Source: Deltaproteobacteria bacterium
Lineage (GTDB): Bacteria > Bdellovibrionota > FAC87 > UBA2466
Direction: 5' to 3'
Length of the DNA: 55,130 nucleotides
NCBI GenBank assembly: GCA_900299195.1
Contig: OMIX01000024.1
Coordinates: forward strand, 1-55,130
Shown here: positions 1 through 55,130 of the stretch, in pieces
Position numbering within the stretch: position 1 is the first letter of the stretch
Layout of the letters: each line of letters opens with the position of its first letter
The notes under the pieces: generated by a model
What the model was told of the DNA's origin: nothing
The model's database searches: none
What the model saw: only the letters and a program-made list of their open reading frames with translations
Made by a program: the position numbers and the translations under genes

Positions 1-131
1 TCCCACTGTCCCCAGCGATTTCCCAAAGGACGAATTTCAAATACAGGTTTTTTAAGTTTTATTTTGTAAGCAAATAGAATTTGCAAATAATCTTCAGCTA
101 ATTGAAATGTCCAAGCTCTGATATTTTCCAC
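1..131 (-). CDS. N-terminal fragment of a possible SprT-like protein (runs off the left edge)
   Basis: An open minus-strand frame enters from the window edge and can start at a GTG at 131, about 8 nt after an AGGG. The 43 visible residues look like real protein and include KKPVFEIRPLGNRWGQW near the edge. The basic/aromatic motif around RWGQW resembles the RWGSC-type segment that precedes the HExxH zinc motif in SprT/WLM-like metalloproteases. That motif would lie outside the window, so the family call is only a suggestion. A stop codon lies a few codons upstream of the GTG, so the start is close to correct if the gene is real. Confidence 0.35.
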   Translation of the reverse strand, partial: MENIRAWTFQLAEDYLQILFAYKIKLKKPVFEIRPLGNRWGQW

Positions 132-301
132 CTGTCTAACCCTGGATCATTAATTTCCAAAACTCTCGGACAGCTTCAGCAAGCTATCTTTTATGGGAAA
201 TTATAAGTTGGGAACGATAGACCAAGAATATTTGGTATTGCAAGTCAAAAGACATTTTCATGAAATAGGATATCCCCTCAACTCTAGGGGCTTTGAAAAG
301 A

Positions 302-940
302 CTATCGATCCGCATCAAGAGCTTTTAAAGCTCTTTCAATTCTAAATTTTTCTCGCATCAGCTGTACTATTTGCCGTCCATTTTCCTCAAGTCTTTCAGG
401 AGCTGAGAAAAATTTCGTTGACCAGTCGTAAGCCACTTTGGCACTTCCAAAAATGGGAATTCTATAAAGCCAGCTGGACTCTTCAGCCAATACTTCATTC
501 GCAATGGCTGAAAGACCTAGAACCCCTACATCAAAACCTGCTGCCTTTAACTTCTGCAATCCCCCGGCAACCACCCACCCCTTGACTGCTTCTGAGGTCC
601 AACCCTTCGGCAAAAAAACAGCTCCGACACCTTTAAACAAGAGTCCTGTGAGATATCCGTCGAGCGCGCCTTTAAAAACCAGAGCTCCTACCTGCCAATA
701 GGCATAATCTACATTTTTCATAATCGCTGCATTAGCTGCTTCAAGATGGGCCTTTCGTGCACTCACCAAAGCTAAATAGACTCTTAAGTCCTCAGCATTC
801 ATTTTTGATTCTTGAGCTTCAGGACGAGGTTTTCTTTCCTCATGCACGCCCTTGGGATCGACTGCATGTTCACTCATGCCTACTGAACTAAAAGTGCTGA
901 CCCCAAAAAACAACAAAGTCGCTAAAAGTCGAAACCCCAT
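302..940 (-). CDS. Secreted or membrane-associated protein, unknown function
   Basis: 212 residues from the ATG at 940. This start is preferred over an upstream in-frame start because the protein then begins with a clean signal peptide (MGFRLLATLLFFGVSTFSS) and a G-rich stretch (GGGGGC) lies just before it. The mature part has a helical, charged segment with Ala-rich heptads, then a Gly/Ala-rich hydrophobic middle (GALDGYLTGLLFKGVGAVFL), then a basic, helical C-terminus. I recognise no family. It stands alone on the minus strand, separated by about 150 bp from the end of the next minus-strand operon. Confidence 0.65.
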   Translation of the reverse strand: MGFRLLATLLFFGVSTFSSVGMSEHAVDPKGVHEERKPRPEAQESKMNAEDLRVYLALVSARKAHLEAANAAIMKNVDYAYWQVGALVFKGALDGYLTGLLFKGVGAVFLPKGWTSEAVKGWVVAGGLQKLKAAGFDVGVLGLSAIANEVLAEESSWLYRIPIFGSAKVAYDWSTKFFSAPERLEENGRQIVQLMREKFRIERALKALDADR

Positions 941-1088
941 CTTGCCCCCGGTCGTTTTTCTCGACCGCCCCCTAAGAATCGAACACTTTGCAAGAGACAT
1001 GCACAAAAGATCTACAGTGACTGAAGCCCTATCTAAGGAATTTAGACCGCACTAGAATGCCATTTTGCGGCACTGTGGGCTTTTTAAG

Positions 1089-1652
1089 TCACTTTCTAGA
1101 ACTCGAAAAACGATCCCGGACTCGGCGAATCAGCGGGGGAAGCCCCATCATCAGGACCAAAATAATCAGAACGGTCCAAGTCCCATTTCCCAGCAGGTTG
1201 TTAAGCCAAAGGGTGGAACTCATGATCACCAAAAAGTAGAACATGTCCCCAGTAATAGCAATCAGCCAACCCGAAATGAATCCGTGTCCTGCGGCTTTGG
1301 CGACCGATCTCCCAGTCATCGGATCCACGCCAAAAGATATCGCAATCAAAGACAGAGGGCTAAGAATGTGTCCGTAGGGGGCAGTCGTTATTTTCATCGA
1401 CTGCCTGAAAGCTTCACGAAGCCTATCCATTTTTTTTGAATTTTTTCCAAGTCTCATCACCAAGAGCATGAGCGGCTCAAAGATAAAAGCTAAAATTACA
1501 TCTGAAATAAAATAGATAACAGCTGAAACGGCCCAATGAAGCCCCCGACTTTTTGCTAAAAGAACTCCCGCAGGAATACCTCCACCGATAGGAATTAAGT
1601 AAAGCGCCAGAACCTGCCGTGCATTCACCAAAAAATCGGAAGTGAAAATCAT
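1089..1652 (-). CDS. Polytopic inner-membrane protein, unknown function
   Basis: About 187 residues with at least four hydrophobic segments: around LALYLIPIGGGIPAGVLLA, AVSAVIYFISDVILAFIF, a segment after the amphipathic MDRLREAFRQ region, and a C-terminal WTVLIILVLMMGLPPLI followed by a basic tail (RRVRDRFSSSRK). A conserved-looking central part (TTAPYGHILSPLSLIAISFGVDPMTGR) might be functional. I do not recognise the family. The frame stays open upstream to a TTG at 1760, directly next to the aat stop, so the protein could be 36 residues longer. It is the last gene of the five-gene operon that begins with the prepilin-like gene. Confidence 0.7.
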   Translation of the reverse strand: MIFTSDFLVNARQVLALYLIPIGGGIPAGVLLAKSRGLHWAVSAVIYFISDVILAFIFEPLMLLVMRLGKNSKKMDRLREAFRQSMKITTAPYGHILSPLSLIAISFGVDPMTGRSVAKAAGHGFISGWLIAITGDMFYFLVIMSSTLWLNNLLGNGTWTVLIILVLMMGLPPLIRRVRDRFSSSRK

Positions 1653-1760
1653 GGGGCCATTATCGACTCTATTTAAGTAAAAACCCAAGAAAAAAATGGA
1701 AAGCCAATGATTCGTTGATAGCCCTAAATCGAAATTTTGATGGTTTTCCTCACCACCCAA

Positions 1761-2348
1761 TTACCACTTTTGCTTCTGGGCGATAGCTTTTTTGAGATGC
1801 ACTAAATATTTCTCAGAGGGGATCTCTTGAGCCCCTAAACTTTTTAAATGTGGAGTTAAAAATTGAACTTCAAGCAAACTAAACCCTCGTTGGTTGAGCT
1901 CTTGAACTAAATAATAAAGGGCCACTTTGGAAGCGTCCGTCTCTTTGTGAAATTTACTCTCCGCAAAGAAAGCAGCCCCAATAGAAACCCCATAGACCCC
2001 ACCTACCAGCTTCGATTCCTGCCAAATTTCTACTGAGTGAGCAAACCCCAACCGAAACAACTCAGAGTAAGCGCGAATAAATTCATCATTGATCCAGGTT
2101 TCCTTTCGGGCCGCACACCCACGCATCACTCCAACGAAGTCTTGATCCAAAGTAAATTTAAAAACCCCTTTTTTTATTTTTTTTAACAAAGAGGAAGAAG
2201 TATGAAATGTTTTCAAGGGAATTACGGCTCTGGGATCTGGAAAATACCATCGGATCTCATCAGTCTTTGGCTCTGGCATCGGAAAGTAACCATGAGCGTA
2301 AGCGCCAAGAAGCAATTCAGTTTCTAAAGTTTTTTTTGAATCACCCAT
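1761..2348 (-). CDS. aat: Leucyl/phenylalanyl-tRNA--protein transferase
   Basis: Aat transfers Leu or Phe from aminoacyl-tRNA to the N-terminus of proteins bearing Arg or Lys, making them N-degron substrates of ClpS/ClpAP. Family motifs in order: YFPMP near residue 22, WYFPDPRAVIPL near 34, a WI-N-EFIRAY segment, AHSVEIW and LVGGVYGVSIG around 105-120, then an FF-AES-KF segment where most relatives have ESMFS. At 195 residues it is slightly short but complete for the family. Its ATG overlaps the stop of the upstream AlkB-like gene (ATGGGTGA), so the two are translationally coupled. Confidence 0.93.
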   Translation of the reverse strand: MGDSKKTLETELLLGAYAHGYFPMPEPKTDEIRWYFPDPRAVIPLKTFHTSSSLLKKIKKGVFKFTLDQDFVGVMRGCAARKETWINDEFIRAYSELFRLGFAHSVEIWQESKLVGGVYGVSIGAAFFAESKFHKETDASKVALYYLVQELNQRGFSLLEVQFLTPHLKSLGAQEIPSEKYLVHLKKAIAQKQKW

Positions 2349-3210
2349 GTTCAGATCTCAAAAGAGCTGCAAAAAAAGTAGAGTATTTTGCTAATTCTTC
2401 AACGTACGGAGTGACATCTTCTTTGAGCTCTTTGGGCAACTTATGAAATTTCACCCAATCTTTTTTGGGAACATAACGAAAAGTAAAATTAATCCTTCTG
2501 ACTTTGAAATTTTCAATCTCAACAGGAAGATTTTCACCCAATTTTTTATCAACTCTTTGAACTCGATGAAACAATTCCTCTTTCCATTTCCTGCCACCAA
2601 AAATCTGTAACGAGCCGTCTTCAAGCCATTGCTGAAAAATCACGCGAGCGGGGCTATTTCTTCCCTGTGAAGAAACAAACTGAAACATGGCTCTTTCCCC
2701 CAAGGACAAAGAAGCCACCGGGCCCGGTTCAAAATCTTTATGCTCTCCCACTCTAGCCCCATCCACCCACTTTCCATTTTCAAACTTCTTTCCATAGTAA
2801 TTAATGAGACAAGTGTTGAGTTCCCAGCCCTCAGGAATGTCTTTTTTAGAATAAAGCTCTTTAGCTTTTTTTTCGGCTTTTTCTACAATGTTTTTTAAAA
2901 CCGGAGGATAATTTTCTGCGTAAACGCTCCGATTTTCGATTCCTTGGGGCGGATGATAATAATTCAAACAAGCAAACTGCCAATTACCCAGCCAGTAGAC
3001 AGGCCGGAGCAACATTCTTTGTTCTTTACCAGGAGGTGGAGGTCTGTGCTTTGAGTATCTTTGTTCCCAAATTGGATGAAGCGTTCTTAAGTAGCTCAAA
3101 ACTTCCTGTTTTTCAGAAAACCTCAAAAAATCTTTTTGATAGAACAATCCTTGAGGAACTTTTTTCTCATCAAACTTTTTTTGAAAAGAAGATTTCATTT
3201 TTTGATGCAT
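2341..3210 (-). CDS. AlkB-like 2-oxoglutarate/Fe(II) dioxygenase family protein
   Basis: The C-terminal half carries the AlkB-type jelly-roll motifs. There is an H-x-D pair in GEHKDFEPGP, followed by a strand resembling the family's substrate loop (ASLSLGERAMFQF). The distal His is in FHRVQRV and the 2OG-binding Arg region is RRINFTFR. Members oxidatively remove alkyl groups from nucleic acids or modify tRNA and protein; the substrate cannot be read here. About 289 residues from the ATG at 3210, chosen because an AGGG lies about 8 nt upstream; another ATG at 3198 overlaps the YkgJ stop as ATGA. The N-terminal third has no recognisable domain. Co-operonic with YkgJ and aat. Confidence 0.8.
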   Translation of the reverse strand: MHQKMKSSFQKKFDEKKVPQGLFYQKDFLRFSEKQEVLSYLRTLHPIWEQRYSKHRPPPPGKEQRMLLRPVYWLGNWQFACLNYYHPPQGIENRSVYAENYPPVLKNIVEKAEKKAKELYSKKDIPEGWELNTCLINYYGKKFENGKWVDGARVGEHKDFEPGPVASLSLGERAMFQFVSSQGRNSPARVIFQQWLEDGSLQIFGGRKWKEELFHRVQRVDKKLGENLPVEIENFKVRRINFTFRYVPKKDWVKFHKLPKELKEDVTPYVEELAKYSTFFAALLRSEHG

Positions 3211-3569
3211 GGGCAATACCCTGGCCGAGGCCCAATTTGGGGAAACTCTCGACAAACTTTAGGTCGATTTGAGTAGACCGTACACTGTTTTTTTTCATTT
3301 AAAAATATGCACGTTCCGTCCATTTTTTGAGCTAGAGTAAATAATCCCGTCGATGCTCTAAAGTTTTTAATTATTTTTTCACCTTGTAATCGCTTAGCCA
3401 CCTTTTTCAAACTCCCTGCAATTTCGTCTTCAGACACAAGGCCTAATCTAAGAAGGTCATTCTTATCCAATTCTAAAGGCAAGGAGCAACAAAGAGCCGT
3501 ACAACCTTCACAAAGGGTTGGGCGAAATTTTATCCAAGTAGAAATCTTGTCGAAATTAACTGAATTCAT
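3195..3569 (-). CDS. YkgJ-family cysteine-cluster protein (putative metal-binding)
   Basis: 124 residues with the Cys pattern of the YkgJ/UPF0153 family, thought to bind zinc or an iron cluster. An N-terminal CEGCTALCC motif is at about residues 19-27. The C-terminal half has CIFLNEKKQCTVY, RPKVCREFP and a terminal CPC. The function is not established for the family. The start is fixed by an ATGA overlap with the end of the prepilin-like gene, and its own stop overlaps the AlkB-like gene, so it is the middle member of a coupled operon. Confidence 0.87.
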   Translation of the reverse strand: MNSVNFDKISTWIKFRPTLCEGCTALCCSLPLELDKNDLLRLGLVSEDEIAGSLKKVAKRLQGEKIIKNFRASTGLFTLAQKMDGTCIFLNEKKQCTVYSNRPKVCREFPQIGPRPGYCPCIKK

Positions 3570-4048
3570 TTGGCGTTGAGGCTGATTTTCTTTGTAGGAA
3601 GATTGCTAACCACTATTCCACTTCCAGAATATTCCACTGATTGAGAAGCCACATTCAGTTTGGGCAGTGTGTCCCTCTCGGGCCCTTGGGTATACAAAAT
3701 AAAATACTCTCCAATGTTAGGGTGCATACCTTTAAGAAATCCGTATCCCGAAGTTTTAGGATCGGTCCTCCATGGGTCTTTTAAAGTCTCATCGGCTCCG
3801 TGAGGCCGGGAAGAGGCCAAACTTCGGTTAACATCTTTGGGATACCTCAATGAATTCTGTTTCCAATAAGAAAATACAGCCCCCTTTAAAACCTGTAGAT
3901 CCTTTTCTGCCTGGGCAAACTTTCGGTCGCGGGTGATCGCCCTGTAATTGGTCACACTAACGGCAACCACCAGGCCTATAACCCCAAGAACAATCGCCAA
4001 TTCCAAAAAGGTAAAACCTCGCTCTAACTTTGCTTCTGCCTTATCCAT
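3566..4048 (-). CDS. Type IV prepilin / pseudopilin-like protein
   Basis: The N-terminus has the prepilin signature: a short charged leader, then RG before FTFLELAIVLGVIGLV with Glu at +5, which PilD-type peptidases cleave and N-methylate. The following helix (VTNYRAITRDRKFAQAEKDL) and the body with a KDPWRTDP-like segment resemble GspG-type major pseudopilins. About 160 residues. ATG 4048 is preferred to an in-frame TTG at 4054. It heads an operon with YkgJ, an AlkB-like gene and aat rather than sitting with secretion or pilus assembly genes, none of which are in the window, so its machine is elsewhere. Confidence 0.85.
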   Translation of the reverse strand: MDKAEAKLERGFTFLELAIVLGVIGLVVAVSVTNYRAITRDRKFAQAEKDLQVLKGAVFSYWKQNSLRYPKDVNRSLASSRPHGADETLKDPWRTDPKTSGYGFLKGMHPNIGEYFILYTQGPERDTLPKLNVASQSVEYSGSGIVVSNLPTKKISLNAK

Positions 4049-4172
4049 TCCCAAAATAATACAACGCGTTACTATAAAAAGCCAGCACTGGATATTTGCC
4101 TTTTCTTCACATTTACTTCATCCCTGGGGGTGTGTAAGTTTTGGGGTTTGATTGAGTTAAGGAAAAAGATCT

Positions 4173-5648
4173 ATGAGTCACACAGTCACTAATCCGCCCC
4201 GAGTCCGTATAGCACCTAGTCCCACCGGGGACCCCCACATTGGGACAGCTTACATTGCACTTTTTAATTATGTTTTTGCCAAAAAACATGGCGGAAAATT
4301 CATTATTCGCATCGAGGATACCGATCGGACTCGCTACCGAGCCGAAAGCGAAGCCATGATCTTAGATGCCATCAAATGGTTTGGAATTCAGTGGGATGAA
4401 GGCCCAGATATTGGCGGACCCTTCGGCCCATACAAACAGAGCGAAAGATTACCGCTTTATCAAAAAGCTGCCGATACTTTAATTCAAAAAGGAGCAGCTT
4501 ACCGCTGTTTTTGTACTGTAGAGCGATTAGATAAACTCAGAGAAGTCCAAAATGCCAACAAACTTCCGCCCGGATATGATCGCCATTGCCGGACAGTCTC
4601 TCAAGAAGATTCCGACCGTCGAGCCGCAGCCGGTGAAAAGTTCACCGTAAGATTCAAAATGCCGACGTCGGGAGTCACTTCTTTTGATGACCAGATTCGT
4701 GGGAAAGTTGAATTTGAAAATGCGAGATTGGATGACCTGGTTCTTTTAAAAGCAGATGGATTTCCCACTTATCATCTAGCTAGCGTCGTAGATGATAATG
4801 CCATGAAGATCACTCATGTCATTCGAGGTGAAGAATGGGTCTCTTCCACTCCCAAACATGTGTTGCTCTATGAGGCTTTTGGATGGCAACCCCCTTCATT
4901 CACTCATCTAAATTTATTGAGAAACACCGACAAATCTAAAATTTCAAAACGTAAAAACCCCACAAGCATTCTTTATTATCGAAGAAAAGGAATTCTACCG
5001 GCAGCCTTAAGAAACTTCTTAGCTCTCATGGGTTGGAGTTTGGGAGGGGATCAAGAAATCTTCTCCACTCAAACGATGATTGAACAATTCACTTGGGAAC
5101 GATTTTCATTAGGGGGACCTGTTTTTGATCTCACCAAGCTTCTCTGGATGAATAGTCAGTACTTAAAAGATCTCTCAGATGACACTTGGGTAAGCCTTTT
5201 AAAAGAGCAAGTTTTTAACGATCATTATTTAAAACAAATCATTCCTCTCATCAAAGAGCGGGTTCAATCTTTTGAAGAATTTATTCCTAACACCGATTTC
5301 TTTTTCTCTGGAGATCTCAAATACGAAAACACCCCGATTCTTCCCAAAGGATTATCCGGCAAAGTTGTTTCCAATTGGTTCTCGGAAGTTTTAGAAGGCT
5401 TTGAAAATTTAGATGAATGGACTGTGGCGAACATTAAAGAAGTAATGGAAAAGTTTGTGGCCGATAAAAAAATCAAAGCCAAAGACCTTTTCATGCCCAT
5501 GCGAGTTGCCGTTTCAGGAACCTTAGTCTCACCTCCTCTCATGGAAACCATTCAGGTCTTGGGAAAAGAGATGGTTAGGCGAAGAATGAGGCTTGCGATG
5601 GCCTATCTGGCAGCTCAGAAAGAAGTCGCTCAACCAGCCAACAAGTAA
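4173..5648 (+). CDS. gltX: Glutamyl-tRNA synthetase
   Basis: Class I synthetase that charges tRNA-Glu (tRNA-Gln too if non-discriminating, which cannot be decided here). The ATP-binding HIGH-type motif is RIAPSPTGDPHIGTAYIAL at about residues 12-30, followed by FIIRIEDTDRTRY. The KMSKS-equivalent is KISKRKNP near residue 255, in the form usual for GltX. A C-terminal anticodon-binding helical region completes a 491-residue protein of normal length. An AAGGA lies 11 nt before the ATG. It is divergent from the prepilin operon across a 120-bp intergenic region. Confidence 0.97.
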   Translation: MSHTVTNPPRVRIAPSPTGDPHIGTAYIALFNYVFAKKHGGKFIIRIEDTDRTRYRAESEAMILDAIKWFGIQWDEGPDIGGPFGPYKQSERLPLYQKAADTLIQKGAAYRCFCTVERLDKLREVQNANKLPPGYDRHCRTVSQEDSDRRAAAGEKFTVRFKMPTSGVTSFDDQIRGKVEFENARLDDLVLLKADGFPTYHLASVVDDNAMKITHVIRGEEWVSSTPKHVLLYEAFGWQPPSFTHLNLLRNTDKSKISKRKNPTSILYYRRKGILPAALRNFLALMGWSLGGDQEIFSTQTMIEQFTWERFSLGGPVFDLTKLLWMNSQYLKDLSDDTWVSLLKEQVFNDHYLKQIIPLIKERVQSFEEFIPNTDFFFSGDLKYENTPILPKGLSGKVVSNWFSEVLEGFENLDEWTVANIKEVMEKFVADKKIKAKDLFMPMRVAVSGTLVSPPLMETIQVLGKEMVRRRMRLAMAYLAAQKEVAQPANK

Positions 5649-5695
5649 CTGTTTTTATTGTTTTTTTTGGTTTTACTTGGAGGGTTTTTACGCCG

Positions 5696-5724
5696 TAGAC
5701 GGGCTAATCAACTAGTGCTATAAA
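5696..5724 (+). promoter_or_regulatory. Candidate sigma-70-type promoter of pckA
   Basis: A -35-like TAGACG, a 17-nt spacer and a -10-like TATAAA lie about 30 nt upstream of the pckA GTG. The same -35 hexamer occurs before htpX with a TATAAT at 16 nt spacing. Confidence 0.4.
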
Positions 5725-5756
5725 GTTAGGCTTAAAATTCTTTTGTGAGGTGACTT

Positions 5757-7343
5757 GTGGAATCCAAGTTTGATCTATCTAAACACAACATCAACGTTAA
5801 AACGATTTATAGAAATGTAGCCCCCGCGAAACTTTACGAAGAGGCTTTAAAACGAGAAGAAGGATCGGCTATCTCCTCCAATGGAGCTTTAGTGGTCTCT
5901 TCCGGAGAAAAAACAGGAAGAAGTCCCAAAGATAAAAGAATTGTCGATCATCCCGAAAGCAACAAACACATCTGGTGGGGTGATATCAACATTAAAATTG
6001 ATTCAGAGGTTTTTAAAATCAATCGCGAACGGGCAATCGATTATTTAAACACTTGCCAGCAACTGTTTGTGATCGATGGTTATGCAGGATGGGATCCTCA
6101 ATATCGCCTTAAAGTTCGAGTGATTTGTTCAAGAGCCTACCATGCACTCTTCATGCACAACATGCTCATACGTCCTAGCCACAGTCAGCTTCAGGATTTT
6201 GGCGAGCCTGATTTTGTGATCTACAATGCGGGTAAATTTCCTGCCAACCGTTACACCCGAAACATGACATCGAAGACCAGTATCGATTTAAGTTTTGAAG
6301 ATAAAGAATTGGTTATTTTGGGAACCCAATACGCCGGAGAAATGAAAAAAGGTATCTTCAGCGTCATGAATTATTTGATGCCAAGACAAAATATTCTCTC
6401 GATGCATTGTTCAGCCACTGAAGGAAAAGATGGGGACACCACTCTGTATTTCGGATTGTCCGGAACAGGCAAAACGACTCTTTCGGCGGATCCTCGCAGA
6501 CATCTCATTGGAGATGACGAACACTGTTGGAGTGATAACGGAATCTTTAATATCGAGGGGGGATGCTACGCAAAATGCATCAATCTTTCTCCGGAGAAAG
6601 AGCCTGAAATTTATAATGCCATTCGCTTTGGAACTATCTTAGAAAATGTGGTCTACGATGAATCGGATAGAAAAATCGATTACGACAATGCCTCGTTAAC
6701 TGAGAACACCCGAGCCTCGTACCCTATCGAATACATTCCCAATGTAAAAATCCCCTGCATGGGTGGACACCCTAAAAACATTATCTTCTTAACTTGCGAT
6801 GCTTTCGGAGTTCTACCACCCGTTAGCCGTCTCACCCCAGCTCAAGCCATGTACCACTTCATTAGTGGCTACACCGCAAAAGTAGCGGGAACTGAAATGG
6901 GGGTCACCGAACCTCAAGCGACTTTCTCGGCCTGTTTTGGAGCTGCGTTCATGGTTTGGCATCCTTCCAAATATGCTGAGCTTTTGGCCAAAAGAATTCG
7001 AGAAAACAACACTAAAGTTTGGTTGGTCAACACTGGTTGGACCGGTGGAAGTTATGGAGTGGGTCAAAGATTCCCTCTTAAATACACTCGGGCTATCGTG
7101 GATGCGATCAACAGCAATCAACTAAGCGATGTGAACACTGTTGAAGACAAAACTTTCGGATTCCATGTTCCCACAGCTTGTCCTGGAGTCCCGGAACAAA
7201 TGATGATTCCGAAGAATGCTTGGAAAGATGGCAGTGCTTACGACAAGACTTCTACTCATTTAGCTGAGCTCTTTAAGAAAAACTTTAAAAAGTATGAAGG
7301 TGGCGCTTCAAAAGAAATTTGCGAAGCGGGTCCGAAATCTTAA
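5757..7343 (+). CDS. pckA: Phosphoenolpyruvate carboxykinase (ATP)
   Basis: Catalyses oxaloacetate + ATP to PEP + CO2 + ADP, the entry to gluconeogenesis, in the cytoplasm. 528 residues, the usual length. The kinase-type P-loop [16 protein letters not shown] is at about 233-248. IGDDEHCW follows with the metal-binding acid, and the family's EGGCYAK and [14 protein letters not shown] segments are present. Upstream, GRSPKDKR carries the substrate-binding Arg. The start is GTG (read as Met), preceded by GTGAGG at proper spacing. With pyruvate kinase (46.1 kb) it marks the PEP-pyruvate node. Apparently monocistronic. Confidence 0.97.
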
Positions 7344-7388
7344 GAAAATTAAATTCTTTTTTCACCTTCGGCATTTAAGTTGCAATTT

Positions 7389-7409
7389 CCTGTTTTAATT
7401 AAAAACAGG
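7389..7409 (+). promoter_or_regulatory. Hairpin overlapping the ribosome-binding site of the CBS gene
   Basis: CCTGTTTT (7389-7396), a 5-nt AATTA loop and AAAACAGG (7402-7409) form an 8-bp stem. The stem's 3' arm ends inside AGGAG (7407-7411), the Shine-Dalgarno of the gene starting at 7420. It could limit translation initiation. There is no following U-tract, so it is not a terminator. Confidence 0.35.
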
Positions 7410-7419
7410 AGACGTTGTT

Positions 7420-7869
7420 ATGTTTGTCCGAGACTTAATGACCGAAAGAGTCATTGCCCTTCAACCCGAAGAAGACTTATCGACTGCCAGTGACCTCATG
7501 GCAGAAAACCAAGTACGACATTTGCCTGTGATCGATTCTACTGGCGAGCTGCTCGGTTTGATTTCTCATAGGGATTTGGTCAAAGTCGCCTACTCTACTG
7601 TCGATTATTTGCCGTTAAGCGATCTGAATCAGTATTTAAGAAACACTAAAGTCAAAGAGGTCATGACCCGAGAGGTAGAAACTGTAGAGCCTGAAACAAC
7701 AGTGGAGGATGCTGGGCTCTTAATGATGGAAAACAAGTTTGGTTGTCTTCCGGTGTGTGATGGCACTCATTTAGTAGGAATTTTAACCGAAGCCGATTTT
7801 GTTCGATATGTGGTGAGTCTTGAAAGAGACTTAAGCGAAGAACCGACAGCTTTCCGGAGGTATCAATAA
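7420..7869 (+). CDS. Tandem CBS-domain protein
   Basis: 149 residues consisting almost only of two CBS motifs. The first starts at VRDLMTERVIAL and ends with GLISHRDLVK; the second starts at VKEVMTREVETV and ends with GILTEADFVRYV. CBS pairs (Bateman modules) bind adenine nucleotides and act as energy sensors. As a stand-alone protein its partner is unknown. The stop and the next gene's start overlap as TAATG, so it is coupled to the YbaK-like deacylase. The RBS AGGAG lies in a hairpin. Confidence 0.9.
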   Translation: MFVRDLMTERVIALQPEEDLSTASDLMAENQVRHLPVIDSTGELLGLISHRDLVKVAYSTVDYLPLSDLNQYLRNTKVKEVMTREVETVEPETTVEDAGLLMMENKFGCLPVCDGTHLVGILTEADFVRYVVSLERDLSEEPTAFRRYQ

Positions 7870-8399
7870 TGGGCGCAAGTTCATGGATTCAAGAGGCCCT
7901 AAAAAAAGAACATATTCCTTTTGAAGAGGTCAAACATTCCCCAGCTTACACAGCTCAAGAACTGGCTCAGCAGGAACATGTGACCGGACATAAAGTAGCT
8001 AAATTGGTCTTAGTGATTGCCGACGGGCATCCCCATGGATTGATTTTACCTGCGAGCCGAAAAATTCTTCTCCATCGGGTAAGAGAAGCCCTTGGCGCCA
8101 CCTATATTCGCTTAGCGAGCGAAGGAGAGCTACGTTCCCTTTGCAACGACTGTGACCTAGGAGCCACTCCTCCTTTACCTCATTGGCCGAATATTTCACT
8201 TCTGATGGATGAAAGCATGAAAGTTTCTGGAGATATTCTTTTTCAAGCGGGAACCCACGAAGATGGAATTAAGATCAAGTTTGACGACTGGTTCCATTGG
8301 GTCAAACCTGAAGTGGCGTCTTTTACTGTGGGAGTAGAAAACCTCCCCCCTCGTTCGGCCTATCGCGATGATGAAGAAGGAGAGGAACTGTGGTTTTAA
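7869..8399 (+). CDS. YbaK/ProX-like aminoacyl-tRNA deacylase domain protein
   Basis: The N-terminal 150 residues match the YbaK/EbsC/ProX fold. There is a leader resembling ITFEEVKHSPAYTAQELA, then the conserved Lys in GHKVAKLVLVI, then LPASRKILLHRVREAL, then acidic EGELRSL and DCDLGATPPLP segments typical of the ProX/YbaK pocket. These proteins hydrolyse misacylated tRNA in trans; the specificity cannot be told from sequence. A 25-residue acidic tail (YRDDEEGEELWF) follows. Translationally coupled to the CBS-domain gene by a TAATG overlap, suggesting the CBS protein may sense nucleotide state for it. Confidence 0.83.
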   Translation: MGASSWIQEALKKEHIPFEEVKHSPAYTAQELAQQEHVTGHKVAKLVLVIADGHPHGLILPASRKILLHRVREALGATYIRLASEGELRSLCNDCDLGATPPLPHWPNISLLMDESMKVSGDILFQAGTHEDGIKIKFDDWFHWVKPEVASFTVGVENLPPRSAYRDDEEGEELWF

Positions 8400-8488
8400 A
8401 ATTGTGTTAAAACCCTTCGCCATCATCTAAAAAATGATCCCCCCTGATTTCTTGCCTTAAGCTCAATGAATTTATTAGAATACGAGCT

Positions 8489-9526
8489 GTGAATCCTTTT
8501 ATTTCTGCAGCTCTTCTTTTGACTAGCCTGTTTTATCTTGGGCTCCCTCTTTCTAATGCGGAAGCAAGAGAAATTAAATTATCGAGTGTGCCTATTGTTA
8601 TTACTGGAAGCTTTAAACCTCTGCGTGTGGAAATTAACGGCAAAAGTGTCATCCAAGATTCTAAACCCACCACCGAAATCCTCACCAATGGAACGCCTGT
8701 GATTCCCACTCCACAAAAAGGGGCTCCATTTTTCTTACAAACTTTGGAGTCTAGAATTACCATTAAAACCTCTCTTTCCCATCAAGAGAAAGTCTTTTCT
8801 CTTCCCGCCGCTAGCATTGAGAGACAAGATGACAAGACTTTAGAGTTCTTGACTGAAGGAGATAATATCGAGGTCAGAATCAATAAAAAGGTGCAGCCCT
8901 TACAGGACCGCAGGGTTCAATGGGGTATTCCCGCGGAACGCAGTTACGCTTTTTTTATTTTCGAAATCATTCAAAAGGCCACTGGCCTTAAAAGAACTTA
9001 TAATTTAGAAGTGCTCGAAGAAAAAACTTTCCCTGTTCAAAAAAGTCCAAATCCTCCCGAAGCTGCTATTGAAGAGGTCGTATCTCCCCAAGAAAAACAA
9101 AACAAATCTTGGTTAGATTTTACGATGGCCCCCATCGTAGCCTATCAATCGACCACACGTTTTAGCCCTAGTTTGAATTTGAATTGGACCCCTTCTTATC
9201 AGTTAAATTTGGATTGGAAACTGATAGGCCATGCCGGAGGGAATCTGTTTCGAAGTTATACATCGAGTAAAAACTTTTTATTTTTAGAATCTGGATTGGC
9301 TCTCCATCATCAACTTAATACTTTGGGTGTTTTTGCTGGATTTGGAATTCAGGTTTGGAACCAACAGGGTGGATTATTTTTAGCTCCCCAAGTAGGACTA
9401 GACCGCTCATGGAACAAGGAAATTTGGGGAATAAATCTGAAGCGGTTATTTCTGGGATATTCGACCGCGTTCACTCAACCCTCGCTGACCCATTTTTTAC
9501 GTCTCGGGGCGGGAGTTTCACTATGA
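8489..9526 (+). CDS. Secreted protein with probable outer-membrane beta-barrel C-terminus
   Basis: 345 residues from a GTG at 8489. An ATG slightly upstream is in another frame and stops at once. A signal peptide (residues 1-25, ending SNAEARE) is followed by an N-terminal soluble part with Ig-like strands. A Pro-rich linker lies near residue 190. The C-terminal 130 residues have alternating amphipathic strands rich in Trp/Tyr/Leu (LNLNWTPSYQLNLDWKLIG), ending FLRLGAGVSL, as expected of an outer-membrane barrel. No family recognised. Its TGA overlaps the start of the following lipoprotein gene as ATGA. Confidence 0.75.
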   Translation: MNPFISAALLLTSLFYLGLPLSNAEAREIKLSSVPIVITGSFKPLRVEINGKSVIQDSKPTTEILTNGTPVIPTPQKGAPFFLQTLESRITIKTSLSHQEKVFSLPAASIERQDDKTLEFLTEGDNIEVRINKKVQPLQDRRVQWGIPAERSYAFFIFEIIQKATGLKRTYNLEVLEEKTFPVQKSPNPPEAAIEEVVSPQEKQNKSWLDFTMAPIVAYQSTTRFSPSLNLNWTPSYQLNLDWKLIGHAGGNLFRSYTSSKNFLFLESGLALHHQLNTLGVFAGFGIQVWNQQGGLFLAPQVGLDRSWNKEIWGINLKRLFLGYSTAFTQPSLTHFLRLGAGVSL

Positions 9527-10611
9527 AAGGCTTTTTGGCGAGTTTTTTATTTTTGGGTATTCTCCTGGGCTGCTTAGGGCCTGGAATAAACACAGGCAAT
9601 ACGAACACCGATCCCTCCTCTGACGCCAACGCATCAGGAAAATATTTGTTATCTTCGGGAACTGGCTCTCTTCACTCTTTTAAAATCAATACGAATGGAA
9701 CTTTGAGTTTCAAATCCAAGTTCGATAATTTGTCCAACCGAGGCAAGGTGACGATACATCCTTCGGGGCAATTTGTGTATATGGCCTCATTAACGAACGC
9801 ATTTGACATTTCCTTTTTTACAGCCTCACCTTCCGAGGGAACCTTAAGCCAAAACAGTGATGTCGTTTTAAATTCTTGCAGTGATAAAGGCTTACTTGCC
9901 ATAGCTGGCAGCGGAAAGTACCTCATCGCCAAGTGCGGCGTAAAAAATTTTAAAAGCTTTTCAATCAATCACACTACAGGGGAAGTAAATGCATCAGAAG
10001 CGAGTAGTGGTAACACCACAGGAAATATTTCAAATTGGACCACTTCGCACAATGGAACTTTTCTCCACATTTTAACCAGCAGTCAGGCAATTGAAACTTT
10101 CGGAATCAATCCTGATAATGGGTCCCTACTCTTAATAGAATCATTTGGGGTACCTCCAACCCAAGCCATCCAAATGATGACACTTTTAGATGGGTTTCTC
10201 TATTTCACAGAGAACGCTAAAGCTTTCTACACTTACTCGATATCAAGTTCAGGGAATCTCACCATTTTAGATGACCCTGCCCAACAATTGGGTGAAGTTC
10301 CCACCGACTTTAATGTTACTTCAGATACCCGATTTGTTTATACCCTTCAAAGTGCAGGGGGAATTTTAGGGTATTCTTTAACTTCCGGGAAGAACCCTCA
10401 ACCCCTGAATGGCGGCAATTCATTTCCTAATAATTTGGCCACTGGATCATCGATCGTCAGCGATCCTGGGAAGAAGTTTGTTTTTGTCGCAGATGAATCA
10501 AGCCAAAAAATATTTACTTACTCAGTCAATTCAACCACGGGAGATTTGTCTAATGAAGTGTCCATTGATGAACCCTCCGCCACCATCGCCATGAAGCTCT
10601 CCATTTTCTGA
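9523..10611 (+). CDS. Lipoprotein with lactonase-like beta-propeller
   Basis: The start is set at the ATG at 9523 because it overlaps the previous stop as ATGA and gives a lipoprotein signal peptide ending LFLGILLGC. A longer in-frame reading from 9355 would only cover the preceding gene. The 362-residue protein has repeats of the form GKYLLSSGTG-SLHSFKINTNGTL, recurring about every 45-50 residues (FGINPDNGSLLLI, YSISSSGNLTIL, YSVNSTTGDLS). This is the pattern of seven-bladed YVTN/6-phosphogluconolactonase-like propellers. Enzymatic activity is not implied. A REP-like repeat begins at its stop codon. Confidence 0.85.
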   Translation: MKGFLASFLFLGILLGCLGPGINTGNTNTDPSSDANASGKYLLSSGTGSLHSFKINTNGTLSFKSKFDNLSNRGKVTIHPSGQFVYMASLTNAFDISFFTASPSEGTLSQNSDVVLNSCSDKGLLAIAGSGKYLIAKCGVKNFKSFSINHTTGEVNASEASSGNTTGNISNWTTSHNGTFLHILTSSQAIETFGINPDNGSLLLIESFGVPPTQAIQMMTLLDGFLYFTENAKAFYTYSISSSGNLTILDDPAQQLGEVPTDFNVTSDTRFVYTLQSAGGILGYSLTSGKNPQPLNGGNSFPNNLATGSSIVSDPGKKFVFVADESSQKIFTYSVNSTTGDLSNEVSIDEPSATIAMKLSIF

Positions 10612-10650
10612 GGTGTCAGTCTCCCTTCAAGCTTAAACAGTAGCGGTCAT
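10611..10650 (+). repeat. REP-like repeat, half copy of the 38.2-kb palindrome
   Basis: Begins with AGGTGTCAGTCTCCC directly after the lipoprotein stop and ends in AGTAGCGGTCAT. It matches the reverse complement of the right arm of the 38210-38302 element at about 36 of 39 positions. Only one arm is present here. It contains the HindIII-like AAGCTT core found in both arms of the full element. Confidence 0.75.
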
Positions 10651-10804
10651 ATTTTGTAACCACACTCTAGTAACTTTTTTATCAACAAAAATGGAGCCTT
10701 TGAGGGTTAAATCGCTTTAGCTTGCTTTTGAATGTCGCTCAAAGACTTTAAAAAAAACAGACACAATTGAAGAAATTTCTTAAAGCTCGTTGTAAAATAC
10801 CCTA

Positions 10805-12553
10805 ATGAAGCTACCTCTTTCTCCTTCCGCGCTTAAAGTGGCCGAAAGCCGTTATCTGCTTCGAGAGAAAAACGGTCATGTGTGTGAAACTTCTGAAATG
10901 ATGATGAGCCGAGTGGCTCAAGCGGTAGCAAAAGCCGAGCTGCACTTTGGAAATATCGCCCAACAAGAAATTTGGAGAAAGAAGTTTGAAGACATTCTTT
11001 TTAAACTCGATTTTCTTCCTAACTCCCCTACCCTCATGAATGCTGGAACTCCAAGAGGCCAACTTTCGGCCTGTTTTGTTCTTCCCATTGAGGATTCTCT
11101 TAATTCTATATTTGATACGTTAAAACTCACCGCCATGGTTCAGCAATCGGGTGGAGGGACTGGATTTTCGTTTTCAAAACTGCGCCCAAAGGGTGAGCAG
11201 GTCTCAGCACTTGCCGGGACAGCCTCCGGCCCCGTTTCTTTTATGAAAATTTTTGATTGCACTACTGAAAATATCAAGCAAGGTGGAAAACGCCGTGGTG
11301 CGAACATGGGAATTCTTCGTGTAGACCATCCGGATATTTTAGAATTTATCCATGCCAAAAAAGAGGGAGGATTCACCAATTTTAATTTATCTATAGCTGT
11401 CACCGATGATTTCATGAAGGCTGTGGAAACTCATGGTGATTTTGAACTCATCAACCCTTTCACCCGTGAATCGGTACAAGTTCTTAAAGCCCAAGAGATT
11501 TTTTTAGAGATCGTTCATGGCGCATGGTCCACTGGAGATCCGGGCCTAATTTTTATTGATGCTATCGAACGGGCGAATCCCACACCGAAAGTCGGAGCTA
11601 TTGAAGCAACTAATCCTTGTGGTGAAGTTCCCCTTCTTCCTTTTGAAGCTTGCAACTTAGGATCTATCAATTTAAGTCACATGGTGAGTCACACTTCGCG
11701 CCCCGATATTCTCTGGGAGAAATTACAAAAGACGGTTGAAACTGCCATGAGATTTTTAGACAACGTGATTGAAATCAATGCTTTTCCAGATGAAAAAATA
11801 ACTGAGCAGGTCAAAGGGAATCGCAAAGTGGGTTTAGGCGTCATGGGATTTCATGAGCTTTTGATTCAACTCAATGTTCCCTACTCAAGCGAAAAAGCAG
11901 TATTCATAGCGGAACAACTCATGAAGTTTATTCATGAGACTGCACAGCAAACCTCTCAAAATCTCGCGCTCGAACGTGGAGTATTTCCCAATTGGGATAA
12001 AAGCCAATATGCTTTGGTTAATAAAAAGTTAAGAAATGCCACTTGCACTTCAATTGCTCCCACAGGAACTATCAGCATTTTGGCTGGCACCTCTCCCAGC
12101 ATAGAACCCATTTTTGCGTTAGCTTTATCTCGAAAACAGGTGTTGGGCGGGCAAACTCTAGAGGAAATCAACCCTCTATTTTTAAAATACGCTAAGACTC
12201 ATCGAATTCCGAAAGAAGTAATGGCTAAACTCACTCAAGATGGGACTTTAAAAGAGATTGATGAAATAGGAAAAAGCACAAAAGAACTATTTGCAACCGC
12301 TCTGGAAATTTCTCCTCGACAACATTTAAGAATTCAAAAATCTTTTCAAACCTATTGCGACAATGCAGTGTCCAAAACTATTAATTTACCCAATTCTTTC
12401 TCTAAAGAAGAGATCGCTCAGCTTTATTTGGAAGCCTGGAGATTAGGATTGAAGGGCATTACTGTCTTCCGGTACGGGTGCAAACCCACCCAAGTGATGG
12501 AGTTCGGAATCGGTGCTGACTCCCACTGTTTTCCTCGAGATTGCCTGATTTGA
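10805..12553 (+). CDS. nrdJ: Adenosylcobalamin-dependent (class II) ribonucleotide reductase
   Basis: Reduces ribonucleotides to deoxyribonucleotides using a cobalamin-generated thiyl radical, independent of oxygen. Motifs in order: NSPTLMNAGTPRGQLSACF with a substrate-site Cys near residue 94, a GGGTGFSFSKLRP loop, ATNPCGEVPLLPFEACNLGS (radical Cys and Glu; C272), APTGTISILAGTSPSIEP, and a C-terminal HCFPRDC pair (C575/C580) that fits the redox-active tail. At 582 residues it is the short form; no ATP cone is visible. The last 110 bp overlap the 3' end of a convergent sterol-desaturase gene. The RBS is weak. Confidence 0.92.
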   Translation: MKLPLSPSALKVAESRYLLREKNGHVCETSEMMMSRVAQAVAKAELHFGNIAQQEIWRKKFEDILFKLDFLPNSPTLMNAGTPRGQLSACFVLPIEDSLNSIFDTLKLTAMVQQSGGGTGFSFSKLRPKGEQVSALAGTASGPVSFMKIFDCTTENIKQGGKRRGANMGILRVDHPDILEFIHAKKEGGFTNFNLSIAVTDDFMKAVETHGDFELINPFTRESVQVLKAQEIFLEIVHGAWSTGDPGLIFIDAIERANPTPKVGAIEATNPCGEVPLLPFEACNLGSINLSHMVSHTSRPDILWEKLQKTVETAMRFLDNVIEINAFPDEKITEQVKGNRKVGLGVMGFHELLIQLNVPYSSEKAVFIAEQLMKFIHETAQQTSQNLALERGVFPNWDKSQYALVNKKLRNATCTSIAPTGTISILAGTSPSIEPIFALALSRKQVLGGQTLEEINPLFLKYAKTHRIPKEVMAKLTQDGTLKEIDEIGKSTKELFATALEISPRQHLRIQKSFQTYCDNAVSKTINLPNSFSKEEIAQLYLEAWRLGLKGITVFRYGCKPTQVMEFGIGADSHCFPRDCLI

Positions 12554-13261
12554 TGAATAACGAGTGGACATCAAATCATCCCACCAAGTGAAGTACAGAG
12601 CATAATTAAATTTATTAAATCGATGATGAACCGAATGGTTGGTGGCACTAATGATCGTATTTAAAAACTTGTTTCTGTGAAAAATGGCAGGATAAAGCTC
12701 ATATCCTAAATGATTCACCACTCCCAGCACCGTCATGAGCATGAGAAAGCCCCCCAAAACAGCAGGGTGGCTCGGGACTGTAAAAATAATCAGGGGCATA
12801 TAGAGCGATTCCAATAAAGCTTCAATAGGATGAAAACAAAATGCTGCCCAGGGAGAGGGATTGGGAGCACTGTGATGAACCTTGTGCCACTTCTTATAAA
12901 ACCAAGGCAAATGGAGTAACCGGTGAGTCCAATAAAAGTAGGTGTCGTGGATAACAAGCATGGCAAAAAGACTCAGTAGCGCATAAAAAAAACCGTATTT
13001 AGAAAAATCTAAATAAACCAGCGTTTTTCCTTTTTCCCAAAGATCCCACATCCAAGCACCCATAAAGCCAAATAGGATAGAACTTAAAATTGAATATTTA
13101 ATTTCATGCTTAATCACTTTGGCTTCGGGCCGCGTTGGAGCAATTTGCTTGTGCTCCCAGGATTTTTTCTTCCAAATGTAACAAAGAAAGTAGAGCCCCC
13201 CAGCGAAACACAGATATCTCACAAAAACGATCAACGATAATAAGAGTGTGTTTAAAAGCAA
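12443..13261 (-). CDS. Sterol desaturase / fatty acid hydroxylase family membrane protein
   Basis: Di-iron integral membrane oxygenase family. The His clusters are visible in order: HDTYFYWTHRLLH, KWHKVHHSAPNP, HPIEALLES, NHLGYELYP and NHSVHHRFNKFNYA, ending at the typical WDDLMST. Four or so membrane segments surround them. 272 residues. The start is TTG at 13261, chosen because a strong GGGAGG lies 6 nt before it. The last 36-40 residues (after WDDLMST) lie antisense to the 3' end of nrdJ and do not look like a conserved domain. The substrate is unknown. Confidence 0.88.
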   Translation of the reverse strand: MLLNTLLLSLIVFVRYLCFAGGLYFLCYIWKKKSWEHKQIAPTRPEAKVIKHEIKYSILSSILFGFMGAWMWDLWEKGKTLVYLDFSKYGFFYALLSLFAMLVIHDTYFYWTHRLLHLPWFYKKWHKVHHSAPNPSPWAAFCFHPIEALLESLYMPLIIFTVPSHPAVLGGFLMLMTVLGVVNHLGYELYPAIFHRNKFLNTIISATNHSVHHRFNKFNYALYFTWWDDLMSTRYSSNQAISRKTVGVSTDSELHHLGGFAPVPEDSNALQS

Positions 13262-13459
13262 AATAACCTCCCTTATCCTTATCGGTTAAAGAGAGCTCCC
13301 ACCTTAAAAGAAAACCTCCAATTCAAACCGTATTAATGTTCACAATAAATAATGTTAAAAACTATATAATTTTTATCTATATACGTTTAAATATATGATT
13401 TATATGTAATTTTACAATAATTTTAAGTTTTATATGTTCACAACCGAGAATGAATATGA

Positions 13460-13488
13460 TTGACAAGAGCAGGGTTAATCGATATTCT
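13460..13488 (+). promoter_or_regulatory. Promoter of the lipoprotein-TIGR02147 cassette
   Basis: A consensus -35 TTGACA (13460-13465), a 17-nt spacer and TATTCT (13483-13488) lie in a strongly AT-rich intergenic stretch. It is placed correctly for a transcript starting just before the palindrome at 13494. Confidence 0.6.
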
Positions 13489-13493
13489 AAAAC

Positions 13494-13512
13494 TGAAGCA
13501 ATCATTGCTTCA
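13494..13512 (+). promoter_or_regulatory. 19-nt perfect palindrome, candidate operator in the leader
   Basis: TGAAGCAAT-C-ATTGCTTCA: two 9-nt arms around one central base, starting 5 nt after the -10 and ending 5 nt before AGGAGG. It overlaps the expected transcription start, so a bound protein would block initiation; as RNA it could also fold next to the RBS. The obvious candidate ligand is the regulator encoded two genes downstream. Confidence 0.5.
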
Positions 13513-13528
13513 TTCATAGGAGGTATAT

Positions 13529-14194
13529 ATGAAAACGTTAAACCACTTATCAATCTCAGTAGTTCTGTTCTCTCAATTGCTGCTTTCGGGGTGTGGAAAA
13601 TCCACAACTCCCGGGATGTCTAAAGTCTCCCTTCAATTAGGCCAATACTCAGCTTTCAATCGAATCTTAAGTTGGGTAGTTCCCGAAGCCAGGGCTGCCG
13701 TAACCAGCGCTAGATTTTGTTTCAAACGGGTGAGATTTAAAACTGAAGAAGAATTTCATTCAAACACTCACTCCTCTTCAGGAGATGATACTGGCTCTGA
13801 CGATTCAAACGCTATCAATGATGATACTCATCACACTGAAGACGATTCCGAAAACGTGGACTTCACTCCAGGAGAAATCGATATTTCTTCGGTAGGCTCT
13901 GTCATTGGCGAAGTTAGTTTGCCTGAAGGAACTTATAGCCGAGTTGAGTTCGACTTGGAAAAAGACGGTCCCGGATGCACCAGTTCAAAAAGTGCTGAAG
14001 TGATCAACTCTCAAGGAATGTTCTCAACTCAAGAAAGAATTACGATTAAATTCGAAGGTAAATTCATAGCCTCCGAAGCTAATCAGGTTTTATCACTAGG
14101 TGTTGATAACATTTTAGCGGCTCTAGATGCAGTGAATAACGCTAGCGAAATTAAAGCCAAATTAGAAAACGCTGGAGTGAAAGGCTCCTTCTAG
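13529..14194 (+). CDS. Lipoprotein A of the TIGR02147 cassette
   Basis: 221 residues; the ATG follows AGGAGG at ideal spacing. The lipobox is LLLSGC with Cys at about residue 22. After it come a conserved ARFCFKRVRFK segment, an acidic Asp/Ser/His-rich insert (residues 82-113), then EIDISSVGSVIGEVSLPEGTYSRVEFDLEKD and a C-terminal ITIKFEGKF...NQVLSLGVDNIL. The FCFKR-RFK, PEGTYSRVEFDL, IKF-GKF and VLSLG blocks recur in the protein encoded at 15075, so the two are paralogues. The layout is somewhat like DUF4382-type lipoproteins, but I do not assign a family. Confidence 0.85.
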   Translation: MKTLNHLSISVVLFSQLLLSGCGKSTTPGMSKVSLQLGQYSAFNRILSWVVPEARAAVTSARFCFKRVRFKTEEEFHSNTHSSSGDDTGSDDSNAINDDTHHTEDDSENVDFTPGEIDISSVGSVIGEVSLPEGTYSRVEFDLEKDGPGCTSSKSAEVINSQGMFSTQERITIKFEGKFIASEANQVLSLGVDNILAALDAVNNASEIKAKLENAGVKGSF

Positions 14195-14196
14195 TT

Positions 14197-15078
14197 ATGG
14201 CCAAGCGAGAAAAAGTGTCATCAAGCTCGAAGAAAGAATCGCAAGCAAGACCTGACATCTATCGATATCACGACTACAGAGAGGTCTTGAAGGTTTGGTT
14301 AGAATATAAGAAAAATACCGAGTCCAGATTCTCTCTTCGAGCCCTCGCTAAACAAAGCAACTTAGCAGTAGGTTACTTGTCCATGATTCTCTCAGGCGAA
14401 AGACGAATGCCCCATGAAACGCTAGAAAAAATCGCTAAGCCACTCGGTTTGAATCCCTCAGAAAAATCCTACTTAGAATTACTCAGAACGGTTGCTGAGT
14501 CTGAGTCTTTAGATTTGAAACACGAGGCCTTAGAGAAGTTAAGAAGATTTCGGGCTTACCGAGAATTGAATGTGAAAGAAGTTGAAGTTTATCAATATTT
14601 AACGCGTTGGTATTATGTCGCTATCAGAGAATTGGCTCACTTAAAAAATTTCCAGGCTGATCCTAGATGGATTCAAAAAAAACTAAAAACTAAAATTTCG
14701 TTAAAAGAAGCTGAAGAAGCTCTGAGCTTTCTTTTCGGAAACGGCTATTTAGAGAAACTAGACGACGATAAAGTAAAAGTAGTAGATAAAGAATTACTGT
14801 GTTTGGGAGGAGTCTATCGTTTGGCTTTGGCTCAATTTCACCGAGAAATGCTCGAATTAGCAATGGCATCGCTTGAAAATACAAAAGTCGAAGATCGAGA
14901 TATTACCGGATACACTTTAGCCATCCCCAAAAATCGCCTTGGGGAACTCAAGAAAATGTGTTTTAACTTTTTAAGACAAGTAGCCCAATTAGAAGATAAG
15001 TCGCTTTCGCCCGACAGCGTCTATCATGTCGCGGTCGCAGCTTTTCCCCTAACTGAAGTTACTGAGGAGAAAAAATGA
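14197..15078 (+). CDS. TIGR02147-family (DUF4423) regulatory protein
   Basis: 293 residues. The start DIYRYHDYREVLKVWLEYKK is the hallmark of TIGR02147 proteins, known mainly from Fibrobacteres and Bdellovibrio relatives. Residues about 45-90 form a helix-turn-helix-like unit (FSLRALAKQSNLAVGYLSMI, then SGERRMPHETLEKIAKPLGL). A helical region with YQYLTRWYYVAIRELAHL and a winged-helix-like EEALSFLFGNGYLEKLDDDKVKVV segment follow. The family is presumed regulatory. It begins 2 nt after the stop of lipoprotein A and overlaps lipoprotein B as ATGA, so all three are one operon. Confidence 0.9.
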   Translation: MAKREKVSSSSKKESQARPDIYRYHDYREVLKVWLEYKKNTESRFSLRALAKQSNLAVGYLSMILSGERRMPHETLEKIAKPLGLNPSEKSYLELLRTVAESESLDLKHEALEKLRRFRAYRELNVKEVEVYQYLTRWYYVAIRELAHLKNFQADPRWIQKKLKTKISLKEAEEALSFLFGNGYLEKLDDDKVKVVDKELLCLGGVYRLALAQFHREMLELAMASLENTKVEDRDITGYTLAIPKNRLGELKKMCFNFLRQVAQLEDKSLSPDSVYHVAVAAFPLTEVTEEKK

Positions 15079-15632
15079 AGCACTCAAATTTACAATGTTT
15101 AAAAACAATCACTTTCATTTGGGGGATCTTATTTTTGATCTCGGGTTGTGGAACGCAGACCGGGAATGGCGTCGTAAGTGTGGAGTTTAGTGCCTATTCC
15201 GCGGGAGCACTGGCTAGACTGGGCCTCCCCCCGAAGTCGGTAACGAGTGTAAAAATGTGCTTTAAAAGGCTTAGGTTTAAGGCTACTTCAACTTCGGGCG
15301 AAGATAATATCGATCTCCCTTTAGGTGAAGTTACTTTAGACTCTAGCGGGACTTCATTAAGCCAGGTGACGATTCCTTCTGGAACCTACACACGAATCGA
15401 GTTTGATCTCAACAAAGACTGTGCTTCAGGAAAAAGCCTTCAAATTGAAAACTCTTCAGGCACTTTTACGACTGACTCCACCACTACCATCAAGTTCGAT
15501 GGAACATTCACCATGACTCAGACCCACAGAGTTCTGTCTCTTGGGATTCAAAACATTATTAATAAATTAAATGAAGTCAATAGTAACGGACAACTTAAAG
15601 ATAAAGCAGAAGAAGCCAGTGGTTCATTCTAA
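15075..15632 (+). CDS. Lipoprotein B of the TIGR02147 cassette, paralogue of lipoprotein A
   Basis: 185 residues. The signal peptide ends LFLISGC (Cys about residue 25), then GTQTGNG. It shares the blocks VKMCFKRLRFK, PSGTYTRIEFDLNKDC, TTIKFDGTF and RVLSLGIQNIINKL with the protein encoded at 13529. It lacks that protein's acidic His/Asp/Ser insert and is therefore shorter. The start is fixed by the ATGA overlap with the regulator stop. Both lipoproteins end in a similar K/E-rich, GSF C-terminus. Function unknown. Confidence 0.85.
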   Translation: MKHSNLQCLKTITFIWGILFLISGCGTQTGNGVVSVEFSAYSAGALARLGLPPKSVTSVKMCFKRLRFKATSTSGEDNIDLPLGEVTLDSSGTSLSQVTIPSGTYTRIEFDLNKDCASGKSLQIENSSGTFTTDSTTTIKFDGTFTMTQTHRVLSLGIQNIINKLNEVNSNGQLKDKAEEASGSF

Positions 15633-15662
15633 ATAAACATTAAAACTTTTTGAGGGGCCTAA

Positions 15663-16967
15663 TTACTTGCCCTGATAAAGATTGTGTTTTTGAATGTATT
15701 CCAACAAAGTGGGATCCAACTCAGTTTCTAAGGGACGATTGTGAGAGCGGATTTTTTGACGAATTTGAGTTGAGCTTATTGAAGGCGAACCATCTCCAGG
15801 AATCACAACGGCAACTTCTTTTAACGATTCGGGAATCACTAAGTTTTGACTAGATCCAGCTCTAGGAGAAACTAAGTAAACTCGATTGGAATCGGGTTTT
15901 ATTTTTCCCTGCTCTAATAGTTTTTCAAAGGAATCCTGACCGATCACTTGATAAAGTTTTTTCGTCCCGTAAATTTGTCCCACCCTTTCAAAAAAGGGAT
16001 CGCGACCAAACTGATCAATTAAAGAGGCCGAATCCCCCGTATAGAGATTAATGCCTGATTCTCTCTGAACTCGCATTGCGGTCATTGCGATTCGATGATG
16101 GGCTGCAGAAGCTTCAGGTTTTTCAATAGAATTTAAGTTTGGAGCAATGAGAATCTCATCAAGGCCCGCATTTTCCATTGCATTTTTTGCTACCCGAAAA
16201 TGACCTTCATGAATGGGATCGAAAGTTCCAAAGTAAACCCCAACCTTCGGTTTGTAATCTCTCATGGTATTGGTCATCAATTGACCAATCGTATTTCGGG
16301 AACCCAATTCATAATTGGTCAATCGTCCTGAAAGAGCAATCGTTCCTTCACGAATATCCCCTCCCACAGGCACCACTCGAAAATCTCGAAACTTATTAAG
16401 ATCAATACCAGCCGCGGGAAGATAATGCCCCCAAGGTTCTCCCCAAGGCTGAACACCATTCACCAAAATATCGATATTATCCAATTTCAGTTGGCCCATG
16501 CGCTCGTAGCCAGCCAAACGGTAAGCTAAAAACCGATGATGGGCGTTCCATAAATCCACTTCACGAATTTTTCCCTCGGAATCAGTCACTATGTTAACCA
16601 AAATTCGATCGTGTTCAAAATTTCCCCCTTGATTCTCTCGGATGTACTTAGCTAAACCTTCCACTTGCTGCGGTTTTCTCAAGAATCGATGCCCCGGAGC
16701 TGCAATCACTTGGTCCAGAGGTAATTCCGAAATGGCTTTCAATCGGTCTTCTTTTGATTGGTTTTCAAAAACTTTTCGCCCCAGAAAATGAAATGAAGGG
16801 GGTTGATTAGCACTAAGGTCGCTTAAATTAGGAATGACACGAGTTTCCTGCCTTTTATTTTTAAGAATCTGTTCCAACAGAAAGGAACAATCGATTCTTT
16901 CTGCGCCAAAAACGTGCAGAGAAACAAAAAATAAAATGAGGCTAAGTAGCCAAATAACACGTCCCAC
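15663..16967 (-). CDS. Exported ParB-like / NMNAT-like nucleotidyltransferase fusion
   Basis: The GTG at 16967 is chosen because GGAAGGATTCT precedes it; this gives 434 residues. An N-terminal hydrophobic segment (VIWLLSLILFFVSLHVFGAE) looks like a signal peptide or anchor. Residues about 70-170 resemble the ParB-N/sulfiredoxin fold, with an LPLDQVIA strand and DLWNAHHRFLAYRLAGY in the place of the usual DG-x-HR box. Residues about 240-434 are a nucleotidyltransferase of the NadD/NMNAT type: YFGTFDPIHEGH (T/HxGH motif) near 245 and ISSTQIRQKI near 400. NadD itself is cytoplasmic and about 200 residues, so this is unlikely to be the housekeeping enzyme. Confidence 0.75.
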   Translation of the reverse strand: MGRVIWLLSLILFFVSLHVFGAERIDCSFLLEQILKNKRQETRVIPNLSDLSANQPPSFHFLGRKVFENQSKEDRLKAISELPLDQVIAAPGHRFLRKPQQVEGLAKYIRENQGGNFEHDRILVNIVTDSEGKIREVDLWNAHHRFLAYRLAGYERMGQLKLDNIDILVNGVQPWGEPWGHYLPAAGIDLNKFRDFRVVPVGGDIREGTIALSGRLTNYELGSRNTIGQLMTNTMRDYKPKVGVYFGTFDPIHEGHFRVAKNAMENAGLDEILIAPNLNSIEKPEASAAHHRIAMTAMRVQRESGINLYTGDSASLIDQFGRDPFFERVGQIYGTKKLYQVIGQDSFEKLLEQGKIKPDSNRVYLVSPRAGSSQNLVIPESLKEVAVVIPGDGSPSISSTQIRQKIRSHNRPLETELDPTLLEYIQKHNLYQGK

Positions 16968-17294
16968 AGAATCCTTCCGCCCTCTCCCGAGCGGCTGATT
17001 TAGCAAAATAAAAGCCAGGTGTGGACTCGCTGACTACGCAAGAACCCCTAAAATTCATTAGCTTTTTTAGTTACAAAAGAAACAATCTTCGTCCGAGTGT
17101 TCAATGTTTGTGCGGTAATGACGTTCTCCACGGAATTTATGTAAGGGGTTGATGGACCTTAGGGATGTAACGGGAATTGAGATAGCTTCAGACTAAGTAT
17201 GTAGCAAACTCGTCTTAACCAAGGACCTCAATATCCCCGTCCATACCGACCCAGTTCATTAACAAATCTAAGAACGTGCCTACCAGAAAGTCTT

Positions 17295-18449
17295 TTAGAA
17301 TCGACGAGAGGGACCGCGATTTCCCCGACCAAATCGTTTTCTGCCTTTAAAAGCAAATTTCGGTTTGGATTTCACTCCAGTAATAATTTGCTCAGAATCG
17401 ACATCTAACGGGGTAATCAAATTCAAAGCTTGTCCGGTTTTTCCAAATCGACCTGTTCTTCCAATTCGGTGGATATAATCTTCATGTGTTTCAGGAAGAT
17501 CGAAGTTGATCACCTGTTCAATATCGGTCACATCAATGCCTCGACCGGCTAAATCGGTTGCCACCATGACGGGATGACTACCGCGTCGGAATTTATCTAG
17601 AGCATCTTTTCGTTGCCACTGAGTACAACCTCCGTGCAATCTCACCACTTTATGACCTTCACGATAAAGCAAAGTAGCCAATCGATCCGTTCTAATTTGA
17701 GTGCGAGCAAAAATAAGAACTTTTCCTTTTCTCTCCTCAAGCTCTTTAAGAATTAAACCGTTCTTACCATCCATGCTCGTTTCAACATTTTTCTGTTCCA
17801 CTTGAGCCGAGGGTTTTAATTCAGTGTCGATAGCTACACGAACAGGCGCATTCATTAGCTGATTAGCCAAACCCTGAATCTCTTTGGGTAGAGTAGCGCT
17901 AAAAAGTAAGGTTTGTCTTTCTCTAGAAACATGCTTCATGATTTCTTTAATCTGAGGCGCAAATCCCATATCGAGCATTCGATCCACTTCATCGAGCACT
18001 AAAAAATTAATACCGCTGAGATCCACAGTTCCTTCTTGAAGATGGTCATTCAGACGACCTGGAGTGGCTACAATATAATCAGCTCCACGTTCTAGTTCAT
18101 CTCTTTGTCGACGGAATGACTCTCCACCGACGACTAAACTTCCGTACATTCCCAACCCTTTTCCCATCTGTCTTAAAACTTGATTGATTTGTGCGGCTAG
18201 TTCTCGTGTGGGGCATAAAATTAAAGCCTGCTTAGTAGGCTCAGCATAAAGATTCGCTAGAAGAGGAATTCCAAAGGCTCCTGTTTTTCCTGTCCCAGTT
18301 TGTGCAGTTCCTAAAACGTCCTTACCCCCTAAAGCAACGGGAATAGCTTTTTGCTGAATGGGAGTCGGTGAGACAAAGTTCATTTTACTCAGAGCTTTAC
18401 CTAAAGCTTCTGGGAGAGAAAGTTCATTAAAAGTATTAAAAGAATTCAC
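17295..18449 (-). CDS. rhlE: DEAD-box RNA helicase, RhlE type
   Basis: ATP-dependent RNA helicase for RNA remodelling, ribosome assembly or decay. Q-motif FNELSLPEALGKAL...PTPIQ, motif I AQTGTGKTGAFG, Ia PTRELA, motif II DEVD (instead of DEAD), motif III SAT, then motif V/VI ATDLAGRGIDV and HRIGRTGRFGK. The C-terminus is short and basic (KGRKRFGRGNRGPSRRF), as in small RhlE proteins. The start used is GTG at 18449, preceded by GAAGAAGG at 5-6 nt; an in-frame GTG at 18470 has no RBS. About 384 residues. Confidence 0.92.
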   Translation of the reverse strand: MNSFNTFNELSLPEALGKALSKMNFVSPTPIQQKAIPVALGGKDVLGTAQTGTGKTGAFGIPLLANLYAEPTKQALILCPTRELAAQINQVLRQMGKGLGMYGSLVVGGESFRRQRDELERGADYIVATPGRLNDHLQEGTVDLSGINFLVLDEVDRMLDMGFAPQIKEIMKHVSRERQTLLFSATLPKEIQGLANQLMNAPVRVAIDTELKPSAQVEQKNVETSMDGKNGLILKELEERKGKVLIFARTQIRTDRLATLLYREGHKVVRLHGGCTQWQRKDALDKFRRGSHPVMVATDLAGRGIDVTDIEQVINFDLPETHEDYIHRIGRTGRFGKTGQALNLITPLDVDSEQIITGVKSKPKFAFKGRKRFGRGNRGPSRRF

Positions 18450-18781
18450 ATACCCTTCTTCTAAGTACACGGAGCCGTTACAAGACCCTGAAGTACTTGA
18501 TGGTTTATTATTAGTTTTAAATCGAATAGCAGTGAGAATTGTTAAGATATCGAGAGTATGTCCGTCATGCTCACTAGGCGACCTGTGTTACCAAGTCTTC
18601 AACTCGAAATTTGAGGCACCTTAGCAGCCTTTCATTTTTTTAGCACTAAAATAATTCCGCTTAGCGTTACCGGTGGGCTTTTTTAATTTTAATTTCAATA
18701 ACTTGATTCAATATCGGTTCCCCCTAGACGTTCTTAAAATCGTTACTATAATGATAACTAATATTTTAGGAGGCTTACATC
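18450..18781. other. Divergent intergenic region rhlE/htpX
   Basis: 332 bp without a gene. It holds the htpX promoter (18725-18752) and RBS. On the rhlE side there is about 270 bp of leader in which I see no hairpin with a U-tract and no clear promoter hexamers. Confidence 0.6.
18725..18752 (+). promoter_or_regulatory. Candidate promoter of htpX
   Basis: TAGACG (18725-18730), 16-nt spacer, perfect TATAAT (18747-18752), then 29 nt to the ATG with AGGAGG at 18768. It shares its -35 hexamer with the pckA promoter. Confidence 0.5.
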
Positions 18782-19687
18782 ATGGCCATGATGAAACGGA
18801 TTTTTTTGTTTATCGTAGTGAACATTTTGGTGGTCACCACCATTTCTTTAATGCTCAATTTATTGGGCATTCGACCTTATCTGACCCGCTCAGGAATTGA
18901 TTATCAAGCTCTCCTAGCCATGTGCAGTGTAGTGGGATTCACCGGAGCCTTCATTTCGCTCGCTATTTCAAGAATGATGGCAAAAATGATGATGGGGGTT
19001 CAAGTGATAGACCCAGCCAGCGCTCGAGGTGAAGAAAAAGAGTTAGTAAATCTCATTCACCGACTTTCTCAAAGAGCTGGATTAACCGTCATGCCCGAGG
19101 TTGGAATTTACCAAAGTCCTGAAGTTAATGCTTTTGCGACCGGCCCTTCCAAGAACCGTTCTTTAGTTGCTGTATCTACCGGTTTACTCACCACCATGAA
19201 TTCTCAAGCTGTAGAAGGAGTTCTCGGTCATGAAGTAGCTCACATTGCCAACGGCGATATGGTCACGATGACTTTAGTCCAAGGCATAGTGAATACTTTT
19301 GTGATGTTCTTCGCAAGAATTGCCGCTTGGATTTTATCCAGTTACTTGGAGGGAAATCGAGATCGTGAAGAAAGTCGTTCTGTCGGTTGGTCTTACTATC
19401 TTTGTAGTTTCGTTTTTGAAATTTTGTTTAGTTTACTGGGTATGATTGTAGTTTGTTATTTTTCTCGTCGAAGAGAATTTAGAGCCGATGCAGGAAGTGC
19501 CCAATTTGCAGGAAAAGAAAAAATGATCAGCGCTCTTCAAGCTTTAAAATCACAGTACGAAAACATCGACTCAAGCCACCCTTCAGTGGCTACTTTAAAA
19601 ATCAGCGGACGAAAAGGTTTCTGGGCTTTACTTTCCACTCACCCCAGTTTGGATGATCGAATCGCTGCTTTACGAGGAAGGTTATAA
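18782..19687 (+). CDS. htpX: Membrane zinc metalloprotease HtpX (M48)
   Basis: Inner-membrane protease that degrades misfolded membrane proteins together with FtsH. Two N-terminal membrane segments (FLFIVVNILVVTTISLMLNL; a second near 45-65), then the zinc site GHEVAHIANGD (HExxH about residue 149). Two more hydrophobic segments follow (QGIVNTFVMFFARIAAWIL; YYLCSFVFEILFSLLGMIVV), then RREFRADAGSA carrying the third zinc ligand Glu. HPSLDDRIAALR ends the protein as usual. 301 residues, normal length. Strong AGGAGG RBS; apparently monocistronic. Confidence 0.95.
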   Translation: MAMMKRIFLFIVVNILVVTTISLMLNLLGIRPYLTRSGIDYQALLAMCSVVGFTGAFISLAISRMMAKMMMGVQVIDPASARGEEKELVNLIHRLSQRAGLTVMPEVGIYQSPEVNAFATGPSKNRSLVAVSTGLLTTMNSQAVEGVLGHEVAHIANGDMVTMTLVQGIVNTFVMFFARIAAWILSSYLEGNRDREESRSVGWSYYLCSFVFEILFSLLGMIVVCYFSRRREFRADAGSAQFAGKEKMISALQALKSQYENIDSSHPSVATLKISGRKGFWALLSTHPSLDDRIAALRGRL

Positions 19688-19782
19688 AAACCAATTCGCG
19701 CTTTGTGTCATTGCAAAAAAAGCATAGAACAGATCATTTTATCCTTTCGTCAAACCGATCCTTTAGTGATATATAAGAGGAA

Positions 19783-20646
19783 ATGGCAACAGCAGCTCCT
19801 TTTACACCTGAAATAGATGGTCAACTTGCGCTCGATAAAGCGCTTAATGAAGCCAGTGCTCTTCCCAAAAGAGACTCTGAAATCAAAGAAGACTATCGAG
19901 TATTTCTGCCCAATTTTGAAGGGCCTCTCGATCTTTTGCTGCACTTAATTAGAAAAGATCAACTTAATATTTATGACATTCCCATTGCTCATATTTGCAA
20001 AAGTTACCTAGAGCACTTGGAATTAATGAAAAGCATCGACGTTAATATTGCAGGTGAGTTCATGGTGATGGCTGCCACTCTCACTCTTTTAAAATCTTTA
20101 GTTTTGCTTCCCAAAGAAGAAGGCGCCTCTGAAGAAGACGATCCTCGAATGCCTTTGATTCAGCAACTTCTGGAATACGAAAGATTTAAAAAAGCGGCTG
20201 ATCAAATTGATGGCCTTAGATGGATGGGCAGAGATATTTACGTCAGACCTCCCAGTGCTATCGAATCGATGATGCCTGTGGAATCTTTACTCGATGCGCC
20301 GATCGACCCCGTAGATCCTTTTCAACTTTTAGTTTGTTTGAAGATTGCCACCCATCGAACAACTCGACCTTCTATTCAAATCACCACCGATCCTGTTTCT
20401 ATTCGAGATAAAGTAGTACAAGTAGGCCAGTTTTTAGCACAGCATGAAGTGATTTCGTTTACCGATCTTCTTCCTCAAAAAGAGGAAAGAAAAATTCTCG
20501 ATGTCGTTGTAGCCTTTTTAGCCGTTTTAGAATTGGCTCGACTCAAATTTGTTGAAATCATTCAACATGAAAATTTTGGTCACATCCAAATTCGTGGAGT
20601 AAAAGATTTGACCGATCTTAATGTTGGAATGTTAGATTCGTATTAG
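19783..20646 (+). CDS. scpA: Segregation and condensation protein A
   Basis: Kleisin subunit of the SMC-ScpAB condensin. After a 37-residue N-terminal extension comes the kleisin head YRVFLPNFEGPLDLLLHLIRKDQLNIYDIPIAHI, then EFMVMAATLTLLKSLVLLPKEE, a variable linker, and a C-terminal winged helix near FLAVLELARLKFVEIIQHE that binds SMC. 287 residues. scpB follows after 7 bp, so the two form an operon. SMC itself is not in the window. Confidence 0.95.
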   Translation: MATAAPFTPEIDGQLALDKALNEASALPKRDSEIKEDYRVFLPNFEGPLDLLLHLIRKDQLNIYDIPIAHICKSYLEHLELMKSIDVNIAGEFMVMAATLTLLKSLVLLPKEEGASEEDDPRMPLIQQLLEYERFKKAADQIDGLRWMGRDIYVRPPSAIESMMPVESLLDAPIDPVDPFQLLVCLKIATHRTTRPSIQITTDPVSIRDKVVQVGQFLAQHEVISFTDLLPQKEERKILDVVVAFLAVLELARLKFVEIIQHENFGHIQIRGVKDLTDLNVGMLDSY

Positions 20647-20653
20647 GAGAAGT

Positions 20654-21577
20654 ATGGAACTAGAAAAAGTGACTTCGGCGATTGAATCGATTCTATTTGC
20701 TGCTGACCGTCCTGTCTCTGTAGACCGTTTGAAAGAGGTCTTTGGAGAAGAGGGACCGGAAGAAGAAACACTTTCAGAAGCTTTATCTGCGATTAAAGAA
20801 CGCTATCTTAATTCCAGTTTCGGTTTTGAACTGCGTGAAGCCCAAGGTGGTTTTCACTTTGTCACCAAACCTGAAAATGCAGAGATCATACGCAAGTTTT
20901 TAGAAACCAAACCGTTCCGGTTAGGCCGTTCCGCTTTGGAAGTCCTTGCCATCATCGCTTATCGTCAGCCAATCACTCGCGCCGAAGTGGATCAAGTGAG
21001 AGGTATCGACAGCTCTCATTTAATGAGAACTCTGATCGAGCGTGGATTAGTTAAAATGGCCGGTAAAGCTGAAGTTCCTGGCCGCCCGGTTCAATACGCT
21101 ACCACTCCTCGATTCTTGGAAGTTTTAGGGCTTTCCAGTCTTTCTGAACTCCCCCCACTGACAGAACTCGATCAGCTTCAAGGGGATACAGTCGATCCCA
21201 TCAAGACTCTTGAAGAAGGACTAGATAAGTTCTTAGTGGCTCAAGGAGAGGTGGCAGAGGATTTAAGTGAACAGGACAAAGAAGGTTTAGCTCAAATTGA
21301 AACCATGTTGGATTCAGCTAAAAAAGGAACTCGGGAAATTCACGAGTCACCCTTACATGCTGAAATTGCAGAAGAAAATGAAAATGCGGTAGCAGCATTG
21401 CAATCACATCCACGGCCCAGAAAAAAGAAGACCACGGTCACTTACGAAGAGATTACCCACAGTGAAATAGCAATCCATTCGGAAGATACAGACATTGCTG
21501 TGGCCAGCGAGGAGGTATTAATGGAAATGCCTCTCATCGATCCCAATAATTCTAACGAACCCCCGACAGTGAATTGA
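20654..21577 (+). CDS. scpB: Segregation and condensation protein B with extended tail
   Basis: ScpB binds ScpA in the SMC condensin complex. Two winged-helix domains fill residues 1-170: SAIESILFAADRPVSVDRLKEVFG, FHFVTKPENAEIIRKFL, LEVLAIIAYRQPITRAEVDQVRGI and GRPVQYATTPRFLEVLGL are typical. ScpB is usually about 190-200 residues. Here about 110 further residues form an acidic, low-complexity tail rich in Glu/Ser with a basic HPRPRKKKT patch. The tail is probably disordered; its role is unknown. RBS AGGAG overlaps the end of scpA. Confidence 0.94.
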   Translation: MELEKVTSAIESILFAADRPVSVDRLKEVFGEEGPEEETLSEALSAIKERYLNSSFGFELREAQGGFHFVTKPENAEIIRKFLETKPFRLGRSALEVLAIIAYRQPITRAEVDQVRGIDSSHLMRTLIERGLVKMAGKAEVPGRPVQYATTPRFLEVLGLSSLSELPPLTELDQLQGDTVDPIKTLEEGLDKFLVAQGEVAEDLSEQDKEGLAQIETMLDSAKKGTREIHESPLHAEIAEENENAVAALQSHPRPRKKKTTVTYEEITHSEIAIHSEDTDIAVASEEVLMEMPLIDPNNSNEPPTVN

Positions 21578-21602
21578 CATCACCTATTAAAAGACATAGG
21601 GT
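21574..21602 (+). promoter_or_regulatory. Candidate promoter of initiator tRNA-Met
   Basis: Perfect TTGACA (21574-21579), overlapping the scpB stop codon, with a weak TAGGGT at 17-nt spacing and the tRNA 5' end 17 nt further on. Confidence 0.4.
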
Positions 21603-21618
21603 GTCTCCACCTGATTAT

Positions 21619-21695
<77 letters not shown>

Positions 21696-21773
21696 AATTA
21701 AATCCATAAAATGTAATAACTTACTTAAGTAGCAAGTTGCAGAAACTCTTTCGGGAGTTAATCGACTTTACCT

Positions 21774-21798
21774 ATTGAAAGAAAACTGACCCCTTTTC
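21774..21798 (-). repeat. REP-like repeat, left copy flanking the DUF1080 gene
   Basis: Read on the minus strand it contains GGGGTCAGTTTTC followed by TTTCAAT. It matches 22506-22529 at about 20 of 24 positions in the same orientation. This copy lacks the second half of the palindrome found at the right copy. Confidence 0.6.
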
Positions 21799-21814
21799 AT
21801 GCTATACCCCTCCT

Positions 21815-22474
21815 ATGCAAATTCATTTCACTCGTTTTACTGTGTGTTTTTTCATTTGGTTGGGGACTTTAAATCAGTCGCTTTTAGCCAATGAGATTCT
21901 TTTATTTAACAGAAAAGATCTCAGTGGCTGGGTATCGACTAAATCTATGGAAATCGCCCATTGGAAAGTGGCTGACGACTATGTAGAAGTTGTTCCGGGC
22001 TTAGGAGACATTCAAACGACCCAGCTTTTTAATGATTTTGATCTTCATGCAGAGTTTTGGATTCCCTATTTACCCGACAAACATGGACAAGACCGAGGAA
22101 ACAGCGGGATTTTTCTGCAAGGCCGTTATGAAATTCAAGTTCTCGACACCTATGAAAACGAAACCTATTCCGACGGGATTTGTGGTTCTCTTTACAAGCT
22201 CATAGCTCCTCAGTTTAACGCAAGCCTACCCCCAGAAAACTGGCAGACCTATGACATCCATTTTGTATCTCCGAAATTGGATAGTGCAGGACATGTGATT
22301 GAAAAAGGGGAAGTCACTGTAGTGCTCAATGGTAAAACCGTAATCAATCGCGGACGCTTTGAGCGACCTACCGGTTCAGCCGCGAAACAAAAGCAAGGGG
22401 TTCAAGGTCCCATTCGATTACAAGACCATGGAAGTCCGGTCCGTTTCCGGAATCTCATCATTAGCCCTTTTTAA
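21815..22474 (+). CDS. Secreted DUF1080 (3-keto-disaccharide hydrolase-like) protein
   Basis: 219 residues with a signal peptide ending LLANE. DUF1080 features: ILLFNRKDLSGWVS at the N-terminus, WKVADDYVEVVPGLGDIQT, FDLHAEFWIPYL, then RGNSGIFLQGRYEIQVLDTYEN, and PIRLQDHGSPVRFRNLIISP at the C-terminus. This is a concanavalin-like jelly roll; some characterised members cleave 3-keto-glycosides. The gene is complete for a single-domain member. It lies between two copies of a short repeat, which may mean it was acquired or mobilised. Confidence 0.9.
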   Translation: MQIHFTRFTVCFFIWLGTLNQSLLANEILLFNRKDLSGWVSTKSMEIAHWKVADDYVEVVPGLGDIQTTQLFNDFDLHAEFWIPYLPDKHGQDRGNSGIFLQGRYEIQVLDTYENETYSDGICGSLYKLIAPQFNASLPPENWQTYDIHFVSPKLDSAGHVIEKGEVTVVLNGKTVINRGRFERPTGSAAKQKQGVQGPIRLQDHGSPVRFRNLIISPF

Positions 22475-22497
22475 TTGAAGATGCGGAACTCAGGCGC

Positions 22498-22529
22498 CTT
22501 TCAATATTGAAAGTAACCTGACCCCTTTC
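22498..22529 (-). repeat. REP-like repeat with palindromic core, right copy
   Basis: On the minus strand: GGGGTCAGGTTAC (22525-22513) followed by the palindrome CTTTCAATATTGAAAG (22513-22498). The head-plus-palindrome layout is that of REP sequences mobilised by RAYT transposases. Confidence 0.65.
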
Positions 22530-22531
22530 TT

Positions 22532-22861
22532 TTAATCCACCCACCAATCAAAATTTTGATAAACCCCTTCAGCAGAACCTCGTTTGATCCAGCGCCCTCC
22601 GGCATCGTAGGCATCGAACCAATCCATCCCCTCACTTTGATCCTGAATTGAAACACGATAAGTGGCGTGTGCCCCAACGCTATAACTGCCCACAAATTCA
22701 CTTTGAGCATTGTAAACTTCGACCGTAATGGTCTCATTACGAGAGTTGTGCACGATTAATTGTCCCCGAATCGTTGCGTAGCACAACGACGCACTCGAAA
22801 AGACCACAAATCCCAACGATAAGAGACTTATATAGAAACGGTACCCGGTGTGAGATTTCAT
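22532..22861 (-). CDS. Small secreted protein, unknown
   Basis: 109 residues, AAAGG before the ATG. Signal peptide through about residue 29 (LGFVVFSSASLCYA). The remaining 80 residues alternate polar and hydrophobic positions (GQLIVHNSRNETITVEVYNA) and contain several Trp and Tyr; this suggests a small beta-sandwich. No family recognised. It is oriented against the DUF1080 gene, and its stop abuts a REP-like repeat. Confidence 0.7.
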   Translation of the reverse strand: MKSHTGYRFYISLLSLGFVVFSSASLCYATIRGQLIVHNSRNETITVEVYNAQSEFVGSYSVGAHATYRVSIQDQSEGMDWFDAYDAGGRWIKRGSAEGVYQNFDWWVD

Positions 22862-23047
22862 AAGATTTTTCCTTTCATCAGATCAACTTTATCGAGCAAC
22901 TTATGGGCCACTCTCTCAACAGTGTCGCATAATAATTATTATTGGCTAACTTTTTAAAGAAATAACCTTCCCTTCCCAAACTTTCAGTTGCCACTCGGAG
23001 CCCCCCTGAGGATACTCGGTTTAACAACATTCAAACGGGGGTCAAAT

Positions 23048-24151
23048 ATGGGAAATTTTTTTAACATCGTCGCTTCTTTGATGATGGGCACGTTATTCAT
23101 CGCCCAAACCGCATTTTCAGTAGAAACGGTAACTCTTCTCGATCGCGGAGAGCCTTATGCCGCAATGGTCGCACAAAAAGGAATTTTCTGGGTAGGCCAT
23201 TCAAGAAAACAATTTGCTTCAGAATATCGAGTTGAAGTCTATTCCCCAGAAGGAAAACTTATCGACAAACTTTCTCTTACTCACAGTATTAGCTCAATGA
23301 AAAAAGTGGCTTCGGATACTGTTGTGATGACCGGAATTAACCCAACAGCACAACTCACGGAATACACTTTTGCCAAATTAGAAAATGGAAAAATCCGAGC
23401 TAAAACAACTCGAATTGCACTGGGAGGATTCATCAATTTTTGGATAGGAAGTGCAAACGGAAAACATTATTTTGCCGACATGGGAGGCAATCCCAACGAT
23501 ACCAATACCGATTTTAATCTCCCTGCCCAAACTATTTTCTCCTCCAGTGGATCCATGGCCAATTATTTAAGCACTAGAGTTCGCATGCCGATTGCAGGAA
23601 CGGTTCACAACGGTAAGTTGTTGCTAGTCTCAGGAGAAGCCATCGGATCTCCCAAAGGAAAAATTGTTGAGGTCGACCCTCAGACTCAACAAATGCGAGT
23701 ATTGTTCACCAGTCAAAATGGGAATCTTGGAACCCTCGATGTTATTCCGGGAACTCAGGACGTTATGACCAATGCAAGAGGAGAGAACAAACTTATCGTT
23801 TTTGATTCTGTCACAGGTCAAACTCGTCGTGAAATCCCTACTCAAGGATACTCTCGAAGTTTCGATTTTACTGGCCACTGTGTAGTAGTGGGCAACGATG
23901 AGAACAACTCTATTGAAGTATTTGATCTTAAATCTCAGGATAACAAATCGGTTATTAATGAGAAAATCACTCTCCCGTCCACGGAGTTCTCTGGCATTAA
24001 GCAAATCGCAGTAGATGATTCCACGGGAATTGTGTTTGCGCGCTCTTCATTACCTTGCAACCCAATGATGGAAGTTTGCGACAAAGATATTAATCGGGTA
24101 GTGACTTTCGGAGCGGAGTTAGGAAATTCTATTCGAACTCTTTGCCACTAG
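23048..24151 (+). CDS. Secreted beta-propeller-like protein
   Basis: 367 residues from the ATG at 23048, preferred because GGGGG lies just upstream and it gives a signal peptide (MGNFFNIVASLMMGTLFIAQTAFS). An in-frame reading from 22988 would add a non-signal leader. Repeated WD/SMP-30-like blades are visible: GIFWVGHSRK, GKLIDKLSLTHSI, GKIVEVDPQTQQMRVL, KLIVFDSVTGQTRREI, SIEVFDLKSQD. Near the end there are four Cys (CNPMMEVCD and a final C). No catalytic motif is evident. A strong terminator follows. Confidence 0.8.
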   Translation: MGNFFNIVASLMMGTLFIAQTAFSVETVTLLDRGEPYAAMVAQKGIFWVGHSRKQFASEYRVEVYSPEGKLIDKLSLTHSISSMKKVASDTVVMTGINPTAQLTEYTFAKLENGKIRAKTTRIALGGFINFWIGSANGKHYFADMGGNPNDTNTDFNLPAQTIFSSSGSMANYLSTRVRMPIAGTVHNGKLLLVSGEAIGSPKGKIVEVDPQTQQMRVLFTSQNGNLGTLDVIPGTQDVMTNARGENKLIVFDSVTGQTRREIPTQGYSRSFDFTGHCVVVGNDENNSIEVFDLKSQDNKSVINEKITLPSTEFSGIKQIAVDDSTGIVFARSSLPCNPMMEVCDKDINRVVTFGAELGNSIRTLCH

Positions 24152-24160
24152 TTTGGAGTA

Positions 24161-24195
24161 ACCGAAGCCGCCCTTCAGGCGGCTTCGGTTGTTTA
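24161..24195 (+). terminator. Rho-independent terminator
   Basis: Perfect 12-bp GC-rich stem ACCGAAGCCGCC / GGCGGCTTCGGT (24161-24172 and 24178-24189), loop CTTCA, then TGTTT. It ends the propeller gene, which starts at 23048, ahead of the convergent kinase gene. Confidence 0.9.
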
Positions 24196-24275
24196 ACAAA
24201 AACGTTACCCTTCTCCACGAACTCTGTAGAACCAATGAAGCATTACCAACAGAGTGAAGACACCTCTACCCCAAT

Positions 24276-26924
24276 TTACGAACCGGGTTTTCGAATCAAA
24301 GTTAGACTCACGGTTTTGGATTGGTTTTCGTGATTGATACGTACTACAACTTGATTGGCTCCCGGTTTTAGATCTACCTGAGCTGAAAATCTTAAAGTTT
24401 TATCTACTGAGACTCGTTTACCATTAACCAAAACAACAGCATCGGAATGGGTTACTTTTCCTACAATCTCTACCGTTGGCGCTGAAACTTGATAAAAATC
24501 CGGAGGTGAAATAATCTCAAGCTCTAAAGCCTTTTCTTTTTCTTTGTTTTTATTTTTTTTGCTTTCCAACCAAAGCTTATCTGAGTTCAGAACATCCTCG
24601 GCCGTTGGCCAACGAATGTCCTTTTCAGTCTTTGGAAACTCTTCGTCGACCGGAGCCGCATTTAGAGTGACTAACTGATTTAGAAAAAGTCTTTTGGGGT
24701 CTTTGCCCTCAATCTGGCCAGCCACTTTTGCCCCCCAATAAAGGCCCATTCCTGCGACTAAATTCGCAGTTACCTTTCTTGAATTATCCACCGAAACTTC
24801 CATCTCGGCAGGTTCTCTCTCACTTTTGGCTTTCAAACGAAAAAGCGCTGCCGTGGTCAAAATCCAAATTTCTTTTCTTGTTTTGGCTTTTAATTTTCCT
24901 AATTTAAGAAAGGGGCGATGGGGAAGGATCTCAAGATTATTGGGATCCAGAACTATCCAAGAATCTGCGCTTAAATTAATTTCAGAACCTTCATTCATTA
25001 CAATTTGACTTGAACTTTGGGTAAAGGTTTTAACGGTATCAAAGATAAAAAGATCCATTTTTAAGTTACCATCTCCCCAGACCATTTGCTGTCTGCGTCT
25101 TACAGAAACTTTGGGGACCCTTTTTTCTAGCACTGCAATAGGACGTTCCACTTGTTTCAATGCCTCGTTCGTAGGGAACTGATTGAGTGCTCCTTTCTTT
25201 TGACAACCCAGACTTAGAAGAAAAAGGAGTGGCAAAATAAGCAATTGAAAATTTTTAGCATTTACTAGGGATTGAGTTGGGTCAGAAATTAACGGGAAGG
25301 ATAAAACGAAACGGGTCCCCACATTCAGTTTACTTTCAACTAAAATCGAGCCCGAGTGAGTTTTAACTATTCCCTGGCAAGCAGATAGTCCGAGACCGGT
25401 TCCCTCTCCAATTGGTTTCGTAGTAAAGAACGGTTCAAAAAGCCTAGCTTGAGTTTCCTCCGTCATTCCCATACCAGTATCTTGAATCTCTATCACAGCC
25501 GTGTCTATTTTTTTTGAAATCTTAATTCTTAATTCTTTCTTGGCTGAGTTTTTCATAGCGTAAGCCGCATTCTGACAGAGATTTAAAAAAACCTCGTGCA
25601 GATTTTCAGCGTTTCCATTTATGAAAACCTCTTCTTCGGAATACTCGAGTTCAACTGAGACTCCCTGTAATTTTAGGGTAGGGACAATACTCTTCATTGA
25701 ACTTTCCAGTTGCGCTTTAAGATTGACCATGTCCATAATTACCGAGTCTTTTCGAGAAAACTTCATTAAACTTGTGATCTTTCGATTGGCCCTTTGAATA
25801 TCTTCTACCATATGCTTGAGACAGGTTTCGATTTCAGAGGTTTCAGCCTTACCTTTGAGCTCTTGTAATTGCATTTGTGCCATTTCAGAAGTAAGCAACA
25901 CCCCTGTGAGTGGATTTTTAATTTCATGAACAATCGAAGCGCTAAACTTTCCCAAAGCGGACAATCTTTCAGCATGAATGAGTTCTTTCTTTAATTGTTC
26001 CAGTTCAGATCCCATACTGACAAAAGCCTTCCCTAATTCACCAAATTCATCCTTCCTTTTGAGTATTTTTGGGAATTGAATTTTGAAGAGTCCCTTTCCT
26101 ATCGAACGAGTAGCTTCTTGAAGTTCGAGTAGAGGTTGGGTGATCCCCCAGGATAGAAGTTGAGAAATAACGACGGCAATTAAGCTAAGTACTAGAGCTA
26201 TTCCCAACACGCGATAAAAAGCCTGCTGCAAAACAGCATAAATTTTTTGAGAGGGGGTGGCTAAAATAATTTGGCTCGAACTTCCACCAAATACGGGATA
26301 AGTGGTAACTAAATATTTTTCTCCTAGCTCGTCCTCTAGCCATTGGGTCGTTGGAATCTGACTTTTTGGAAATATCATCTTTGGAGACAGATAATTAGAT
26401 TCTGTCTTTGTCCAAAGAGGATTTTCATAGATCAAAAGCCCAAACATCACTCCATACTGAGAAGGGGAAAAGGATTCAAGCCAAGTTGTGTCTAGGTAAA
26501 GTACCATCTTTCGATCTTGAACTTGAATTCCAAAACCGAAATTGCCCTTCGCAAAGATAGGACTGCCTGGAAGTATTTGAAACAGCCCTTGCCATTGAGG
26601 CGGCTCAGAAGGCAAAGCAGAGGGAGAAGCCTCAATTCGTCGGTTGCCAACCCAAACTTCGCCCCCCAAGTAACCTTCCAGGGATCCTTCTAAGGCTTGT
26701 AGGGGTTTCGATTCGTTCTTTAGTATCTGGGAAAATTGCTGCCCTAATAATTCCAAATGATCTCTTAAACGAAGCTGCACCAACTTAGCCATGGCTCCTT
26801 GAACATCTCCAATTTGAGTCACACGGTCTTTTGAAACTAAGTGAGCATTGACGGCTGAAACTAATGCTATCGATAGGAACACAGCAGAAATTAAGAGGAC
26901 TGAAATTTTAACTCGAAAAGTCAT
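24276..26924 (-). CDS. Sensor histidine kinase fused to a FecR-like and Ig-like periplasmic C-terminus
   Basis: 882 residues from the ATG at 26924, with AGGAG 11 nt upstream. TM1 (VKISVLLISAVFLSIALVSA), a periplasmic sensor of about 200 residues, TM2 (VLGIALVLSLIAVVISQLL), HAMP, then HisKA with FSASIVHEIKNPLTGV (phosphoacceptor H333). The catalytic domain has NLCQNAAYAM, IQDTGMGM and FEPFFTTK...GTGLGL. Without a stop, the frame continues through LLILPLLFLLSLGC (C about 574), a lipobox-like or membrane segment. A FecR-like region and a terminal glucodextranase-B-type Ig domain (PTVEIVGKVTHSDAVVLVNG) follow. Divergent from an NtrC-type regulator, its likely partner. The tail could instead be a separate gene starting at an internal TTG. 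Confidence 0.85.
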   Translation of the reverse strand: MTFRVKISVLLISAVFLSIALVSAVNAHLVSKDRVTQIGDVQGAMAKLVQLRLRDHLELLGQQFSQILKNESKPLQALEGSLEGYLGGEVWVGNRRIEASPSALPSEPPQWQGLFQILPGSPIFAKGNFGFGIQVQDRKMVLYLDTTWLESFSPSQYGVMFGLLIYENPLWTKTESNYLSPKMIFPKSQIPTTQWLEDELGEKYLVTTYPVFGGSSSQIILATPSQKIYAVLQQAFYRVLGIALVLSLIAVVISQLLSWGITQPLLELQEATRSIGKGLFKIQFPKILKRKDEFGELGKAFVSMGSELEQLKKELIHAERLSALGKFSASIVHEIKNPLTGVLLTSEMAQMQLQELKGKAETSEIETCLKHMVEDIQRANRKITSLMKFSRKDSVIMDMVNLKAQLESSMKSIVPTLKLQGVSVELEYSEEEVFINGNAENLHEVFLNLCQNAAYAMKNSAKKELRIKISKKIDTAVIEIQDTGMGMTEETQARLFEPFFTTKPIGEGTGLGLSACQGIVKTHSGSILVESKLNVGTRFVLSFPLISDPTQSLVNAKNFQLLILPLLFLLSLGCQKKGALNQFPTNEALKQVERPIAVLEKRVPKVSVRRRQQMVWGDGNLKMDLFIFDTVKTFTQSSSQIVMNEGSEINLSADSWIVLDPNNLEILPHRPFLKLGKLKAKTRKEIWILTTAALFRLKAKSEREPAEMEVSVDNSRKVTANLVAGMGLYWGAKVAGQIEGKDPKRLFLNQLVTLNAAPVDEEFPKTEKDIRWPTAEDVLNSDKLWLESKKNKNKEKEKALELEIISPPDFYQVSAPTVEIVGKVTHSDAVVLVNGKRVSVDKTLRFSAQVDLKPGANQVVVRINHENQSKTVSLTLIRKPGS

Positions 26925-27019
26925 TAATGGATGAACTCCTAACTTAACTATCGGAAGATTCAAGACTTCTCTAAAGTTTCTATAATAATTTACCGATACT
27001 CATCCATGGAGAAGTCTGC

Positions 27020-28402
27020 ATGCTTTTATTAATCGTTGATGATGACCCCAGTATTCTTAGAAATTTAGAAAGTTTTTTAAAGAAAAATTTCACCGTTGAT
27101 ACTTGTAACAATGGCTCTAAGGCTTTCGAATTAATTCAATCCAAATCCTATGACCTTGTTTTGTCTGATAACAAAATGCCGGGAATGACGGGTCTTGAAC
27201 TTTTAAAAAAGACGAAAGAGTTCTCACCCAATACAGCTTTTGTCATTATGACCGCTTTTGGTTCAGATGATGAATCTCTGGATGCGGTGAAACTAGGCGC
27301 TGATGATTACTTGATGAAGCCTTTTAATTTAACGGAAGTAGGCCATCGAGTGGGTAGAATTTCCGACCTCAAATCTTGGTCGGCTGAAAATACCATCAAG
27401 GAAGAGGAGGGCCTAGGGCTAAAAAGACTGATTGGAAAATCACCTTCGATTCTAGATGCTAAAAAATTTGTAACCCAAGTAGCTGGAGCTTCTTCGCCTG
27501 TATTAATCTTAGGAGAAACGGGCACAGGAAAAGAGCTTTTGGCGCGGGCTATTCACGAATCCAGTTCACGTGCTCCTCATCCTTTTATTGCTATCAACTG
27601 CGGAGCTCTAAATGAAAACCTGATCGAATCAGAGCTTTTTGGCCATGAAAAAGGTTCATTCACTGGAGCCTCACAAGCTCGAGCAGGGAAGTTTGAACTT
27701 GCCAAGCGAGGGACTATTTTTCTAGATGAACTGGGAGAACTTCCACTCAACTTACAGCCGCGATTACTTAGAATCATGCAAGAACAACAATTCTATCGAT
27801 TAGGAGGAACTCGATTGATTGAGAGCGATGCTCGAGTGATTGCAGCTACTCATCGCCCCCTGCAGGAAATGGTCACCCAAGGGGCTTTTAGAGAAGATCT
27901 CTATTTCAGGTTCAATGTTTTAACCTACTCAATGCCTCCATTGGTTCAACGAGGCGAAGACATCCCCCTCTTAATTGAACATTTCATGCAAAAGTTTCAT
28001 ACTCGATCAGGGAAAACTATTTCTCTCTCGAATGAAGCCAAGAACCTTTTGTACAAATACTCCTTTCCGGGAAATGTCAGGGAACTTCAAAATTTAATTG
28101 AACGACTTTTTGTATTAGCCCCAAAAAAGGGAACTATCACACAATCCCACTTACCACCTGAAGTCCAAAGCAACAATCAAAACATGGCCAGAGGGATAAC
28201 CGCCACTTCACTACCTGAGGGAGGACTTGAGGAGGCTATCAACACCTTTGAAACTCAATTGCTTCTTAAGGCAATGGATCTGTGCCAACACAATCAAAGC
28301 GAAGCTGCACGATATCTCAAGGTCGAACGGTCTACTCTTCGATATAAGCTAAAAAAAATTGGCTATGAGGCGCCCAAGTCAAACGACAAAGCGGCCGCTT
28401 AG
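27020..28402 (+). CDS. Sigma-54-dependent NtrC-family response regulator
   Basis: 460 residues: receiver domain 1-120 (DDDPSI acids; phosphoacceptor Asp in LVLSDNKMPGMTGLELL; Lys in YLMKPFN), AAA+ domain about 140-370 with Walker A GETGTGKELLARAIHESS, the sigma-54-contacting ESELFGHEKGSFTGA loop, Walker B GTIFLDELGEL and the R-finger region FRFNVLTYSMPPL, and a C-terminal Fis-type helix-turn-helix (NQSEAARYLKVERSTLRYKLKK). It activates RNA polymerase-sigma-54 at enhancer-dependent promoters. GGAGAAG precedes the ATG. Divergent from the kinase across 95 bp; I saw no TGGCAC-N5-TTGC site there. Confidence 0.95.
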   Translation: MLLLIVDDDPSILRNLESFLKKNFTVDTCNNGSKAFELIQSKSYDLVLSDNKMPGMTGLELLKKTKEFSPNTAFVIMTAFGSDDESLDAVKLGADDYLMKPFNLTEVGHRVGRISDLKSWSAENTIKEEEGLGLKRLIGKSPSILDAKKFVTQVAGASSPVLILGETGTGKELLARAIHESSSRAPHPFIAINCGALNENLIESELFGHEKGSFTGASQARAGKFELAKRGTIFLDELGELPLNLQPRLLRIMQEQQFYRLGGTRLIESDARVIAATHRPLQEMVTQGAFREDLYFRFNVLTYSMPPLVQRGEDIPLLIEHFMQKFHTRSGKTISLSNEAKNLLYKYSFPGNVRELQNLIERLFVLAPKKGTITQSHLPPEVQSNNQNMARGITATSLPEGGLEEAINTFETQLLLKAMDLCQHNQSEAARYLKVERSTLRYKLKKIGYEAPKSNDKAAA

Positions 28403-28403
28403 T

Positions 28404-28426
28404 AGGTACCGACTTACTTACGGCCA
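28404..28426 (+). repeat. Left inverted repeat of the RAYT unit
   Basis: Begins 1 nt after the response-regulator stop. Head GGTACCGACTTAC (28405-28417) then TTACGGCCA. Confidence 0.85.
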
Positions 28427-28484
28427 GAGTCTTCCCAAGGGAAAACAATAATCCTCCTGGCAAGAGTTTTGCCTAGTGCAAGGT

Positions 28485-29141
28485 ATGCCTCGCAAACCTC
28501 TTAAATTCCAAAATACATTTCCTTACCATGTTACAGCGAGATCAAATAACTGCGAATGGTTCTTCCTTGCATCCAACGAAATTTGGGAAATTTGCAGCTA
28601 TCTCTTTGACTTAGTGGCCCAAAGATATCACTCAAAGGTTTATGAGTTTGTTCTAATGTCGAACCACTTTCATCTGCTGATTGAAACTCCAGAAGCAAAT
28701 CTTGGTGCAATCATGAACTATTTCATGAGGGAGTTTTCTCGGTCAGTGTGTACAAAAACGAATCGCATCAATCATATTTTTGGAGGAAGATATAAGGGGA
28801 GCCTAATTAGCAACCCGTTATACTTCGCACATGTTTATAAATATATTTTACGCAACCCAGTTGAGGTAGGATTAAGCACTCGGGTGGAAACCTATGCGTT
28901 TAGTACCTTCCAAAGAGAAATCGGAAAACCCGTCACCTTTCCGATTGAAGTAATCCATTCCAGTTCGCTTAGTGAATATATTCCTAAATATCTTACCGAA
29001 AGAACCCATTGGTTGAATACTAAATATGACCAAGAACAAGCCCAGCTTCTAAGAAATTCTCTCAAACGTACCAGCTTTAATTTTCCAACCCATCACCGTC
29101 ATCAGGCTACCGTGGATAGTCTACAGCTTGGCCGGAAGTAA
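28485..29141 (+). CDS. Y1/HUH transposase, REP-associated (RAYT) type
   Basis: 218 residues from the ATG at 28485; an in-frame GTG at 28476 is possible. The N-terminus PRKPLKFQNTFPYHVTARSNN and the HUH motif SNHFHLLIETP (about residue 64) are classical for the IS200-like Y1 superfamily. RYKGSLI and YKYILRNPVEVGL carry the expected Arg-Tyr and catalytic-Tyr segments. RAYTs nick and move single-stranded REP sequences; they are usually single-copy and vertically kept. No disabling mutation is visible. The stop lies inside the right inverted repeat. Confidence 0.92.
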   Translation: MPRKPLKFQNTFPYHVTARSNNCEWFFLASNEIWEICSYLFDLVAQRYHSKVYEFVLMSNHFHLLIETPEANLGAIMNYFMREFSRSVCTKTNRINHIFGGRYKGSLISNPLYFAHVYKYILRNPVEVGLSTRVETYAFSTFQREIGKPVTFPIEVIHSSSLSEYIPKYLTERTHWLNTKYDQEQAQLLRNSLKRTSFNFPTHHRHQATVDSLQLGRK

Positions 29142-29151
29142 GTCGGTACCT
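29129..29151 (-). repeat. Right inverted repeat of the RAYT unit
   Basis: Reverse complement of the left repeat with one mismatch; it ends 4 nt before the stop codon of the convergent lipoprotein gene and overlaps the transposase stop. Confidence 0.85.
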
Positions 29152-29155
29152 GTTA

Positions 29156-30193
29156 CTAGAAGTTGGGATAAGTGGGGTATCTTTCTCCGATCTTCGGATA
29201 GGGAATCTCAGGGTCTGGAGCCTGAGGGTTGATACAAACATACATCCCCACCTGTCGACTCGAGGGACGGTTATCCTGCTGACAAGATACAAAAAGAGGA
29301 GGTTCGATGTAGACTCTTCGGGGTTCCTTTCCATCTGGACACCGTATTCCATCTTTCAGACACCTTTCAACGTCGTCCCACTTTTGGCAGTCAGTGTCCG
29401 GGTCGTTCGGGTCGGGTTTTTCTTGGCCAGGGCAGCTCCCAAAATGGCCAGGGAAAAATCTAACCAGCCTGCATTGGGCCTGCGGCGCCATAAATCCCGG
29501 GCAACCGGGAATTTCAATGTTCTGCTGGGATAAAAAACAGGTAGCGCCTCGACCGCTCCGTCTAGTGCAAGTTTGGTTACACTGGCTTAATGCATCTTGA
29601 CCTAACTCGTACGCCTTTGCAAAACATTGGGCTAGTGGTTTGAGCTGTTCTAATATTTGAGTCAAAATTGAAGTGAGTTCTACCAAAGCTTCCCTAGCTG
29701 AATTCAAATTGAATATATTTATTTGGGTGTTCGTTTCATTTTGCTCGAAAAGGGCAATTAAAGTACTCCACAGCGAACCTTCTAAATCCAAATTTGACCC
29801 ATACAAGCGACGATAAGCCGTGTTTCCTGAATTGGGCAAAAATGGCTTAAGCTTACTTAAAATTTGCTGGCGTTGAGCTTCAGAAATATCGGGTGAACGA
29901 AGAAGTTTATCGATATTTTTTTGGAAAAGGCTTAAAAGAGAGGGATCCATTTCCTCTAGAGCTGTCTGCAGAGAGTAGCTCGTCTCATCAGAACCTGAAC
30001 CGGCGGTTCCAGCAGCACTGACAATTTCTAGAGATGCAATTAGAGCTTTGGATTGGTCTAACGCTCTACTGACGACAAGCCTCGCATTTTCCTGAAGCTG
30101 ATAGTTTAAGTATTCCTCAGCCTGCTTCGAACAACTCGAAAGAAAAATAGACGAAGAAAACAAATAGACTAAAATAAGTTGAGACTTCTTCAT
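29156..30193 (-). CDS. Cys-rich lipoprotein, unknown function
   Basis: 345 residues from the ATG at 30193, which gives a lipoprotein signal (MKKSQLILVYLFSSSIFLSSC, Cys about 21). The N-terminal 190 residues are helical and Ser/Gln-rich. From about residue 200 the protein is rich in Cys (some 13), including QCNQTCTRRSGRGATCFLSQ, PGCPGF and DTDCQKWDDVERCLKDGIRC. The tail is Pro/Tyr-rich (PEIPYPKIGERYPTYPNF). The Cys region suggests a disulfide-stabilised extracellular domain. No family recognised. Confidence 0.75.
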   Translation of the reverse strand: MKKSQLILVYLFSSSIFLSSCSKQAEEYLNYQLQENARLVVSRALDQSKALIASLEIVSAAGTAGSGSDETSYSLQTALEEMDPSLLSLFQKNIDKLLRSPDISEAQRQQILSKLKPFLPNSGNTAYRRLYGSNLDLEGSLWSTLIALFEQNETNTQINIFNLNSAREALVELTSILTQILEQLKPLAQCFAKAYELGQDALSQCNQTCTRRSGRGATCFLSQQNIEIPGCPGFMAPQAQCRLVRFFPGHFGSCPGQEKPDPNDPDTDCQKWDDVERCLKDGIRCPDGKEPRRVYIEPPLFVSCQQDNRPSSRQVGMYVCINPQAPDPEIPYPKIGERYPTYPNF

Positions 30194-30736
30194 ACAGTTG
30201 TCTATAAGCAAGGCAGATGCCAATCTTATTGCCTCATGGAACTCTCCCATAGTGTCAGTTATATGAATGCCTAAAATTCGGTGGGCCTGAAATACCTAGA
30301 AACATTTAGATAATTGCACTGTTCTAGTTTTAGCTAAAAACTGACTAAGGTGTTAACAGCGATGACTTATTCTATCATTAACAAACTTCCCGCGAGAACG
30401 CATTGAGTGCCTTTTTTATCAAAGGTTATGCCGTAGTGATCGCTTCCCACAAACTTAGCTCCGCGGACCCAAATAGCTTACGAATCTTATAGCAAATACA
30501 TTCCTTTTAAAACGAGCAAACCTCGTTTGGCAGTTTTTCACCAGCGTGACTATTTGGGAAACAGGTCTCTAATCTTTTTATTTTTAGCAGTTTACTCTTG
30601 AACTCATTTTGAGTGAACAAATCCTATTTACTGTTACCCTCGATTAAGTGCGTACTGTTTTTGGCGCTCAGTTTGCTCTTATATCCAGACAGAAGGTAAA
30701 AAAATAAATGGGACACTACTTTCCTAACTGGAAAAC

Positions 30737-30761
30737 ATCTTTTTTCGTGGTGAAAAAAGAT
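30737..30761 (+). promoter_or_regulatory. Leader hairpin 1
   Basis: ATCTTTTTTC / GAAAAAAGAT, a perfect 10-bp stem with a GTGGT loop. A/U-rich and without a following U-tract of its own; about 100 nt upstream of the TTG start at 30865. Confidence 0.4.
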
Positions 30762-30772
30762 TTACCTTCGAC

Positions 30773-30828
30773 AAACTCCCTTAAGGTCTGAGTCTCGATA
30801 CCCTCCAGCCTTAAGGGAGTTTTGTTTT
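30773..30828 (+). terminator. Terminator-like hairpin in the leader of the 1001-residue gene
   Basis: A perfect 14-bp stem AAACTCCCTTAAGG / CCTTAAGGGAGTTT (30773-30786, 30809-30822) with a 22-nt loop, followed by TGTTTT. It sits 35 nt before the gene, so it would act either as the terminator of an upstream transcript or as an attenuator. Confidence 0.5.
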
Positions 30829-30864
30829 GCAGCAACAAAATTCGATTTCTGAGGAGTTTCGGTT

Positions 30865-33800
30865 TTGAAACCCATTTTGAATCACTCTTTGTATAACCTC
30901 AAAGCGCATCTTGGATTTTTATCTTTCTTAATGATTTTGATTTTCTTCTCCGTTGCGAAAGCCGAAACAAAAATTCACAGTGAACCCGGTAGAAACCAGA
31001 ACTTTTTCGCAACAAAGCCCAAGTGCCAATGGTTACCTTCGGGGGATTATTCTTATATCCCTAAACCTCCTCACTCGAGAGTTTTAGGCCTAGACGGTCA
31101 GGGCCTACCCATCTATTTTCAGACGCGCCAGAATTGGAGAGAAGACAATAAGATATATATGCGCGGCTCAGAAAATGGGACTAAAGTCTTTTTTCTTCCA
31201 GACCCAAGAAATTCATTTGTGATTCAAAACAAAGGTGAACTCATTTTAACCGGAACAACCAAAACGGAAATGTTTGGCATCCACCTGGACAAAAAAAACC
31301 ATTGGGGTCATGCTACTCAATATACAACATACACTGATGATTTTGTTTTACAGAGGGACACTCCCGATCCATTCAACGATCAGATTCGATTCTCAAGCCC
31401 TTCTGGTAAATGGTTGGGAGCGGAAGTGAATCCAAGTTCAATCACTAAAGACGGAAGTACAGTTCCCAAACTTCGTTTGTTAGATGCAGTCAATTTCGTT
31501 GAGAAAAACATTGAATTTGCACCCTCCAATGTCCAACTTGAGGAGTTTTCCACCCGGAATTCAAATTTAGAGCAAAGTTACTTGCCTATTTTAGCGGGAC
31601 AAATTGCAGAAAATGGCGGGGGCAGTGTCATTCTCAACAATAATCAAATCTATCAATTTGAACCCGGTGCAACCAAACAAAAAGGGGTTTTCTTTACTGG
31701 AATGGCACCCGATAAATTGATTTCAGCCACAGCAATCCAAGAGGGAAAGTGGGTAGGAATGAATTCGCAAGGCGAGTTAATTTTTTTTAACTCAGCAGGA
31801 GTGCATGTTAATCCTCCTATCATTAGCCGGGCGCTAAGAGAGTGTCTGAGTGAGATTAAAAAGACTACAGAATTCAAAGAGATTAAATTCGCCCAAGGCT
31901 TTTCGCCCACTCAATCCCAAATTTCGCTAACGCTAAACCCTCTGCGAGATAAATTAGCGATCACTTGTGGAAAAAATCTATTGATCTTCTCTTTACCTGA
32001 AGGGCAACTCAAAAAAAACTTTCGATCCTCAGAGGAAGAACTATTTCCTTCCCGAGCTAAATTCGTCGACCCTCAAGGAAGGTACCTACATGTGTATTCT
32101 AAGCAAGGCGCCACTCAGGATAAGCTTTTCGATACCGAAAACGAGGACTCAAGTCCAATGCCCATCCCCTCTGGATTCACACAATTTAAAGTCCATAGTG
32201 TCCATAAAGACGGGCTTACGCTTTTTTCTCACGGAAACTTAGGAGGGCTCAGTAATGAACCCACCCACCCGATTATTTATAATTACAAAGCTGTTTGTGC
32301 TCTACCTTCTTCTGAAAGATCTCAAATTCTTCCCAGCGAAAAGGATGTTCCCCCGTGTGACTTCACGGAAGTTTACCGTGAGCTCAAAAAGAAAGATCAG
32401 TGCCCTTTGCCTGAAGCAGTAGCAGAAAACTTACTCAAGAATGTTCAATTGGGCCCAAGAAACTTTTCTCTCAAAGAGGCTCAAAGGCTTATCTTAGCCC
32501 TCCAAAAACCAGGTATGTTTAATGAAGAAGAACATCTCAATATTTTACTGACACTTTTGGAATCCAAAGAGCTTCGTTCCTGCTCTGCTTCATTGTTTTC
32601 TGGGGTTTTAGCGAATGTCTTAGCAAAATCGCCTGTATTGTACGAATCGATCATTAGGCGGACCAACCCCCACGCTGAGATGCCAACTCAACCCCCGCAA
32701 CCTTGGGAGGACTCGCCAGCCGCCCAGTGCGTTGCCGCAAGAGACCAAAAGAAAATTCAATCGGCAGTCCGCAAATATTTGCAGTACCGGATTGATTCGT
32801 TAGAGTTTCCCAACGATGTTCCCTCTCCGACTTATGTCTGGGATTGGGCAAAATTTTCCCCTCTAGCCCCTATCTTGGCTAAACTTGGAACCCCTGAGGA
32901 AAGAGAAACTTGGATTGAAGATTTTGCTTACGGTCTAGCCGCTGGAATGGAAAACGACCCCGATTTGAGAAATATTCCCCCCGGCTCGCTAGCCCATCTT
33001 GCCACAGAACTGGTTGGGCCTTTCTTTGGTAAGCCTATTTCTCCCAAACTCGAGGGTGGCTTTAGTATTTCCGAAGAAGGGAATCGGGAACTGCTTCTCT
33101 TGTCTTCTCAGCCCTTTTTAGATACTGACGGGAAGAAATTATCCAATGACTTAGATCCCAAATTCCAATTTTACGTTTTACCCGTTGAACATGAGGAACT
33201 AAAAACCTCAAAAGAAGGAAGACTTCACCAAAAAGTCCGCACTCACGGGGCGGACTATGAAATTAGCTTAGCCCATGATTATCAAAATTTTCGTCAGCGC
33301 TTTGAAGTCAAACCGGAAGAAGTTAACGAAGTTCTCAATCGGCCGAAAAATTGTAAGTTTGTTCCTGAAGACAGCCATTATTATCAAGATGGAGTATTAA
33401 AATCTCATTTGGAAAAAGAGCCTTCTCGTAAACCTTATATCGAAATCGTAAGTAAATCTAATTTCGAAGAAGTTTGTGAAAAAATGGTGAACCGACTGGG
33501 TGAGGGTTCTTGTGATGGAATTGAATTTTCAGGCCATTCCGGAGGGTGTACCGGAAGTGGAATCTTTGGAATTAGATCTGTAAATGGAAAAGAAATAACC
33601 ACTGCACCCGCTGAGAAATCTCGTTTTAAAAGAGCTTCTGATTGCGTTAAAAAACTTCTTCTTCCTCAAACGCCTATCATTTTTAGCTCCTGCTTTTCGG
33701 GAGGAAATACAGCAGAAATGAGCGAACTCTCTAAAATCCTAAAGGCCGATGTCATAGGGCCAATCGGGCTCTGCTCATCCGATGGTTGGGGGGCTTATTG

Positions 33801-33870
33801 TAAAAATGGCTGGCAAAGGGTGAAACCTAGTTCCGAAGCCGACCTTAGAATTACCCAAACTTTAAAGTAA
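30865..33870 (+). CDS. Large secreted protein with caspase-like His/Cys C-terminal domain
   Basis: 1001 residues; start TTG at 30865, 8 nt after GAGGAG. A membrane or signal segment near residues 17-33 ends in VAKAE. The first ~480 residues look like strands of a propeller-like module (GELILTGTTKTEMFGIHLDKK, DKLAITCGKNLLIFSLPEG). A mixed helical middle part follows. The C-terminus contains EFSGHSGGCTGSG (H891) and IIFSSCFSGGNTAEMSELS (C943). This His-Gly and strand-Ser-Cys-x-Ser-Gly-Gly pattern and spacing is that of caspase-fold (clan CD) peptidases. CSSDGWGAY after it could be part of the pocket. No family is named with confidence. Confidence 0.8.
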   Translation: MKPILNHSLYNLKAHLGFLSFLMILIFFSVAKAETKIHSEPGRNQNFFATKPKCQWLPSGDYSYIPKPPHSRVLGLDGQGLPIYFQTRQNWREDNKIYMRGSENGTKVFFLPDPRNSFVIQNKGELILTGTTKTEMFGIHLDKKNHWGHATQYTTYTDDFVLQRDTPDPFNDQIRFSSPSGKWLGAEVNPSSITKDGSTVPKLRLLDAVNFVEKNIEFAPSNVQLEEFSTRNSNLEQSYLPILAGQIAENGGGSVILNNNQIYQFEPGATKQKGVFFTGMAPDKLISATAIQEGKWVGMNSQGELIFFNSAGVHVNPPIISRALRECLSEIKKTTEFKEIKFAQGFSPTQSQISLTLNPLRDKLAITCGKNLLIFSLPEGQLKKNFRSSEEELFPSRAKFVDPQGRYLHVYSKQGATQDKLFDTENEDSSPMPIPSGFTQFKVHSVHKDGLTLFSHGNLGGLSNEPTHPIIYNYKAVCALPSSERSQILPSEKDVPPCDFTEVYRELKKKDQCPLPEAVAENLLKNVQLGPRNFSLKEAQRLILALQKPGMFNEEEHLNILLTLLESKELRSCSASLFSGVLANVLAKSPVLYESIIRRTNPHAEMPTQPPQPWEDSPAAQCVAARDQKKIQSAVRKYLQYRIDSLEFPNDVPSPTYVWDWAKFSPLAPILAKLGTPEERETWIEDFAYGLAAGMENDPDLRNIPPGSLAHLATELVGPFFGKPISPKLEGGFSISEEGNRELLLLSSQPFLDTDGKKLSNDLDPKFQFYVLPVEHEELKTSKEGRLHQKVRTHGADYEISLAHDYQNFRQRFEVKPEEVNEVLNRPKNCKFVPEDSHYYQDGVLKSHLEKEPSRKPYIEIVSKSNFEEVCEKMVNRLGEGSCDGIEFSGHSGGCTGSGIFGIRSVNGKEITTAPAEKSRFKRASDCVKKLLLPQTPIIFSSCFSGGNTAEMSELSKILKADVIGPIGLCSSDGWGAYCKNGWQRVKPSSEADLRITQTLK

Positions 33871-34006
33871 ACCTCTTAACTCTAGTTAAAAATCCCAATG
33901 AATTTTTCGATACTTGATTTCAAATGACTCAACACCACTCAAGTTTGAATTTCCAAGGAATCCGCTATAGACACCAGGGGAACTTAAGGCTAAATCTCTA
34001 TTTGGA

Positions 34007-35146
34007 ATGGAAACTCTAAAAGACAAACTGACTTCAAAAATCCGAGTTCCGAAAATGTCGGCTTCAGATTGGCTTCTCCGTACTAGCTTCTGGCCACTTC
34101 TAGATGTACGTTCTGAAGGGGAATATCAAGAAGGGCATATCCCAGGCTCAATTTCAGCTCCCATTCTCAATAATGAAGAACGACATCAAGTTGGACTTAC
34201 CTACAAGCAAAAGGGGCAAGAAGAGGCTATTGCTTTGGGATTAAAATTGGCTGAGCCCCACCGCCAGGCGCGAGTCAAAAATTGGTTAGAGCTTATCGAG
34301 GGTTCGGTGGCTGTGACTTGCTGGCGCGGAGGGCTCCGATCCCGATTTGCCTCCGGTTGGCTTGAAGAGGCTTCGTTAGGAAAGTTCAACATAGTTCAAA
34401 TCACGGGAGGTTATAAGGCCATCCGAAACCAGTTAATTCGGGCCATCGAGGCGCCCAGAGAAATCTATGTTCTGGGTGGAATGACCGGCTCTGGAAAAAC
34501 TGCTTTGCTTCAAGAGCTTCTACAAGAAAATACCATCCCCTCAACCCAAATTGTCGATTTAGAAGGGATGGCTAAGCACCGAGGGAGTGCTTTTGGAAAC
34601 CAATTGGGAAACAGAGGGCAGATCGTAGAGCAACCCCGTCAGGCGACTTTTGAAAACAGTTTAGGAATGCAGCTCTTCCAATCCCAGGGAGCTATTGTTT
34701 TAGAAAATGAAAGTTCTTTAATTGGCAAAGTTTTTATCCCTCACCTTTTTAGGAGCCAAATGAAACAGGCGCCCCTGATTATTTTGGAAACTTCACTCCA
34801 AGAAAGAATTGAGGCGATTTTTCATGAGTATGTTGAAATTCCATTACAGCACGAAACTCCGGTAACGCAGCTATGGGAAATTTTAGGTCAGAATATCAAA
34901 TCTCTTGAAAAACGGCTGGGTGGAAAAGATACAGCGTTAGCGATTAAGTTATTACAAGAGGGGCTTTCTAACCCGCTCTTATTAGAAAAACAATCTCCTT
35001 GGATTGAATTGCTTCTGGTTCGATATTACGACAAGGCTTATGCTTATGCTTTAAATCGCTCTCAACAAAAAATCCTCTTTCAGGGGAACAAAACTGAAAT
35101 TAAATCTTGGCTCATAGAAAAATGGGCATCGAGGAAAAACGGATGA
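34007..35146 (+). CDS. mnmH: tRNA 2-selenouridine synthase
   Basis: Converts 2-thiouridine at the wobble position of tRNA Lys/Glu/Gln to 2-selenouridine via a geranylated intermediate, using selenophosphate. The N-terminal rhodanese domain begins LLDVRSEGEYQEGHIPGS and carries the catalytic Cys in TCWRGGLRS (C105). The C-terminal P-loop domain has GGMTGSGKTALL (about 157-168), with VDLEGMAKHRGSAFG after it. 379 residues, normal length. Overlaps selD by ATGA, which supplies the selenium donor: the two form the selenouridine operon. Confidence 0.95.
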   Translation: METLKDKLTSKIRVPKMSASDWLLRTSFWPLLDVRSEGEYQEGHIPGSISAPILNNEERHQVGLTYKQKGQEEAIALGLKLAEPHRQARVKNWLELIEGSVAVTCWRGGLRSRFASGWLEEASLGKFNIVQITGGYKAIRNQLIRAIEAPREIYVLGGMTGSGKTALLQELLQENTIPSTQIVDLEGMAKHRGSAFGNQLGNRGQIVEQPRQATFENSLGMQLFQSQGAIVLENESSLIGKVFIPHLFRSQMKQAPLIILETSLQERIEAIFHEYVEIPLQHETPVTQLWEILGQNIKSLEKRLGGKDTALAIKLLQEGLSNPLLLEKQSPWIELLLVRYYDKAYAYALNRSQQKILFQGNKTEIKSWLIEKWASRKNG

Positions 35147-36210
35147 ACTCATCAATACAAAATGTTCGATTAACACAAACTGTAAAAAAAGGGGGCTGTG
35201 CTGCAAAACTCCCAGCAGGAGAACTCAAAGAAGTTCTCGCAGGACTTAAGACTTATCAACCTGGAGATTTGGTCGTGGGCCATGAAACGATGGACGATGC
35301 GAGCTTATGGGACCTTCACGATGGAAAATACTTAATTCAAACTCTAGATTTTTTTACCCCGATTGTAGATGATCCTTTTGACTTTGGAGCCATTGCAGCC
35401 ACTAACTCCATCAGTGATGTCTACGCCATGGGAGGTAAACCCATCACAGCCATGACTATTTTAGCCTTTCCCGGATCAGAGCTTAGTTTAGATTTAATCC
35501 GACCTCTGATGGATGGAGCTTTATCCGTTTTAAATCGAGCTAAAACCGCCCTAGTGGGGGGACATACCATCGATGATGAAACTCTGAAACTGGGATTTTC
35601 GGTTTCTGGATTTGTTCCTAAAAACCGAGCTTGGACTAACTCGGGCGCCAAGCCAGGTGATGTTTTAATTCTAACGAAAGGGCTAGGCACTGGCACCCTC
35701 ACGGCAGCTCTCAAAAAAAGTGAAGCTAAGCCGGAGTGGATTAAAACAGCTATTCAAAGCATGACGACTCTCAATGATGTTATTGATGCTTTAGAGAATA
35801 TCGAAGTTCATAGTGCCACCGACATTACAGGTTTCGGTCTTGCAGGCCATTTGAGCCAAATGGCCACTGCGAGCGGGTGTGGCTTTCAACTCCAACTAAA
35901 TTCACTCCCCTGGTTACCAGGTGCTACCGAATGTTTAGAAAAAGGTTTTCTGACTAGAGCCCATACCACTAACGCCAAATATACAGCAGATAAAACTCAT
36001 TGGAATCTGAGTGAAACCGATTTACGATTTTGGCCCGAATGGAAAAGAAAAATTATTTATGACCCTCAAACTTCAGGCGGCCTTCTCCTTTCCATCCCTG
36101 AAAAGCAAGCAAACGAAGCTCTAATAAAAATCCAAGAACTTGGATTTGTTCAGGCGAGTATTATTGGGCAAGCCGTAGCTCGTTCATCTCAACTCATTGA
36201 GATCCGTTAA
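35143..36210 (+). CDS. selD: Selenide, water dikinase (selenophosphate synthetase)
   Basis: Makes selenophosphate from selenide and ATP. The start at ATG 35143 overlaps the mnmH stop and follows GAGGA. The 355-residue protein opens RLTQTVKKGGCAAKLPAGEL: C19 matches the catalytic Cys17 of the E. coli enzyme and K22 its Lys20, while E. coli Cys19 is Ala here. It is not a Sec codon. Glycine-rich ATP loops follow (LVGGHTIDDETLKLGFSVSG, TKGLGTGTL) and the C-terminal DPQTSGGLLLS. Its stop overlaps the convergent VWA gene by a few bases. Confidence 0.96.
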   Translation: MNSSIQNVRLTQTVKKGGCAAKLPAGELKEVLAGLKTYQPGDLVVGHETMDDASLWDLHDGKYLIQTLDFFTPIVDDPFDFGAIAATNSISDVYAMGGKPITAMTILAFPGSELSLDLIRPLMDGALSVLNRAKTALVGGHTIDDETLKLGFSVSGFVPKNRAWTNSGAKPGDVLILTKGLGTGTLTAALKKSEAKPEWIKTAIQSMTTLNDVIDALENIEVHSATDITGFGLAGHLSQMATASGCGFQLQLNSLPWLPGATECLEKGFLTRAHTTNAKYTADKTHWNLSETDLRFWPEWKRKIIYDPQTSGGLLLSIPEKQANEALIKIQELGFVQASIIGQAVARSSQLIEIR

Positions 36211-37346
36211 CGCCAGCCCACATTAGCAAAACCGGAATGACGATAGCCTCGGGTGGTAGCATAAACAAATTGGACCTCTACCCCTTGAGGATAAAGAGAC
36301 GGATTAAAAGAAATCGTGGGAATTTTAAATTCACTTTGGCTTGTGACAGAGAGCATGTTCACAGAGTTCCAAAATTCCGAACGAGGATCTCGATATTGAA
36401 AAGTCCCTGCTACCATTCCGTCGACACTCAACGCGGATAAACTAGCCACCAAATCTGAAGCATGGTTAGCCTGTACGTGAAGAAGTTGTTGATTAGGGTC
36501 TCTTCCCGAAATGTTGCTCTGTAAATAGAAACTACCTTGCGTGTTTTGGCCTAGCATTACAGTTCCCAATAATACTCCACTCGCTTTGAGTCGGTTTGCT
36601 TCATTAATGCCGCTACAAACACTTAAGAAATTACATTCTTGATCAAAAGTCGAAATCCCATTCCAATATCTAGGCTCACCATCGGTAACAAAGTAAACCT
36701 CTTTGGCCCGGTCGCTAGGAATCCTCTGCAAGACGTTTTCTGCAGCTGCTAAAGCTCCTGAGTAATTGGTTCCTCCCGAAGAAAAACACAGAATGCTACT
36801 TAAGTTTTCTCCAGGAAACATTTCATTAAGATTCGAAGTAAAATTGGCAGTTCGACGAACCACATCATGATTAAACGTAATGACCGAAAACTGACTGGGA
36901 CCTTGCGCTTTTGCTGAATTCATCACGGCCTTAACCGCCTCCAACCGGGCGCAGGTTCCAGAACTCGTCAGAGGATCAGATCCCATCCCCATCCGGTTGT
37001 TTCCCGTCGAACCTGAAACATCAATCACCAAAACAATATTTCGCTTTTGGGGGGTCGATTTGATGATTCCCCCCATACTCAACTGAGATTCCTGAAATAA
37101 GGTCGAATCTAATAAGTGGGATTGATTCCCTTGAAGTTTAAGATCAGAATTGGATACGTCATTACCATCCCAAAAGAGTGAAATTTTCTTAGATTTTAAA
37201 GATGATAGTGGTGGATTTGAAGGAGCATCCCCAGAGGGTGAGGGATTTTCGGAAACTGAACCTCCGCCCGTTAACCCCGTGCTGGAACTGCAAGAAATCA
37301 CCAGACTACCCAATAATACCCAACAGAGATAACCAGAAACTCTCAT
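36207..37346 (-). CDS. VWA-domain lipoprotein
   Basis: 379 residues from the ATG at 37346, preceded by AGAGGAGTT. Lipobox LLGSLVISC (Cys about 19), then a Ser/Pro/Gly linker. The VWA domain spans about 105-300 with a full MIDAS: DVSGSTG (DxSxS), GGTNYSG (Thr) and VTDGEP (Asp). Metal-dependent adhesion or scaffold function is typical. An additional beta region closes the protein. Convergent with selD, overlapping by 4 bp. Confidence 0.9.
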   Translation of the reverse strand: MRVSGYLCWVLLGSLVISCSSSTGLTGGGSVSENPSPSGDAPSNPPLSSLKSKKISLFWDGNDVSNSDLKLQGNQSHLLDSTLFQESQLSMGGIIKSTPQKRNIVLVIDVSGSTGNNRMGMGSDPLTSSGTCARLEAVKAVMNSAKAQGPSQFSVITFNHDVVRRTANFTSNLNEMFPGENLSSILCFSSGGTNYSGALAAAENVLQRIPSDRAKEVYFVTDGEPRYWNGISTFDQECNFLSVCSGINEANRLKASGVLLGTVMLGQNTQGSFYLQSNISGRDPNQQLLHVQANHASDLVASLSALSVDGMVAGTFQYRDPRSEFWNSVNMLSVTSQSEFKIPTISFNPSLYPQGVEVQFVYATTRGYRHSGFANVGWR

Positions 37347-37591
37347 AACTCCTCTTTTCACGATACCCCGATAACCCCTGATTAGAGCAATTATGTTGCC
37401 AATCTGGTTTACTGTTGTTCTAAGAGTCTACAGCTGTCGAACTTTCTCTCATTTTTACCTTCTCTACGGATCTAAATTTGAATTTAATTGAATTCATGAA
37501 GAGTTAGCTCGCTGAACATCTTTTTTACGATTTTTTATTTTTAACATTCCGATTCGAAGGTATAACTAAACAATAATTAGGGGAATGAATC

Positions 37592-38143
37592 ATGAAAACC
37601 CATACGATCCTTCTCACCACTCTAGTTCTATTTACTCATTGGATTTATGGAGCCACGATTGACGAGATGGTTTTTCCTGACCATCAAACACTCAATGGGG
37701 AAAACTTGAAACTGAACGGCCTGGGCCTTAGAAAAGCGACCGTTTTTAAAGTTAAAGTCTATGCTGCGGGTTTGTATTTGCTCGAGCCCCAACACGAGAC
37801 CCACAAAGTAATCCAACTTAAAAATCCAAAAATTCTTGTCATGAAATTTATGAGGGAAGTTTCTCAAGAAAAAATTAATGATGCTTGGGATAAGGCTTTC
37901 GAAGAGAAGGCTGCTCAATTCGCAGAGGAAATTAAGCAATTGAAAAAACTGATGCCTAACGCCAAAGAGGGAGACACTCTGGAGTACATTTTTTGGGATG
38001 ACAAAACGGAATTTAAAATAAATCAAACCCTCAAGGGCACCATGGCTGGAGGCGCTTGGGGAAAAGCACTACTCAACACTTGGATTGGTTCTCATCCTCC
38101 GACCGAAGAACTCAAAGACGGCCTATTAGGCCTAAAGCACTAA
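37592..38143 (+). CDS. Secreted chalcone-isomerase-like protein
   Basis: 183 residues, AGGGGA before the ATG, signal peptide ending WIYGATID. The mature part matches the chalcone isomerase-like fold (Chalcone_3 family): LNGLGLRKATVFKVKVYAAGLYL at the start, MKFMREVSQEKINDAW in the middle and GDTLEYIFWDDK...GTMAGGAWGKALLNTWIG at the end. In bacteria such proteins are periplasmic with unknown ligands, probably fatty-acid-like. Apparently monocistronic; a large palindrome follows. Confidence 0.87.
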   Translation: MKTHTILLTTLVLFTHWIYGATIDEMVFPDHQTLNGENLKLNGLGLRKATVFKVKVYAAGLYLLEPQHETHKVIQLKNPKILVMKFMREVSQEKINDAWDKAFEEKAAQFAEEIKQLKKLMPNAKEGDTLEYIFWDDKTEFKINQTLKGTMAGGAWGKALLNTWIGSHPPTEELKDGLLGLKH

Positions 38144-38209
38144 TCTCACTGAATACACTGTATTCCGCTCGAGCCACATTGCTTGTTTGCCCTAAAAGCG
38201 TAAAATTAA

Positions 38210-38302
38210 AGGTGTCAGTCTCCCAGCAAGCTTAAATGGAACCGCACATTTTTTACACGGTCATGACCGCTACCGTTTAAGCTTGCTGGGAGACTGACAC
38301 CT
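38210..38302. repeat. 93-bp palindromic REP-like element
   Basis: Two 27-nt arms (38210-38236 and 38276-38302) are perfect reverse complements; each begins AGGTGTCAGTCTCCC and contains CAAGCTTAAA. Inside is a second small palindrome CGGTCATGACCG (38259-38270). One arm recurs at 10611. It lies between the chalcone-isomerase-like gene and the methyltransferase gene, whose ATG is 14 nt downstream. Confidence 0.88.
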
Positions 38303-38316
38303 TTCGAAAGTTGGGT

Positions 38317-40125
38317 ATGGAAAAGTTTGGGGACAAATTACTTTTACTTTCCTTACTACTCACATCATCGTGGGTTAGTGCTGCGGATGGATTTTGCCTA
38401 AAGTATTTTTTAAAAGTCTCTCGGCCTGGGTCTCAACTGGTGGCTCGAGCCTTTTCCCTGGCGATTCTTCCGGAAGCACAAAAAAAGAAAGCCATCGCTC
38501 TACTTAACCCAGAGGAAAAAGTAGCCCTAGCTCTGGCGGCTCTTCGCGGTGGATTAGGAGTGGAGGATTTTGACAGTTCAACTCTACCCAACTCTCTTCT
38601 ACACACCATTCACCCCTCAACCGCCGATATTCCAGGGCGACCTCCTATTTCTGAATCACTAAAAAAGGGATTCCAAAAAGATGCAGCCCAATCCTTATTA
38701 ACCGCTTATCGAAAAAAGACGGGAGAGTTTCTTCCAGGAATTTGGTTTGATCTCGTTCAATCAGCCACGCAAAATGCCTCTCCTAAAGATCGTAGAGAGA
38801 TCGCTAGATCTCTTTTAAACAAGCTGAAGGATTTTCCTTTTGATTGGGGCCCCCAAACCCGCTTTGATCAATTTATCGATGAAGCTCTTGGTCTAAACGC
38901 CGACAGAGTTACCGAAGCTTTAAATTCAGTAAATGCTGAGGAACTTAAGAAAAAATATGGCGAAGAGCAAATTTGGGCTGGATTTGGAAATAGGAATCTT
39001 CTCACCCCCTATTTTGAATTTCAAAATATTATCGAAAAACTCAACCTCAAACCGGGTCAGTTACTTGTCGATTTAGGCAGTGGCCTCGGAAGGCAGGGAA
39101 TCTTTTTGGGTTTAACTCGACCTGATGTTAATTTTCATGGTTATGAAATTGTTGAAGAGCGCGTCTTGGAATCGGAAAGAACCGCCAAGGCGCTCGAATT
39201 ATCTAATGTAAGATTCTCCCGCCAAGACCTTTCCGATCCTCGATTTAAACCAGAAGCTGCCGATGTTTACTACGCTTTTAATCCCGTCAGTGGTTCCACT
39301 TTTTTGAAAATTTTAAATGACCTGAGAGAACAGTCGTTTAAAACAAAGAAACCTTTTACTCTGGTTCTCGCCTTTTCCAAAGATATCCAACGAGTGCTAG
39401 AAAAAGATTCAGGATTTCAGGAAATCACCCCCAAGCCTAACTTTGAAGAAGATGACTTTGCCCGATTTTTCCGTTTTGATCCATCTGAACCTTGGACCCC
39501 ATTTGGAAGTTCACAAATCCTTCAACAACGGGAGCTCGATCGAAACTTAAGCTCGGTCGGAGCTACGCTCAACAGCCCACCACCTGCTTTAAGTTCTAGA
39601 GCCCGGCCTTTGGAGTTCTCAGACCGTGCCGAAGTAACTCGACTTATGGAAAAGAGTGGGAAATTTCACTCCAACTTAGATTTTGTCTCTCTTTGGTCTT
39701 GGAATCCCACTGACCATTACACTCTCTCCCAAAAAAATGGAGCTGTACTTCTTAGCGGAAATACAGGATCCGGTCGGTTTGTGATGGAACCCCTAGGTGC
39801 TTCGCCCCAGGAAAGCGCTCAAATCATTTCTGATCTGCTCAAGGAGAAAAAAGCACGACAATTTAGATATGTATCTTTAGAAACTGCAAAAATTTTGGAA
39901 TCGGATCCCAGTATCAAAGTTGAGCTTGATACCAGTATTCTAGATTACACCTACGATTCCAAACAATTGGCTCTGCTCGCCACTCCCAAAAAGGCGAATG
40001 AATCCACTGAACCTCTCCAAAGATCTTCGCTACAAAAGAAACAAAGCCTTAGAATTTGCAAGCTCCAACCCTCCCCCTCAGTTAGTGCAAGCTCAAAACC
40101 CAGCATTAAAGAAAAAGGCTTTTGA
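38317..40125 (+). CDS. Secreted SAM-methyltransferase plus N-terminal half of DUF2156 (frameshifted)
   Basis: 602 residues from the ATG at 38317; signal peptide LLLLSLLLTSSWVSAADGF. Residues about 245-370 are a class I methyltransferase: LLVDLGSGLGRQGIFLG (motif I), VNFHGYEIVEERV, NVRFSRQDLSD and YYAFNPVSG. From about 430 the protein becomes DUF2156-like (LEFSDRAEVTRLMEKSGKFH, DFVSLWSW, GAVLLSGN, then LDYTYDSKQLALL). It loses homology after residue 560; the continuation is in the +1 frame at 39998. The last ~45 residues (from ATPKK on) are Ser/Lys-rich out-of-frame sequence. Confidence 0.7.
   Translation: MEKFGDKLLLLSLLLTSSWVSAADGFCLKYFLKVSRPGSQLVARAFSLAILPEAQKKKAIALLNPEEKVALALAALRGGLGVEDFDSSTLPNSLLHTIHPSTADIPGRPPISESLKKGFQKDAAQSLLTAYRKKTGEFLPGIWFDLVQSATQNASPKDRREIARSLLNKLKDFPFDWGPQTRFDQFIDEALGLNADRVTEALNSVNAEELKKKYGEEQIWAGFGNRNLLTPYFEFQNIIEKLNLKPGQLLVDLGSGLGRQGIFLGLTRPDVNFHGYEIVEERVLESERTAKALELSNVRFSRQDLSDPRFKPEAADVYYAFNPVSGSTFLKILNDLREQSFKTKKPFTLVLAFSKDIQRVLEKDSGFQEITPKPNFEEDDFARFFRFDPSEPWTPFGSSQILQQRELDRNLSSVGATLNSPPPALSSRARPLEFSDRAEVTRLMEKSGKFHSNLDFVSLWSWNPTDHYTLSQKNGAVLLSGNTGSGRFVMEPLGASPQESAQIISDLLKEKKARQFRYVSLETAKILESDPSIKVELDTSILDYTYDSKQLALLATPKKANESTEPLQRSSLQKKQSLRICKLQPSPSVSASSKPSIKEKGF
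39988..39992 (+). other. Probable frameshift site (A5 run)
   Basis: CCC-AAA-AAG-GCG: deleting one A joins the two DUF2156 halves in one frame as a protein of about 735 residues. The following AAGG could also serve as a weak RBS for the ATG at 39998. Confidence 0.55.
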
Positions 40126-40522
40126 ATTTTTACGAAAATGGGAGGCACAAAACCAAGGGAGAATTGGCCCTAATGGCAAAGCTGAGGTTCTTGCCACTAA
40201 AAGAATGATCGAAAAAATGGATGAGTTAGGATTGGAATGTCACGTTCTTCTTCAAGGAGAACAGGTGATTGGATTTAGTTTAGGTAAAAAAACCGGGGAT
40301 GGCGTTTTTACCGTATTTGCCGAAAAATCGCTTAAGGATGGAATTTATGTAGGCGCTTATCCGCTGTTAGCTGGACTTCAGGCCAGAGCGCTTCTATCTC
40401 GAAACCTCACAAAAATTAACCGAATGGATGATGGAGGAGAACAAAATCTAAGAAATGCCAAGTTGGCTTTAGACCCTCTCGAACCCACCCCTATGTTTAG
40501 GGTCTCTCTGAAGGAGCGGTAA
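39998..40522 (+). CDS. C-terminal half of DUF2156 domain (separate or frameshifted)
   Basis: 174 residues that complete the DUF2156/GNAT-like fold begun in the preceding frame: DLRYKRNKALEF (KKRN box), AEVLATKRMIEKMDELGL, VIGFSLGKKTGDGVFTVFAEKSLKDGIY, then NRMDDGGEQNLRNAKLALDPL. DUF2156 relatives include the aminoacyl-transferase domain of lysyl-phosphatidylglycerol synthases. It overlaps the previous gene by 128 bp. The next gene starts directly after its stop. Real only if translated by internal initiation at 39998 or by frameshifting. Confidence 0.65.
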   Translation: MNPLNLSKDLRYKRNKALEFASSNPPPQLVQAQNPALKKKAFEFLRKWEAQNQGRIGPNGKAEVLATKRMIEKMDELGLECHVLLQGEQVIGFSLGKKTGDGVFTVFAEKSLKDGIYVGAYPLLAGLQARALLSRNLTKINRMDDGGEQNLRNAKLALDPLEPTPMFRVSLKER

Positions 40523-41434
40523 ATGCATCGCACTTTAAAGTTTCTTTTTGAAACGTTGCCCTATCTCACATTTATTTGGATGGCCACTTTTCTATTTTCC
40601 ACTTCTGCCCATTCCGCTGAGCCTGAGGAGATCTTAGAAGTTTCCATTACCTCTTCTGCTTCGAATGAAGAACCCATCCATGTTTTAGATAAAACTCCAA
40701 CAAGCAATTCAATTGTTCTTAGTTTTGGGGATGGCCAAACTTTTGAACTCTCCAATCAAAAAACCCCCTTGGATGGCCCCAATAAGTTTGAAGCTTTAGA
40801 GAAGGATCAAAAAGACAGTTTTTTAACCAACAGAAAACTTTTGTTGGGAGCGATGGGAAAACTGCTCTATGGACTTAGAGTTCCTATAGGTATGTTAAAA
40901 AAGGCCGGCATTAAATTTTCAACAGCCAAAACAGAGGCAGAAAAAGAAAGCAAAAGAGAAACCCTTAAAAAAACCTTTAGTGAAGTTGGAAGCCAATCGA
41001 TTGAGCCCTTATTAAAAGCTTTTGATCAGAAACTTTGGGACTATGCCCCCTTTGTCTCAAAAATTAATGAGGTGGGAACGAGCATTGAAGCCGGAATCGC
41101 CGGGGGCGGTAAAGTGGGAAGGCATGGTTCGTTTATTATTTTAGGAGTGGGACTTTCTATTAACGTGGATCCCAAAGAAAAGGCTTTGATTTTCGAACTT
41201 TTTCAGGATGTGGAATGGGCAAAAACGGCTCTACCAGGATATGTCGGGGCGGAGGCTTTTGCCTCCCTCTTTGGCAACGCTTCTTATCATGATTGGAAAG
41301 AACCCCTTTCCATTGAAAAAGGTGAAGCGTTAAATTTACCTGGGCTCGCAGGTTGTATTACGGATAGAAATGCCCGAGTGGGAATCGCAAAAGGTGTGGG
41401 GATCGGATTTCCGGGTGCCGCAGCTCTAACTTAA
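40523..41434 (+). CDS. Secreted protein, unknown function
   Basis: 303 residues; the ATG directly follows the previous TAA, with AAGGAG inside the end of that gene, so coupled. Signal peptide to about residue 33 (FLFSTSAHSAEP). The C-terminal half is Gly-rich with GIAGGGKVGRHGSFIILGVGLSI and a final GVGIGFPGAAAL; two Cys are near the end. I recognise no family. As the third reading frame of the methyltransferase/DUF2156 operon it may be part of the same exported module. Confidence 0.7.
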   Translation: MHRTLKFLFETLPYLTFIWMATFLFSTSAHSAEPEEILEVSITSSASNEEPIHVLDKTPTSNSIVLSFGDGQTFELSNQKTPLDGPNKFEALEKDQKDSFLTNRKLLLGAMGKLLYGLRVPIGMLKKAGIKFSTAKTEAEKESKRETLKKTFSEVGSQSIEPLLKAFDQKLWDYAPFVSKINEVGTSIEAGIAGGGKVGRHGSFIILGVGLSINVDPKEKALIFELFQDVEWAKTALPGYVGAEAFASLFGNASYHDWKEPLSIEKGEALNLPGLAGCITDRNARVGIAKGVGIGFPGAAALT

Positions 41435-41589
41435 GCTCTGGTTCGAATTCCTCTCATACGAGTTGGAATCTCCCCCCAATGGCCTACCCTGTTAAGAACT
41501 AAAGTCTTGGGCGGAAGCTATATTAAGGGAATGGTGCAAAAATGCGGAGCTGCAGTATCGAGGGGATGTTCGAGTGTTTTTTCTCGTAT

Positions 41590-41666
41590 TGGTCGGGGCG
41601 GCGGGACTTGAACCCACGACCCTCTGCTCCCAAAGCAGATGCGCTAGCCAACTGCGCTACGCCCCG
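41590..41666 (-). tRNA. tRNA-Pro (TGG)
   Basis: 77 nt on the minus strand including encoded CCA. Acceptor CGGGGCG / CGCCCCG, anticodon loop CTTTGGGA with TGG, D-arm TAGCGCAGTTGGCTAGCGCA, T-arm GGTTCAAGTCC. Confidence 0.95.
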
Positions 41667-41745
41667 TGTGAATGAGATTCAAGTTTCTATCTTAACCCTG
41701 CCCAAATGGCAACGAGATTGGCTTCCCCAATCAAATCGAGACCGA

Positions 41746-42738
41746 CTACCGTTGAAGATGGGTTCCCACCCACCAAGTCACCGCAGAAATAAAGGCCGAA
41801 GCTGGAATGGTCAAAACCCAAGCCCAAATGATCCGCTCAGCAATCCCCCAACGGACCGCGGAAATTTTATTTACTGCTCCTACCCCAATAATGGACCCCG
41901 TAATAGTGTGAGTCGTAGAAACAGGAATTCCAAGTCCAGTTGCTAAAAATAAAGTAATCGCTCCCGCCGTTTCAGCACAAAATCCCCCCACCGGTCGAAG
42001 TTTGGTGATCTTCATCCCCATCGTTTCAACGATTCTCCAACCTCCGAATAAAGTCCCAAGCCCCATAGCGGCATGGCAACTTAAAACAATCCACAAAGGA
42101 ACATGAAACTCTTTGCCTAACTTTCCTACCGAAAACAACAGCACCGCGATAATTCCCATGGTTTTTTGGGCGTCGTTGCCCCCATGGCCGATACTATAAA
42201 GAGAGGCCGATAAAAGTTGTAATTTTCTAAACCAACCATCCACTTTCCGGGGTGCTGCTCGAAACAACAGCCTAGAGATAAGCCCCATAAAAACAAAACC
42301 CAGCAACATCCCAAATGTAGGCGATAAAACAATCGACGAGCCAATCTTTCCAAAGCCAGCCGCATTGACCCCAGAGACACCCACTTTAGCTACTGCAGCC
42401 CCAGCCAATCCTCCAATTAGAGCATGAGAGGAACTTGAAGGAAGTCCATAATACCAAGTGATGATGTTCCAGAGAATCGCCCCCATCAAAGCCGAAAAAA
42501 TAATCAAGGGATCGATGATGGAAGGGTTGATGACCCCTTTCCCTATGGTGTTAGCCACATGGAGATCGAAAAGTGCAAAAGCGATGAAATTAAAGAAAGC
42601 TGCCCAAGCCACAGCCCACTGTGGTTTTAAAACTCGAGTCGAAACAATCGTAGCAATCGAGTTCGCGGCATCATGAAACCCATTGATAAAATCGAAAATT
42701 AGGGCAAGAACAATCGTTACTATCACTAAAGTTCCCAC
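41746..42738 (-). CDS. pit: PiT-family inorganic phosphate transporter
   Basis: 330 residues, about ten membrane segments, with the duplicated PiT signature: NGFHDAANSIATIVSTRVL near the N-terminus and GIPVSTTHTITGSIIGVGA near the C-terminus. H+ or Na+ symport of metal-phosphate at the inner membrane. The short form resembles bacterial Pit proteins of 330-340 residues. Start GTG at 42738, 7 nt after AGAGGG. It follows the PhoU-like gene by 18 bp in one operon. Confidence 0.95.
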   Translation of the reverse strand: MGTLVIVTIVLALIFDFINGFHDAANSIATIVSTRVLKPQWAVAWAAFFNFIAFALFDLHVANTIGKGVINPSIIDPLIIFSALMGAILWNIITWYYGLPSSSSHALIGGLAGAAVAKVGVSGVNAAGFGKIGSSIVLSPTFGMLLGFVFMGLISRLLFRAAPRKVDGWFRKLQLLSASLYSIGHGGNDAQKTMGIIAVLLFSVGKLGKEFHVPLWIVLSCHAAMGLGTLFGGWRIVETMGMKITKLRPVGGFCAETAGAITLFLATGLGIPVSTTHTITGSIIGVGAVNKISAVRWGIAERIIWAWVLTIPASAFISAVTWWVGTHLQR

Positions 42739-42756
42739 AAAGAACCCTCTTTCTCT

Positions 42757-43383
42757 TTAAGCGTATTCGAGTACGATCCCATCAATAATGTTGGCCACAT
42801 CCTCACAAAGATCGGTCACAGTTTCCAAAATCTCATAAACTTCTTTTAATTTGATCAAGGTTTTCATGTCATTTTCTTCTCGAAAAAGCTTAGCGACTGC
42901 GGCTCTCAGGATGTGATCCCCTTCGTTTTCTAATCGATTGATTTCAACGCAAAGCTTTTTGATCTCTTCTGGGTTTTTCAAGTTATCCAAGTAACCCACT
43001 GCCACTTGAACTTTTTGAGCGGCTTGAACACAAACTTCAGCCAACTCTCGCCCTTCATTTGGCATATGTTTAATCTCATAAAGCAAAATTCTTTGAGCTG
43101 CAGCATCGATAAAATCCAAAACGTCATCTAAGGTGCTGGACAATTCATGAATATCTTCGCGATCTAACGGAGTAATAAAAGTTTGGTGGAGCAAATCCAT
43201 TGTAGTATGAGTGATCTCATCACCTTTGTGCTCGATGTCTTTTATGTTGCGAACCCGCTTTTCAGACTCATCAAGATGAGCAAGTAGTTCTCTAAATTCC
43301 ATTGCCCCTTCAGTGATCAGTGCCGCTTGATTTTTAAAAAGATCGAAAAATCTTCCTTCTTTAGGTATGAAACCGCCAAACAT
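42757..43383 (-). CDS. DUF47 / PhoU-like phosphate transport regulator
   Basis: 208 residues from the ATG at 43383, preceded by GGAGGTTCTCT. An in-frame start at 43416 has no such site. The protein is all-helical, with a FFDLFKNQAALI start, RNIKDIEHKGDEITHTTMDLLHQTFITPLDREDI and ENEGDHILRAAVAKLFREE; these are the repeated E-GD motifs of TIGR00153/DUF47 proteins. They are encoded next to Pit transporters and are thought to control them. Operon with pit. Confidence 0.93.
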   Translation of the reverse strand: MFGGFIPKEGRFFDLFKNQAALITEGAMEFRELLAHLDESEKRVRNIKDIEHKGDEITHTTMDLLHQTFITPLDREDIHELSSTLDDVLDFIDAAAQRILLYEIKHMPNEGRELAEVCVQAAQKVQVAVGYLDNLKNPEEIKKLCVEINRLENEGDHILRAAVAKLFREENDMKTLIKLKEVYEILETVTDLCEDVANIIDGIVLEYA

Positions 43384-43456
43384 AGAGAACCTCCGCTGGG
43401 TTAAAACAGTTGCCACGTTTTATACCTCGCAAATACCCATGACAACTTTTGAATTG

Positions 43457-44608
43457 TTAGGACTTGGTTAGGATTCCATTTAACACGATGGGCCGCAACC
43501 TTAGAAAATCGATTGTTTTTGGATACTTACTCAAATACGCCCCGTCGGAGAGAATTTTACCCACGGTCGAAGCAAACTTAAATCCATGACCCGAAAAACC
43601 CGCAGCAAAAGAGACCCTATCCCAGCTGGGGTGTTGATCGATCACAAAATGCTCATCGGGGCTCATCGTGTAAAGACAAATGGACCCTTCCATCGGCTTA
43701 GGATCTATCTCCGGCAAAACCTGCTTCAAAAATTGGCTAACCTCTACATGATCCTGCTCATTCCAATTTCGTCTCACTTCACTGGGGTGATTAACTTTTT
43801 CTCCAGGTTTGTGGATTGCCACTTTTAAAAATTTAGAATGGGAGAAAACTGGGAACCCATAAATAAATCCATAGGGCATATCAAATGCAAAACAACTTTT
43901 AATTTGATTTAAGACCGAAGCGTTTTTTCCTTGAAACCAGAATTGTGTAACTCGATGAACTTGAAGTTTTAAATTGAGGTCTTGCAAAATCTGAGAAGTC
44001 CAAGGACCTGCAGTAATCACCAGTTTATCGGCGTAAATTTTTTCGTGGCCTGCTTCTACCCACACTTCTTTAGAGTTTGCGCCCCAGGAAAAACAGGGCT
44101 GTTCGAACCTAATCTCTGCTCCTAACGATCGGGCGACTTTTAAGTAAGCCTTAATACATTTTTCAACTTCTAAAAAACCTGCTCCGGGCTCTTCGACCCC
44201 AACAAAACCTTTGGGAATATGAAAAACAGGGTTCCAGTGTTGAGCCTCGACTTCGGAAACTTCTCGAACTTTCAAATCGAATTGATCTTTCGACTTTCTT
44301 ACTCCCTTAAGTATGGCACTAGCGGAACTTCCAAAAAGGGTGAGGCCACTCAGATGTAACAGTTTCTCCTGAGACAAATTTTCCAGTTGGTGCCAAAGAT
44401 CATAGCTTTGGTGAAGAAGAGGAACATAATCAGGATGTTCAAAATAGGCCTTACGGATCAGTCTAGTTTTACCATGGGAAGAGCCAAGAGCGTGAGCCTC
44501 AGTGAACTGCTCTAAGCCCAGAACTTTCACTCCACTTTGAGCTAAATGGTAAACAGTGCTGCTGCCCATTCCCCCCAGCCCTAACACAATCACATCATAT
44601 TTGGACAT
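43457..44608 (-). CDS. MSOX/MTOX-type FAD-dependent amino-acid oxidase
   Basis: 383 residues from the ATG at 44608. FAD-binding VIVLGLGGMGSSTVYHLA (GxGxxG) at the start, then the family's LEQFT...ALGSSHGKTRLIRKAYFEHPDYVPL. The C-terminal SICLYTMSPDEHFVIDQHP carries the Cys that binds FAD covalently in monomeric sarcosine oxidase. FAAGFSGHGFKFASTVGKILSD ends the FAD domain. Oxidises N-methyl or secondary amino acids; the substrate (sarcosine, N-methyl-Trp or pipecolate) is not decidable. Downstream of the GHMP kinase, 45 bp apart. Confidence 0.92.
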   Translation of the reverse strand: MSKYDVIVLGLGGMGSSTVYHLAQSGVKVLGLEQFTEAHALGSSHGKTRLIRKAYFEHPDYVPLLHQSYDLWHQLENLSQEKLLHLSGLTLFGSSASAILKGVRKSKDQFDLKVREVSEVEAQHWNPVFHIPKGFVGVEEPGAGFLEVEKCIKAYLKVARSLGAEIRFEQPCFSWGANSKEVWVEAGHEKIYADKLVITAGPWTSQILQDLNLKLQVHRVTQFWFQGKNASVLNQIKSCFAFDMPYGFIYGFPVFSHSKFLKVAIHKPGEKVNHPSEVRRNWNEQDHVEVSQFLKQVLPEIDPKPMEGSICLYTMSPDEHFVIDQHPSWDRVSFAAGFSGHGFKFASTVGKILSDGAYLSKYPKTIDFLRLRPIVLNGILTKS

Positions 44609-44653
44609 GCACCGAAGTTTGGCAAATCGACGCCAAAGAATCAACGAAATTGA

Positions 44654-45715
44654 TCAGGCGGGTAACAACTCGAGATCCACTCCTAGGGCAGAAATGTGGG
44701 CAGGTAATACTTGAATTCCTTGATTTTGACAGGCTTGCGCGAGTTCTTGTTTCTTTTCAGGTTCCACCAACACCAACAGACTTCCCCCTTGGGCGGCTCC
44801 ACACACTTTAACTCCATCGACTTTTTTAGAGGTCAGAAATTTAACGATTTGATCTAATCTTTCCGTGTGAACACCCAGGGTTTTTTTACGAGTGTTCCAT
44901 TCGTCACTCAATAAAATTCCCACTCTTTTCCAGTTCACATGGGGTTTCTGAAGTTCTCCATGAAGGGAATTTGAAATTTCTCGAATCGCATTGAGTCCTG
45001 AAAGAACCTGAGTGTCCCCCTCGATCGCTTTTTTATAAACTTCCCAATTACTCAATCCACTTTGGTGCATCTCTCCTGAAAATAGCACCAGCATTCTGGT
45101 ATCTAGTTCATGCATTACATGATCAGAATAAGTTTCGCGTCGAACACGACCCAATTCATAACTAAAACAACTGAGTCCTCCAAAAAGAGCTCCCAAATAG
45201 TCTTGAGTTCCCGTTGGGGTTTTTAAGTACTCCGCCTCGACATCGCGAGCCCATTCCATTAAGTTCCAGTGCCACCCCTCATGATTGAACTTGCCCACCA
45301 AATAGCCCAGCCCTTTTGAAAGAGCGACACATAAAGTAGAGGATCCTCCCAAACCGCTGCCCACGGGAGCCTGAGTCTCTAATTTCACCTTCAAATGAAA
45401 ATTTTCTTTGATCAGGTTTTGAGAAAAAAATCGACTCAAAATAGTAACTGGAAATTTAATTTCTCTAGGAACGGAATCTAATAAAACTCCCAAATGGGGA
45501 TCGGTAAAAGCAAAAGAAATGCCTAGAGCATTTTCAACTTCAATCAGCTGCGTAGAGTGAGGACGACATTCGAAGGTGCAGATGGCTTTCAAATCAATAG
45601 AAACATTGATGGTTTTGCTGGCCCCAAAAAGACAATAAAGAGGCCAGAGATCGAGTGTCCCGCCAGCGAGATCAGCACGAGTGGGAGCTGAAACCTTAAA
45701 CTTTAAGTGATCCAT
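44654..45715 (-). CDS. GHMP-family sugar kinase
   Basis: 353 residues, AAGG 8 nt before the ATG. Features: VSAPTRADLAGGTLDLWPLY at the N-terminus, the GHMP P-loop-like APVGSGLGGSSTLCVAL at about 115, DLEA-equivalent EYLKTPTGTQDYLGALFGG, and a C-terminal GVKVCGAAQGGSLLVL loop. The N-terminus is closest to the D-glycero-manno-heptose-7-phosphate kinase / galactokinase-like branch, but the sugar is not certain. Lies between the FtsB-like and oxidase genes in a loose minus-strand cluster. Confidence 0.88.
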   Translation of the reverse strand: MDHLKFKVSAPTRADLAGGTLDLWPLYCLFGASKTINVSIDLKAICTFECRPHSTQLIEVENALGISFAFTDPHLGVLLDSVPREIKFPVTILSRFFSQNLIKENFHLKVKLETQAPVGSGLGGSSTLCVALSKGLGYLVGKFNHEGWHWNLMEWARDVEAEYLKTPTGTQDYLGALFGGLSCFSYELGRVRRETYSDHVMHELDTRMLVLFSGEMHQSGLSNWEVYKKAIEGDTQVLSGLNAIREISNSLHGELQKPHVNWKRVGILLSDEWNTRKKTLGVHTERLDQIVKFLTSKKVDGVKVCGAAQGGSLLVLVEPEKKQELAQACQNQGIQVLPAHISALGVDLELLPA

Positions 45716-45729
45716 AGCAGTGCCTTAGT

Positions 45730-46011
45730 CTACTCAAACTCAATGACAGTTTCATTAGGTTTCACATACCCTAATACTTGTCTTACTACCCGCTCTTGTT
45801 CGTCTCTATTTTTTTGAAACTGTTCGATTTGTCGCTCCATCGCCAGTTTTTGATCTTTCACTGCTTCTATTTTTTGCTCCAGCTTTTCATTTTGATCGAC
45901 CATTCGACGCCAATCGAGAAGACCTCGTTTTGAGAAGGTTCCCATAAGGCAAAGCAAACCTGTAGCCAACAAAAGTGGATAACGCACAAAAAGGCGATAT
46001 TGAGAGGACAT
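45730..46011 (-). CDS. FtsB/DivIC-like cell division protein
   Basis: 93 residues from the ATG at 46011, preceded by AGGTG. This start leaves one short cytoplasmic segment, one membrane segment (LLLATGLLCLMGTF) and a periplasmic coiled coil (QNEKLEQKIEAVKDQKLAMERQIEQFQK), then ERVVRQVLGYVKPNETVIEF, the typical C-terminal LG-x-V-KP-E-x-VI end of FtsB/DivIC. It would link FtsL and FtsQ in the divisome. Between pyk and the GHMP kinase. Confidence 0.88.
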   Translation of the reverse strand: MSSQYRLFVRYPLLLATGLLCLMGTFSKRGLLDWRRMVDQNEKLEQKIEAVKDQKLAMERQIEQFQKNRDEQERVVRQVLGYVKPNETVIEFE

Positions 46012-46127
46012 AACACCTAAAAGTAATTTGGATGATTTTAAAAGGGGTCGAACCAGATTCAGATAGGAAAACTCTGACCTAAATTTAATTATAGACCGAT
46101 TCAAAAACTGACTCAATGGATTCTCTT

Positions 46128-47582
46128 TTAAACTTGATGAACTTTAATCGTGTTGGTGGAGCCATGAGATGCTTTAGGAAGCCCTGCGGTAATTACAATT
46201 TTATCTCCGGTATTACACAATCCCATAGCCAACAACCTTTGACCAATGGCTTCAAACATCGAAGCTTGATTCATTAAAGTATCCATGTCCTCCATATACA
46301 GCCCCTCCACTCCCCATTTCAGCGAAAGCTGGCGATAAGTTTCAAGATTGCCAGTAATAGCCAACAAACGATTGTTAGGACGACACTTCGAGGTTAAAAG
46401 AGCCGACTGTCCCGACTGAGTCACCACCACAATTAACTTCGCCTTCACAATGGAAGCTAAACGAACAGCGCTTTGCAGCAAAGCCACTGCCAATTGACCT
46501 TCGGGAGGAAGCAACCATTCGTTGTACAGAATCGGTTGAGGGACCGGCTCACTTTCCATCTCCTCAATAATTCTTTTCATCATATTCACCGATTCCACAG
46601 GATACTTACCCACTGCAGTTTCATTAGAAAGCATTAAAGCATCGGTTTCATCCACAATACCATTTGCGACGTCGGAAGCCTCAGCTCGAGTAGGCCTTGG
46701 ATTATCCACCATGGACATGAGCATTTGAGTTGCAATAATGACCGATTTCCCTCGTAAATTGCATCGGCGAACAATTTTTTTCTGTAAAACTGGAACGCGT
46801 TCATTCCCCACTTCAACCGCAAGATCCCCTCGAGCTACCAAAATGCCATCTGAGGCATCAATAATTTCATCTAAATTGGCCAGTGCTTCGCGTTTTTCAA
46901 TTTTGGAAATAACCAAAATTTTCTTTCCCCGTTCGGCAATAAAGCTCTTCAAATGCCGCACTTCTTGGGCACTTCTTACAAAAGATAGCGCAATAAAATC
47001 AACCCCTCGTTCAACACAAAAAAGAATGTCCTCATAATCTTTTTCAGTAATAGCCCGAGCTGAAAAAGAAGCCTCGGGAGCATTGATCCCTTTGTTCTGT
47101 TTGAGCATTCCGCCATCAATGACTTTACATAAGAGCCCCTTGGAAGTGCGCTCCAGAGCTTTCAAAGTCATAAGTCCGTCATCTAACAAAATCGTGTGGC
47201 CCGGCAAAACATCTCGAGTGAATTCTTTATAACTCGTAGGAACCGTGGCTATCCCCGTTTTAGAATCTAGCGAACCTGTAATATTATCGGTGGTTACGAC
47301 CACTTGAGAGCCCACCTTGAGTTCTATTTCTCCATTCTCCAATTTTCCAATTCTTAGCTTAGGGCCCTGAATGTCGGCCATAATCCCCACAGGCCGACCT
47401 AATTTAGTTTCAATTTCTCGGATATCGCCGACAATTCTTGAAAAATCACTGTGATTGCCGTGAGAAAAATTAAGCCGAACTACATCCACCCCTTCACGGA
47501 TGAGCTTCTCAAGCCATTCTTTAGAGCTCACTGCGGGGCCTACCGTTCCAACAATTTTTGTTCTTCGAGGTAATCCAAACAT
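46128..47582 (-). CDS. pyk: Pyruvate kinase
   Basis: Last step of glycolysis: PEP + ADP to pyruvate + ATP. 484 residues. N-terminal RTKIVGTVGPA, VVRLNFSHG, then GIMADIQGPKLRIG; the catalytic Lys is in ILVISKIEKREAL, followed by DGILVARGDLAVEV and QKKIVRRCNLRGKSVIIATQML. AEASDVANGIVDETDALMLSNETAVG and the C-terminal regulatory domain (VVVTQSGQSALLTSKCRP) are complete. Confidence 0.97.
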   Translation of the reverse strand: MFGLPRRTKIVGTVGPAVSSKEWLEKLIREGVDVVRLNFSHGNHSDFSRIVGDIREIETKLGRPVGIMADIQGPKLRIGKLENGEIELKVGSQVVVTTDNITGSLDSKTGIATVPTSYKEFTRDVLPGHTILLDDGLMTLKALERTSKGLLCKVIDGGMLKQNKGINAPEASFSARAITEKDYEDILFCVERGVDFIALSFVRSAQEVRHLKSFIAERGKKILVISKIEKREALANLDEIIDASDGILVARGDLAVEVGNERVPVLQKKIVRRCNLRGKSVIIATQMLMSMVDNPRPTRAEASDVANGIVDETDALMLSNETAVGKYPVESVNMMKRIIEEMESEPVPQPILYNEWLLPPEGQLAVALLQSAVRLASIVKAKLIVVVTQSGQSALLTSKCRPNNRLLAITGNLETYRQLSLKWGVEGLYMEDMDTLMNQASMFEAIGQRLLAMGLCNTGDKIVITAGLPKASHGSTNTIKVHQV

Positions 47583-47630
47583 AATATCGAATCATACTCT
47601 CGGATCCGACATTACGGCAATAAGGACCTT

Positions 47631-48278
47631 TTATTGAAGATAAAAAGAACTGATATGAACATTCTTTATTAGAGCTTGTCCAAAAAACTCATTCAACGAC
47701 GAGACTACCATCTCTTTGAAATACAATTTTCCCCCTAAGGATTTAATTTTCTCATAATCAAATCCTCGAGAAAGCTCGATAACTCGATCTCTCACTCCAG
47801 ATTGTCTTGATTTTAAAAGCCCTCGTTGATTTTCCTCAAACATCTCAAGCTCTAATTTTAACCCCATCATATGAGCTCCCTCATTCGAATTCACGTTCAC
47901 ATAAACCTCATCCAAACTAAAGATGGGAACCCCTTTGGAAACTACACTTGCAGGGCTTCTCTCGCCTTCTTTTCCATGTTCTCCTCCGTGTCCCGACTCT
48001 TTTGCAGGAGCAGCGCCATGTCCAGCTTCGGTCTTTTGGGGTTCGCCGTGGCCTACCCCATGTTCACCGGAAGCTTGGGCAACTTTTCCTTTTCCCTCCG
48101 CCGCATGCTGTTCCGAGGACTGGGCGTGAGAAGCTTCAGACGAGTCAGCCCCTCGAACTTCTGGGAGACCTTTTAAACCATCCACCGATTTTTTAAATTT
48201 CCACAGGTAGAAACTTCCTGTTCCCAAAGTAGAAAGAGAAAAGACCAAGACCCAAGTTTTAAATAACTTTTGTTTCAT
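47631..48278 (-). CDS. FliL-like protein with His-rich linker
   Basis: 215 residues from the ATG at 48278. One N-terminal membrane segment (KTWVLVFSLSTLGTGSFYLW), then a long His/Gly/Glu/Ala linker (about residues 45-110; at least nine His, e.g. SGEHGVGHGEPQKTEAGHGA). The C-terminal 100 residues are FliL: FSLDEVYVNVNSNEGAHMMGLKLELEM, VRDRVIELSRGFDYEKIKSLGGKLYFKEMVVSSLNEFFG, and a final IKNVHISSFYLQ. FliL supports stators of the flagellar motor; no other flagellar gene is in the window. Confidence 0.85.
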   Translation of the reverse strand: MKQKLFKTWVLVFSLSTLGTGSFYLWKFKKSVDGLKGLPEVRGADSSEASHAQSSEQHAAEGKGKVAQASGEHGVGHGEPQKTEAGHGAAPAKESGHGGEHGKEGERSPASVVSKGVPIFSLDEVYVNVNSNEGAHMMGLKLELEMFEENQRGLLKSRQSGVRDRVIELSRGFDYEKIKSLGGKLYFKEMVVSSLNEFFGQALIKNVHISSFYLQ

Positions 48279-48407
48279 GTCTTGATTATAATACAAAATA
48301 ATGCATCGCGTTTATTTGTGGCAAACTCTCCAAATTTAAAGAGCCTAGTCCCTAGCTATCTGTGCTAAAATTAAAAGTAAATCCAACTACTAAACTCAGC
48401 TAAGCCT

Positions 48408-49871
48408 GTGACTAAACAATATACATATTTCTTCATAATCCTATGGCTCAGTCTCATAGCGCACGCAGAAACGACTAAAAAACCAAAGTCATCTAAACCC
48501 AAAAAGTCAGCACCTCCCATTCAACAATCCCAAAACCCTAAGTTGGAAGAGCTTCAAAAGGAACCCAAGCCCAGTGAAAAGCCGATTGAAATTTCAACTC
48601 CCGAAGAAGGCGAAACTGAAACAACCACAGTCGAAGTTTCTCGAAGATCTGATTTTATCTACCCATCCAATTGGGGCCAAGCAGGACTTTTTCGAATTCG
48701 CTCAGCCGAGAGCTTGCCCGATGGTGCTTTGGCATTTGGCATTGGTGGAGAGTTTTATTCGATTTCCGATGCGCCCGATTTTGGTTATGGAAGTCTCAAA
48801 GCTAACAGTATCGCAGAAAGTTTATTTGTAGGTTATGCACCGACACCGAAACTCACTTTATCAGTTCAAAGAAGAAACTCTTCTACTACATTTGGTAATC
48901 CTCAAAAGCTGATCTCATCTTTAGGGGACTTTAATTTTTCAGCTCTTTATGCTTTTGAAATTACCCCTTCACTCACCCTTTCTCCGATAGGTAATTTTTT
49001 AATCGCTTCTAACTTTAATGATCTGGCTCCTGCGGGAACTACTCTCAGTGCAGGGTTAGGAGTGGCCTCAACTTTGAGTTTTTTCAAAACCTCAAACTTG
49101 CCTCTTTTTATTCACGCCAATCTTCTTTACCACATGCCTCAATTAAGAACGACTAAAGTAGGACCCCTCGATACGGAAGCCTATTTTAATTTCAGCCGTT
49201 ACAATACGATTACCCTAGGGCTGGGAGTAGAATTCAAAATTCAGGATTTTATTCCTTTCATGGAATTCATTCACACCCATCACACTAACTCCAGTTTAAG
49301 TTTTGGAAGATCCCCTTCTAAATTAACTGTGGGTGCTCGAATCACTCCTCTCAGCAATAAAAGCTTAGCGATACTTCTTGGGGGGGATATCGCCGTGAAT
49401 CGCTCATTGACCTCTGGGGTTCCTTTCTCTCCCGGCTATCAAATTATTGGGCAAGCAAGCTACACCTTTGGACTTCACACCACAGAACGCAAACATTACT
49501 ACACCACCAAAGACGTTAATGTCGTAGATCGCAAATTTGTGATTAAAAAACGAATCAATTTCAAAGTAGCAAAAGCGGACATACTCCCCTCTAGCTTTGG
49601 CTTACTCGATGAAATTGCAGATGTGATCAAACAAAATGAAGTTAAAAAATTGTTAATCGCAGGACATACCGATTCCACCGCCAATGAAGATTTTAATCTG
49701 CGGCTTTCTTTGGCTCGGGCTAACTCAGTAAAAAATTATTTAGTGTCCAAAGGGGTAGCAGAGGATGTTCTGACCACTCAAGGCTTTGGAAAACGCAAAC
49801 CCATCGCAACGAATGCCACCGAAGCGGGAAGAAGAGAAAATCGCCGAGTGGAATTTTTTATTCTTGAGTAG
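48408..49871 (+). CDS. Outer-membrane protein with C-terminal OmpA peptidoglycan-binding domain
   Basis: 487 residues; start GTG at 48408. Signal peptide (FFIILWLSLIAHAET), a Lys/Pro/Ser/Glu-rich linker, then beta-strand-rich sequence of a barrel (about 75-360), for example GQAGLFRIRSAESLPDGALAFGIGGEFY. The C-terminus is OmpA-like: INFKVAKADILPSSFGLLDEIA, LLIAGHTDSTANEDFNLRLSLARANSVKNYL and GFGKRKPIATNATEAGRRENRRVEFF. This anchors the outer membrane to the wall. Convergent with the small gene at 49875. Confidence 0.92.
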   Translation: MTKQYTYFFIILWLSLIAHAETTKKPKSSKPKKSAPPIQQSQNPKLEELQKEPKPSEKPIEISTPEEGETETTTVEVSRRSDFIYPSNWGQAGLFRIRSAESLPDGALAFGIGGEFYSISDAPDFGYGSLKANSIAESLFVGYAPTPKLTLSVQRRNSSTTFGNPQKLISSLGDFNFSALYAFEITPSLTLSPIGNFLIASNFNDLAPAGTTLSAGLGVASTLSFFKTSNLPLFIHANLLYHMPQLRTTKVGPLDTEAYFNFSRYNTITLGLGVEFKIQDFIPFMEFIHTHHTNSSLSFGRSPSKLTVGARITPLSNKSLAILLGGDIAVNRSLTSGVPFSPGYQIIGQASYTFGLHTTERKHYYTTKDVNVVDRKFVIKKRINFKVAKADILPSSFGLLDEIADVIKQNEVKKLLIAGHTDSTANEDFNLRLSLARANSVKNYLVSKGVAEDVLTTQGFGKRKPIATNATEAGRRENRRVEFFILE

Positions 49872-49874
49872 CTC

Positions 49875-50384
49875 TTACTGAACGTACTGTTTCAGTTGAT
49901 TGACTATAGCTTGAATAAACAAACTATCAATGCATTGATAGAAAGCAAACTCAGTGACGGGCTGACTTTGACAGTAAAAATTGTAGCCTGGCCCCCCGAC
50001 AGTGTTAAACCTGTTGGCATGCGCTACAGTTCCCATGTAAGGAGTGACAAATTTTATACTATCCCGATTGTAAGAAACCGAGTGGCGATAACCCCCATCA
50101 GGATTTTTGAAAACTAAAGTAGTAGCTCCAAAGCCATTCTCCTCATTGTAGTAAGCCAATAACCCTACTTTGCGACTGACAACGGCTTTTAACGCTGGAG
50201 TTTGAGGATAAGGTAAACGAGGATCCCAAGGATCCATTTCTAAAAGCCCCAAAGTCTGCAATTGATTCCACGTTTGTTGAATCGACCGATATCCTAAGTC
50301 GGACAGGCTTTGGCTAGCCGCACTTCCGATCACTGAAGTGAACAGAATGGATAAAACCCCAACGTTTTTCAAAAATCTTTTCAT
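49875..50384 (-). CDS. Secreted protein, unknown function
   Basis: 169 residues; AAGGAG 5 nt before the ATG. Signal peptide to about residue 25 (SILFTSVIGSAASQS). The mature protein has a helical start (DLGYRSIQQTWNQLQTLGLLEMD), then a Tyr-rich, beta-like middle (ENGFGATTLVFKNPDGGYRHSVSY), and two Cys (YCQSQ; QCID). No family recognised. Confidence 0.7.
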   Translation of the reverse strand: MKRFLKNVGVLSILFTSVIGSAASQSLSDLGYRSIQQTWNQLQTLGLLEMDPWDPRLPYPQTPALKAVVSRKVGLLAYYNEENGFGATTLVFKNPDGGYRHSVSYNRDSIKFVTPYMGTVAHANRFNTVGGPGYNFYCQSQPVTEFAFYQCIDSLFIQAIVNQLKQYVQ

Positions 50385-50508
50385 CGACTCTCCTTGAATT
50401 AGTCTTCCCTATCATTATTTTGAGAGTTTAAAAACCTATTTTTGACGCGCTGATTAATTATTGATTTTACTTATATTACTGGTTACTTTTCCCATCATGC
50501 TTGGGTGT

Positions 50509-50584
<76 letters not shown>

Positions 50585-50772
50585 TTGCGGGTACATTCCG
50601 GGGACATCCTTTACACCTAATCCCAGTTCAGTGATTTTTGGCTGCTCATCTTCGTGGGAAGATGTAGGCCCAAACCTACAAGATGGACCAGGGCGAAGTT
50701 GGGCAAATTCCAAAGAATCCCTACAACACCTTAAAATTTCCAGTGAACTCCAGCCATTCATTGATAGTGGGA

Positions 50773-51507
50773 TTATTCTCCCTTTAAAATTTCCAGTTTA
50801 ACTCCCCAAATTTTAGAAATATCTCGATGGGACCCTTCTCTGGCATGAATGTTTTGACACATCTTTAAGTACTCCTGACTCAAGGATTCGCCTTTGAGAT
50901 ATTTGGCGTAATACTCCAAAACCCAGGGGTGATACCTTCGTGGCATTGGGATGACATAAATCTTATCCTTCTCTAACTCAATGACCGGAATATCCTTTGG
51001 AATTTTCAAATCAAGATGATGAGTATCGGATCTATGTTCCAGCCCCACATCGGTAGCAGACACGCTAGGAAGAGTTAAAAACAGTCCTGTTACATCATCA
51101 AATATTTTTCTTTCTAATCCAGGAGCCACTTGCACATAAGAAACAGCTGCACTCACTAAAAATCCTGTCGTTTTGCTTTCATCAAAATGAGAATCACCAT
51201 GAATGTAATGACGAAAAATCAAGTTTTCCACTTGTTCAGGACTGAGAAGCCGAGCCGTTTCCGGCAATCCCTCAACCGAAACAGTCTCCATTTTTCGATC
51301 GATCCCGTGAAATTCTCTTTCCTTTCGCTTCTCAATAGTTTTTCCCTTTTTTTCTAAAAGGGCACGGGCAAATGCCCATATCTTCTTTTCTTCAGTTTGA
51401 TCAGATTGAGAAAGGGAATCGAAATACCGAACACAGGTCTTTTCAGGAAATGACAAAAGCGGGCTCGATGCCAACATAACAGACAAAAAAAGCGATCGAT
51501 ACACCAT
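50773..51507 (-). CDS. Secreted protein, unknown function
   Basis: 244 residues. Signal peptide (MVYRSLFLSVMLASSPLLSFPEK), then a basic helical part (ALLEKKGKTIEKRKEREFHG), a region rich in His and Asp (FRHYIHGDSHFDESK; LEHRSDTHHLDLKIPK), and a conserved-looking PMPRRYHPWVLEYYAKYLKGESLSQEYLKMC. Only two Cys. No family recognised. GGGGG lies before the start. Minus-strand, like the following two membrane-associated genes. Confidence 0.7.
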   Translation of the reverse strand: MVYRSLFLSVMLASSPLLSFPEKTCVRYFDSLSQSDQTEEKKIWAFARALLEKKGKTIEKRKEREFHGIDRKMETVSVEGLPETARLLSPEQVENLIFRHYIHGDSHFDESKTTGFLVSAAVSYVQVAPGLERKIFDDVTGLFLTLPSVSATDVGLEHRSDTHHLDLKIPKDIPVIELEKDKIYVIPMPRRYHPWVLEYYAKYLKGESLSQEYLKMCQNIHAREGSHRDISKIWGVKLEILKGE

Positions 51508-51618
51508 CTAAAAACAACCCCCAATCACTCCGCTGTGACTAGGAAAGCAATAATGGGACCACCTGAAAGAGTGACAATTAAGGGAAAACTGTCAATTTCT
51601 TGTTTAAGCCGAGATTTT

Positions 51619-52368
51619 TTAAAATTTGAAAGCTGCCGTTGCAGTCACAAAGTGAAACCATGCAAAAGTGTAAACTTTCGAGTTATCTGCCCCTCCCTCA
51701 AGAGTTCGATACCCTACCCCAAACTCCCAGTCAGGATGAAACAGATACCAAATGGACAAAGCAACGTCTTCGGCTCGTCCCTGAGGGGCTGCTAAAGCAT
51801 CCATGTCAAATTCCAATCGCCAAACAGGAGAAATCCAATAATTAGCGTTAAAATGAAGCAAAGGAACAAAACCCAGATTGGAATATTCTCGACTGATCGA
51901 GTTTTGCTTTAAAGCCACCAAAGCATTTCTCAATTTGGCGGTAAATCCCACGGTTAGAGTCCAAAATTCATTGTCAAAAAACCGGTAACGGTAAGTTAAA
52001 CGATAAGAATGGAAACGATATTTACCTTGAATAGGTTGCCCGGCTTCAAAGGTTTCACCATCGAACAAAATATTTTCTGAAAAAGTTTGAGTCCCCTCAG
52101 TTTGAAAAGGGAATACCAGAGCCCGTAAACTGTGATTAGAATTAAATCGATAGGAAAAATAAAATCTAGGCGCCCACTGGGCACCACTGGAAAACCTAGC
52201 AAAATCTAACCGGGTTCCAGAAGTTGAATTGGGTATCTGATTTCGATTGTAATCCTGCCAAGCCAAGGCCCCCTCGAAATCTAAGCGAAAAAGTTGTGAG
52301 CGATCTGGAACGGATTCCGCCCCCCAAATCCGAATCGAAAATACAAAAATTAAAAATATTTTTTTCAT
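51619..52368 (-). CDS. Outer-membrane beta-barrel-like protein
   Basis: 249 residues with a signal peptide (KKIFLIFVFSIRIWGAES). Strands of alternating pattern run through the protein: FDFEGALAWQDYNR-type, RFYFSYRFNSNHSLRALVFPF, RFHSYRLTYRYRFFDNEFWTLTVGF, WRLEFDMDALAAPQG, WEFGVGYRTLEGGADN; the last residue is Phe (AAFKF), the usual end for BamA-recognised barrels. Its ATG begins a few bases after a strong terminator, and no RBS is visible. Confidence 0.8.
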   Translation of the reverse strand: MKKIFLIFVFSIRIWGAESVPDRSQLFRLDFEGALAWQDYNRNQIPNSTSGTRLDFARFSSGAQWAPRFYFSYRFNSNHSLRALVFPFQTEGTQTFSENILFDGETFEAGQPIQGKYRFHSYRLTYRYRFFDNEFWTLTVGFTAKLRNALVALKQNSISREYSNLGFVPLLHFNANYWISPVWRLEFDMDALAAPQGRAEDVALSIWYLFHPDWEFGVGYRTLEGGADNSKVYTFAWFHFVTATAAFKF

Positions 52369-52370
52369 AG

Positions 52371-52402
52371 CAAAAAAAAAGGATGCTCTTTCCAGAGCAT
52401 CC
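52371..52402 (-). terminator. Rho-independent terminator after the DUF3015 gene
   Basis: Minus strand: GGATGCTCT-GGAA-AGAGCATCC stem-loop (52402-52381) followed by nine T. The U-tract ends 3 nt before the next ATG (52368). Because the plus strand also has T5 after the stem, it could act in both directions. Confidence 0.85.
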
Positions 52403-52422
52403 TTTTTCCGATCCTATTTCTA

Positions 52423-52920
52423 TCAAACCCCGCAAGAAGCTGATAATGAGGCATCTTGCTTAATCTGAGCTTTCACGTTTTGGTACATTTCAACAGCGGT
52501 TCCGCTTTCACGAACAATCTGTTCGTAGTGATTTTGAGCCATTTGTCCAAACGCTTCAACATTTTTACAACCAAGCGCATGAGCGAACCCAGCTACATAT
52601 TCTCCCTGACCCCGAGCCATCTCAATGGCCAAGTTTTCCTGATTAGCCATGGCAAAGGTGACTCCAGCTTCTTCGTTTTTGGCAAAACTGTGTTTGTCAC
52701 AGCCTAAAGTTCCAAATGTCATTCCAAAAGAGGGAGGAACAAAAGCGTTTGTAGTTCCACGAGTCGTGGTCGCCAAAAAACTTTTCTTTTGAGTGATCTG
52801 CCAACCCAAGCCGCAACTATCAGTACCCACATCATTCATTCCTGTTGGACTTTTTGCACCCCACAAAACCGAGGGCATTAACACCACTAACGATAAAACT
52901 AACGCCAAGCTTGCTTTCAT
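52423..52920 (-). CDS. DUF3015-family secreted protein
   Basis: 165 residues, AAAGG before the ATG, signal peptide ending SVLWGAKS. Matches DUF3015: NDVGTDSCGLGWQITQKKSFLATTTRGTTNAF, FGMTFGTLGCDKHSF and ENLAIEMARGQGEYVAGFAHALGC, with Cys at paired positions. DUF3015 is a periplasmic family of Gram-negatives without known function. Own terminator. Confidence 0.92.
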   Translation of the reverse strand: MKASLALVLSLVVLMPSVLWGAKSPTGMNDVGTDSCGLGWQITQKKSFLATTTRGTTNAFVPPSFGMTFGTLGCDKHSFAKNEEAGVTFAMANQENLAIEMARGQGEYVAGFAHALGCKNVEAFGQMAQNHYEQIVRESGTAVEMYQNVKAQIKQDASLSASCGV

Positions 52921-52971
52921 ACGTTTCCTTTCATTAGAGAGTTCATTTTTTTCAGTCAGGATTATAAATCA

Positions 52972-54879
52972 CTAAAAATAATAATTCAAAGCAACTTTAC
53001 CTTCGTAAAAAGACGGAGTCGAAGCACCAGAGACAATGCCTTGAGTTATTAATCTCAGCTCCCAACTTCGCCCCAAAGCTACAGACTGGTTCATTTGAAT
53101 TTCCCAAAATTGCTTGCGTCGATCGGATTGAAAAACATCCCATACCGAATTTACGACCCATTGAATTTTGTAAGGCTCTAGGGGTTTAACGATTGAGCCC
53201 ACTTGCCATTTCGGAAGCACTCGATACCCTAACCTAAAACTATTCCCAATCTCCGTTTGAAAAAATAACAGGCTATAAAACACTGCGGTGTGTTCCCCCA
53301 TACCAAGAGTAGCGCCTGCTCCTAAGTCGAAATGAACCACCTGACAATGGTCGCAGGAAATATCTTTAGGCGAAGACCTTTCTAAATGAAAAGCCCACGA
53401 GGGATATTTCTCAATGTTTTTCAGTGGAGAAAGTGAAGTCAAAGACAAAAAATGAAGATTTTCCAACCTAAAAAAATCACTCTTATTGTAGTAACGTAAA
53501 GTGACACTTGGAAAATCCAATTGAGAAAATGGGGTGTAACCCTGATCGTTATTTAACAAATCATGAAACGCAAACTTAAACTGAACCTCATGAAACATCT
53601 GAGTCTGGAAGTCACCCCATCTCTTATTTTCCAGTCCAGAAGCGAAACTCAGCCGGTAAGTATCATGCGCCAAATCTGGTCTTGATGACTCTGTCACTGG
53701 AAAAACATTCTCTGTATCGGTCTTTGCTATGCCCAAGTGACTTCGTTGAAGTAAAGCTAACCTTAGCAATCGATTATGCTCATCGGAAAGCGAGTTTTCC
53801 TGCTTTTTCTTAAGATACAGTAAGTACTCAGCCACTTGATCAAGAACCTTGGAACTTAAGACCTCTTTGGGTGATAATCGAAAAGAAATGGTGTTCTCAA
53901 ATTGATTCCGCTCGGTTTCATTCAGAAGCGAATAATGTTTCATCATTTTCTTTTGTAGCGAGGGTCGGTATTGGATCGACCTGATAGCCCCTGGAATCTT
54001 CGCTATTTTTTTGATGGTTTCTCCTGGGATCACATAAATCGAAAAATCGGTCAGATTCCAGTCGGGTTTTGCCACTTCAAGGAAGGCCAACAGTTGGTAA
54101 GAACAATTTTCATCTAAGAAATAATAGTTAAAATAGCTATTGGTTTCCACTTCCCAGATATTACGCAACAATCGAAAAGTTTCTTCTTCATTCAAATCAA
54201 GCTCATACTCCCATAAATCACGGCTTTCATTGTTTACATACTCATTAACTTTGGCGTAATAGGGTAATAAGGAAAACTGTCCCCGATATCCTCCTGTAAG
54301 CCCTAAAAACACAAAGGCAAAACCATTTTCATCGTCAGACACTTGTGCCGCATAACTGATGCCCCAATCTAAAAGATCCTGCTGATTAAGGTTTTTGTTT
54401 TTTGAGTTCACTCTTAAAAAAGTATGCCCAAACATCGATCCGGGATTATGGGGATAGGCACTAGAAAAAACTAAGGTTACAGACTCTGGATGAAATCGTT
54501 CTAAATACTCCTTTAACTTTGGACAGGAAACTTCAGGGATTTTGAGATTGAGTTTTTCCTTTAAAAAACGGAACCTTTCCGGAAATGCACATTGAGGGTG
54601 TTGCTTTAACCGCCCTACTTCTCGATTTTCAGTAAAAGCAATTAAATCACTCTTTAACTCTGAGAGAGGATCCCGATGTCCGTGGGGAGAAAAGAAAAAC
54701 TCTCCACCATCTAACCGGCTCCGGTAGTTTCCCCATACATTTTTTTCATAATGAAGGAGCCTTAGCCAATAGGGGGAATAAGCAATTTCGGAAAGGACCA
54801 AGTCCGTCGACCCTGCGACAGAAGCCCCTGTGCTTCGAACCATGAAGAAAAAAAATACTAGCCAATAAATTCGTCTCAC
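52972..54879 (-). CDS. DUF4105 / Lnb-type protein with C-terminal beta-barrel
   Basis: 635 residues; GTG start, signal-like N-terminus (YWLVFFFFMVRSTGASVAGS). The DUF4105 (Lnb_N) domain covers about 120-290: SVTLVFSSAYPHNPGSMFGHTFLRV with the His and FNYYFLDENCSYQLLAFLE with the Cys, as in the lipoprotein N-acyltransferase Lnb. WEYELDLNEEETFRLLRNIWE lies between. The second half is strand-rich and ends SFYEGKVALNYYF, the C-terminal Phe expected of outer-membrane barrels. It may therefore be an outer-membrane relative; substrate unproven. Confidence 0.87.
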   Translation of the reverse strand: MRRIYWLVFFFFMVRSTGASVAGSTDLVLSEIAYSPYWLRLLHYEKNVWGNYRSRLDGGEFFFSPHGHRDPLSELKSDLIAFTENREVGRLKQHPQCAFPERFRFLKEKLNLKIPEVSCPKLKEYLERFHPESVTLVFSSAYPHNPGSMFGHTFLRVNSKNKNLNQQDLLDWGISYAAQVSDDENGFAFVFLGLTGGYRGQFSLLPYYAKVNEYVNNESRDLWEYELDLNEEETFRLLRNIWEVETNSYFNYYFLDENCSYQLLAFLEVAKPDWNLTDFSIYVIPGETIKKIAKIPGAIRSIQYRPSLQKKMMKHYSLLNETERNQFENTISFRLSPKEVLSSKVLDQVAEYLLYLKKKQENSLSDEHNRLLRLALLQRSHLGIAKTDTENVFPVTESSRPDLAHDTYRLSFASGLENKRWGDFQTQMFHEVQFKFAFHDLLNNDQGYTPFSQLDFPSVTLRYYNKSDFFRLENLHFLSLTSLSPLKNIEKYPSWAFHLERSSPKDISCDHCQVVHFDLGAGATLGMGEHTAVFYSLLFFQTEIGNSFRLGYRVLPKWQVGSIVKPLEPYKIQWVVNSVWDVFQSDRRKQFWEIQMNQSVALGRSWELRLITQGIVSGASTPSFYEGKVALNYYF

Positions 54880-54921
54880 TGGCTTGGGATACTAGCTTCT
54901 GATTTTCTATAAGGCAAAAAC

Positions 54922-55130
54922 TTAAGAAGAGGATGCCTTAAGAATTTCTAATGTGGTTGGATGGGACTCAATATGGATTAACGTACCCGCAGATAGCCCT
55001 GTTCTAAGAATTTGCTCTACTTGGTCGAAATTCTTATGTGTTTTGTTTAAATAATAAACCCCAGCATGCGTTTCAAAAAACACCCGATAGCCCTCAGGTT
55101 GTTCCTCTAACTTTCGAACCTTATCTTGAA
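54922..55130 (-). CDS. C-terminal end of a protein (runs off the right edge)
   Basis: The minus-strand frame enters from the edge, giving about 69 codons to a TAA. Readable residues include EGYRVFFETHAGVYYLNKT, NFDQVEQILRTGLSAGTLIHIE and a final TLEILKASSS. Upstream gene content is outside the window. No family recognised; it looks like a real coding tail by codon and residue composition. Confidence 0.6.
   Translation of the reverse strand, partial: QDKVRKLEEQPEGYRVFFETHAGVYYLNKTHKNFDQVEQILRTGLSAGTLIHIESHPTTLEILKASSS

Follow-up and report, generated by a model that had tools for sequence, protein, structure and literature searches.

A predicted exported protein family of Bdellovibrionota with a likely ParB/sulfiredoxin-like domain and a NadD-fold nucleotidyltransferase domain

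Main finding

One gene in the window (the whole stretch of 55,130 nucleotides analysed here) encodes a 434-aa protein with a predicted Sec signal peptide, a likely ParB/sulfiredoxin-like domain and a nucleotidyltransferase domain of the NadD/NMNAT fold (Table 1). NMNAT and NadD are textbook cytoplasmic NAD enzymes. For the present protein we favour another reading, whose chances we see as evenly balanced: an exported nucleotidyltransferase would use NTP from prey to nucleotidylate an acceptor other than NaMN outside the cytoplasm, and the ParB-like domain would be its NTP-binding or phosphotransfer partner.

Table 1. Positions of the gene, its domains and motifs, and of related or neighbouring genes
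Feature	Position	Strand	Basis
Whole gene, 434-aa exported ParB-like + NadD-like protein	15663..16967	-	GTG start 16967; TAA stop 15663-15665
Predicted signal peptide MGRVIWLLSLILFFVSLHVFG, followed by A, residues 1-21	16905..16967	-	KD 3.04; VFG/VFA site conserved in genus
Whole conserved N-terminal module, residues 70-240	16248..16760	-	16-member comparison
Likely ParB/sulfiredoxin-like core, residues ~83-170	16458..16721	-	AF2 b-a-b-b-a-b order; block pLDDT ~86-95; profile comparison
PGHRFLR, residues 91-97, in register with ParB Box I (C motif)	16677..16697	-	alignment and profile comparison
WNAHHR, residues 140-145, equivalent of ParB P motif GxxR / DGHHR	16533..16550	-	PMC12704722, PMC3482391 for the motif
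NadD/NMNAT-fold nucleotidyltransferase domain, residues 241-434	15666..16247	-	Pfam, NCBIfam, PDB sequence, Foldseek
GTFDPIHEGH, ATP/phosphate-binding T/HxGH motif	16200..16229	-	both His kept in all nine intact members of the comparison
FGRDPFFERVGQIYGT, conserved family motif in place of NadD SYTxDT (NaMN pocket)	15963..16010	-	alignment
ISSTQIR nucleotide-binding motif	15759..15779	-	SS 9/9, R/K 9/9
Exo_endo_phos (EEP) gene	L042:6422-7204	+	
Exo_endo_phos (EEP) gene	L045:87-665	+	
Exo_endo_phos (EEP) gene	L046:9040-9822	+	
Homologue with C-terminal extension	L047:6350-8887	-	
Homologue with C-terminal extension	L048:8047-10095	+	
NAPRTase + NMNAT-fold + PncA-like protein	L060:5588-8893	-	
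NMNAT-fold protein of ~800 aa	L100:658-3063	+	
NMNAT-fold protein of ~800 aa	L052:6458-8845	-	
NMNAT-fold protein of ~800 aa	L101:4639-7029	+	
IucA/IucC-like + NMNAT-fold protein	L051:5521-7692	+	
604-aa ORF in the window	38311-40125	+	

Gene, export signal and distribution

The strand and coordinates given for the ORF by the first-pass annotation are exact. The GTG at 16967 is favoured over a TTG at 17006, from which a longer ORF is possible, because the SD-like box GGAAGG lies 5 nt upstream of it and it aligns with the GTG or ATG starts of all five same-genus orthologues. These orthologues are 67–78% identical to the window protein over essentially the full length. The two-domain ORF is not an assembly or fusion artefact, since the identical architecture is found in other families.

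Export, suggested by the first-pass annotation, is supported by the conserved start, by signal peptides in all homologues and by the presence of a separate housekeeping nadD. The hydrophobic N-terminus is real: the Kyte-Doolittle 12-residue maximum of the window protein is 3.04 at residue 4, the rest of the protein does not exceed 1.16, and a cleavage-like site, VFG before A, comes next. No lipobox is present in the signal peptides of the window genus. Signal-peptide-like segments occur in all 16 family members (KD at least 2.2); the maximum in 11 housekeeping NadDs is 1.22 or lower. The segments of the ten distant homologues (KD 2.27–2.86) differ in sequence. As all homologues carry signal peptides that look unrelated in sequence, the predicted export is ancestral in the family and conserved. 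Hydropathy, the cleavage-like sites and conservation together support the prediction that the window protein is Sec-exported. The start downstream of the hydrophobic segment that the annotation had considered is not seen; all five orthologues begin upstream of it, and a wrong start giving a cytoplasmic enzyme is therefore ruled out.

Full or partial homologues are found in 16 of 369 Bdellovibrionota genomes, covering 11 genera and 6 families. The 16 members are those of six genus genomes and ten divergent homologues from other genera (28–46% identical), and the N-terminal module always precedes the nucleotidyltransferase domain or what remains of it. The module was not found in the other eight genomes of the window's family, and no homologues of the N-domain were found in plasmid, phage and IMG/VR collections. 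The catalytic residues of the nucleotidyltransferase are retained in 14 members. The other two, L049 and L050, have lost its catalytic motifs and kept the N-domain; given these two, some members may have a core function other than that of the nucleotidyltransferase. Two homologues (L047 and L048) have C-terminal extensions of ~250–400 aa, which look kinase-like by eye and have no Pfam match.

The gene is a stand-alone one in the window, adjacent to a DEAD-box helicase gene. Elsewhere in the window, a 604-aa ORF combines a signal-peptide-like N-terminus with a SAM-methyltransferase-like domain (Pfam Methyltransf_31 3.7e-7), and its product is apparently another exported enzyme of a type that is normally cytosolic.

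Nucleotidyltransferase domain

The C-terminal domain matches Pfam CTP_transf_like (1.4e-12), and the Foldseek search relates it to B. subtilis NadD (1kam, 1e-10). It also matches TIGR00482 (4e-22); its 79 bits are below the 112-bit curated score, which is weak evidence as the genome's own obgE-linked nadD also falls below at 95 bits. GTFDPIHEGH and ISSTQIR are both intact, as annotated.

Nine intact family members were compared with 18 NadDs (17 from the phylum and that of B. subtilis). Both histidines of HxGH and the equivalents of D109, R133 and SS are kept in all nine members, and the C-terminal Arg in eight, with Lys in the remaining one. The pyridine side is different. The pyridine pocket of NadD is formed by H45 and W117, which stack on the ring, by Y118, which binds the ring's carboxylate or amide, and by Y84 (PMC8035330; for H45 also PMC1249556). 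The W117 equivalent is Trp in 18/18 NadDs and in 0/9 family members, and the Y84 equivalent is Tyr in 17/18 and 1/9, respectively. SYTxDT is lost in all nine members, which have FGRDPFFERxxQIYGT instead. At the equivalents of W117, Y84, Y118 and H45, the window protein has Q, F, G and E. The window genus has Glu in place of H45 and six of the nine members still have His there, which leaves some room for a pyridine or other aromatic substrate. In the tree, the 18 NadDs form one clade (support 95/88; 96% of bootstraps) and the window family is placed outside it.

Because the ATP/phosphate residues are kept, the pyridine-stacking residues are lost and the family is outside the NadD clade, the window protein is probably not a NaMN adenylyltransferase. 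"NMNAT" is thus the name of the fold and not likely that of the reaction. The residue pattern argues for a retained nucleotidyl-transfer reaction with an acceptor other than NaMN. The NMNAT-like nucleotidyltransferase of the first-pass annotation accordingly stands as to the fold and the ATP-site motifs; the loss of the NaMN pocket had been missed.

The fold and the TIGR00482 match would also suit a housekeeping NadD paralogue that stays in the cytoplasm, either through a wrong start or as an inner-membrane-anchored protein with the enzyme inside. This is highly improbable. The start is conserved upstream of the hydrophobic segment, the positive n-region implies that the C-terminus is out, the NaMN pocket is lost, and all homologues have export signals. 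Moreover, the genome contains four CTP_transf_like genes, namely a coaD-like gene, a nadD beside obgE, an rfaE2-like gene and the present gene. The nadD that the annotation suggested looking for is therefore present as a separate gene, and the present gene is not the genome's sole nadD. The TIGR00482 search also found a second, separate NadD-type gene in all of the five other genus genomes except one, which is 83% complete. The cytoplasmic NadD reading does not fit the window protein.

Other exported NMNAT-fold proteins

Nine of ten examined NMNAT-fold proteins of other architectures in the phylum have signal peptides, and most scores of the exported type in a scan of the phylum are well above those of the housekeeping NadDs. 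L060 encodes 1102 aa with a signal peptide, an NAPRTase, an NMNAT-fold nucleotidyltransferase and an isochorismatase (PncA-like) domain, apparently an exported NAD-salvage chain in one protein. The products of L100, L052 and L101 are exported proteins with a C-terminal NMNAT-fold nucleotidyltransferase; that of L100 matches Pfam SelO (protein AMPylase), and the other two are alike in sequence. The 724-aa product of L051 has a signal peptide, an IucA/IucC-like domain (just below the Pfam cut-off) and an NMNAT-fold nucleotidyltransferase.

The NadD fold, the intact ATP site and the domain composition of L060 are what would be expected if the window protein were an exported NMNAT with a role in nucleotide feeding, forming or splitting NAD outside the cell. 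It might salvage prey NMN or NaMN with prey ATP, or run in reverse, from NAD and PPi to NMN and ATP. We regard this as quite improbable: none of the nine members compared retains SYTxDT or the Trp that stacks on the pyridine, and the window genus has Glu in place of H45. Besides, L060 retains the Trp whereas the ParB-like-nucleotidyltransferase family is without it. As L060 is exported and is the only exported relative seen with a clear NAD-salvage setting, the loss of the Trp is not a by-product of export.

ParB/sulfiredoxin-like domain

The middle domain has no sequence match in Pfam (including PF02195), NCBIfam, PHROGs or PDB, and PF02195 matches none of the 16 members. The AF2 model made with 16 sequences (overall pLDDT 88.6, pTM 0.86) replaced a run with six close sequences at 54.4. 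Residues 83–170 of the model form a strand, a helix (99–111), two strands (122–128 and 133–139), a helix (143–151) and a strand (165–169), which is the order of the ParB core. Among the matches listed by Foldseek (pdb, viral), those to the nucleotidyltransferase domain dominate. For E. coli YbdM, no usable PDB relatives were found.

The most conserved residues of the family coincide with the PGHxxxR and HHR boxes. P91, G92 and H93 are invariant in the 16 members, and R97 is conserved in >90%. The position of WNAHHR is WDGHHR or xxGHHR in divergent members; most members have A/G-H-H-R, and a strict G is seen in only part of the family. A global hhalign comparison with ParB was unsuccessful. The local profile comparison with chromosomal ParBs gives a weak in-register match over 73 columns, in which PGHxxxR falls on Box I and HHR on the P motif. 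Its score is 19.2, against a mean of 12.4 (sd 2.0, max 18.5) for 100 column shuffles, and the hhalign probability is only 1.8%. Topology order, motif register and a score above the shuffles make it likely that the N-terminal domain is ParB/sulfiredoxin-like. These and the HHR box agree with the first-pass annotation, to which Pfam, NCBIfam and PDB add no match.

The 2025 fold survey reports binding of ATP, CTP or GTP by orphan members of the ParB-CTPase fold and frequent fusions with enzymes; a nucleotidyl- or adenylyltransferase is not among the partners named in its main text (PMC12704722). In SerK, a ParB-type fold serves as a small-molecule kinase (PMC5120207). Tox-ParB domains carry DGHHR, and a nuclease or phosphotransferase role has been proposed for them (PMC3482391).

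The resemblance of the HHR box to the DGHHR of Tox-ParB raises the possibility of a prey-directed effector in which the ParB-like domain is the active part, as nuclease or phosphotransferase, and the nucleotidyltransferase-fold domain is accessory. The conservation of the N-domain even in L049 and L050 fits this, as does the gene neighbourhood. A gene for an EEP (Exo_endo_phos, DNase I-like) hydrolase adjoins the homologue in L042, L045 and L046, which represent three genera of one other family, in differing orientations, and among 14 genomes searched it occurs only there. Its signal peptide is visible in L042 and L046, and the L045 copy is cut at the contig edge. Nevertheless, this effector is unlikely. 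No immunity gene or toxin-delivery domain was recognised, the nucleotidyltransferase catalytic residues are kept in 14/16 members, the statistics for the link to ParB are weak, and the gene is a stand-alone conserved one with an ordinary Sec signal, not a variable toxin tip. An EEP partner is not a general feature of the family, as it is absent in the window genus.

Possible mechanism and significance

For the nucleotidyl transfer to a non-NaMN acceptor that we favour, the following steps can be proposed. The signal peptide would be removed, and the protein would fold in the periplasm or pass further out. The ParB/sulfiredoxin-like domain would bind NTP through the PGHxxxR and HHR boxes and could partner the NadD-like domain in phosphotransfer or regulation. 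That second domain would transfer AMP (or another NMP) from NTP to a phosphorylated acceptor, not NaMN. The producer's own cytoplasm would not be the source of the NTP, and attacked prey is the most plausible one. A two-step layout of kinase, then adenylyltransferase, as in RibF, NadR and HldE, is one plausible form of domain cooperation. The protein most likely acts beyond the cytoplasm, and prey is a candidate site. ATP is scarce in the periplasm, which counts against nucleotidyl transfer outside the cytoplasm.

A broader proposal can be made only tentatively, and we would sooner doubt it than accept it: Bdellovibrionota might possess a lineage of exported NMNAT-fold enzymes, distinct from NadD, that nucleotidylate non-pyridine targets outside the cytoplasm, such as prey molecules, with ParB-like, SelO, IucA/IucC-like and other partners. 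If true, these enzymes would make up a class of extracytoplasmic nucleotidyltransferases not described before. Export of a lineage with retained ATP chemistry and a lost NAD-precursor pocket would imply nucleotidyl transfer where ATP is normally absent. Such a reaction would make most sense in or against another cell, and it could thus offer a handle on prey modification by relatives of Bdellovibrio. The loss of the pyridine pocket gives a simple way to tell NAD salvage from action on a new substrate. A literature search on exported Bdellovibrio NMNAT found nothing relevant.

Comparison with known systems

The window protein resembles NadD (B. subtilis 1kam/1kaq) in fold across the whole C-terminal domain (23–26% identity), and GTFDPxHxGH, IGxD and SSTxIR are shared. 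In contrast to NadD, it is predicted to be exported, is fused to a ParB-like domain, is without a pyridine pocket of the W117/Y84/Y118 type and is placed outside the housekeeping clade.

RibF, NadR and HldE are bifunctional kinase-adenylyltransferases. They likewise fuse an HxGH nucleotidyltransferase to a second nucleotide-using domain, but they are cytoplasmic and have other kinase folds, and a kinase activity of the window protein is a guess.

With the ParB-CTPase, sulfiredoxin and SerK group (PMC12704722, PMC5120207), the window protein shares the b-a-b-b-a-b order in the AF2 model, PGHxxxR at Box I and A/G-HHR at the GxxR of the P motif. It differs from them in the lack of a PF02195 match and of an HTH, and in its predicted export. 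Tox-ParB of polymorphic toxins (PMC3482391) also has a DGHHR-like box in an exported protein, but the window domain is not the C-terminal tip of a large toxin, has no recognised immunity gene and is linked to an intact nucleotidyltransferase.

The other exported NMNAT-fold proteins of Bdellovibrionota (SelO + nucleotidyltransferase, IucA/C-like + nucleotidyltransferase, NAPRTase + nucleotidyltransferase + PncA-like, and nucleotidyltransferase alone) have other partner domains and lack the ParB-like domain, but they share with the window protein the signal peptide, the nucleotidyltransferase fold and the placement outside the NadD clade.
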